A stretch of 35,328 bases of DNA from positions 1-35,328 of the forward strand of contig JBFMBH010000030.1 of the NCBI GenBank assembly GCA_040755095.1, in the 5' to 3' direction. Each line of letters begins with the position of its first letter. The stretch's first letter is position 1. Origin of the DNA: Thermodesulfobacteriota bacterium. GTDB lineage: Bacteria > Desulfobacterota > Desulfobulbia > Desulfobulbales > JBFMBH01. The position numbers and the translations under genes are program-made. Shown piece by piece: positions 1 to 35,328 of this stretch. Under the pieces are notes generated by a model, which did no database searches, had not been told where the DNA came from, and saw nothing but the letters and a program-made list of their open reading frames with translations.

Positions 1-142
1 GGGAAGAAAAACCAGGGAAGGTAAGGACGGAAGGGCGGGAAGAAGAACCTGCGGCCTTTTCAGCCGCCCAAGGCTGCCGACTTTCTCACCGGCAAAACCT
101 GCGGGGTTTCAGGTCGGCGGTAATACACTGCCGGTCGAGAAG

Positions 143-1381
143 TTGGCCACCTTCTCCGGCGAGTGCGCCGACCTGGGCGAGTACGCAGCGCTGGTCGCTT
201 CCACCGCGGCTCTTCTCAGCGGGCTGGCGGAGAATGGCCACCTGGCCGCCGACACGATACAAACGGCCGAGCGCTCTTTCCGCCAACGGGGCATATGGCA
301 CAGCGTCGCCCCCGACATCAGGTGGGATGGTCCGATCTACCTGGATGAGCTCAGCCTCACCTATTTGCAGGCAGCCGGCGTGCTGGAAGAGGTCTGCAGC
401 TGCGGGCTGGAAATCCGGGTCCATCCCTCAACCCAGGAGCGCCAGCGTGAGCTGATCGCCGCAGGCCACAAAGGGCAGGAGACGGTCAAGTTGTTGGACA
501 AGATCCGGGTGCTGTTGCGGAATGCGATCGAGGAAGGCAAGGCCGTCTTCCTGCCTTACAGGCTGGGGGAAGAGGCTGGCCAGCGTCAAGAACAGGTCGC
601 CCAGGATTCGGCGTTGGCATGGCTGCGGGCGGACCAGGCCGCTTGCGATGTGGTGTTCTTCGACGACCGCTTCCTGAACAAGTATCCGTTCGTTGTCAGT
701 GAGCAGGGCCAGAACTTGCCCATTCTGTGCACCCTGGACCTTCTTGCGCATCTGGAAGACCGGAAGATCATCACCCGGAAGCAGCGCTGGGAGAAGCTCC
801 ACCGCCTGCGCACCGGCGGGTTCTTCCTGGTGCCGGTGGAGCCGGACGAGCTTGAGGCTCGCCTGCGGAAGGCGCGGTTCAACGATGAGGGTGTGCTGGT
901 GGAGACCGTCGAGATGAGGGTGATACGCCAATCCCTCATGCGGGTGCGGAGTCTGGCCGCCCTGCAGCAGCCGGCGGAGACCTGTTTCCTCGATGGGCTT
1001 CGTATCGTTTGTCTCGCGGTCATCTGGCGGCTCTGGCGTGACCAGTCAGTCCCGGTGGATCATGCCGTCCAGCTCTGCGACTGGGTGTGGCGCAACCTCG
1101 CCCCCTCCCCCCTGGACTGGGCGCACACAGCTCAGGGGCAGGAGGGGCTCCTGCCCCTGCCGGAGGCGTTGGCTGTGCACATCAAGCGACTGCTGCACCT
1201 TTCGGCAGCCCTTGAGGGGGAACGTCACACCGCCGCCAAGCAATGGGTGGAGGCCGTTGTGCTCGAGCCCCTCCTCCCGGCGAATTCGGGACTGCTGGAG
1301 CCAACGGTGAGACAAACCGAGAACTGGATCGAGAGACTGAGCGATGAGATCGCAAGACAGACAACAGAAGGAAACGGCTGA
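143..1381 (+). CDS. PIN-domain-like protein, probably 5'-truncated
   Basis: The protein (412 aa from a TTG) carries what looks like a PIN nuclease fold. An early Asp sits in YLDEL (D68), followed by a helix and the segment IRVHPSTQER. A second acidic cluster is FFDDRFLNK (D174/D175), and a third is CTLDLL (D199). PIN domains use such Asp/Glu residues to bind metal and cleave RNA; the assignment rests on motif spacing, not on a search. After about residue 240 the chain is helical without motifs I know. The reading frame stays open to the window edge, but codons before about position 125 are AGA/AAG/GGA-rich and unlike the rest. The TTG has no clear ribosome site, so the true start is unknown and the gene may be a remnant of a longer protein. 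Its end overlaps the next gene by 38 nt, which suggests translational coupling. Confidence 0.6.
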   Translation: MATFSGECADLGEYAALVASTAALLSGLAENGHLAADTIQTAERSFRQRGIWHSVAPDIRWDGPIYLDELSLTYLQAAGVLEEVCSCGLEIRVHPSTQERQRELIAAGHKGQETVKLLDKIRVLLRNAIEEGKAVFLPYRLGEEAGQRQEQVAQDSALAWLRADQAACDVVFFDDRFLNKYPFVVSEQGQNLPILCTLDLLAHLEDRKIITRKQRWEKLHRLRTGGFFLVPVEPDELEARLRKARFNDEGVLVETVEMRVIRQSLMRVRSLAALQQPAETCFLDGLRIVCLAVIWRLWRDQSVPVDHAVQLCDWVWRNLAPSPLDWAHTAQGQEGLLPLPEALAVHIKRLLHLSAALEGERHTAAKQWVEAVVLEPLLPANSGLLEPTVRQTENWIERLSDEIARQTTEGNG

Positions 1382-3248
1382 GCTCCTTTGCCATCGTCTT
1401 CCCAACCCCATTCGCACCCGCGTGCTGGACGACGATACGTTCTGGGGCCAGTTCGGGCCACCCGGTGGGGCGGTTGTTACGATCGCCGGCTGTCCCATCG
1501 ACCAGGGAGCTCTTTTCCAGACAGCCCGGGAGACCTGGGCAGATAGACGCGAACGCCGGCTGGTCGACCGGCATGGGCGAAACCTTCGCATGGTGCTGGA
1601 AGACGGTGAGGTCATCCTGAGGGACATCCCAGAACGTGCCGAGCATCCCGATTGGGTCCGCCTTCCCTACTTGGCAGTGTTCTCCCCTGACTCCAGCAAG
1701 CGGCTGGCCGCAGTTGACAACGTGCAGGATGCGGTGGGGCCAACAGTCGACCTCGCCACCCTTCGGACGGCTGCTGCTGCTCGCGAGCTTGCCGACCATG
1801 ATGCAGCGGCGCTCGTGGGAGAGCTTGCGGGCGGGGTGGAGGCGATTCATCGACGCATTGCCGAGGCCTTCCGGACCGGGAAGACCGGTCGCCCAGCACT
1901 GATTCCGGATCGCCTGGCATACTACGAGAAGCTCTGCGGCCCTGCTCCGGACGCCACACCTCCCGAAGATTACCTGCGGGTGGATCTGCCGCTGTACCGC
2001 AGAAAGCTCCTCCGCCGCGATCTCGCGCGCGGTCTGGAGATTTGCCTGCTGGGCGCTCTTCGAAATGATCAGTGTCCTGGGCAATGGGTCGAGGACGTTC
2101 CCGATGACCTTCTGTGGGACGCCCTGACCCTCTGCAGTCCCACCGATGACCCTTTCTCGCTTCTTGGCGCTCTGGACGTCGCCCTCTATCGGCATCACGA
2201 CAAGCGCTTCCGCGACCTCGCCCGGAATGCAACAGCCCGGCTGCTTCAAGATACTTTCCCCCGGCCGGATGGCATCGACACTTATGAGTTCTTGCCGTTG
2301 CTCGCGGAGCTCACTCTTAACCATCTCAACACACGAGAGGACTGGGCGACGCGGCGACCGCCGTTCTGGAAGCGCCTCTGTGCCTGGATGCATGCGGGAT
2401 TTCTTGCGCGGGTGACATTGGACTATGTGGTCAAGTTGGACACGTTTCGCGACTGGGCGGACTCATGCATGAGGCCTGCCGGACAGTATGCACAGCTCCT
2501 CGACCTGCGCCGCGAGCCGATGCTTTGGGCTGCAGGTATGACGCGGTTGTCCTTGCGTCATGAGATCGTCGGGCGTCTGACAATGCTTCGAACCCACCAC
2601 GGGGATCGGATGCCGATGACCGGGGAGATTGACCAAGTCCTGACCGCAGGTGCGCGGCCATTCTGTTTCATGCCGGGCCCTCTTGACGGCCACCTGCGTC
2701 CAAGACAGATGGGGGGACGCCTCGTGTCCGCGGACGACGCCTCCGCGTTCGCGGCCGAGCTGGGCGAAGACCCGCTCGGAGTATTCTTTCCCGGGTGGGC
2801 CCACGGGGCACAGCTCTTCGATCTGGGCGAAGAGGTCCTTGCAAGGATCCGTTTCGTGAGCGAGGGACTGCGTTTCCCAGAAGACAAGGAGGCTCGCAAG
2901 AAGCTCGTATCCCTGCTTGCCTATGCCTGTGCCATTTCTGCCGCTCACCCGGATATCGATCTCGCTCGTCTGCTCGGCGCCAAGATCGTTCTGTGGGCGC
3001 CGGAGATGAGGACCGCAGCCGGCGCCATCGCCGGGCTACGGATTCTCATCATGGCCGGGGCCGCCTTCGAGGATGACCGGCAGTGGGCCAGTTGGCTGGA
3101 AGAGCAGTTGGCAGAGTATGCCGCCCGCCTGCCGGCCGGCGAGGTCTCCCGGGTCTTCCTGGCTCACCTCGGGGAGCTGAAGACCGTTCTCGATCTTACC
3201 CTGGGGATCCATTGCCGAGCGGAGGCTTTTGCGTCCGCCGCCAGTTGA
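1344..3248 (+). CDS. Uncharacterised 634-aa protein coupled to the PIN gene
   Basis: I do not recognise this protein. It is soluble and mostly helical by composition, with no signal peptide, membrane segment, P-loop or metal-finger motif. The N-terminal 130 residues look more beta-rich (segments such as GGAVVTIAGCP and LRMVLEDGEVIL). The rest is rich in Leu/Ala/Arg helices resembling a solenoid or repeat scaffold. The ATG lies 38 nt inside the 3' end of the PIN-like gene in another frame, so the two are almost certainly co-translated and probably work together, for example as nuclease effector and sensor or immunity partner. That pairing is inference. GC content and codon use match the window. 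A 296-nt gap follows before the TIR-STAND gene. Confidence 0.7.
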   Translation: MRSQDRQQKETAELLCHRLPNPIRTRVLDDDTFWGQFGPPGGAVVTIAGCPIDQGALFQTARETWADRRERRLVDRHGRNLRMVLEDGEVILRDIPERAEHPDWVRLPYLAVFSPDSSKRLAAVDNVQDAVGPTVDLATLRTAAAARELADHDAAALVGELAGGVEAIHRRIAEAFRTGKTGRPALIPDRLAYYEKLCGPAPDATPPEDYLRVDLPLYRRKLLRRDLARGLEICLLGALRNDQCPGQWVEDVPDDLLWDALTLCSPTDDPFSLLGALDVALYRHHDKRFRDLARNATARLLQDTFPRPDGIDTYEFLPLLAELTLNHLNTREDWATRRPPFWKRLCAWMHAGFLARVTLDYVVKLDTFRDWADSCMRPAGQYAQLLDLRREPMLWAAGMTRLSLRHEIVGRLTMLRTHHGDRMPMTGEIDQVLTAGARPFCFMPGPLDGHLRPRQMGGRLVSADDASAFAAELGEDPLGVFFPGWAHGAQLFDLGEEVLARIRFVSEGLRFPEDKEARKKLVSLLAYACAISAAHPDIDLARLLGAKIVLWAPEMRTAAGAIAGLRILIMAGAAFEDDRQWASWLEEQLAEYAARLPAGEVSRVFLAHLGELKTVLDLTLGIHCRAEAFASAAS

Positions 3249-3544
3249 CGCCTTAAACTGGCCGCCACTGCAACCAGATGCTGGAACAGCAGGCCCCCAC
3301 GCGAGGACCCGTCGGGAGCCCTCTGGGCAAGGCGGGGCACCCGGTCCATCCGGGAACGGGCCCCCGGCCACTCTCTCCGGGTAGCCGGGGATTCTCACTC
3401 ATGACCGGTCTCCTGGGCTGGCCCGCGGCCATTCAGAGCATGCAAAATCAGCATGGTAACTCCGGTTCTTTCGGACTTGCCATGCCAAAAGAGGCACATG
3501 CCGGCCCCTTCTGCCCCGTCCGGATGCCCTGGGAGTCAAAGACC
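3249..3544. other. Intergenic region upstream of TIR-STAND gene with CATGC repeats
   Basis: No gene is supported here. An open frame continuous with the next CDS runs through it from about 3278, but its codons and product (Pro/Gly-rich) look non-coding. The distal half holds CATGC N7 GCATG (3439-3455) and two CATGCC copies (3481-3486 and 3497-3502), the first also forming TGCC-aaaaga-GGCA. These could be regulator sites for the downstream gene. I see no convincing -35/-10 pair. Confidence 0.35.
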
Positions 3545-6448
3545 ATGAGCGCCAAAACCGTCTTCATCAGCTACCGCCGGGACGCCTCTGGCAAGCCCTT
3601 CGCCCGGGCGCTCAAGCAGGAGCTGAAGCACCGGGGCTACGACGCCTTCCTGGATGTGGACGACATGGATGCCGGCCGTTGGCAGGCCCAGATTGAGCCG
3701 GAGATCCGGGGCCGCGCCCACTTCCTGCTGATCCTGACCCCCGGCGCCCTGGATCGGTGCGCCGACGAGGCCGACTGGCTGCGGCGGGAGCTCGCGCTCG
3801 CCTTGGCCTCCTGCCGGAACATTGTGCCGGTGCGGGAGGAGTCCGTGGATCTGGGCGAGCTGCGGCAGCACTGCCCGGAATGCATGCAGGGAGTCCTGGA
3901 TCTGCAGGTCTGCTGTGTCCGCCACGATGCCTTTGAGCGGGATGTGGACGAGCTGGTGGACCGCTATCTCCCGCCGCACAAGGCCTCGAAGCCGGCCGTG
4001 GAGCTTGCCCACGAGTGCCTGGTCGCCCCTCCCCGCCTGCGCCAAGGCGCCGAGCGGCTGTTCGGCCGGGATGAGGAGCTGGCCTTCCTGGACCGGGCCT
4101 GGGAGGACCCGGCCATCCATGTCCTCTCCCTGGTGGCCTGGGGTGGGGCCGGGAAGACCGCCCTGGTCGTGGAATGGATGAACCGGCGCGCTGCTGCCGG
4201 CTGGCCGGGCTTCGAGCGGGTCTTCGATTGGACGTTTTGCCGGCCGGCTCCCCAGGAACAGGGTGAGGCATCGGCGGACACCTTCACGGCGGCGGCCCTG
4301 GATTTCTTCGGCGACCCGGGTCTGGCCCGCAGTGCCGCCTCGCCATGGGACAAGGGGGCGCGACTTGCCCGGCTGGTGGCCGAGCGCCCCAGCCTGTTGG
4401 TGCTCGATGGCCTGGAGCCCCTCCAGCACCCGCCAGGCGCGCAAGGGGGAAAGCTCAAGGATCCGGTGCTGGAGGTCCTGATCCCCAGTCTGGCCAGGCA
4501 GAACCGGGGGCTGTGCCTTCTGACCACCAGGGAGGGTGTGGCGGATCTCGAGCCCTACCGCGCCACGACCGCGCCGGTTCTTAGGCTGGAGAGGATGTCT
4601 GTCGCGGCGGGGGTGGCTTTTCTTGCGAGCTTGGGGGTGCACGGCTGTGCCGCGGAGCTTGTCCGGCTGGTAGACGATACCGCAGGCCATGCCCTCACCC
4701 TGCGTCTGGTGGGCAGCTATCTTGCCAAGGCGCATGGCGGCGACGTACGCCGTCGGGATCGGGTGCGCCTGGGGCGGGCGAACCCGCAGATCCAGGGCGG
4801 CTGTGCCTTCGAGGCCATGGCCGCGTACGAGAAATGGCTTGCCCAGGGCGGCGAGGCGGGTGCACGCCAGCTGGCGCTGCTTCGTCTCCTGGGTCTCTTC
4901 GACCGGCCGGCAGATCCTTCCTGTCTGGCGGCCCTGCTCTGTCCGCCGGCCATCCCCGGCCTTACCGATCCCCTGGTCGGTATCGATGAGGAGGACTGGA
5001 ACTGCACGGTCACTGAGCTTCGGGTCGACTGCGGCCTGATCGCCGCCGCCACACGGGAAGGAGATGGTCCAGGGGGACTGAGCCTCGATACCCATCCGCT
5101 GGTCCGGGAGTACTTCGCCAAGCGGCTCCAGGAGAAGAATCCCGATGGCTGGCGGGAGGCTCACCGCCGCCTCTACGAGCATCTGAAAGCCAGCACCGCC
5201 CCGCAGCCGGAGACCCTGGACGGCTTGCAGCCCCTCTACCAGGCCGTAGCCCATGGCTGCCGGGCCGGGCTGGCTGAGGAGGCGTGCAACGAGGTCTACC
5301 GGAGCCGGATTCTCCGGCGGGGGGAGTTCTTCAGCATCAAGCAGCTCGGCGCCTTTGGCGCGGATCTGGGTGCCGTGGCCTGCTTTTTTGACCAGCCCTG
5401 GGGACGGACCCTGCCTGGGCTTTCGCCCAGACATCAGGCATGGCTTCTGAACGAGGCGGCGTTTCGCCTCCGCGCTCTGGGCCGCCTGGCTGAGGCCCTT
5501 GAGCCGATGCGCGGCGGACTCCGGAGAGGGGTGGAGCTGAAGGACTGGCACAACGCAGCCCGGGGGGCAAGCAATCTCAGTGAGCTGGAGCTGGCCCTGG
5601 GGGAGGTGGCCGCGGCGCTGCGGGATGCCGAGAAGTCCGTTGATTTCGCCGACTGCAACGACGATCCCTCTGAAAGCGCCTCCCGCCGGACCACCCTGGC
5701 CGATGCCCTCCATCAGGCCGGCCACCCTGCGGCGGCCCTGGCGCTTTTCCGCGAGGCGGAGGATCTCCAGGCCGCCAAGCAGCCCGCCTATCCGCTGCTC
5801 CGTTCCCTGCGGGGCTTCCGATACTGTGACCTGCTCCTGGCTGAAGGTGAGCGCGCCGCCTGGCGGCGGCTCCTGGGCAGGTCCGACTCCGCGGCGGCTG
5901 CCACGCAGGACGCAGGCGGGAGCGCTGCGGAGCACCGGGAAGTCCTCCAGCAGATCGCGAGCCGCGGGCAGCAGATGCTCGACCGGCGGGCCCCCGACGA
6001 TACCCTGCTCGACACGGCTTTCAATCATCTGATCCTGGGCCGGGCCAACCTGTACCGCAGCCTGCTGGCTCCGACTCCGGCAGAAGCGGCGGAGGCCGGC
6101 CGGGCTGCCCGGGACCGGCTTGCGGACGCCGTGCAGAGCCTTCGCCGTGCCGGCACCCAGCATCATATCCCCCGCGGCCTCCTCAGCCGGGCCTGGCTGC
6201 GCGCCGGCGCCGGTGACGCTGCCGGCGCCCGGGCCGATCTGGACGAGGCCTGGGAGATTGCCGAGCGGGGGCCGATGCGGCTGCACCTGGCGGATATCCA
6301 TCTCCACCGTGCCCGGCTGTTCTTCCGTACCGACCTGGCCCAGGCCGGCCAGGACCTGGCCGCGGCCCGGGTCCTCGTCGACCAGTGCGGTTACCACCGC
6401 CGGGACCAGGAGCTGCAGGATGCAGAGGCAGTGCTGGGAGCGGGGTGA
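3545..6448 (+). CDS. TIR-STAND NTPase with C-terminal helical/TPR-like repeats
   Basis: A 967-aa NLR-like protein. Residues 1-145 form a TIR domain: it opens KTVFISYRRD and has WLRRE at 78-82, matching the WxxxE motif whose Glu is the NADase catalytic residue in enzymatic TIRs. Residues about 170-480 are a STAND (NB-ARC/NACHT-type) NTPase with P-loop GGAGKT (200-205), Walker B LLVLDGLE (285-292), sensor-like LLTTR (326-330) and a GHALTLRLVGSYL segment. Residues from about 600 to the end are Ala/Leu-rich helical repeats of TPR type, the usual ligand-sensing part. I chose ATG 3545 because GGGAG precedes it by 9 nt and the TIR fold starts there; upstream Mets give a non-coding-like leader. Related proteins sense phage infection and deplete NAD+ or kill the cell. 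That role is inferred here, and the neighbouring PIN and HipBA genes fit a defence segment. Confidence 0.88.
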   Translation: MSAKTVFISYRRDASGKPFARALKQELKHRGYDAFLDVDDMDAGRWQAQIEPEIRGRAHFLLILTPGALDRCADEADWLRRELALALASCRNIVPVREESVDLGELRQHCPECMQGVLDLQVCCVRHDAFERDVDELVDRYLPPHKASKPAVELAHECLVAPPRLRQGAERLFGRDEELAFLDRAWEDPAIHVLSLVAWGGAGKTALVVEWMNRRAAAGWPGFERVFDWTFCRPAPQEQGEASADTFTAAALDFFGDPGLARSAASPWDKGARLARLVAERPSLLVLDGLEPLQHPPGAQGGKLKDPVLEVLIPSLARQNRGLCLLTTREGVADLEPYRATTAPVLRLERMSVAAGVAFLASLGVHGCAAELVRLVDDTAGHALTLRLVGSYLAKAHGGDVRRRDRVRLGRANPQIQGGCAFEAMAAYEKWLAQGGEAGARQLALLRLLGLFDRPADPSCLAALLCPPAIPGLTDPLVGIDEEDWNCTVTELRVDCGLIAAATREGDGPGGLSLDTHPLVREYFAKRLQEKNPDGWREAHRRLYEHLKASTAPQPETLDGLQPLYQAVAHGCRAGLAEEACNEVYRSRILRRGEFFSIKQLGAFGADLGAVACFFDQPWGRTLPGLSPRHQAWLLNEAAFRLRALGRLAEALEPMRGGLRRGVELKDWHNAARGASNLSELELALGEVAAALRDAEKSVDFADCNDDPSESASRRTTLADALHQAGHPAAALALFREAEDLQAAKQPAYPLLRSLRGFRYCDLLLAEGERAAWRRLLGRSDSAAAATQDAGGSAAEHREVLQQIASRGQQMLDRRAPDDTLLDTAFNHLILGRANLYRSLLAPTPAEAAEAGRAARDRLADAVQSLRRAGTQHHIPRGLLSRAWLRAGAGDAAGARADLDEAWEIAERGPMRLHLADIHLHRARLFFRTDLAQAGQDLAAARVLVDQCGYHRRDQELQDAEAVLGAG

Positions 6449-6533
6449 AGGGTCGGCCGGATCCGCCGGCGGGAGGTGAAGCCCGCGGCAGCGCACCGGG
6501 CCCGGGGGAGCCGGGGCCTCCGGCAATGCACCC

Positions 6534-6582
6534 ATGCGGGGTCCGCCCCGCGCATGGCGAGGCTCGCATGCCCCCGCCTCGC
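6534..6582. terminator. Hairpins between convergent TIR-STAND and hipA genes
   Basis: Two GC-rich stems lie in the 136-nt gap between convergent genes: GCGGGG-tccg-CCCCGC (6536-6551, extendable by CAT/ATG) and GCGAGG with CCTCGC (6558-6582 region). Neither is followed by a T-run, so they are at best weak or Rho-assisted terminators. Confidence 0.3.
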
Positions 6583-6584
6583 GC

Positions 6585-7781
6585 TCATCGGGCGAGATCC
6601 GCCAAGCCGGCCTCCCAGGCTGACAGCATCGCCACCCCGACTTCGTGGAAGCCGGGGTGCTGCGCGATGCGCTCGCGCACGAGTCCCCGGGTGTCGGCCA
6701 CCGCCTCGGCGGTGCGCGCGAAGATCTCTCGAATCGTTCCCACCGGCAAGAAGAGGTGCGCCCGGGCAAACCGCTCCAGCACCCGGCGGGGCCACCACTT
6801 CTTGCTCCCCTCCAGCGTCAGAGCCGGCACGTCGTTTCGGAGGTACGCCGCCGTGGTGACGACGTCGTACACCGGCGCCAGCCGAACCGGTGCCCCGGGG
6901 AAGGGGTAGAGCACGCCGAAGTTCTTCAGGTGGGCATCGCCGTTTCTGACCAGTACCGACAGGACCAGGGTGGCGAAAAACTGCGCCCGGGCCGCCGGCA
7001 GGTGCTCGCCGGAGACGAAGTCGCCAAGGGTGCGGGCGACCCGTTCGTAGCTTCCCGTGTACTTCTGGGCCGTTCCCAGCGCCTGCAGGCTGCACAGGTC
7101 CTCGAAGCCGAGGGGGGCGCCGTCCGGGTCGAGGTCGAAGCGCCGCATCACGAAGAGGCCGCCGCTTTCCGAGAGGAAGAGCTCGGGCACGGGCAATCCG
7201 GCCCGCCGCGCTGCCGTCATGCACAGGAACTCGTTGGCGGCCAGGTGCGGAAAGTCCGCGCCCTCCGCTTTCACGATGTAGCCGGCAGCGGCCAGGGTGC
7301 CTCGGCTGGCAGCCTCAAGCAGCACCTTGGGCTGGACGCCGGAGACCCCCGAGCGGAGGGCGTAGCGCTCCACCAGCTCGCGGAAGAGCTCCCGGGCGTC
7401 GGGGTAGGTCAGGAGATCCTCCAGCGACTCCGGGGTCTCCACGATCCTGGGCACGCCCTCCTCGGGGAGAGCGAAGCGGTTTCTCCCCACCTGGTTTCCG
7501 CCGGTCACCCGGAGGATGGCCAGGTCGTCTTCGCCCACCACCTTGGCGATCGCACGGCGTATCGCCTCCAGGAGCGCGCCTTCGGGGAGGTTCATCTGAA
7601 AGATCGGGTGCAGGTCGCGGCTCAGCCAGCTCTCGAGGCGCACCGGCATGGTGAGGGAGACCCGGCTTTCTGCCGGTGCGCCGGGCGCATAGGCAAAGAC
7701 ATACTCGTACGGCTTTTCCCGCGCCAGCAGCCCCGCTCGGGCTCCCCCACCCCAGACCGCGAGGGATCGGACGGCGTCCAC
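6585..7781 (-). CDS. hipA: HipA family serine/threonine kinase toxin
   Basis: This is a HipA-type kinase (398 aa), the toxin of a type II toxin-antitoxin pair. Family members phosphorylate targets such as glutamyl-tRNA synthetase and so arrest translation; the target here is unknown. Visible motifs are SGVQPK (147-152) in the N-subdomain, the ATP-anchoring Lys in YIVKAEG (K171), the catalytic loop NGDAHLKN (280-287), and the metal-binding Asp in PVYDVV (D306). All key residues are present, so the kinase looks active. It is shorter than E. coli HipA (440 aa). The GTG start abuts the hipB TAG with no gap, so the toxin is translationally coupled behind its antitoxin. Expression is expected to be repressed by HipB or a HipAB complex through the palindromes upstream of hipB. 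Confidence 0.93.
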   Translation of the reverse strand: MDAVRSLAVWGGGARAGLLAREKPYEYVFAYAPGAPAESRVSLTMPVRLESWLSRDLHPIFQMNLPEGALLEAIRRAIAKVVGEDDLAILRVTGGNQVGRNRFALPEEGVPRIVETPESLEDLLTYPDARELFRELVERYALRSGVSGVQPKVLLEAASRGTLAAAGYIVKAEGADFPHLAANEFLCMTAARRAGLPVPELFLSESGGLFVMRRFDLDPDGAPLGFEDLCSLQALGTAQKYTGSYERVARTLGDFVSGEHLPAARAQFFATLVLSVLVRNGDAHLKNFGVLYPFPGAPVRLAPVYDVVTTAAYLRNDVPALTLEGSKKWWPRRVLERFARAHLFLPVGTIREIFARTAEAVADTRGLVRERIAQHPGFHEVGVAMLSAWEAGLADLAR

Positions 7782-8027
7782 CTACCGGCCCTCCTCCGCA
7801 CGCAGCTCATCCAGTGTCGGCGGCTGGCCGGCGGGCCGGACCCGCAGCTCCAGCTCCAGGAGCTCCAGCAAGCGGATCAGCTTGCGCACGCCCACCTCGG
7901 GCACCGTGCCGTTCTCGATCTGGCCGATGGTTGTGCGGCTCATCCCCAGGGCAGCGGCGACCTCGGCCTGGGTGAGCTGTCGCGCCTTGCGCGCCAGCCG
8001 GACTTGTTTCCCGATTTGGAAGAGCAT
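7782..8027 (-). CDS. hipB: HipB-like XRE family antitoxin and repressor
   Basis: An 81-aa protein made of a single Cro/C1-type helix-turn-helix at about residues 10-60, with a typical recognition segment (LTQAEVAAALGMSRTTIGQI). A short acidic tail (LDELRAEEGR) follows and probably contacts the toxin. It sits directly before hipA, as in most hipBA operons, and should neutralise HipA and autoregulate. No Shine-Dalgarno is visible before the ATG. A TATAGC hexamer 9 nt upstream would give an almost leaderless mRNA. Palindromic sites lie immediately upstream. Confidence 0.92.
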   Translation of the reverse strand: MLFQIGKQVRLARKARQLTQAEVAAALGMSRTTIGQIENGTVPEVGVRKLIRLLELLELELRVRPAGQPPTLDELRAEEGR

Positions 8028-8035
8028 GGCAGCAT

Positions 8036-8082
8036 GCTATAGGATGCATGAGAGCCATCCAAGCGAAAAATGTATGTCATAC
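8036..8082 (-). promoter_or_regulatory. hipBA promoter and operator-like palindromes
   Basis: Two inverted repeats lie just upstream of hipB: GGATG-N9-CATCC (8042-8060) and the near-perfect GTATG-T-CATAC (8072-8082). On the minus strand a possible -10, TATAGC, covers 8041-8036, so the first palindrome falls in the -35/-10 spacer. The arrangement resembles the TATCC-N8-GGATA operators bound by E. coli HipB, but the sites here are predicted only. Confidence 0.45.
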
Positions 8083-8117
8083 GATGCAATGGCGCCGATC
8101 CACCTGCGACCGCCCGC

Positions 8118-10478
8118 TCACGGTACCACCGTGACACTGGCGCAGTTGGTGACCAGCGAGTAGCCCCAGGCTGCCGGCGGCGGTGAGCCGGTCCAGGCCC
8201 GCACGATGTACGAGTAGGTGACGTCACCGGTGACCTGGGTGTCGCTGGCTGTCTCGGCATCGGGGCTGGCGCTGGCCGCAAGGCTCCAGCCTGGTCCACG
8301 ACAGCCGCCATCCTTGCGGAAGACCTGAAAACCGTCCTCTTCATCGGCCGGCGGGGTCCAGGTCAGGGTTACCTGCCCGGCTTGCGCCGTGGCGGTGAGG
8401 CCCGTGGGGGCGAAGGGCACCACCGCCGCGGCGGTGGCCGGCGAACAGCCGGCGCTGTTGCAGGCCTGCACCTGATAGGCGTAGCTGGTGCCTGCGTGGT
8501 TGCCCAGGGCCGTGGTGTCCCGGTGCCGGGTGGCGTTGGCCGCCAGGGTGCGGAGGATGGTCCAGGGGCCGGCGCCGGCCTTGCGGAACAGCTGGAAGCC
8601 GGTCTCATCCGCCGAGCTGTCGGTCCAGGCGATCTGCACGGTGGTCGTTGATGCGGACCAGGCCTCGAGGCCTCGCGGGGTGGCCGGCGTGCCCTCCCGG
8701 CCGGTCACGGTGGAGGCACAGTTGGAAGGGGCGGAGCCGCCCGCCTGGTTGAACGTCCGGACGCGGTAGGCGAAGGCAGTGCCCGGCGGCAGACCGGTTT
8801 GGAGGTGGAAGGCCGCATCCGTCTCCTTGACCGCGATGCGGCGCCAGGGCTGCGCGGCCGCGCAGCCGCCCTTTTTCGTTTCCACCAGGAACCCCATCTC
8901 GTTGTCGGCGTTATCCGTCCAGGCCAGGACCACCCGGGTGGGGGAGACCGCTCGGGCGCTGAGGCCGGCGGGCGGCCAAGGGCTCACCGGCGCCGGCTCC
9001 CCGGGGAGCTGGAAATCGATGCGCTTGATCAGGGGCAGAGCCGGCTGATCACCCGCGTAGTCGAAGAGGTCGCCATGCCCGGCGTAGTCGCGACCACCGA
9101 CGGACCAGCGGCCGATACCGGTGTCGGTGATCGGCTGCGGGCTGTCGCCGCCTATCTGGGAGATGTCCTTGACGGCGAAGTGGATCACGGTGCCGGCGGT
9201 CAGCCGGTCGAGGTCAGCGAAGGAGGCGAGGGTGAAGGGTGCCCACACCGACTGGTAGTAGGGCCAGTGCTTGGCAAACCGGCCGTCGGTGCGCTCGGCG
9301 ATGGCGAAGCGCTCATCCGCCAGGATGTGGGCCGGGGTGGCGTGGTCCCAGGTGGCGTTGGTGATCGGTGCGAAGGCGTACCGCAGCTCGTAGGTCGAGT
9401 AGCTGTACGGGTTGTTCTTGTACTTGTCCATGAAGCCGATCTCGAAGGAGCGGCTGGCCGGCAGCCAGGTGACCGCCGGGGTGGCGATGGTTTCGTTGTT
9501 CTGGGGCTCGGGATCGTGGCGGAACGCGACCTCGTCGAGCCAGACGTCGTACGGCGCGTCGCCGATCCCCTCGTACGGCTTGAAGGTCAGGTACCAGCGG
9601 TACCAGCCGTTGAAGTAGGCCACCCCCATGTCCCGCAGGCTGCGGCTGGGATAGGGATAGCTTTCGGCGCCCGACCAGGCGTTGTTGTGCTGGGGGTGGC
9701 CGTCCACCAGGACGTGGGTCCAGCCGCCGCCCTGGTTGCAGATCTCGTGGTACCAGTGGCCGCCATCGCCGTTGTACGGTCCCAGGTTCACGGTGGGCTC
9801 GGGCCGCATGCCCGAGCCGCCCGGGCCGTTGGTCAGGGTGGCCGGGGCGTGGTAGTAGACGCTCAGACGGTTGGCGCCCTGGGCCTCCGGAAAGGGAGCC
9901 GGGGCGCTGGCGGGGCTGTTGTTGGCAAAGTAGAGGTAGGGGTGGCCGACCCGCACGCCATGGGCCACCGGATCGATGCCCTGGGCCAGCAGATCCAGGT
10001 AGTGCTCCTTGCTGGTCACAAGCTCACCGTGCGTGCCGGTGCTGTTGACGCCGCCGGTGACGCGGAAGCGCAGGCTGTGGCCTCGGACGGCCTGCTCGCC
10101 GTCGATCTCCAGGAAGCCGTAGGTCGAAAAGCCCATGTGGGCGCTGTTGTAGGTGTTGAGGTACTGGTAGAAGAAGCCGGCGATGCCATCGTGGGGAGCC
10201 GGGTAGGGCACCGTGCTGCGCCAGCCGGCCCAGTCGTTGGTGGTCATGGGCAGGGTGGGATCGGGATGGCTGCTGGCGGTGGTGTACAGCCAGTCGCCAC
10301 CATCGCCCGGGATCTCGGCAGCGCCGGTCACCGGCAGCTCGTCAAAGCTGGCCAGGAAGACCCTGCTGTCAAAGCTGTCCGGTCCGGCGGTGGCCGGCGT
10401 CCCCCCCGCCAGGTCAAGGCAGGTCACGACCAGGATCAGGACCAGGACGACGGCGGGACTGCATGGACGCTTTCGCAT
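8118..10478 (-). CDS. Secreted protein with three fibronectin type III domains
   Basis: A 786-aa exported protein. Residues 1-31 are a signal peptide (MRKR, a Val/Leu core, then a likely ATA cleavage site). Residues about 32-490 form a large aromatic- and Asn/Gly-rich beta-type region I cannot name, with Trp/Tyr-dense stretches (NGWYRWYLTF, VWLDEVAF) like carbohydrate-binding or lectin-type sandwiches. Three FN3 repeats follow at about 503-595, 600-690 and 690-786, each with the AWTD/TWTP strand and a YxYxVxA strand. A SNFxCS-like, Cys-containing motif suggests disulfides and an extracytoplasmic location. The start ATG 10478 is preceded by GGAG seven nt upstream, and earlier Mets would bury the signal peptide. 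Nothing nearby suggests a partner. The role may be surface adhesion or glycan binding. Confidence 0.8.
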   Translation of the reverse strand: MRKRPCSPAVVLVLILVVTCLDLAGGTPATAGPDSFDSRVFLASFDELPVTGAAEIPGDGGDWLYTTASSHPDPTLPMTTNDWAGWRSTVPYPAPHDGIAGFFYQYLNTYNSAHMGFSTYGFLEIDGEQAVRGHSLRFRVTGGVNSTGTHGELVTSKEHYLDLLAQGIDPVAHGVRVGHPYLYFANNSPASAPAPFPEAQGANRLSVYYHAPATLTNGPGGSGMRPEPTVNLGPYNGDGGHWYHEICNQGGGWTHVLVDGHPQHNNAWSGAESYPYPSRSLRDMGVAYFNGWYRWYLTFKPYEGIGDAPYDVWLDEVAFRHDPEPQNNETIATPAVTWLPASRSFEIGFMDKYKNNPYSYSTYELRYAFAPITNATWDHATPAHILADERFAIAERTDGRFAKHWPYYQSVWAPFTLASFADLDRLTAGTVIHFAVKDISQIGGDSPQPITDTGIGRWSVGGRDYAGHGDLFDYAGDQPALPLIKRIDFQLPGEPAPVSPWPPAGLSARAVSPTRVVLAWTDNADNEMGFLVETKKGGCAAAQPWRRIAVKETDAAFHLQTGLPPGTAFAYRVRTFNQAGGSAPSNCASTVTGREGTPATPRGLEAWSASTTTVQIAWTDSSADETGFQLFRKAGAGPWTILRTLAANATRHRDTTALGNHAGTSYAYQVQACNSAGCSPATAAAVVPFAPTGLTATAQAGQVTLTWTPPADEEDGFQVFRKDGGCRGPGWSLAASASPDAETASDTQVTGDVTYSYIVRAWTGSPPPAAWGYSLVTNCASVTVVP

Positions 10479-10533
10479 GGCGATTCTCCGATCATGCTCC
10501 AGGGGATCCCAAAGAACAGACGCGCATTTCTCT

Positions 10534-10542
10534 ATCGTAGCA
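10534..10542 (-). promoter_or_regulatory. Candidate extended -10 promoter for the FN3 gene
   Basis: On the minus strand TGC-TACGAT forms an extended -10 about 56 nt before the start codon, in an A/T-richer patch of the gap. The -35 is poor, as is usual for extended -10 promoters. Prediction only. Confidence 0.35.
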
Positions 10543-10650
10543 CAGATCGGCCGGCGGCAGGTTTGGGAGGCCGCCGGAGGCGGGGGGAGAACGGCTGGAT
10601 CGGGAGGGGCGGGTTGGCTGCCCGTGGGCCTGACCGGACTCCCGGGCGGC

Positions 10651-11829
10651 TTACGCCGGCAGCAGGCGGCCGGAACGGACCGCGGGCAGCGGGCAGCCCA
10701 GGGCGGCCGCCTGCTTGCGGAAGTAGGCATCGGTCATGCCGGCGATGAAGTCCCGGACGATGGCCGCGGCGGTGTGGCTGTCCCGGTACAGGGGGTCGAG
10801 GTCGTCCAGGTGGTCCCGGAAGATGGCGGCGCGGCGCCGCTCGGCCAGGAGATCCTCCAGGCTGCGGGCAAAGAGGACCTGGAAGGCGGCCTCGATGAGG
10901 TGGAAGTCCTTCTTGATGAGCGGATTGAGGTAGATGCGCTGGTAGTTGAAGGCCTTGAGGCTGCGCAAGGCCTCGGCCACCTCGGCGGAGAAGCCGATGC
11001 CGCCCTGGCGGATGCCGCCGGCGACGACGTCGGTGACCAGCCGGTAGACGATCTTGCCATTGGTGTCGCCCAGCACCCTGGTGCAGGGAGCGGGCAGGTC
11101 ATCCCGCCGGATCAGGGCCAGGGTGATGGCGTCCTCGATATCCCGGCCGATGTAGCTCACCGTGTCGGTCAGGCGGACCACGCAGCCTTCCAGGGTCATG
11201 GGCGACAGGGAGAGACCGGGGTCGACGGCCTTGGCGGCGAGCTCCTGGTCGAAGACGGCGAAGTCCTTGTCCGGCATGGGCGAAAGGGTATCGTCGTGGA
11301 TCTCGCCGTCATGGGTGAGAATGCCGTCCAGGGTCTGCAGGCAGAGGTTCATGCCCCGGCCCCGGCGCTCGATGCGCTCCAGGAACTGGATGCTGGCCAG
11401 GTTGTGCTGGAAGGGCGGCAGGCCATGGCTCCGGGTGAGGGCGGCCAGATACTGCTCGCCCTGGTGGCCGAAGGGGGGATGGCCGATGTCGTGGCCCAGG
11501 GCGATGGCCTCGATGAGGTCCTCGTTCAGGCCCAGGTGGCGGCCGATGGTGCGGCCGATCTTGGAGACCAGCTGCACGTGGAGCACCCGGTGGGTGATGT
11601 GGTCGTTCTCCATCAGGGAGAAAACCTGGGTCTTGTCGATGTAGCGGGTGTAGGCCAGGGAGTGGAGGATGCGGTCGGTGTCGATGGCAAAGGCCTGGCG
11701 GTGGTCGGCGGTCCCCTCATGGCGGCGGCGCCGGCCCTGGCTGCTGAGCGTTGCCTCCGGGGCCAGGAAGCTGGCCTCCCGGGCGTCGAGCTGGTCCCGG
11801 AGCCGCGCCAGGGCGTCGGTGGTGGTCAT
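10651..11829 (-). CDS. dgt: dGTPase-like deoxynucleoside triphosphate triphosphohydrolase
   Basis: A 392-aa HD-domain enzyme that hydrolyses dNTPs to deoxynucleoside plus triphosphate and so controls dNTP pools. The metal site is visible as H80 and H84 in the DHITHRVLHV segment and GHDIGH at 112-117 (H113-D114). The typical DKTQVF and HNLASIQFLERI motifs follow, with the late Asp in RLTDTVSYIGRDI. Two ATGs are available: GAGG lies 6 nt before ATG 11829 but directly abuts ATG 11835, so 11829 is preferred. It follows a small unknown gene by 134 nt on the same strand. It is most likely a housekeeping dNTPase. Some dGTPases also protect against phages by draining dNTPs, but nothing here shows that. 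Confidence 0.92.
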   Translation of the reverse strand: MTTTDALARLRDQLDAREASFLAPEATLSSQGRRRRHEGTADHRQAFAIDTDRILHSLAYTRYIDKTQVFSLMENDHITHRVLHVQLVSKIGRTIGRHLGLNEDLIEAIALGHDIGHPPFGHQGEQYLAALTRSHGLPPFQHNLASIQFLERIERRGRGMNLCLQTLDGILTHDGEIHDDTLSPMPDKDFAVFDQELAAKAVDPGLSLSPMTLEGCVVRLTDTVSYIGRDIEDAITLALIRRDDLPAPCTRVLGDTNGKIVYRLVTDVVAGGIRQGGIGFSAEVAEALRSLKAFNYQRIYLNPLIKKDFHLIEAAFQVLFARSLEDLLAERRRAAIFRDHLDDLDPLYRDSHTAAAIVRDFIAGMTDAYFRKQAAALGCPLPAVRSGRLLPA

Positions 11830-11963
11830 TGGCATCCTCACTGGTGTGCCCGTTTCGGCAACCGTTGCGGCCTCGGCTCGACGGGAGCCCGGAGGAGGAG
11901 GCAGGACGGGCGGCCGGCTCCCGGCGCGGCCTCCCCTGTGCCGGCGACGTCTCCCCGCGATGC

Positions 11964-12374
11964 TCAGGCGGCCACGAACCGGGCCACCTCGTCCACCAGG
12001 GCGGTGACCAGGGGCTCCGGCACCGCGGCAGCCTGGGCCAGGCTCACCCCGCGCAGGAGAAGCCCGACCTCCTGGGCATCGAAGATCCCCGAGGTCGCGG
12101 CCTCGCCGCAGATCCAGACCCCGGCCTCCTGGGGGGAGACCGGGTGATCGAGCCCGGCCCGGTCGGCGGCCGCGGCGAGCAGGGCGGACAGCAGGAGCTC
12201 CAGGGCGCTTGCCGTCAGGCGCTGGTCCAGCAGGAGTCTGACGTCGCCAAGCTTCTCCTGCGCCAGGATCGCCAGCCGCGAGCAGCCGGCGCCGGCGGCC
12301 TCTCCGGCGGCATCGAAGAGGACCGGCGCGGCGGCGAGGGGCGAGCTGGCGCCGAGACGGCTCAGCCCCTTCAT
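11964..12374 (-). CDS. Unknown 136-aa protein coupled to the SNF2 helicase
   Basis: A small soluble, Ala/Leu-rich helical protein with no motif I recognise. Its ATG overlaps the TGA of the upstream SNF2 helicase gene in an ATGA junction, so it is translated by re-initiation and is likely functionally linked to the helicase. Codon use matches the surroundings. A run of helices spans the chain, with a more polar stretch around ICGEAATSGIFDAQE. Confidence 0.65.
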   Translation of the reverse strand: MKGLSRLGASSPLAAAPVLFDAAGEAAGAGCSRLAILAQEKLGDVRLLLDQRLTASALELLLSALLAAAADRAGLDHPVSPQEAGVWICGEAATSGIFDAQEVGLLLRGVSLAQAAAVPEPLVTALVDEVARFVAA

Positions 12375-13705
12375 GCCCAGAGGGTCTGCACCAGGGACCA
12401 GACCCGCTCCTCGTAGGAATCCGCGGCCACCATGGTGATGATCTGCACGGTCCTGGTCTGGCCGAGCCGGTGCACCCGGGCGTTGCGCTGCTCCAGGATC
12501 GCAGGGTTCCGGGGCACATCGAGATTGAGCACCGAGGCGTTCTGCAGATTGAGGCCAACGCCGCCGGCATCGGTGGAGATGAAGACCGAGATGGCGTCGT
12601 CCTCCCGGAAGCGGTCCATGAGGGCGCCCCGGCTGGCGACCGGCACACCACCATGGAGGCGGACCGAGCCGAGACCCAGCCGGGCCAGCCGCGCCTCCAC
12701 CATCCGGGTCATGCCCTCCCACTGGGAGAAGACCACCGCCTTGAGCCCGGACTGCAGGCAAAGCTCTTCCAGAAGATCGGCCAGCTCGTCGAGCTTGGGG
12801 GATCCCTCGACCTCCTTGTCCACCAGCCCGGCGGCGGTGCAGGCCATCCGCGCCTGCTGCAAGGCGGCCATCAGCCGATTCTGCTCGGTGGGGGTCAGGG
12901 GCCGCCGCCTGGCGACAGTGGCCAGGGTGCCGGCGGCGCTCATGGCCGAGTCATGGAGCTCGCGCTGCTTGGCGGTCATGGCGACGTCGAGCCGGCTGGT
13001 GATCCGCTCCGGCAGCTGGTCCCGCACCAGCCGCCGGTCGCGGCGCAGCATCACCGGCGCCAGCCGCTGGCGCAGGACCGAGAGGTTGCGGTAGCCCAGG
13101 ACCTTGCCCCGCTCGTCGGTGATGTGGAAATCGACCAGAAAGCGCCACAACGGCCCGAGCACCCGGGGATCCACCACCTGCATGAGGCTGTAGAGATCCT
13201 CCAGCCGGTTCTCCAGCGGGGTACCGGACAGGACAAAGGCGTACCGGCTGGGGATCCTTTTCACCGCAGCGGCGATCTTGGTCCGCCAGTTCTTGATGCG
13301 CTGGGCCTCGTCCATGATGATGAGGTCGGGGCGCAGGCTCTCGTTCATGACCGACAGGTCCCGCAGCACCAGCTCGTAGTTGGCGATGAAGAAGGTCGCC
13401 TGCCGCCGGTACTGGGCGCCCCGCTCCGCAGCCGTCCCCTGGACGACCTGGACCTCCAGGTCGGTGAAGCGGCCGATCTCCCGGGCCCATTGCTGCTTCA
13501 GGGAAGCGGGACTGACGATGAGCACCCGCCGCACGCCCTCGTGCTCCTGAAGCCAGACCGCGGCGGCAATGGCCTGGAGGGTCTTGCCCAGCCCCATGTC
13601 ATCGGCCAACAGCGCCCGGCCGGTGCCGGCCAGAAAGGCGGCGCCCTCGATCTGGTACGGATAAAGCCGCGCCTTCACGCCCGGGAGCCGGCCATGGCTG
13701 GCCAT
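12371..13705 (-). CDS. SNF2-family helicase ATPase half (frame-separated from SWIM half)
   Basis: This encodes the SWI2/SNF2 motor: Q-motif region LYPYQIEG, motif I DDMGLGKT (35-42 from ATG 13705), motif II DEAQ (132-135), LSGTPLENR for motif III, and C-terminal motifs ISTDAGGVGLNLQ and RVHRLGQTR. Such ATPases translocate on double-stranded DNA to remodel protein-DNA complexes. In relatives the motor is fused behind a SWIM zinc-finger region. Here that region is encoded immediately upstream in another frame, and the two frames overlap. ATG 13705 is the first plausible start in this frame but has no strong ribosome site. I think the two pieces were one gene separated by a single-base shift near 13723-13726, either a real mutation or a sequencing error. 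The motor motifs are otherwise intact. Confidence 0.85.
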   Translation of the reverse strand: MASHGRLPGVKARLYPYQIEGAAFLAGTGRALLADDMGLGKTLQAIAAAVWLQEHEGVRRVLIVSPASLKQQWAREIGRFTDLEVQVVQGTAAERGAQYRRQATFFIANYELVLRDLSVMNESLRPDLIIMDEAQRIKNWRTKIAAAVKRIPSRYAFVLSGTPLENRLEDLYSLMQVVDPRVLGPLWRFLVDFHITDERGKVLGYRNLSVLRQRLAPVMLRRDRRLVRDQLPERITSRLDVAMTAKQRELHDSAMSAAGTLATVARRRPLTPTEQNRLMAALQQARMACTAAGLVDKEVEGSPKLDELADLLEELCLQSGLKAVVFSQWEGMTRMVEARLARLGLGSVRLHGGVPVASRGALMDRFREDDAISVFISTDAGGVGLNLQNASVLNLDVPRNPAILEQRNARVHRLGQTRTVQIITMVAADSYEERVWSLVQTLWA

Positions 13706-14606
13706 GATCCGGGAGCGGATCTCCGGCCCGCAGCCGGTGGGCGGCATCCGCCGCCAGCTGCCGGGCATGGGCATCCTCGCCGACGTGGATGTCGCTGCGC
13801 TCGGCCACCGTCTCGGCGAAGCGGAAGAAGTCCTCGGGCAAGCGGCCGCTGAACAGCCCGGCCGGGTCGAAGTACCCGTCCAGGAGCCCTGCCAGCTCCT
13901 GATCCAGGGCCGCGTGGCGGACCAGGCGCAGCCGCGGCGCCTCCTCCACGTCCCAGGCCAGATAGACGTAGGAGAAGGGGGCGGCCTGACTCCGGAGCTG
14001 GTCGTAATCCGGGTGCTTGCTGATCCGGTGCAGCACCGCCTCGATGTGCTTGCAGGTGCCCAACTGGTTGGTGGCGAAGTCCGGGCAGTTGCAGAAGTTG
14101 GCCCGCCGCCGGAGGGAGCGGATAACCACCTCGTAATGCCGCGGGAAATGGGTGAAGGCCGAAACCGAGGTCGCACGCCAGACCCCAAGCCAGGGCTCGC
14201 CGCTGGTGGGCTCCACCCGCACCTCTGCCCGGCCGCGCCTGATGCGGTCCTGGATGGCGGTATCAGCGGCCGAGATCAGCTGATCGGAGCTCGCCCGCTG
14301 GTCGGCATAGGCGAGCAGGGCGGCGACCAGATGGTGGCAGACCGCACCCGCGGCCGGGCTGCAGTCACAGGCAAGGGCCAGACGTCCCCCGTCATCCAGC
14401 TCGACCCGGACGCGCACCGGCAGCTCGTGGTCGTCGTCTTCCAGCAGGGCCCAGAGCCCTTCCTGGCTCTGATCGATCTCCACCACCCGATTGTCCCTGA
14501 AGAAGCGCAAGCCCTGGGCAATGGCCCGGTCATCGGCCAGGCCTTGCAGGTCCTCCTGGTCGAAGAGGAAGGGGTCCGGGTTGGGCGGGGTGAGCACGTG
14601 TGCCAT
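13599..14606 (-). CDS. SWIM zinc-finger N-terminal half of SNF2 helicase, frameshifted
   Basis: This is the N-terminal part of a SWIM-SNF2 helicase. A classical SWIM finger, CxC-x10-CxH, is at C172, C174, C185, H187. A second SWIM-like cluster is at C80, C82, C90, H92. SWIM fingers bind DNA or protein partners. The product makes sense to about residue 295 (ADAAHRLRAG). After that it becomes Pro/Arg-rich nonsense and stops inside the helicase coding region. Removing one G from the CCGGAG stretch around 13723-13726 would read LRA-EIRSRI and continue straight into the helicase frame, giving one protein of about 745 aa. The ATG at 14606 has GGAG eight nt upstream. Confidence 0.8.
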   Translation of the reverse strand: MAHVLTPPNPDPFLFDQEDLQGLADDRAIAQGLRFFRDNRVVEIDQSQEGLWALLEDDDHELPVRVRVELDDGGRLALACDCSPAAGAVCHHLVAALLAYADQRASSDQLISAADTAIQDRIRRGRAEVRVEPTSGEPWLGVWRATSVSAFTHFPRHYEVVIRSLRRRANFCNCPDFATNQLGTCKHIEAVLHRISKHPDYDQLRSQAAPFSYVYLAWDVEEAPRLRLVRHAALDQELAGLLDGYFDPAGLFSGRLPEDFFRFAETVAERSDIHVGEDAHARQLAADAAHRLRAGDPLPDHGQPWPAPGREGAALSVPDRGRRLSGRHRPGAVGR

Positions 14607-14655
14607 GGCGGGCTCCAGCTGTTGCAGGAATGGGGGCAGGCCGGCTGGCCGCCGG

Positions 14656-15858
14656 TCAGCGGCTGCGGTCCTGGTGGGTGAGGAAAGGCTCCATCTCGAT
14701 CTCGTAGATGTAGAGGAGCACCAGGGCGAGGCCGAAAAGCAGGGGGCCGTAGAGAAGGCCGATCATGCCGAAGGTGTGCAGGCCGCCCAGGATGGCGAAG
14801 AAGATCACCAGGGTGGACATGTCGGCCGAGCCCTGCATGAAGAGGGGCCGCACGAAGTTGTCGATGCTGCCCACCACCACCACCGACCAGACGACCAGAA
14901 AGAGGGCCGCCCACCAGCGGCCGATGAGCAGAAGATAGCCCGCGGCCGGCAGCCAGATGAGAGCGGTGCCCACGAAGGGGATCAGGGAGGCGAAGGCCAT
15001 CATGGTGCCCCAGAAGAGGGCGGGCAGCCCGGTGAAAAGAAAGGCGAGGCCGCCCGCCAGGCCCTGGGCCACGGCGGTGATCAGGGTGCCCAGGAGCACC
15101 GAGCCTGCCACGGTCTTGATCCGGGCCAGAATCTGCTCCTCGTGGCTGGCGGACAGCGGGATGAGATGGAGCAGCCGCTGGTAGATCCTCTTTTCGTCCC
15201 GCACCATGAAATAGAAGGTGAACAGCACCAGGAAGACCTTGGCGAGAAAGCCGCTGAGGTTGCCCACCAGGGCCCCGGTCTGGCCGAGCAGGAACTTGCC
15301 GAGCCGGGAGCTGAGGTCCACCAGGGCGCCGGCCCCGGTCTCGGCATTGCCGTCCAGGATGGGGAAGATCTTCTTGAGATCCGGGAGATACGGCTCCAGC
15401 ATGGCCTTGGCCTGAAGCGCCCACGGCGAGGTCAGGAGCTTTTCGTGCTCGCCGGCCTGGATCCAGGCCTGGATGGCGTTGGCGGATTGGACCCCCTGGT
15501 GGACCAGGGAGAGAAAGACCGCCAGAAGCGGCAGCACGACCACCAGGACCAGGCCGAGGCTGGAGAGGAGAGCGGCCAGGTCCTGCCGGCCGCCCACCAG
15601 GCGGAGGATCCGGCGATGGACCGGGCCGAAGACGATGGCCAGGATGATGGCCAGAAGGATGGTGCCCAGATACGGGGCCAGCACGTACAGGCAGCCGCCC
15701 AGGACCAGGAAGAGCAGAGCAAAGAGAAAGGCATGCCCCATGTCCAGGCGCAGGCCCGGCTTGCCGGCCTGGTCCGTCCCTTCGGCCCGGGTCGCCGGCC
15801 CGACGAGCTGCCCCTCAAGAGAACGGGGCCTGGATACAGGGCGCTTTGCTCTGGCCAT
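14656..15858 (-). CDS. AI-2E family transporter (TqsA/PerM-like permease)
   Basis: A 400-aa polytopic inner-membrane protein of the AI-2E transporter family (PF01594). A polar N-terminus (about 40 aa) is followed by two membrane helices, a third around residue 75-100, a soluble segment of about 100 residues, and then four or five helices. The family hallmark region (IPFVGTALIWLPAAGYLLL, then GSIDNFVRPLFM) is clear. Members export the quorum signal AI-2 or exchange Na+/H+; the substrate here cannot be deduced. ATG 15858 is used, with ATG 15870 an alternative and Met40 also possible. None has a strong ribosome site. It is 49 nt upstream of the SWIM gene on the same strand. Confidence 0.87.
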   Translation of the reverse strand: MARAKRPVSRPRSLEGQLVGPATRAEGTDQAGKPGLRLDMGHAFLFALLFLVLGGCLYVLAPYLGTILLAIILAIVFGPVHRRILRLVGGRQDLAALLSSLGLVLVVVLPLLAVFLSLVHQGVQSANAIQAWIQAGEHEKLLTSPWALQAKAMLEPYLPDLKKIFPILDGNAETGAGALVDLSSRLGKFLLGQTGALVGNLSGFLAKVFLVLFTFYFMVRDEKRIYQRLLHLIPLSASHEEQILARIKTVAGSVLLGTLITAVAQGLAGGLAFLFTGLPALFWGTMMAFASLIPFVGTALIWLPAAGYLLLIGRWWAALFLVVWSVVVVGSIDNFVRPLFMQGSADMSTLVIFFAILGGLHTFGMIGLLYGPLLFGLALVLLYIYEIEMEPFLTHQDRSR

Positions 15859-15984
15859 GGGCCACACCATAGCCGCCTGCCGTTGGGAAAGCAAGGGAGC
15901 CCGGCCGGGCGGCGCCGCCAGGAGCCGGACCAGGGCCTGGAGGCCGGATGAGCCGCGGCAGCGCCGGGCAGGCGAGGGGCTCCA

Positions 15985-16017
15985 GGTCTCATAGGACCCA
16001 TGAGACCTCTGGGACCC
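15985..16017. repeat. Palindromic extragenic element, copy 1
   Basis: GGTCTCAT (15985-15992), a 7-nt loop and ATGAGACC (16000-16007) form a perfect 8-bp stem, followed by CTCTGGGACCC. The unit CTCATAGGA / CCCATGAGA / CCTCTGGGA recurs about every 9 nt and matches the array at 27.43 kb. It lies just after the stop of the FliL-like gene. There is no T-run, so it is not a classical terminator. Confidence 0.6.
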
Positions 16018-16034
16018 ACTTTCGCAGGTCTGGC

Positions 16035-16931
16035 TCAGACGATCTCGTAGCGCTCGATCCGGATGCGCTCGATCTGGATGTCGGGCCACTGGGCCTGCAT
16101 CCAGGCCCGGAGGCGCTGTTCCATGCGGATGCGGGTGAGCTTGAACTCTTTGAGCTCGCTGGCCGGGGTGTTGGCGTAGAACTGGTAGACCATGTCCCGC
16201 AGGAGGCGCTTGCGGACCTCTGCGGGCGTGCCGTCGCTGTCGGCGGCGATCTCGATGGACAGGGTGACGGCGATGAAGCCTTTGTCCTCGCCCTCGTCGA
16301 AGGGGATGAGAAAGCCGGGCAGGCGCCAGGCCTGGGTCTGGCTGGCAACTGCTGCCGGCGGGGTGGCGGCCGGGGCCGGAGCAGCGTGGGGGGGCGGCTC
16401 TTCCGGGACGTCCGTGGCAGCGGGCGGGTGCGGCGCTTCCGGCAAAGGGGGCGGCTTGTCGCCAGACAGGAGGAAAGCGACCAGGATGGCCAGAGCCAGC
16501 AGGCTGCCCCCGGCGCCCAGGGCCCACCACCGCCGGCGCGACCCAGGCTCCCGGGGCAGGCGGTCGGCCAGCCGGGTCCAGCTCTGGCGCCAGGCGGGTG
16601 GGGGCGGGGCGGCAGGCGCGTCCCGGGCCGGGGACAGGGGCGGGGCGGCCGCGGCCTGGGCGGCCAGGCCCTTCGAGGGCTGGCGGTCTGGCGCCGGCTC
16701 GTCCAGGTTGATCTCGTCGAAGGCCGGAATCTCCGCCAGTGCGTCGTCGCCGGGCGGTGAGAAGTCGTAGGGGCTTTGGGTGGGTCCCAGATCCTTCAGG
16801 GCGTCTGCTGCCGAGAAAGCGCCGGGGGGGGCGGCCGGGGGCTCATCCGGGGGAGCAAAAAGGACGGTATCGTTCTCGCCGGCGCCCCAGTCTTGTCCCC
16901 AGTCCTCGGCTGCCGGTGCCTTTTCAGGCAC
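16035..16931 (-). CDS. FliL-like protein with long Pro/Ala-rich cytoplasmic region
   Basis: A 298-aa single-pass membrane protein. Residues 1-132 are acidic, then Pro/Ala-rich and probably disordered in the cytoplasm. A transmembrane helix covers about 136-155, a Pro-rich linker about 158-200, and a C-terminal domain about 203-298 resembles FliL: LPGFLIPF, a strand FIAVTLSIEI, then VRKRLLRDMVYQF and a closing IERIRIERYEI strand. FliL proteins surround the stator units in the periplasm and tune torque. The GTG start overlaps the cheY stop by 8 nt, so the two are co-translated at the end of the flagellar operon. A canonical fliL lies at the operon head, making this a divergent paralogue. The assignment is moderate because sequence similarity is low. 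Confidence 0.6.
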   Translation of the reverse strand: MPEKAPAAEDWGQDWGAGENDTVLFAPPDEPPAAPPGAFSAADALKDLGPTQSPYDFSPPGDDALAEIPAFDEINLDEPAPDRQPSKGLAAQAAAAPPLSPARDAPAAPPPPAWRQSWTRLADRLPREPGSRRRWWALGAGGSLLALAILVAFLLSGDKPPPLPEAPHPPAATDVPEEPPPHAAPAPAATPPAAVASQTQAWRLPGFLIPFDEGEDKGFIAVTLSIEIAADSDGTPAEVRKRLLRDMVYQFYANTPASELKEFKLTRIRMEQRLRAWMQAQWPDIQIERIRIERYEIV

Positions 16932-17304
16932 TGAAGACCTTCTTGATCTTCTCGGCCATGGTCTCGGCCGTGAACGGCTTGACGATGTACTGGCTGACCT
17001 TGGCCTTTACCGCCAGGATGATGTTGTCCTGCTGGGCCTCGGCTGTGACCATGATGAACGGGATCTTGGCCAGATTGGCATCGGCGCGTACTCGTTTCAA
17101 GAGGTCAAGGCCGGTCATTTTCGGCATGTTCCAGTCCGAGATCACCAGATCCACCTTTTCGCTGGACAGGATATCCATGGCGGTGGTGCCGTCATCGGCT
17201 TCGATGATGTTCTTGAAGCCCAGGCCCACTAGGATGTTCTTGACGATGCGGCGCATGGTCGCAAAGTCATCCACGACAAGGATCTTGATGTTCTGGTCCG
17301 GCAT
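16924..17304 (-). CDS. cheY: CheY-like single-domain response regulator
   Basis: A 126-aa receiver domain without an output module. The acidic pocket is D12/D13 and the phospho-acceptor is D57 in ISDWNMP, matching E. coli numbering. The switch Thr is in IMVTAEA and the conserved Lys in YIVKPF. Phosphorylated CheY binds FliM at the motor switch, and FliM in this cluster has the usual N-terminal docking peptide. ATG 17304 is chosen because AGGGGG precedes it and the fold starts there. An in-frame upstream extension to 17361 is not conserved in style. It lies 186 nt after fliA and has its own candidate promoter. Confidence 0.95.
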   Translation of the reverse strand: MPDQNIKILVVDDFATMRRIVKNILVGLGFKNIIEADDGTTAMDILSSEKVDLVISDWNMPKMTGLDLLKRVRADANLAKIPFIMVTAEAQQDNIILAVKAKVSQYIVKPFTAETMAEKIKKVFSA

Positions 17305-17364
17305 ACGCGCCCCCTGAGGCTCTCTCCCGGCAGCGGCCTTGCGCCACCGGGCAAGGGTCATTCA

Positions 17365-17385
17365 CGGCTCATGGCCAATGAGCCG
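17365..17385 (-). promoter_or_regulatory. Perfect hairpin in the cheY leader
   Basis: CGGCTCAT (17365-17372), loop ggcca, ATGAGCCG (17378-17385) form an 8-bp perfect stem about 60 nt before the cheY start, downstream of the candidate promoter. There is no U-tract on the minus strand. It could be an operator, an mRNA-stabilising stem or a processing site between fliA and cheY. Confidence 0.4.
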
Positions 17386-17429
17386 CACACACATCGTCTT
17401 CCCGAGCGGTTCTTTTCGAAGTCAGCCCC

Positions 17430-17458
17430 GTTTTACATGAGATTTCTCGGTTCGTAAA
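17430..17458 (-). promoter_or_regulatory. Candidate sigma-70-type promoter for cheY
   Basis: On the minus strand TTTACG (17458-17453), a 17-nt spacer and TAAAAC (17435-17430) give a 4/6 plus 4/6 match to the -35 and -10 hexamers in an A/T-rich patch. Transcription would start near 17423, leaving a leader of about 120 nt. Prediction only. Confidence 0.35.
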
Positions 17459-17490
17459 GGCGAAATGACGGTGGCGGAAAGCCCCCCAAT

Positions 17491-18279
17491 TCAGGCGCCG
17501 AGTCGCCGGCGCAGCTTGGTGCGCAACCGCAGCATGGCCTTGGAATGCATCTGCGAGATGCGGGATTCAGTGTAGCCCAGGATCTGGCCGATCTCCTTCA
17601 TGGTCAGCTCTTCGAAATAATAGAGGGCCACGGTGAGCCGCTCCTTGTCAGGCAGCTCGTCGATGGCCTGGGCCACCAGCTCCCGGAGCTGGCTCATGTT
17701 GACCGCGGCAAAAGGATCGCCGCCGGTGGGCTCGGCCACCTCCACGTCCCCGCCTTCCGGCCCGCTGCCGGACTGGCTCTGCCGGAGGATCTCGATGTCC
17801 AGGAAGGTCACCGACTTGGTTTCGTCCAGGAGGCGGTGGAAATCCTCCATGTCCAGCCCCAGGGCCGCGGCCACTTCGTCGTCGTCCGCCGGCCGGCCCA
17901 GCCTTTTTTCGCAGTCGCCGTAAGCCTTTTCCAGGGTGGTGATCTTGCGCCGCACCGAGCGGGGCACCCAGTCCAGGGAGCGCAGCTCGTCGAGCATGGC
18001 ACCCCGGATGCGGAATTCGGCATAGGTCTTGAACTGGACGTTCTTGTGGGGATCGAACTTGTCGATGGCATCGATGAGCCCGATGATGCCGCAGGAGATG
18101 AGATCGTCCACCGAGATGTGGGAGGGCAGACGGGCGGCCAGACGGGCGGCGATGTACTTGATGAGCGGGGTGTAGTGGAGGATGAGCTCGGAGCGCTGGT
18201 CCGGGGTCTTGTCGATGCCGCCGTTGCACTGGACCTGGGCGTAGTCCCGAAGCTTCGTGGGATAGCCTTGCTTGCGCAT
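17491..18279 (-). CDS. fliA: RNA polymerase flagellar sigma factor 28 (FliA)
   Basis: A 262-aa sigma-70 family group 3 factor that directs transcription of late flagellar genes. Region 2 contains SVDDLISCGIIGLIDAIDKFDP and FKTYAEFRIRGAMLDELRSLDWVPRSVRRK, the FliA signature. Region 3 is around residues 115-155, and region 4 ends with LTMKEIGQILGYTESRISQMHSKAMLRLR, the helix-turn-helix that reads the -35. Length is normal for the family. It follows flhG by 30 nt in the same operon. No flgM anti-sigma gene is visible in the window. Confidence 0.97.
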   Translation of the reverse strand: MRKQGYPTKLRDYAQVQCNGGIDKTPDQRSELILHYTPLIKYIAARLAARLPSHISVDDLISCGIIGLIDAIDKFDPHKNVQFKTYAEFRIRGAMLDELRSLDWVPRSVRRKITTLEKAYGDCEKRLGRPADDDEVAAALGLDMEDFHRLLDETKSVTFLDIEILRQSQSGSGPEGGDVEVAEPTGGDPFAAVNMSQLRELVAQAIDELPDKERLTVALYYFEELTMKEIGQILGYTESRISQMHSKAMLRLRTKLRRRLGA

Positions 18280-18309
18280 GGACGACCAGGATGGTGATGC
18301 CCCACCGGG

Positions 18310-19182
18310 CTACGGCTCGCGGTGCATCAGGTTTTTCCAGAAGAACTTGATGTTGCCGTCAGCCTCGGGCTCGGGTCCGTTGCCGAGGATCTGTTCGGAA
18401 AGGCGCCGGAGGGATTGGCTCGCCGCCGCCTTGGGATAGAGCTGGGCCACCAGCCGCTGTTGCCGGACGGCGCGCGGTATATGCTCATCATACGGGATGA
18501 AGCCCAAGAAGTCTAAGGAAAGTGTGGTCAGGAAGCGGTCGGCCACCGCCCCCAGCTTGCGGAAGACCCCCACGGCCTCCTGCTCGGAGCGGGCGTGGTT
18601 GACCAGGATCTGGAAGCGGCGCACCTGGTGCCGGCTGGACAGAACCTTGATGAGGGCATAGGCGTCGGTGAGGGAGGTGGGCTCCGGGGTGACCAGGACG
18701 ATCCGTTCGGCCGCGGCCAGGATGAAATAGACCACATTGGCGTTGATGCCGGCAGCGGTGTCGATGAGCAGGATGTCGACATCCTCGGCCAGGGCCTCCA
18801 CCTCGGCCAGGAGATAGAGCTTCTGGCTGTCGGACAGATCGGACAGCTCCAGGATGCCGGAAGCCGCCGGCAGGATGCGCATGCCGCCAGGGCCGGTGGT
18901 GACGATCTCGGCCAGGGTCTTGTCCCCGGCCAGCACGTGCTGGATGTTGTGGCGGGGGGCGAGCCCCAGGAGCACGTCCACGTTGGCCAGGCTGAGGTCG
19001 GCATCCAGGACCAGAACCCGTTTTCCCTGCCGGGCGAAGACGAAGGCCAGGTTGGCGACGACATTGGTCTTGCCGACGCCCCCCTTGCCGCTGGTGACGC
19101 AGATGACCCGGGGCTGCCGGCCTGGCGGGGTGGCCAGGGCCGGCAGGGGGGCGGCGATGGTGGCGGGGCTGGGTGCAGGCAT
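18310..19182 (-). CDS. flhG: MinD-like ATPase FlhG (FleN/YlxH)
   Basis: A 290-aa deviant-Walker P-loop ATPase: TSGKGGVGKTN at about 30-40, LDADLSLANVDVLLG as switch I, and LLIDTAAGI as Walker B. FlhG counts polar flagella and stimulates the FlhF GTPase. In many species it also restrains the sigma-54 flagellar activator. The C-terminal region VRRFQILVNHARSEQEA and the late basic helices fit the family. Pro/Ala-rich residues 1-23 precede the core and may carry the FlhF-activating segment, although a clear DQAxxLR motif is not seen. GAGGAGG stands about 10 nt before the ATG. It lies between flhF (21 nt upstream) and fliA. Confidence 0.95.
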   Translation of the reverse strand: MPAPSPATIAAPLPALATPPGRQPRVICVTSGKGGVGKTNVVANLAFVFARQGKRVLVLDADLSLANVDVLLGLAPRHNIQHVLAGDKTLAEIVTTGPGGMRILPAASGILELSDLSDSQKLYLLAEVEALAEDVDILLIDTAAGINANVVYFILAAAERIVLVTPEPTSLTDAYALIKVLSSRHQVRRFQILVNHARSEQEAVGVFRKLGAVADRFLTTLSLDFLGFIPYDEHIPRAVRQQRLVAQLYPKAAASQSLRRLSEQILGNGPEPEADGNIKFFWKNLMHREP

Positions 19183-19203
19183 CGTGGTCAGGCCTCCTCG
19201 GGA

Positions 19204-20373
19204 TCAGGGAGCGGCTTGGGGCAGGTCCAGGTTGCGGCTCAGGGCTGGCCAGCCCTCGGTGAACAGGGCGGTGATCAGCTCGGGGCTGGCGGCCAGGAGA
19301 TCGTTGGGGACTCGCTGGCCGCAGGCCAGGAAGGTGAGCGGCAGACCGGCTGCCGCCACCTCCTGGCCCAGGGCGGCGTAGGCCCGGGTTTCGTCCAGCT
19401 TGGTGAGCACGAGACCGGCCGGTGCCAGGGGGGCATACTGGGTGAGGAGCTGGGCGGTGTCTTCCTTGCGGGTGGTGCTGGCCAGGACCAGGAGCGGGGT
19501 GACGCTGCCGGTGGTGCCGAGCCAGGCGGCCAGCTCATCCACATGGCCCTGGTGGTAGGGGCTGCGGCCGGCGGTGTCGATGATCACCAGATGCCGGTCC
19601 CGATGCCGGGCCAGGGCCGGCGCCAAGTCCTGGCGCCGGAGCACCACCTCGCAGGGCTGGCGCAGCACCCGGGCATAGGCCCGGAGCTGCTCCGTGGCCC
19701 CGATCCGGTAGCAGTCCATGGACAAGAGGGCCACCTGGAAACCGGCCCGCACCCCGTACCAGGCGGCCAGCTTGGCCGCGGTGGTGGTCTTGCCGACGCC
19801 GGTGGCGCCCACCAGGGCCAGCACCAGGGGCTGGCCCGGCACCCCCGGCTCCAGGGTCCGGCAGGCGATCCGGGACAGGACCTCGTCCCGGAAGGCCGAG
19901 ACCTGGTGCCGGCTGGGCCGAGAGACCGGGGGGGCGACGGCGGGCGCCGGTTGGCTGGCCGGCCGGGGGGCGACGGCGGGCGGCAGGCCCGGCAGCCACC
20001 GGTCCACCGGCGCCGGGCCGGCCGGCAGCTGGCCCAGCTCGGCATCGAGGAAGGCCGAGAAGCGGCGACTCAGGTCCTGGGCCTCGATACGGATGTCGTC
20101 CCGGGCAGAGCCGGCCGCACCCTGGATGGGTATGGCGTCGGGATCGAACGCCGGCTCGGCGGCCGGTGCTGGCCGGGGGGGCGGCGCTGCCGGCGCGCCG
20201 TCCGGATCCACCGCCGCCACCACCTCCACCCCGCGACCCGTCTGGCCCCGGCCGTTCCGGTGCCGGCCGCCCAGCGGGCGGGTGGTGAGGATGAGGGCGT
20301 CTTCCCCCAGGTCCCGCTTGATCATGGCCAGAGCGGTCTGGATGTCCGGAGCCTGGTAGCGCTTGATCTTCAT
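19204..20373 (-). CDS. flhF: Flagellar SRP-type GTPase FlhF
   Basis: A 389-aa SRP-family GTPase that places the flagellum at the pole. The B domain (1-155) starts MKIKRYQAPDIQTALAMIK and has a Pro/Ala-rich variable stretch. The NG domain has P-loop GATGVGKTT (189-197), LLSMDCYRIGATEQL, DTAGR (266-270) and TKLDE for base recognition. With FlhG next to it, this points to polar flagellation. It starts 6 nt after flhA. Confidence 0.96.
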   Translation of the reverse strand: MKIKRYQAPDIQTALAMIKRDLGEDALILTTRPLGGRHRNGRGQTGRGVEVVAAVDPDGAPAAPPPRPAPAAEPAFDPDAIPIQGAAGSARDDIRIEAQDLSRRFSAFLDAELGQLPAGPAPVDRWLPGLPPAVAPRPASQPAPAVAPPVSRPSRHQVSAFRDEVLSRIACRTLEPGVPGQPLVLALVGATGVGKTTTAAKLAAWYGVRAGFQVALLSMDCYRIGATEQLRAYARVLRQPCEVVLRRQDLAPALARHRDRHLVIIDTAGRSPYHQGHVDELAAWLGTTGSVTPLLVLASTTRKEDTAQLLTQYAPLAPAGLVLTKLDETRAYAALGQEVAAAGLPLTFLACGQRVPNDLLAASPELITALFTEGWPALSRNLDLPQAAP

Positions 20374-20379
20374 GGCTGC

Positions 20380-22497
20380 CTACCGGCGCTCGACGTTGAT
20401 CGTGCCCAGGGACTGGATCCTGGTCTGGGCCAGCATCTCGTTGTGGGACAGCACCGCCACCTGGGGCAGGAAGCGCTCGATCAGGCGCCGCAGGTGGCGC
20501 CGGATCACCGGCGAGCAGACGATGACCGGCACCAGCCCCTTCTCCGCCACCCGGTCAGCGGCGGCCTGGATGGCATCCAGAATCTTCTGGGCCAGGCTGG
20601 GGTCCATGGCCAGGTAGGCGCCCTGCTCCCCCTTCTGGATGCCCTCCCGGAGCAGGTCCTCCACCGGGCTGCCCAGGGTGAGGACCGACAGGCGGCCGGA
20701 CTCGTCCAGGAGCGGGTGGACGATGGAGCGGGCCAGCTTCTGGCGGACATACTCGGTGAGGATGTCCGGGTCCTTGGTCATGGGCGCGTAGTCGGCCAGG
20801 GTCTCGAAGATGGTCAAAAGATCCCGCACCGAGACCCGCTCCCGCAGGAGGTTCTGGAGCACCTTCTGCACCCCGCCCAGGGTGAGCTGGCCGGGCACCA
20901 GCTCCTCCACCACCTTGGGGTGGGTTTTGGCCAGGTTGTCCGCCAGCCGCTGCACCTCCTGGCGGCCCAAGAGCTCGTCGGCGTGGCTGCGGATGGTCTC
21001 GGTGAGGTGGGTGGCCACCACGGTCGAGGGGTCGACCACCGTGTAGCCGGCCAGCTGCGCCTCGTCCCGCCGGTCCTCGGCGATCCACAGGGCCGGCAGC
21101 TTGAAGGCCGGCTCCACGGTGGGGATGCCGTCGATGGTCCTCTTGGCGGTTCCGGAATCCATGGCCAGCCAGTAGCCCATCATCACCTCGCCCCGGGCCA
21201 CCTCGACGCCCTTCAGGAGGACCACATATTCGTCAGGCCTGAGCTGCAGGTTGTCCCGGACGTGCATGGCCGGGACAACGATGCCCATCTCGGTGGCGAA
21301 CTGGCGGCGGATGGAGCGGATCCGGTCCAGAAGGTCTCCCTGCTGGCCCTCGTCCACCAACGGAATCAGGCCGTAGCCCACCTCCAGGTCCAGGATGTCG
21401 AGGGGCAGCAGGGCGTCGATGGTCTCCGGCGCGCCTGGGGGCGGAGCGGCCGCGGCCTGGCGTCGCTGCTCCTCCTCCACGGCGGCCGCCCCCTGGCGGG
21501 TCTTCTCCTGGTAGGCCCAGTATGCCAGGCCCCCCACGGCCACGGCCAGACAGAAGAAGGCCAGATGCGGCAGGCCAGGGATGAGGGCAAAGAAGAAGAG
21601 GATGCCGGAGGCCACGGCCATGGCCTGGGGCTGCAGGGCGAACTGGCGGGAGAAGTCCTTGCCCATGCTGGTGTCCGAGGCCACCCGGCTGACGATGATG
21701 CCCGCTGCTGTGGAGATGATGAGGGCCGGCACCTGGGACACCAGGCCGTCGCCGATGGTGAGCAGGGTGTAGGTGGCGGCGGCGTCGGCAATGGCCATGC
21801 CCTGGCTGAAGATGCCGATGGCCAGGCCGCCGACGACGTTGATCGCCATGATCACCAGGCTGGCGACGGCCTCCCCCCGCACGAACTTGCTGGCACCGTC
21901 CATGGAGCCGTAGAAGTCCGCCTCCCGGGAGATGCGGGTCCGGCGCGCCTTGGCCTCGGACTCGTCGATGAGGCCGGCATTGAGATCGGCATCGATGGCC
22001 ATCTGCTTGCCAGGCATGGCGTCCAGGGTGAAGCGGGCCGCCACCTCGGCGATCCGGCTCGAGCCCTTGGTGATGACGATGAAGTTCACCAGGACGAGGA
22101 TGAGGAAGATGATGAGGCCGATGGCGTAGTTGCCGCCGACCACGAAGTTGCCGAAGGAGCTGATCACCTGACCCACCGCGCCGACGCCCTCGTGGCCGTG
22201 CAGGAGGATGAGCCGGGTGGAGGCGATGTTGAGGGAGAGGCGGAAGAGGGTGGTGACCAGAAGCAGGGCTGGGAAGGTGGAAAAATCCAGGGGCTGGGTG
22301 TTGTACATCGCCATCAGGAGGATCACCAGCCCGACGGTGATGCTGAGGGACAAAAGCAGATCCAGGATCAGGGTGGGCAGCGGGATGATCATGACCACCA
22401 GAATGGCCACCACCAGGAGCGCCATCGTCAGGCTGGCGGGCTCGAGCCGGAAGACATCCCACCCGGAAGCTGTTTCCGAAGAAGTGGCCATGATCAT
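20380..22497 (-). CDS. flhA: Flagellar type III export gate protein FlhA
   Basis: A 705-aa FHIPEP-family protein that forms the nonameric export ring. About eight membrane helices occupy residues 20-330. The conserved cytoplasmic FHIPEP loop (TLFRLSLNIASTRLIL, then RFTLDAMPGKQMAIDADLNAGLI) lies between helices. The C-terminal cytosolic domain (about 355-705) docks chaperone-substrate complexes. A charged, Gln/Ala-rich linker (about 335-365) joins them. Length is normal. ATG 22497 is used, and ATG 22491 is an equal alternative. It is 18 nt after flhB. Confidence 0.97.
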   Translation of the reverse strand: MIMATSSETASGWDVFRLEPASLTMALLVVAILVVMIIPLPTLILDLLLSLSITVGLVILLMAMYNTQPLDFSTFPALLLVTTLFRLSLNIASTRLILLHGHEGVGAVGQVISSFGNFVVGGNYAIGLIIFLILVLVNFIVITKGSSRIAEVAARFTLDAMPGKQMAIDADLNAGLIDESEAKARRTRISREADFYGSMDGASKFVRGEAVASLVIMAINVVGGLAIGIFSQGMAIADAAATYTLLTIGDGLVSQVPALIISTAAGIIVSRVASDTSMGKDFSRQFALQPQAMAVASGILFFFALIPGLPHLAFFCLAVAVGGLAYWAYQEKTRQGAAAVEEEQRRQAAAAPPPGAPETIDALLPLDILDLEVGYGLIPLVDEGQQGDLLDRIRSIRRQFATEMGIVVPAMHVRDNLQLRPDEYVVLLKGVEVARGEVMMGYWLAMDSGTAKRTIDGIPTVEPAFKLPALWIAEDRRDEAQLAGYTVVDPSTVVATHLTETIRSHADELLGRQEVQRLADNLAKTHPKVVEELVPGQLTLGGVQKVLQNLLRERVSVRDLLTIFETLADYAPMTKDPDILTEYVRQKLARSIVHPLLDESGRLSVLTLGSPVEDLLREGIQKGEQGAYLAMDPSLAQKILDAIQAAADRVAEKGLVPVIVCSPVIRRHLRRLIERFLPQVAVLSHNEMLAQTRIQSLGTINVERR

Positions 22498-22515
22498 CTA
22501 TCCCGCCTGGAGGCC

Positions 22516-23586
22516 CTAGGCAGATTTGTTGCGGAGTCCATAGACATAGGCCAGGATCTCGGCCACCGCCTGGAAGAGGCTGGCCGGGATGGTATCGCCC
22601 ACCTGGGTCAGACGGTACAGGGCCTGGGCCAGGGGCTTGTCCTCGACGACGGGCACGCCGTTTGCGGCGGCCAGCTCCCGGATGCGGGCCGCCACCACCC
22701 CGGCGCCCTTGGCCACCACCTGGGGAGCGACCATGGTCCGGTTGTCGTAGCGCAAGGCCACCGCCAGTCGGGTCGGGTTGGTGATGACCACGTCGGCGGT
22801 GGGCACCGCTTCCATCATGCGGCGCCGGGCCATGGCGTACTGGATGCTCCGGATGCGGCCCCGGACATGGGGATCACCCTCGGTCTGCTTGGCCTCTTCC
22901 TTGATCTCCTGCTTGGTCATCCGCATCCGCTCCATGAACTGCCAGCGCTGGAACAGGTAGTCGGCCGCGGCCAGGACCGCGATGATCAGGACTGATTTCA
23001 GAAAGATCCAGAAGGAGGTATCGGCGAAGAAGGCCAGGATCTGGATCGGCTCCTGGTCCATGAGCGGCAGGATGTGGGGCAGGGCCTTCATCACCGCTGT
23101 GTAGGCCACATAGCCCACCACGACCAGCTTGGCCACGGACTTGACCAGGTTGGCGACCGCCTGCTTGGAAAAGAGCCGGCCCAGGCCGGCAATGGGGCCC
23201 AGGCGCTCCAGCTTCGGGGTCAGGGCCTCGTCAGCCACAAAAAAGCCCACCTGGGCGACGTTGGCCAGGAAGGCCACCACCAGGAGGACCAGGGCCAGGG
23301 GCAGGGCGATCTGGGCAAACAGCCAGAAGCTGCCGGCGGCCAGCACCGGCGCCTCCGCCTGGCCCAGGGGGATGGTATCCAGGTTGCCCAGAAAATGGCG
23401 CATGATGACCTCAAAACGGCCCAGGAAGTACTCGGCGCCCCAGTAGAGGGTCAGGATGCCGGCCAGGAGCACCGCCACCGCCGGGATCTCGACGCTTTTT
23501 GCCACCTCGCCCCGGCGGCGGGCCTCCTCCAGGCGCCTCTGGGTAGGCTCTTCGGTCTTCTCCTGGCCGGTGGGCTCCTCAGCCAC
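22516..23586 (-). CDS. flhB: Flagellar export switch protein FlhB, with NPTR at the cleavage site
   Basis: A 356-aa FlhB: hydrophilic N-terminus (EKTEEPTQRRLEEARRRGEVAKS), four membrane helices (about 35-55, 85-115, 145-170, 190-210), and a cytoplasmic domain with the export-switch region. FlhB normally self-cleaves between Asn and Pro of NPTH to change specificity from rod/hook to filament substrates. Here the segment reads VVITNPTRLAVAL (N270-P271-T272-R273), so the His is replaced by Arg. The codon is CGA, two base changes away from His CAC. Asn and Pro are kept, so cleavage may be slowed rather than lost. The GTG start is 3 nt after fliR. Confidence 0.96.
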   Translation of the reverse strand: MAEEPTGQEKTEEPTQRRLEEARRRGEVAKSVEIPAVAVLLAGILTLYWGAEYFLGRFEVIMRHFLGNLDTIPLGQAEAPVLAAGSFWLFAQIALPLALVLLVVAFLANVAQVGFFVADEALTPKLERLGPIAGLGRLFSKQAVANLVKSVAKLVVVGYVAYTAVMKALPHILPLMDQEPIQILAFFADTSFWIFLKSVLIIAVLAAADYLFQRWQFMERMRMTKQEIKEEAKQTEGDPHVRGRIRSIQYAMARRRMMEAVPTADVVITNPTRLAVALRYDNRTMVAPQVVAKGAGVVAARIRELAAANGVPVVEDKPLAQALYRLTQVGDTIPASLFQAVAEILAYVYGLRNKSA

Positions 23587-23589
23587 GCC

Positions 23590-24381
23590 TTATCCTCCCA
23601 GGCCCTGGGCCAGACGGGGCAGAAGCCGCTCCAGGGTCGTGATCTCTTTCAGCAAGAGGGGAGCGAACAGGCCCAGGGACAGCCCGACGAAGATGAAGCC
23701 CAGGGCGATGTTCAAGGGCAGGCTGACGATGAGCAGGTTGATCTGGGGCACGGTCTTGGCCAGGATGCCCAGGGCCACCTGGGAGAAGAACAGCACCGCC
23801 GAGACCGGGGCCATGATCTTGATGGCCAGAACGAACATGCGGCTGACCCCGGCCATCATACCCCGGAAGGTGGCCTCGGAGAGGGTGAGGCCGCCCGGGG
23901 GCACCCAGGCGAAGCTTTCCGCCATGGTGGCAAGGAACAGGTGGTGGCCATCCACGGCCAGGAAGAGCAGGATGGCGGTCAGGTTCCAGAACTGGCCCAC
24001 CTGAGAGATCTGGGTGCCGAACTGGGGGTCCATGACCCCGGCCATGCCCATGCCCATCTGCACCCCCACCATCTGGCCGCCGGTCTCGACAGCAGCGAAG
24101 ACCAGGCGGGCGAACAGGGCAAGGATGGCCCCGAAGGTCAGCTCGCTCAGGACCAGCAGCAGGCAGCCGGCGGCACCGGCGGGCAGGTCCCGGGCCGAGA
24201 CCGGCACCACCCCTACCAGGGCCAGGGCGGTCACCGCCGTGAACAGGGCCTTCACCTGGCTGGGCACGCCCCGGGAGCCGAGAACCGGCATGAGAAAAAG
24301 CAGGGTCCCCACCCGGACCATGATCACGGTCAGGATCAGGAGCCTTTCGACCGTCCAGTTGAGAAGAAAGGAATCCGGCAT
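23590..24381 (-). CDS. fliR: Flagellar export gate protein FliR
   Basis: A 263-aa polytopic protein with about six hydrophobic segments. It belongs to the FliR/SpaR family, forming the FliP5-FliQ4-FliR1 export gate in the inner membrane. Family marks are the region GGQMVGVQMGMGMAGVMDP and the late helix VSLPLNIALGFIFVGL. It lies between fliQ (5 nt) and flhB (3 nt). Confidence 0.96.
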   Translation of the reverse strand: MPDSFLLNWTVERLLILTVIMVRVGTLLFLMPVLGSRGVPSQVKALFTAVTALALVGVVPVSARDLPAGAAGCLLLVLSELTFGAILALFARLVFAAVETGGQMVGVQMGMGMAGVMDPQFGTQISQVGQFWNLTAILLFLAVDGHHLFLATMAESFAWVPPGGLTLSEATFRGMMAGVSRMFVLAIKIMAPVSAVLFFSQVALGILAKTVPQINLLIVSLPLNIALGFIFVGLSLGLFAPLLLKEITTLERLLPRLAQGLGG

Positions 24382-24386
24382 GGCGG

Positions 24387-24656
24387 CTAGCGGATCATGT
24401 CCGGAATCCGCAGGAAGAGACTTTCCACATAGGAGGTCATCTTGCCCATCATCCAGGGGGTGAAGAAGAGCAGGGTGGCCAGCACGGCGACGATCTTGGG
24501 CACAAAGGTGAGGGTCATCTCCTGGATCTGGGTGACCGCCATGAACAGCGAAATGAGGACGCCCACCACCATGCCCACCAGGAGCAGGGGACCCGAAAGG
24601 AGCAGGGTCAGGACGATGGTCTCCTTGGCCAGACTGAGAACGTCGAGGGTGGTCAT
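24387..24656 (-). CDS. fliQ: Flagellar export gate protein FliQ
   Basis: An 89-aa protein with two membrane helices separated by the conserved short loop (AVTQIQEMTLTFVPKI), the standard FliQ layout and length. An AGGAG stands a few nt before the ATG. It is 31 nt after fliP. Confidence 0.97.
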   Translation of the reverse strand: MTTLDVLSLAKETIVLTLLLSGPLLLVGMVVGVLISLFMAVTQIQEMTLTFVPKIVAVLATLLFFTPWMMGKMTSYVESLFLRIPDMIR

Positions 24657-24687
24657 GGCAGCTCCTGGGCAGTGAGGCTCGAGCCTT

Positions 24688-25452
24688 TCAGCCGAAGCTT
24701 CGCACCAGGGATCCGGCCAGAAGATGCCAGCCGTCCACCAGCACGAAAAGCAGGAGCTTGAAGGGCAGGGAGACCAGGACCGGCGGCAGCATCATCATGC
24801 CCATGGACAGGAGCACCGAGGCCACCACCATGTCGATGATCAAAAAGGGCAGAAAGAGCACGAAGCCCACCTGGAAGGCGGTCTTGAGCTCGCTGATCAC
24901 GTAGGCGGGGATCAGGATCAGGGTGGGAACGTCGTCCCGGTTCTGGGGCTTGTCGAGCTTGGCCATGGCCATGAAGAGCCCCAGGTCCTTCTCCCGGGTC
25001 TGGCGGAACATGAAGGCGCGCAGGGGCTGGGCCGCCTCGGTGACGGCCTGCTCCAGGGAGATGGTCTCGGCCATGTACGGCTCGATGGCCTTGGTGTGGA
25101 TCTCGGCGGCCACCGGCCGCATGATGAAGAAGGTCAGAAACAGGGCCAGGCCGATCATCACCTGGTTGGGCGGCATCTGCTGGGTGCCGATGGCGTTGCG
25201 CAGGAAGGAGAAGATGACCACCAGCCGGGTGAACGAGGTCATCATCAGCATGATGGCCGGCGCCATGGTCAGGATGGTGAACAGGAGCAGGATCTCCACC
25301 AGCACCGAGACCTGGGCCGGGGTGGTGGCTTCCTCGACCCCCAGCCGCAAGGTGGGCAGGGAGAGGGCCAGGGCCGGTGCCGGCGCCAGGGCCAGGATGA
25401 GGGCCAGGGTCAGGACACCCGGGCGGCTGGTGGGGCGGGGCTGACTGCTCAT
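24688..25452 (-). CDS. fliP: Flagellar export gate protein FliP
   Basis: A 254-aa protein with a cleavable-type N-terminal signal (about 1-30), as many FliP proteins have. Four membrane helices and the family signatures [20 protein letters not shown] and [24 protein letters not shown] follow. It forms the pentameric core of the export pore. Its ATG overlaps the fliO stop by 4 nt. Confidence 0.97.
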
Positions 25453-25940
25453 GAGGGTCCTTGCTCCGTACGCGGCGTCGGGTCTGCGGCCCGGGCCAGG
25501 AGGCTGGCGAAGGCGCCGGGCCGGCCGGCGGCCTCCTCCGGCGCGGCCGGGGCCGGTGGCTCCCCCAGCCGGGAGAGAAAGGTGATCGCCTGGTCGGTGA
25601 TGCCGACCAGGATCGTTTCCTGGCCCACCGCCAGCACCGCCACCGATTTCTTGGGGCCCAGCAGGCGCTGGTCCAGCACCCGGATGAGGCTCCCCGGCCG
25701 GCCGGCCAGTCCGGGCAGGCCCAGGCGGCGCAGCCAGAAGGCCAGCGCCGCCAGGAGTCCCAGGACCAGCACCAGGCTGCCGGTCACCTTGAGGAGCGCC
25801 GGCCAGGCCGCAGGCTCCACCAGGGCCCCGGTCTCGGCCGCGCCGGTGGCCACGGTCCGGGCCGCCTCCTCGGCGGCCTGGACAGCGGTGGCGGCCAGGG
25901 CCAGGAGCGGGGCGCCGGTGACGATCCCGCGCCGCGTCAC
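25449..25940 (-). CDS. fliO: Flagellar biosynthesis protein FliO
   Basis: A 163-aa protein with an N-terminal hydrophobic signal-like stretch (to about residue 22), one strong membrane helix at about 48-68 ([19 protein letters not shown]) and a cytoplasmic tail with the FliO/MopB-type strand pattern [23 protein letters not shown]. FliO helps assemble FliP. The GTG start overlaps the fliN stop in a GTGA junction. Confidence 0.92.
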
Positions 25941-26362
25941 CCCATGTTCTTCACCCGGTCGGCCTGGCTGATGATCTCGGTGATCCGCACCCCGAAGCGC
26001 TCGTTGAGGACGATCACCTCGCCCTTGCCCATCATCTTGCCGTTGACGTAAATGTCCACCGGCTCGCCGGCCGCCTTGTCCAGCTCCACCACCGAGCCTT
26101 GGGTGAGCTGCAGGAGGCGGTTGACGATCATGGTGCTTCTGCCCAGCTCCACCGTCACCTCCAGGGGCACGTCCAGGAGGAATTCCAGGTTCTGGGTGCC
26201 CAGCTGCTGGGCAGACCCGTCCCCCAGCTCTTCGAACTCAGCGGCGTGGCTGCCGCCGCCCATGGCCACGGACCACTCGTCCCCGCCCTTGGCCGCCTTG
26301 CCGCCCCCGCTCTGATCGGACAGGGCATCGGCCCAGGCATCGTCCAGGGATTTGTCCGGCAT
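25937..26362 (-). CDS. fliN: Flagellar motor switch protein FliN
   Basis: A 141-aa C-ring protein. The first 55 residues are charged and Gly-rich. The SpoA domain (about 60-138) has the typical [25 protein letters not shown] and [13 protein letters not shown] strands. It forms the base of the C-ring, where export cargo and CheY-P contact it. GGGGGA lies before the ATG. Confidence 0.97.
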
Positions 26363-26388
26363 GACTTCCCCCTTGCCGCTCGCAGCGG

Positions 26389-27378
26389 CTAGTCGTTGTT
26401 GGGATCCAGAACCCGTTTGACGATCTGGAAGGCCTTGTTGCCCCGGTGGATGCCGGGCTTGCCCATGTACTTGCGGATCCCGGCGATGAAGGCGGGCAGG
26501 AGGTCATCCTTGCGGTTGCCCAGCTGGATGATGTCGCCCACCCCCAGCTCCATGATGTCGCCGGCCGGGATGAAGGCCCGTCCGAGCTCCACCTTGATGG
26601 AGATGGGCAGGTTGCCGGTGTTCTCGGTGATGAGCTTGCGGGTGGTCATGTCCTCGCCCGCTTTCTCCCTCTGGAAGGTGGTGGTCAAAAGATGCTTGAT
26701 GGATTCCAGATTGGTGAGCGGGATGCAGGAGGTGATGCTGCCGACGCTGCGCTCCATGTCCACCTCGAACTTGTTGATGATCACCACGTCCTCGGGCTCG
26801 CAGATCTTGGCGAACTGCGGGTTGATCTCGCTGCGGATGTACTGGACCGTCACCGGATGCAGGGAGTGCCAGGCCTTCTCCATGTCGGTGAAGATGATGT
26901 TGACCACCCGCCGGATCAGACGCTGCTCGATGGGGGTGAAGTCCCGGCCCTCGATGCGGATGTTGCGGCGGCCGCTGCCACCCAGGAAGCTCTCCACAAA
27001 GGCGAAGACCACCCGGGGCTCCATGACCAGGAGGGCATGGCCGCGGAAGGGATCCATCTTGAAGATCTGCAGCGAGCTTGGCACCGGCAGGGTGCGGATG
27101 AAGTTGCCGAAGCGGTCCAGCTCCATGGGCACGGTGGTGATGTCGATGATCCGGCGGAGAGCGGTGGACAGCGAGGTGCGCAGGGCGCGCAGGAAGGCAT
27201 CGTTGATGACCTCCAGGGCCGGCATCTTGATCTGGACCAGCCGGTCCTGGCGGGTGAAGTCATACGGGGTATAGCCGAGGGCCTCGGCATCGATGGGCTC
27301 CTCGACCTCTTCGATCTCGCCACCGGTGATGCCCTTCAGGAGGGCATCCACCTCGTCCTGGCTGAGGATCTGTTCCAT
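26389..27378 (-). CDS. fliM: Flagellar motor switch protein FliM
   Basis: A 329-aa protein. Its N-terminal peptide LSQDEVDALL (about 4-13) is the CheY-P docking motif. The CheC-like middle domain spans about 45-235 with GHALLVMEPRVVFAFVESFLGG. The SpoA domain spans about 245-329 (KVELGRAFIPAGDIMELGVGDII). It builds the switch ring that reverses rotation. It lies between the palindromic repeat array (upstream) and fliN (26 nt downstream). Confidence 0.97.
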   Translation of the reverse strand: MEQILSQDEVDALLKGITGGEIEEVEEPIDAEALGYTPYDFTRQDRLVQIKMPALEVINDAFLRALRTSLSTALRRIIDITTVPMELDRFGNFIRTLPVPSSLQIFKMDPFRGHALLVMEPRVVFAFVESFLGGSGRRNIRIEGRDFTPIEQRLIRRVVNIIFTDMEKAWHSLHPVTVQYIRSEINPQFAKICEPEDVVIINKFEVDMERSVGSITSCIPLTNLESIKHLLTTTFQREKAGEDMTTRKLITENTGNLPISIKVELGRAFIPAGDIMELGVGDIIQLGNRKDDLLPAFIAGIRKYMGKPGIHRGNKAFQIVKRVLDPNND

Positions 27379-27426
27379 GGTGTGGCAAGTCCTTGGCAGT
27401 CGCAGCGGCGCCGGAGGTTATCCGGG

Positions 27427-27489
27427 GCTCATAGGACTCATGGGTTTCATAGGACCTATTAGGACTTGTAGGCCCTACAGGTCCTCTGG
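27427..27489. repeat. Tandem 9-nt repeat and long hairpin, copy 2
   Basis: The fliL-fliM gap holds a degenerate roughly 9-nt array (CTCATAGGA, CTCATGGGT, TTCATAGGA, CCTATTAGG and so on). It ends in a long stem: AGGACTTGTAGG (27461-27472), C, CCTACAGGTCCT (27474-27485), 12 pairs with one G-U/T-C mismatch. The same unit occurs at 15985-16017. It may mark an operon-internal processing or attenuation site. Confidence 0.6.
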
Positions 27490-27511
27490 ACCCCCGGGCC
27501 GTGCGACCGTC

Positions 27512-28018
27512 TTACTGCACGACAAAGTCCGTAAAATAGATGTTGCGCACCCGATCCGGCTTGATGGCCTGGTTGAAGCGGTCCAACAGCTCGTCCCGGA
27601 TGCGGATCTTGCCCTCCGGGGTCATGACGTCCTCGAAGGACAGGCTGGTGAGCAGCATGATCACCGCGTCCCGGAGCCGGGGGTCGAGCTTCTTGAGCTT
27701 CTCGACGATGATCTCGGTATCCACCTCCACCTGAATCTTGAGCTTCAGGTAGCGCTTGCCCTTGGGATCCACCAGATTGACGATAAAGGGCTCCATGCTG
27801 TACATGGCGCCCGGCGCCTGCTCCTTGCCCGCGGTGCGGACCGGCTGGTGGCCGGTCTCGGCCTCGTCTTCCGGCGTCGCCTGATGGGCAAAGAACTTGG
27901 TGTAGGCGAAGAACCCGCCGCCTCCCAGAGCGAGGACCCCCACCCCGAGGATGATGATGAGCATCATCTTCTTCTTGCCCTTGGCCGCGGTGCTGGGGGC
28001 TTGTGCGTCATCCGCCAT
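27512..28018 (-). CDS. fliL: Flagellar basal-body protein FliL
   Basis: A 168-aa single-pass membrane protein. A Lys-rich cytoplasmic start (AAKGKKK) leads into a membrane helix at about 18-38, then a periplasmic FliL domain with YSMEPFIVNLVDPKGKRYLKLKIQVEV and the closing INxxYFTDFVVQ-type strand. It stabilises the stator-motor contact. It heads the operon. GAGG lies 10 nt before ATG 28018. It is transcribed divergently from aconitase. Confidence 0.95.
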   Translation of the reverse strand: MADDAQAPSTAAKGKKKMMLIIILGVGVLALGGGGFFAYTKFFAHQATPEDEAETGHQPVRTAGKEQAPGAMYSMEPFIVNLVDPKGKRYLKLKIQVEVDTEIIVEKLKKLDPRLRDAVIMLLTSLSFEDVMTPEGKIRIRDELLDRFNQAIKPDRVRNIYFTDFVVQ

Positions 28019-28354
28019 CGCTTGCTGTCCTCTTTTTGCTGTCGGGTGCCCCGGGGATGGGAAGCCCCTGTCCTGGCCGTAAGCAACACCCATGCCATGA
28101 CCAGCGGCGGCCCCGGGGGCCGGAAGCGGGGCCGCATGCCGGCTCGGGCTGCACCCGGGCCGGTGTCGGGTTTTCGGCTCTTGGCCCGCCGGTCGTCGGA
28201 ATATTGACACCGGCAGCGAAACGTGGTCAGTATACCGCTTCCGCCGGCAGCAGGGCCGGCGGCAGGGAGCGGTGGCCCGTTGTGGGCCCGGCGTCGGGGC
28301 ACGCCACCGTCCCTCGCCCAGCATACACCAAGAGCGCCAGGGAGTGCACAGTCG
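28019..28354. other. Divergent intergenic region between fliL and aconitase
   Basis: 336 nt with no supported gene. It must hold the promoter of the flagellar operon (minus strand) and of aconitase (plus strand). TTGACA occurs at 28204-28209 and GTATAC near 28230, but the 20-21-nt spacing is too long for a standard sigma-70 promoter. No convincing sigma-54 or sigma-28 site was found. Confidence 0.4.
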
Positions 28355-30280
28355 ATGGGCCAGACCGTTTTCGAGAAGATCATCGCCAGCCACCTCGTGG
28401 AGGGGCGGCCGGTGCCGGGGGAGACCATCGGCATCCGCATCGACCAGACCCTCACCCAGGACGCCACCGGCACCATGGCCTACCTGGAGCTCGAGGCCAT
28501 CGGCATCCCGCGGGTGCGCACCGAGCTGTCGGTCTCCTACGTGGACCATAATCTGCTGCAGTCGGACTTCCGCAACGCCGATGACCATCGCTTCCTGCAG
28601 TCCACGGCCCGTCGTTTCGGTCTCCTCTTTTCGCCGCCCGGCAACGGCATCTCTCATCAGATCCACCTGGAGCGCTTCGGCCGGCCGGGCCGAACCCTCC
28701 TGGGCTCGGACAGCCACACCCCCACAGGCGGTGGTCTGGGCATGGTGGCCATGGGCGCCGGCGGCCTGGACGTGGCCATGGCCATGGCCGGCCAGCCGTT
28801 CTTTCTGACCATGCCCCGGGTCCTGGGGGTGTATCTGACCGGCCAGCTGCCGGACTGGGTGTCGGCCCGGGATCTGGTCCTGGAGCTCCTGCGGCGGCTG
28901 ACCGTGAAGGGCGGGGTGGGGCGGGTGATCGAGTACTGGGGGCCGGGTGTGGCCTCTTTGTCGGTGACGGAGCGGGCGGCCATCACCAACTTCGGGGCCG
29001 AGCTGGGCGCTACCACCTCGATCTTTCCCTCGGATGAAGCCACCCGCCGCTTTCTGGTCGCGCAGGGCCGGGAGAAGGACTGGGCGCCCCTGGCCGCCGA
29101 TGCCGATGCCACCTTTCAGGAGAGCATGGAGATCGATCTGTCCACCTTGGAGCCCCTGATCGCCTGCCCGTCGTCGCCGGACAATGTGCAGCCGGTGCGG
29201 GCGGTGGCGGGGCGGCCGGTGGCCCAGGTCCTGGTGGGCTCCTGCTCCTGCTCGGGACTGCCGGATCTCACCCTGGCGGCTCGGGTGCTGGCCGGGCGGC
29301 AGGTGCATCCGGCAGTGTCCTTCGAGGTCAACCCCGGCAGTCGCCAGGTGCTGGAGAACCTGGCCGCCCAGGGAGACCTTTTGACCCTGCTTTTGGCCGG
29401 CGCCCGGATCCACCAGGCCGGCTGCCTGGGCTGCATCGGCATGGGCCAGGCCCCGGCCACCGATACCATCTCGCTGCGCACCTTTCCCCGGAACTTTCCG
29501 GGCCGCAGCGGCACCAGAAACGACCAGGTCTATCTGTGCTCCGCAGAGGTGGCAGTGGCCGCCGCCATCCACGGGGCGATCACCGATCCCCGCGAGCTGG
29601 GACGGCGGCCGGCGTTCAGCCTGCCGGAGCGCTATCTCCCGGGCGACGAGCGGATTCTGCTGCCGGCGCCGGCCGGGGAGGCGGCAGAGGTCGAGATCCT
29701 GCGCGGTCCCAACATCCAGCCTTTCCCCCGCTTCGAGCCCCTGCCCGAGGACTGGGAGGGCGAGATCCTCCTGGTCACCGGCGACAACATCACCACCGAT
29801 CACATCATGCCGGCCGGCGCCAAGATCCTGCCGTTGCGCAGCAACATTCCGGCGATCAGCGAGTTCGTGTTCGAGGCGGTGGATCCCGGCTTCGTGGCCC
29901 GGGCCCGGGCCGCCAAGAGCGGTCTGGTGGCGGGCGGTGAGAACTACGGCCAGGGCTCGTCCCGGGAGCACGCCGCCCTGGCGCCCCGGGCCCTGGGGGT
30001 GCGGATCAAGCTGGTCAAGAGCTTTGCCCGCATCCACCTGGCCAATCTCTTCAACTTCGGCATCGTGCCGCTGACCTTCGCCAACGCCTCGGACTACGAA
30101 CGGCTGGCGGTGGGCGATCGGGTGGCGATCCCTGGCATCCGCCAGGCCCTGGCCGCGGGTCAGGAGACCCTCACGCTGCTGGTCAATGGTCAGGCCGTCA
30201 TGGCCCGTCTTGAGGCCTCGCCCCGGCAGCGGCAGATCCTCGTGGCCGGTGGCCTCCTCAACTGGGCCCGGGGCGGCTGA
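28355..30280 (+). CDS. acn: Aconitate hydratase, Aquifex-type
   Basis: A 641-aa [4Fe-4S] aconitase converting citrate to isocitrate in the TCA cycle. It belongs to the compact (about 640 aa) Aquifex/deltaproteobacterial-type branch. Domain 1 contains DSHTPTGGGLGMVAMGAGGLD. Fe-S ligands are in VGSCSCSGLPD (C297/C299) and GCLGCIG (C357, C360). The C-terminal swivel domain begins around residue 470 and has GDNITTDHIMP and GENYGQGSSREHAAL. ATG 28355 has GGAG about 10 nt upstream, and the conserved MGQTVFEKI start supports it. It is monocistronic. A strong hairpin terminator lies 340 nt downstream. Confidence 0.96.
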   Translation: MGQTVFEKIIASHLVEGRPVPGETIGIRIDQTLTQDATGTMAYLELEAIGIPRVRTELSVSYVDHNLLQSDFRNADDHRFLQSTARRFGLLFSPPGNGISHQIHLERFGRPGRTLLGSDSHTPTGGGLGMVAMGAGGLDVAMAMAGQPFFLTMPRVLGVYLTGQLPDWVSARDLVLELLRRLTVKGGVGRVIEYWGPGVASLSVTERAAITNFGAELGATTSIFPSDEATRRFLVAQGREKDWAPLAADADATFQESMEIDLSTLEPLIACPSSPDNVQPVRAVAGRPVAQVLVGSCSCSGLPDLTLAARVLAGRQVHPAVSFEVNPGSRQVLENLAAQGDLLTLLLAGARIHQAGCLGCIGMGQAPATDTISLRTFPRNFPGRSGTRNDQVYLCSAEVAVAAAIHGAITDPRELGRRPAFSLPERYLPGDERILLPAPAGEAAEVEILRGPNIQPFPRFEPLPEDWEGEILLVTGDNITTDHIMPAGAKILPLRSNIPAISEFVFEAVDPGFVARARAAKSGLVAGGENYGQGSSREHAALAPRALGVRIKLVKSFARIHLANLFNFGIVPLTFANASDYERLAVGDRVAIPGIRQALAAGQETLTLLVNGQAVMARLEASPRQRQILVAGGLLNWARGG

Positions 30281-30535
30281 GCGGGAGGCCACCGGGCCAA
30301 GAATTTGAACCCGGCCGGCCGGCCGCCCCCGGAAAGCGGCCCTGGGGGCGCTGGCCGCCGGCCCGGCTGCTTCTGCCGGCCGGCGCGCCGGGGTACAAAA
30401 TTAGCGATCCTGCTATCCTGTTGAAATAGCCGCTTAATTTGGAGAAGGCCCCGGGCGGCCATCCGGGGTGGTACAAGAAATTGAACCAGGGGAGGGGAAA
30501 GGCTGGAGGGCGGCTTCTGGCGGAAAATCCTTGCA
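30281..30535 (+). promoter_or_regulatory. Upstream control region of the sigma-54 promoter
   Basis: No gene is supported. Two similar 17-mers start with CAAGAA (30298-30314 and 30474-30490; differing at two positions). An inverted repeat GCTAT-N9-ATAGC lies at 30412-30430. TACAAAATT and TACAAGAAATT boxes repeat at about 30393 and 30472. They sit about 100-300 nt before the predicted sigma-54 start, the usual place for enhancer-binding activators. Which element is bound is unknown. Confidence 0.4.
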
Positions 30536-30548
30536 GATCAATGGGTTG
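30536..30548 (+). promoter_or_regulatory. IHF-like binding site
   Basis: GATCAATGGGTTG matches the IHF consensus WATCAANNNNTTR at all defined positions but the first. It lies about 50 nt upstream of the predicted start, between the upstream motifs and the sigma-54 promoter, where IHF bends DNA at such promoters. Confidence 0.45.
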
Positions 30549-30566
30549 AGGGCTTGCTCGCCGGTC

Positions 30567-30583
30567 TGGCACGCCCCTTGCTA
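30567..30583 (+). promoter_or_regulatory. Sigma-54 (RpoN) promoter
   Basis: TGGCACGCCCCTTGCTA is a full match to the -24/-12 consensus TGGCACG-N4-TTGCW, with GG at 30568-30569 and GC at 30580-30581 at the required spacing. Transcription should begin near 30593. No coding region follows on this strand; a terminator begins within 30 nt. Confidence 0.8.
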
Positions 30584-30592
30584 GTCAAGAAG

Positions 30593-30660
30593 GCAAGTCT
30601 CCAATCTTCTCCTTTCTCCTGAAAAAGCCGGCCCTCTCTCCCAAGGGCCGGCTTTTTCAT
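30593..30660 (+). ncRNA. Candidate sigma-54-dependent small RNA, about 66 nt
   Basis: Predicted from the sigma-54 promoter start (about 30593) to the end of the intrinsic terminator (about 30660). The 5' half is unpaired and pyrimidine-rich, with TTCTCCTTTCTCCT (30607-30620), complementary to Shine-Dalgarno sequences such as AGGAGAAAGGAG. The 3' half is the terminator stem. This layout, a seed plus a terminator, is typical of trans-acting regulatory RNAs. No family is recognised and expression is unproven. The alternative is a dead-end transcript from a relic promoter. Confidence 0.55.
30621..30658. terminator. Bidirectional intrinsic terminator
   Basis: GAAAAAGCCGGCCCT (30621-30635) pairs perfectly over 15 bp with AGGGCCGGCTTTTTC (30644-30658) across an 8-nt loop. 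The A-run and T-run flank the GC stem, so it works in both directions: for the aconitase-side or small-RNA transcript on plus, and for exonuclease III on minus, whose stop codon overlaps the stem. Confidence 0.92.
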
Positions 30661-31454
30661 TGGCTCAGCGCAAAATCGGCCACCAGGAAGGTGTGGTCCG
30701 AAGGCTTGGCCGCCAGGCGGGGGGCGAGGTCGACAAAGGCATCCTGGCAACGGGCGGCCAGGGGAGCCGTGGCCAGGATGTGGTCGATGCGCCAGCCGAT
30801 GCCCCGTTTGGCGGCATTGGGCACCCGGTAGTCGAAGAAGGTGAAGAGGCCTGGCTCCGGGTGGTGCTGGCGCACGACATCGATGAAGCCCCAGGCCCTG
30901 GTCGTGGCCAGGGCTTGGCGCGCCGCCGGTGCAAAGCAGACGTGCTCGGCCAGCTCTTCGGGGCTGGGGACGTCCATGGGCTCCGGGGCCACGTTCAGGT
31001 CCCCGGCCCAGATCACGGCGGCCTCTGGCGTGAAGTGGCGGTCGAAGTAGGCGGCCAGGCGGGCAAGCCACTCCAGCTTCATCTGGAACTGGGGATGGCT
31101 TAAGGCCCGGCCCTGGGGCACGTAGGTGTTGACGATGGCAAGCCCGGCGACCTGCACCATGATCAGGCGGGTGTCGTCGGCCGGGCCGCCGTCGTCGAAG
31201 CCGTAGCGGGCCTCGTCCGGGGGCTGCCGGCTGGCGATCGCCACGCCGTTGTACGACTTCTCCCCCCGAAAGACCACGTGGTAGCCGGCCTCGCGGAAGG
31301 CCGCAGCCGGGAAGTCCTGGTCCTGGGCCTTGGTCTCCTGGAGGCACAGGACGTCCGGCTGGTGCGCCGCCAGCCAGCCCAGGATGATGGGCAGGCGCGA
31401 GCGGACCGAGTTGGCGTTGAAGGTGGCCAGGCGGAAGCGATGCGGCAGGGGCAT
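30657..31454 (-). CDS. xthA: Exodeoxyribonuclease III
   Basis: A 265-aa EEP-superfamily nuclease/AP endonuclease of base excision repair. Catalytic motifs are FNANSVRSR near the N-terminus, LQETK (metal Glu), GDLNVAPEP, GWRIDHIL and the terminal SDH with the catalytic His. Length is standard. ATG 31454 is chosen because GAGG lies 7 nt upstream and the conserved LATFNANSVR start follows. Its stop codon overlaps the terminator stem. It is transcribed divergently from fabL. Confidence 0.96.
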   Translation of the reverse strand: MPLPHRFRLATFNANSVRSRLPIILGWLAAHQPDVLCLQETKAQDQDFPAAAFREAGYHVVFRGEKSYNGVAIASRQPPDEARYGFDDGGPADDTRLIMVQVAGLAIVNTYVPQGRALSHPQFQMKLEWLARLAAYFDRHFTPEAAVIWAGDLNVAPEPMDVPSPEELAEHVCFAPAARQALATTRAWGFIDVVRQHHPEPGLFTFFDYRVPNAAKRGIGWRIDHILATAPLAARCQDAFVDLAPRLAAKPSDHTFLVADFALSQ

Positions 31455-31623
31455 GGGCGATCCTCGCGGTCGAGAAGGGCTTGTGCCAGGGGTTGACAGA
31501 TCCTCCGTTCTATAGCATGTTGGCCGGCCACCAGCCACGGCCTTTCCGGGAAATGCGCCTTTACAGGCTGCGCGGTCCCGTAGTACCGTGGCGGCAAAGG
31601 CGCCAAGGCACAAGGAGGAGGGT
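31455..31623 (+). promoter_or_regulatory. Divergent xthA-fabL intergenic region
   Basis: 169 nt between divergent genes. A perfect -35 TTGACA (31493-31498) faces fabL, but the best -10 at 17-nt spacing (CATGTT, 31516-31521) is weak, and TATAGC (31511-31516) is only 12 nt away. A strong AAGGAGGAGG ribosome site lies just before fabL. Confidence 0.35.
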
Positions 31624-32376
31624 ATGTTCGGACTGGCGGGCAAGGTGGCCCTGGTCACCGGCAGCTCCCGGGGGATCGGGCGGGCGGTGGCCCTGAAGCT
31701 GGCGGCCAACGGTGTCGATCTGGTGGTCAACTACCTCCGGCACCGGCAGGATGCCGAGGTTACCGCCGCCGAGATTGAGGCGCAAGGCGTCCGTTGCCTG
31801 GTGGTCCAGGGCAACGTCGCCGACGAAGGGGATGTGGCGGCCATGTTCCAGGAGATCCGCCGCGCCTACAGCCGGTTGGACATCCTGGTCAGCAATGCCG
31901 CCTCCGGGGTGTTGAAGCCGGTTCTGGAGCTCAGCTCCCGGCACTGGAACTGGACCATGGACATCAACGCCCGGGCCCTGCTCACCTTGAGCCAGCAGGC
32001 GGTGCCCCTCATGCCCGGCCCCGGCAGGATCCTGGCCGTCTCCAGCCTGGGGGCGGTACGGGCCATCGAGAACTACGCCGCGGTGGGCTCGTCCAAGGCG
32101 GCCATGGAGTCTCTGGTTCGCCACCTGGCGGTGGAGCTGGGACCCAAGGGCATCAATGTCAATGTCATCAGTGCCGGCGCCGTGGACACCGAGGCCTTGA
32201 AGCGCTTCCCCAACCGGGCGCAGATCCTGGAAACCGCCCGCCGGGGCACGCCCCTGGGCCGCCTGACCACGCCCGAGGATGTGGCCAATGTCGCTCTCTT
32301 CCTGTGCAGCGAGCTGGCGGCCATGATCCAGGGCCAGACGGTGACCGTGGACGGCGGCTACTCCATCCGGGCTTGA
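31624..32376 (+). CDS. fabL: FabL-type enoyl-ACP reductase (NADPH), SDR family
   Basis: A 250-aa short-chain dehydrogenase. The Rossmann motif is TGSSRGIG (about 12-19). The segment NAASGVLKPVLEL-xx-HWNWTMDINARALL closely resembles B. subtilis FabL as I recall it. The catalytic Tyr/Lys lie in YAAVGSSKAA, and the C-terminal DTEALKRFPNR and IQGQTVTVDGGYS blocks also match FabL. FabL reduces the enoyl-ACP double bond in fatty-acid synthesis and is insensitive to triclosan in characterised members. AAGGAGGAGG precedes the ATG. Maf follows 48 nt later, so the two are probably co-transcribed. Confidence 0.88.
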   Translation: MFGLAGKVALVTGSSRGIGRAVALKLAANGVDLVVNYLRHRQDAEVTAAEIEAQGVRCLVVQGNVADEGDVAAMFQEIRRAYSRLDILVSNAASGVLKPVLELSSRHWNWTMDINARALLTLSQQAVPLMPGPGRILAVSSLGAVRAIENYAAVGSSKAAMESLVRHLAVELGPKGINVNVISAGAVDTEALKRFPNRAQILETARRGTPLGRLTTPEDVANVALFLCSELAAMIQGQTVTVDGGYSIRA

Positions 32377-32424
32377 GGCAACGGCCCGGGACCGCCGGCT
32401 GCCGGCGCCAAGGAGGGAGACACC

Positions 32425-33075
32425 ATGGCAGCACACCGATTCGATAGCCGCAAAGGCCCCTTCCGTTCCCTCCTCCCCCTGGTGCTCGCCTCGGCCTCGC
32501 CCCGGCGCCAGGCCTTTCTCGACGAGCTGGGCCTGGAGTTTCGCGTCTGGCCGGCCATGGTGGAAGAGGCGCCGGCACCGGCCGAGGATCCGGTCGCCTA
32601 TGTGCTGCGGCTGGCGGCGGCCAAGGCCGAGGCCGTGAGCCGGAGCTGCCCGGAAACCTGGGTGCTGGGGGCAGACACCGCCGTGGTGGTGGACGGTGAC
32701 ATCCTGGGCAAGCCGGCCGACGCCCGGGAGGCGGAGGGCATGGTGAAGAGCCTGGCGGGCAAGCGGCACACGGTGGTCACCGGCTATGCCCTGTGCCATG
32801 CCCAGGGAGAGGCTGTGATCCAGGGTAGCGCCGAGACCGAGGTGGACTTCACCGACGTGCCGGACGAGGTCTGCCAGGCCTACGCCCTGACCGGCGAGCC
32901 CCTGGACAAGGCGGGCGGCTACGCCATCCAGGGCTGCGGCGGCTTTCTCGTGGAGAGCATCCGGGGCTCGGCCAGCAACGTGGTCGGCCTGCCCCTGGCC
33001 GAGCTGGTCCGGGATCTCCTGCGCCTGGGGATCATCGAGCCCCGGCTGCCGGATCCGATCCTGCTCGGGGACTGA
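32425..33075 (+). CDS. maf: Maf family nucleoside triphosphate pyrophosphatase
   Basis: A 216-aa Maf/HAM1-related enzyme hydrolysing non-canonical or modified NTPs to NMP and PPi (house-cleaning). Motifs are LASASPRRQAFL (residues about 21-32), LGADTAVVVDGDILGKP with the catalytic Asp, and KRHTVVTGYAL. AAGGAGGGAG lies upstream of the ATG. The first 15 residues form an extension before the usual start. It lies between fabL and the EAL-HDOD gene. Confidence 0.95.
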   Translation: MAAHRFDSRKGPFRSLLPLVLASASPRRQAFLDELGLEFRVWPAMVEEAPAPAEDPVAYVLRLAAAKAEAVSRSCPETWVLGADTAVVVDGDILGKPADAREAEGMVKSLAGKRHTVVTGYALCHAQGEAVIQGSAETEVDFTDVPDEVCQAYALTGEPLDKAGGYAIQGCGGFLVESIRGSASNVVGLPLAELVRDLLRLGIIEPRLPDPILLGD

Positions 33076-33089
33076 CCCGCTTCGTCTCC

Positions 33090-33119
33090 TTGTCGTGTTG
33101 GCTGGCGCGGGGCTACAAT
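33090..33119 (+). promoter_or_regulatory. Candidate sigma-70 promoter overlapping the EAL-HDOD start
   Basis: TTGTCG (33090-33095), an 18-nt spacer and TACAAT (33114-33119) form a reasonable promoter. Transcription would begin near 33126, so if used the protein must start at ATG 33127 (leaderless) or GTG 33154 rather than ATG 33118. Confidence 0.4.
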
Positions 33120-34392
33120 GGGTGACATGGGACCCCCAGGCCAGGCCAGTCACGTGCCCAACGACACCGCCAACATCTTCATCGCCCGCCAGCCCATCTT
33201 CCGCCGCGACAAGGCGCTGTTCGGCTACGAGCTGCTGTTCCGGTCCGGGCTGGAGAACTTCTTCGCCGGTGCCGACGGCGAGGCGGCCACCTCCAAGGTC
33301 ATCACCAACAGCTTCCTGCTCATCGGCATCAAGAACCTGACCGAGGGCAAGAAGGCCTTCATCAACTTCACCCAGGGCATGCTGGTCAAGGAGTATCCGA
33401 CCCTGTTTCCCCGCCGGGAGACGGTGGTGGAGATCCTGGAGAACGTGCCGGCAGTGCCGCCGGTCCTGGCCGCCTGCCGCTCCCTGGCCAGCCAGGGGTA
33501 TGTGCTGGCCATGGACGATTTCGTCTACACGCCGGCCAAGCTGCCGTTCCTGGAGCATGTCCAGATCATCAAGTTCGACCTCCAGCAGCAGTCCCTGGAG
33601 GAGATGGCCGAGGTGGTGGAGCGGTTCCGGCGCCAGAAGCCGTCCCTGCGCTTCCTGGCCGAGAAGATCGAGACCGAGTCCGAGTTCCAGGCCTCCCTGG
33701 CCATGGGCTGCCACTTCTTCCAGGGCTACTTCTTCAGCCGTCCCAACATCGTCGTGGGGCGGGATATTCCGGGGTCGAAGCTCACCTACCTGCAGATCAT
33801 CCGCCGCCTGCAGGACGAGAGCTACCACTTCGATCAACTGGCCCAGATCATCGGCCGGGACGTCTCGCTTTCCTACAAGCTCCTCAAGTACGTCAACTCC
33901 GCGGCCTTCTACCGCCCCCAGGAGATCAGCTCCCTCAAGGCCGCCATCGGCCTGCTCGGCGAGGTGCATCTGCGCAAGTGGCTGTCTTTGATGATGCTGT
34001 CCTACATGGCTGCCGACAAGCCCTCGGAGCTCTTGCGGCTGTCGGTGCTGCGGGCGCGGCTGTGCGAGCTGGTGGCCGAACGGGGTCTGGGGGCCGAGGC
34101 CCGCACCGGTGAGTTCTTCCTGGTGGGGATGTTCTCGCTGCTGGATGCCATTCTCGACCAGCCCATGGAGCGGCTGCTGGCCGAGCTGTCCCTGCCCGAG
34201 GAGCTGACGGCGGCGCTCCTGGGCAAGGACAACCGCCTCCAGCACTGCCTCGCCCTGGTGCAGGCCTATGAGCAGGGGGATTGGACGGGGTTCCTGGCCC
34301 GGGCCACCAGCTGCGGGGTCGACGCGGAGGCCTTCCCCAGCCTGTACATGGCGGCCATCGACTGGGTCAGGTCCTGTGGCCTGGCGGATTGA
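33118..34392 (+). CDS. EAL-HDOD domain signalling protein
   Basis: A 424-aa protein of the YuxH/CdgJ type. The EAL domain covers about 20-210: FIARQPIF, YELLFRSG (ELL in place of EAL), N83, E105, DDF at 133-135 lacking the following Gly, K152, E182 and FQGYFFSRP with Q202. An HDOD domain covers about 215-410. Most metal ligands seem present, yet characterised EAL-HDOD proteins are usually inactive toward c-di-GMP and act as signalling adaptors in motility. The cellular role here is unknown. The start is uncertain: ATG 33118 is given, with ATG 33127 and GTG 33154 possible because a promoter-like TACAAT overlaps the first. It converges on glyS. Confidence 0.88.
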   Translation: MGDMGPPGQASHVPNDTANIFIARQPIFRRDKALFGYELLFRSGLENFFAGADGEAATSKVITNSFLLIGIKNLTEGKKAFINFTQGMLVKEYPTLFPRRETVVEILENVPAVPPVLAACRSLASQGYVLAMDDFVYTPAKLPFLEHVQIIKFDLQQQSLEEMAEVVERFRRQKPSLRFLAEKIETESEFQASLAMGCHFFQGYFFSRPNIVVGRDIPGSKLTYLQIIRRLQDESYHFDQLAQIIGRDVSLSYKLLKYVNSAAFYRPQEISSLKAAIGLLGEVHLRKWLSLMMLSYMAADKPSELLRLSVLRARLCELVAERGLGAEARTGEFFLVGMFSLLDAILDQPMERLLAELSLPEELTAALLGKDNRLQHCLALVQAYEQGDWTGFLARATSCGVDAEAFPSLYMAAIDWVRSCGLAD

Positions 34393-34407
34393 CGATAGGC
34401 CATCAGC

Positions 34408-34429
34408 GGCCGCCCGGGGATGGGCGGCC
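34408..34429. terminator. Hairpin between convergent EAL-HDOD and glyS genes
   Basis: GGCCGCCC (34408-34415), a 6-nt loop and GGGCGGCC (34422-34429) form a perfect 8-bp GC stem in the 60-nt convergent gap. No T-run follows on either strand, so termination is plausible but not of the classical intrinsic type. Confidence 0.4.
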
Positions 34430-34452
34430 AGGAGCAAGGCCGGCTGGCAGGC

Positions 34453-35328
34453 CTATCGATTGACCTGCATCTTCGAGATATCCCCTACCCGCAGAAAGAG
34501 ATCGGCGATGGCGGTCAGGAGGGCCAGGCGGTTGGCCCGCAGGGCCTCGTCCCCACTCATCACCAGCACCTGGTCGAAGAAGGCGTCCACCGGCTCTTTC
34601 ATGGCGCAGAAGGCTTCCAGGGCGGCGCCGTAATCCTGGCGGTCCAGCAAGGGGCCGGCCGTGGCCTGGCAGGCGAGAAAGGCCTGGTGCAAGGCCACCT
34701 CCGCCGGCTCCACCAGCCGTGCCGGCTCCAGGGGGCCGGCGCCGCCGGTCTTGACCATGTTCATCACCCGCTTGAAGGCGATGGCCAGCGGGGTGAAGCT
34801 CGGCTGCTGGCGGATGCCGGCCAGGGCCTCGATGCGGCGACCGGTATCCACCACCGCGTCCCAGCCCACCGCCACCCCGGCTTCCACGGCATCCGCCGGC
34901 AGGCCCCGGCTGACTGAATCATTCACCAGACGGCCGCGGATGAACTCCGTGAGGGCGGCCGCGGCCTGGTCCCGGGGCACGGTCAGGCGGTCCTGATAGA
35001 GAGACAGGGCCTCATGGGCCAGGGGGGCCAGGGACAAGGAGAGGCCGTGATGGGTCACGGTGTGCAAGAGGCCGATGGCCAGGCGCCGCAGACCGAAGGG
35101 GTCGGTGGTGCCGGTGGGGGTGGCGCCGATACCGAAACAGCCGGCCAGGGTGTCCATCTTGTCGGCCACGCCCACCAGGGTGCCCACCAGGCCGGCGGGC
35201 AGTGCCCCGCCCGCCCGCACCGGCAGATAATGCTCCTCGATGGCCTGGGCCACCGCCGCCTCTTCCCCCTGGCGGGCGGCGTAGTCGGCGCCCACCCGGC
35301 CCTGCAGGGAGGGAAACTCGCCCACCAT
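34453..35328 (-). CDS. glyS: Glycyl-tRNA synthetase beta subunit, C-terminal part
   Basis: The last 291 residues of GlyS; the N-terminal part (about 400 residues) lies beyond the window edge. GEFPSLQGRVGADYAARQGE and VADKMDTLAGCFGIGATPTGTTDPFGLRRLAIGLL are hallmark blocks of the beta subunit's HD-like core. The end (about 180-291) is the anticodon-binding helical domain. With GlyQ (alpha) it charges tRNA-Gly as an alpha2-beta2 enzyme. The Met at the edge is internal and not a start. Confidence 0.96.
   Translation of the reverse strand: MVGEFPSLQGRVGADYAARQGEEAAVAQAIEEHYLPVRAGGALPAGLVGTLVGVADKMDTLAGCFGIGATPTGTTDPFGLRRLAIGLLHTVTHHGLSLSLAPLAHEALSLYQDRLTVPRDQAAAALTEFIRGRLVNDSVSRGLPADAVEAGVAVGWDAVVDTGRRIEALAGIRQQPSFTPLAIAFKRVMNMVKTGGAGPLEPARLVEPAEVALHQAFLACQATAGPLLDRQDYGAALEAFCAMKEPVDAFFDQVLVMSGDEALRANRLALLTAIADLFLRVGDISKMQVNR

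Follow-up and report, generated by a model that had tools for sequence, protein, structure and literature searches.

Several enterobacterial small RNAs, among them MicA, MicC, MicF, OmrA/B, and RybB, repress porins, depend on Hfq, and are driven by sigma-E or other factors. The Burkholderia RNA NcS25 represses a porin at the Shine-Dalgarno/start region but lacks its own sigma-54 element (PMC10117139). In Qrr (LuxO), GlmY/GlmZ (GlrR), CrcZ (CbrB), and Pxr of Myxococcus, an activator works at a sigma-54 promoter to produce a free-standing regulatory RNA; Pxr has three stem-loops and is encoded between nla19 and an NADH dehydrogenase gene (PMC5568312). Dv_sRNA2 of Desulfovibrio vulgaris is a target of the response regulator DVU0679, adjoins the regulator gene, and has no known function (PMC3333781). 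CJnc230 of Campylobacter jejuni is RpoN-dependent by way of co-transcription with flgE, is processed from the flgE transcript, and carries an anti-Shine-Dalgarno stretch with which it acts as a translational repressor of flagellar regulators (PMC11187230).

The locus described here lies in a 35,328-nucleotide stretch of contig JBFMBH010000030.1 from a Thermodesulfobacteriota bacterium (hereafter, the window). Its putative RNA product resembles the enterobacterial porin regulators in being a short, trans-encoded RNA predicted to act on the Shine-Dalgarno/start region of a porin mRNA, but it has a sigma-54 promoter and an activator site of its own, in a genome without detectable Hfq, and comparison through Rfam found no sequence relation to any of these RNAs or to NcS25. 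With NcS25 it appears to have in common a bidirectional terminator shared with a neighboring gene (PMC10117139). The combination of activator, sigma-54 promoter, and free-standing RNA is that of Qrr, GlmY/GlmZ, CrcZ, and Pxr, from all of which the window RNA differs in activator-site palindrome, structure, seed, and target; with one stem-loop and an aconitase/short-chain dehydrogenase (SDR) context, it does not meet the definition of Pxr. Dv_sRNA2 is likewise a regulator-controlled small RNA of a sulfate reducer, but it belongs to another lineage and sits beside its regulator gene, while the window RNA differs from CJnc230 in having its own promoter and a predicted porin target. Rfam 15 has no family that reaches its gathering threshold in the window or at the small RNA of 14 related loci, and a lax search of seven loci returned only sub-threshold matches. 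Features of the locus are collected in Table 1.

Table 1. Predicted features of the small RNA locus and neighboring genes, numbered from the first nucleotide of the window.
Feature	Position	Strand	Basis or remark
Aconitase family protein, conserved upstream neighbor	28355..30280	+	PF00330, PF00694
Possible second activator site, degenerate, GTACAAAATTAGCGAT	30393..30408	+	10/16, weak; 174 nt upstream of -24
Putative upstream activator site GTACAAGAAATTGAAC	30471..30486	+	14/16 to RTACAAAAAATTGTAY; about 96-103 nt before -24 element
Sigma-54 promoter, -24/-12 TGGCAC-N5-TTGCT (TGGCACGCCCCTTGCTA)	about 30567-30583	+	Perfect element; alignment of relatives
Predicted small RNA, ~67 nt	about 30593-30659	+	Covariance model R1 match, E 9e-13; start from promoter geometry
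Pairing core UCUCCUUUCUCCU (TCTCCTTTCTCCT)	30608..30620	+	Near-invariant in relatives; predicted unpaired
Intrinsic terminator, probably bidirectional, common to xth	30620..30659	+	Fold; both-sided pair changes in consensus
Exodeoxyribonuclease III-like (xth), convergent	30657..31610	-	PF03372; start approximate
Short-chain dehydrogenase/enoyl-ACP-reductase-like (SDR), conserved downstream neighbor	31588..32376	+	PF13561

The exact pattern TGGCAC-N5-TTGCW occurs once in the 35-kb window, where 0.03 occurrences would be expected. We inferred the +1 position, near 30593, from promoter geometry, taking the GC of TTGC as -13/-12. Upstream regions of related loci have in common the palindrome GTAYAAAAAATTGTAY, matched at 12 or more of 16 positions in 63 of the 65 loci scored, and its position peaks 100-105 nt upstream of the -24 element. 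A second copy, set back by about another 76 nt, is present in many loci, and in several relatives a good copy is found at about 179-190 nt. The window version, GTACAAGAAATTGAAC, has no other exact copy in its own 4.5-Mb genome. This conserved palindrome marks the promoter as a full activator-dependent sigma-54 promoter. A -24/-12 element at the right distance and an enhancer site some 80-200 nt upstream are the marks of the sigma-54 small RNA class, and the locus, judged from sequence alone, has both.

Searching 243 genomes for the palindrome with a sigma-54 promoter downstream of it gave 46 matches, and none for the reversed control. About 36 of the matches are the small RNA gene itself, and therefore the activator, a protein not yet identified, seems nearly dedicated to that gene; we regard this as a possibility that holds within the stringency of the pattern used. 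Sites of the same kind away from the RNA gene were seen at G035:C95:44561, G043:C198:2201, C1 of G116 and of G121, G171:C240, G181:C38:276461, and a few other places. These may mark other targets of the activator, or its own gene.

Folding of segment 30593-30662 predicts an unpaired 5' half and then a stem of 16 bp closed by an 8-nt loop, at -29.7 kcal/mol and z -7.5. The small RNA showed no conserved ORF. The stretch TTCTCCTTTCTCCT at 30607-30620 is predicted to be about 90% unpaired, and an additional UCUCC occurs at 30598-30602. The terminator hairpin, which has an A-run on its 5' side and a T-run on the other, overlaps the stop codon (30657-30659) of xth, a convergent gene; therefore it probably terminates xth as well, and we infer, as the likely arrangement, a single hairpin that serves both transcripts. 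The terminator loop is kept as CUUGUCCCCCCAAG or CUUUGUCCCCCAAAG in loci L003, L008, L010, L012, L013, and L062-L065 (families f3 and f4) and is absent from f12; this second C-rich single-stranded loop may be another pairing or protein site. A first-pass annotation, made without database searches, had called the sigma-54 promoter, and this held, the element being perfect and the only exact one in the window. Its ORF-less RNA of about 66 nt, running from about 10 nt past the promoter to a terminator, held on sequence at about 67 nt, with transcription inferred. Its perfect 15-bp terminator held in part, the terminator being strong but the stem 16 bp long. The overlap with xth and the 5' A-run were absent from that description.

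The hairpin might be taken for a mere bidirectional terminator of aconitase and xth that lies beside a chance sigma-54-like sequence, as the overlapped xth stop codon and the flanking A- and T-runs would suggest. This explanation can be practically ruled out, because many families that lack xth have kept the promoter, activator site, seed, and spacing.

Evidence for a conserved RNA gene comes from several searches. A nucleotide search found the promoter-seed-terminator unit in relatives from other families. The core-only pattern, which set no promoter requirement, matched in 52 of 258 genomes as against about 2 for its reversed control, and nearly all of its matches have a -24/-12 element at constant distance together with a terminator; the exceptions lie within coding sequence. 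A scan of 84,980 species produced 51 matches, nearly all of them with the full unit and either in Desulfobulbales or in unnamed deltaproteobacterial records, including Desulfopila aestuarii, Desulfoprunum benzoelyticum, and Desulfobulbus sp. Tol-SR. Four matches outside Desulfobulbales (in Clostridia, Cryptobacteroides, Planctomycetia, and Chloroflexi) were rejected as chance, being without terminator or flanking conservation. Across 56 aligned sequences, 8 of 14 consensus pairs have changed on both sides and still pair. A covariance model derived from this alignment identifies the unit in 222 of 251 genomes (about 88%) and 62 of 69 genera of Desulfobulbales, the order being assigned by named records, and finds the window small RNA to be single copy. 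Counts of members found by exact seed overstate seed conservation, while the covariance-model counts are less affected. In a sample of the phylum, 73 of 297 genomes match, more weakly, and these include clear relatives outside the order, although the weakest may be chance. Two or more copies of the RNA per genome were seen both outside and inside the order, at L158 (G520:C49 9306 and 9758, in tandem) and in G480, G046, and G005. A TPP riboswitch (Rfam RF00059) is located at L155:234-342, close to an RNA relative from outside the order.

The gene upstream of the unit encodes aconitase in 13 loci, window included, and a phosphoglycerate-dehydrogenase-like protein in 12; downstream genes encode DUF362 in 33 loci and SDR in 19. 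The window retains aconitase and SDR, and its xth gene occupies the place held by DUF362 in most relatives. Retention of aconitase before and SDR after the unit makes it orthologous by synteny. Because the immediate neighbors change while promoter, seed, and terminator stay, the RNA must be viewed as free-standing, with no need of any particular downstream gene. Flagellar export/switch genes FliR, FliN, FliM, and FliL are found just before aconitase (window 23593-30280), and several f3 relatives also have FliL close to the RNA, which makes the neighborhood an old one. Elsewhere in the window, a TIR-domain protein gene and a HipA-like kinase gene at 3278-7781 are possibly a defence or toxin-antitoxin patch.

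This variability also bears on a second explanation, that the unit is a sigma-54 leader with a terminator, an attenuator for a downstream DUF362-SDR operon, and not a trans-acting RNA. In its favor, DUF362 lies downstream on the same strand in 33 loci, sometimes only about 20-40 nt past the terminator, and read-through may feed it. However, the window and several other loci have a different or convergent next gene with the unit unchanged, the gap from terminator to DUF362 is variable and without any conserved element, antiterminator included, and the seed covaries with the start of a distant porin gene, as documented below. We consider attenuation very unlikely and return to the trans-acting RNA.

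The genome of the window contains 15 sites with at most one mismatch to the complement of the core (the RNA gene counted), compared with 3 for the reversed control. Two of the 15 are at a start codon, and one of these belongs to an exported protein that resembles DESULF_POR1 outer-membrane porins (E 2e-13, under the curated cut-off), with an outer-membrane beta-barrel match in a relative. Here the RNA core pairs with the porin start region (G000:C201:2790-2802) at 12 of 13 positions, with one mismatch. Pairing is perfect in families f4 and f5, where the porin leader AAGGAGAUAAGAG-AUG is a 13-nt complement of RNA CUCUUAUCUCCUU; in 12 genomes the exact 13-mer AAGGAGATAAGAG adjoins the porin ATG. 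G222, a complete genome, contains this 13-mer solely in the RNA gene and at the start of the porin, two occurrences where 0.08 chance matches would be expected. In f12, leader AAGGAGAGAAGAG and RNA CUCUUCUCUCCUU are altered together, the leader adjoins the porin ATG in 9 genomes, and the porin is the sole recurring target of the altered seed; in genome G138 of this family, an 18-bp pairing runs across the Shine-Dalgarno sequence, spacer, and AUG. Genus g21, with RNA CUCAUAUCUCC and leader GAGAUAUGA, shows another matched change.

Mean duplex energies agree with this for three RNA types. The g21 RNA averages -24.9 with its own leaders, as against -16.9 to -21.1 with others; the f12 RNA, -24.8 as against -18.9 to -20.8; and the window-type RNA, -21.1 as against -16.4 to -18.3. 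A genus-level permutation over 14 genera, not corrected for phylogeny, gave p 0.002. The commonest RNA type (f3/f4/f5) shows no average preference for its own leaders in these energies, because several f3 leaders pair over the Shine-Dalgarno part only. Pairing of RNA and porin leader is weak in f14 genomes, and the matches are concentrated in a few genera. As porin homologues were found in 45 of 116 genomes searched, a much narrower distribution than that of the RNA, other targets are likely in many genomes. We nevertheless infer, from sequence alone, an accessible seed that is complementary to a porin translation start and kept so by compensatory change.

Exact-pattern searches stood in for genome-wide energy ranking in this target search, and longer, lineage-specific seeds were needed to reach the porin. 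The core-only complement AGGAGAAAGGAGA was rejected as a target finder, since its matches are mostly in coding sequence and include no recurring target; one recurring match in genus g16 has the look of conserved coding sequence rather than of a leader. This same sequence occurs 120 times in genome G174, as against 0-5 times in most genomes, as a dispersed repeat that is unexplained, and a tandem 7-bp version of it is found at G035:C83 63484-63524. In both L327 (G043:C137) and L326 (G003:C20), the complement AAGGAGATAAGAG is also found where a further exported protein begins, the one in G043 resembling a putative outer-membrane porin. Both proteins are possible further targets.

It remains conceivable that the RNA is real and the porin incidental, the UCUCC repeats in truth serving to regulate some other set of mRNAs or to titrate a protein or RNA. 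The seed is similar to a generic anti-Shine-Dalgarno sequence, many RNA-bearing genomes lack the porin, and f3/f4 members carry the additional conserved C-rich loop. Against this, the match does not stop at the Shine-Dalgarno sequence but also takes in the spacer and AUG, is almost the only one in the genome, and changes with the RNA. We therefore judge this alternative unlikely.

Our preferred reading, which we hold to be likely, is of a free-standing, sigma-54-dependent, trans-acting RNA that lowers synthesis of a DESULF_POR1-like porin. Promoter, activator site, terminator, conservation, synteny, and complementarity with covariation support it at the level of sequence; transcription, repression, and the identity and signal of the activator are inferred. 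An unidentified enhancer-binding protein would bind GTAYAAAAAATTGTAY at about 100 nt upstream, and often at about 180 nt as well, and activate sigma-54 polymerase. An RNA of about 67 nt would be made, stopping at its own terminator, and its pyrimidine-rich, unpaired 5' half would pair with the porin mRNA from the Shine-Dalgarno sequence through the spacer to the start codon. With its start region covered, the mRNA would be blocked to the 30S subunit and less porin would be made. Hfq (PF17209) was not found in the window's own genome at E 0.001, and so the small RNA does not meet the definition of an Hfq-dependent one; PF17209 matches were found in 5 of 14 control genomes. Without detectable Hfq, pairing is probably Hfq-independent, and long perfect pairing may substitute for the chaperone.

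Of the functional proposals in the first-pass annotation, complementarity of the unpaired 5' half to ribosome binding sites held, now with a covarying site at a porin start codon. A trans-acting translational repressor under sigma-54 control is supported by conservation, activator site, and covarying target, repression itself being inferred. The suggested check for conservation of promoter, seed, and terminator across relatives was passed, and the claim that the RNA is undescribed in this lineage is supported by the lack of an Rfam family and of any description in the literature searched. Flagellar targets were not supported, none having emerged, and induction under nitrogen-stress or flagellar-activating conditions is unsupported.

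A bolder reading, which we would as readily doubt as accept, is of a single-purpose envelope circuit on the scale of the phylum: an unknown sigma-54 activator with recognizable sites almost only at the RNA gene, the major porin of sulfur-cycling bacteria silenced without Hfq, and RNA and porin start drifting together since the order arose. Regulation by small RNAs in Desulfobacterota is almost undescribed in the literature searched. Here, an RNA family found in most sampled genomes of one order has its promoter, activator site, RNA, and covarying target defined to the base, and its hosts include the cultured strains Desulfoprunum benzoelyticum DSM 28570 and Desulfopila aestuarii DSM 18488. The sigma-54 activator that would govern outer-membrane permeability, the signal it reads, and RNA pairing without Hfq thereby become directly testable.
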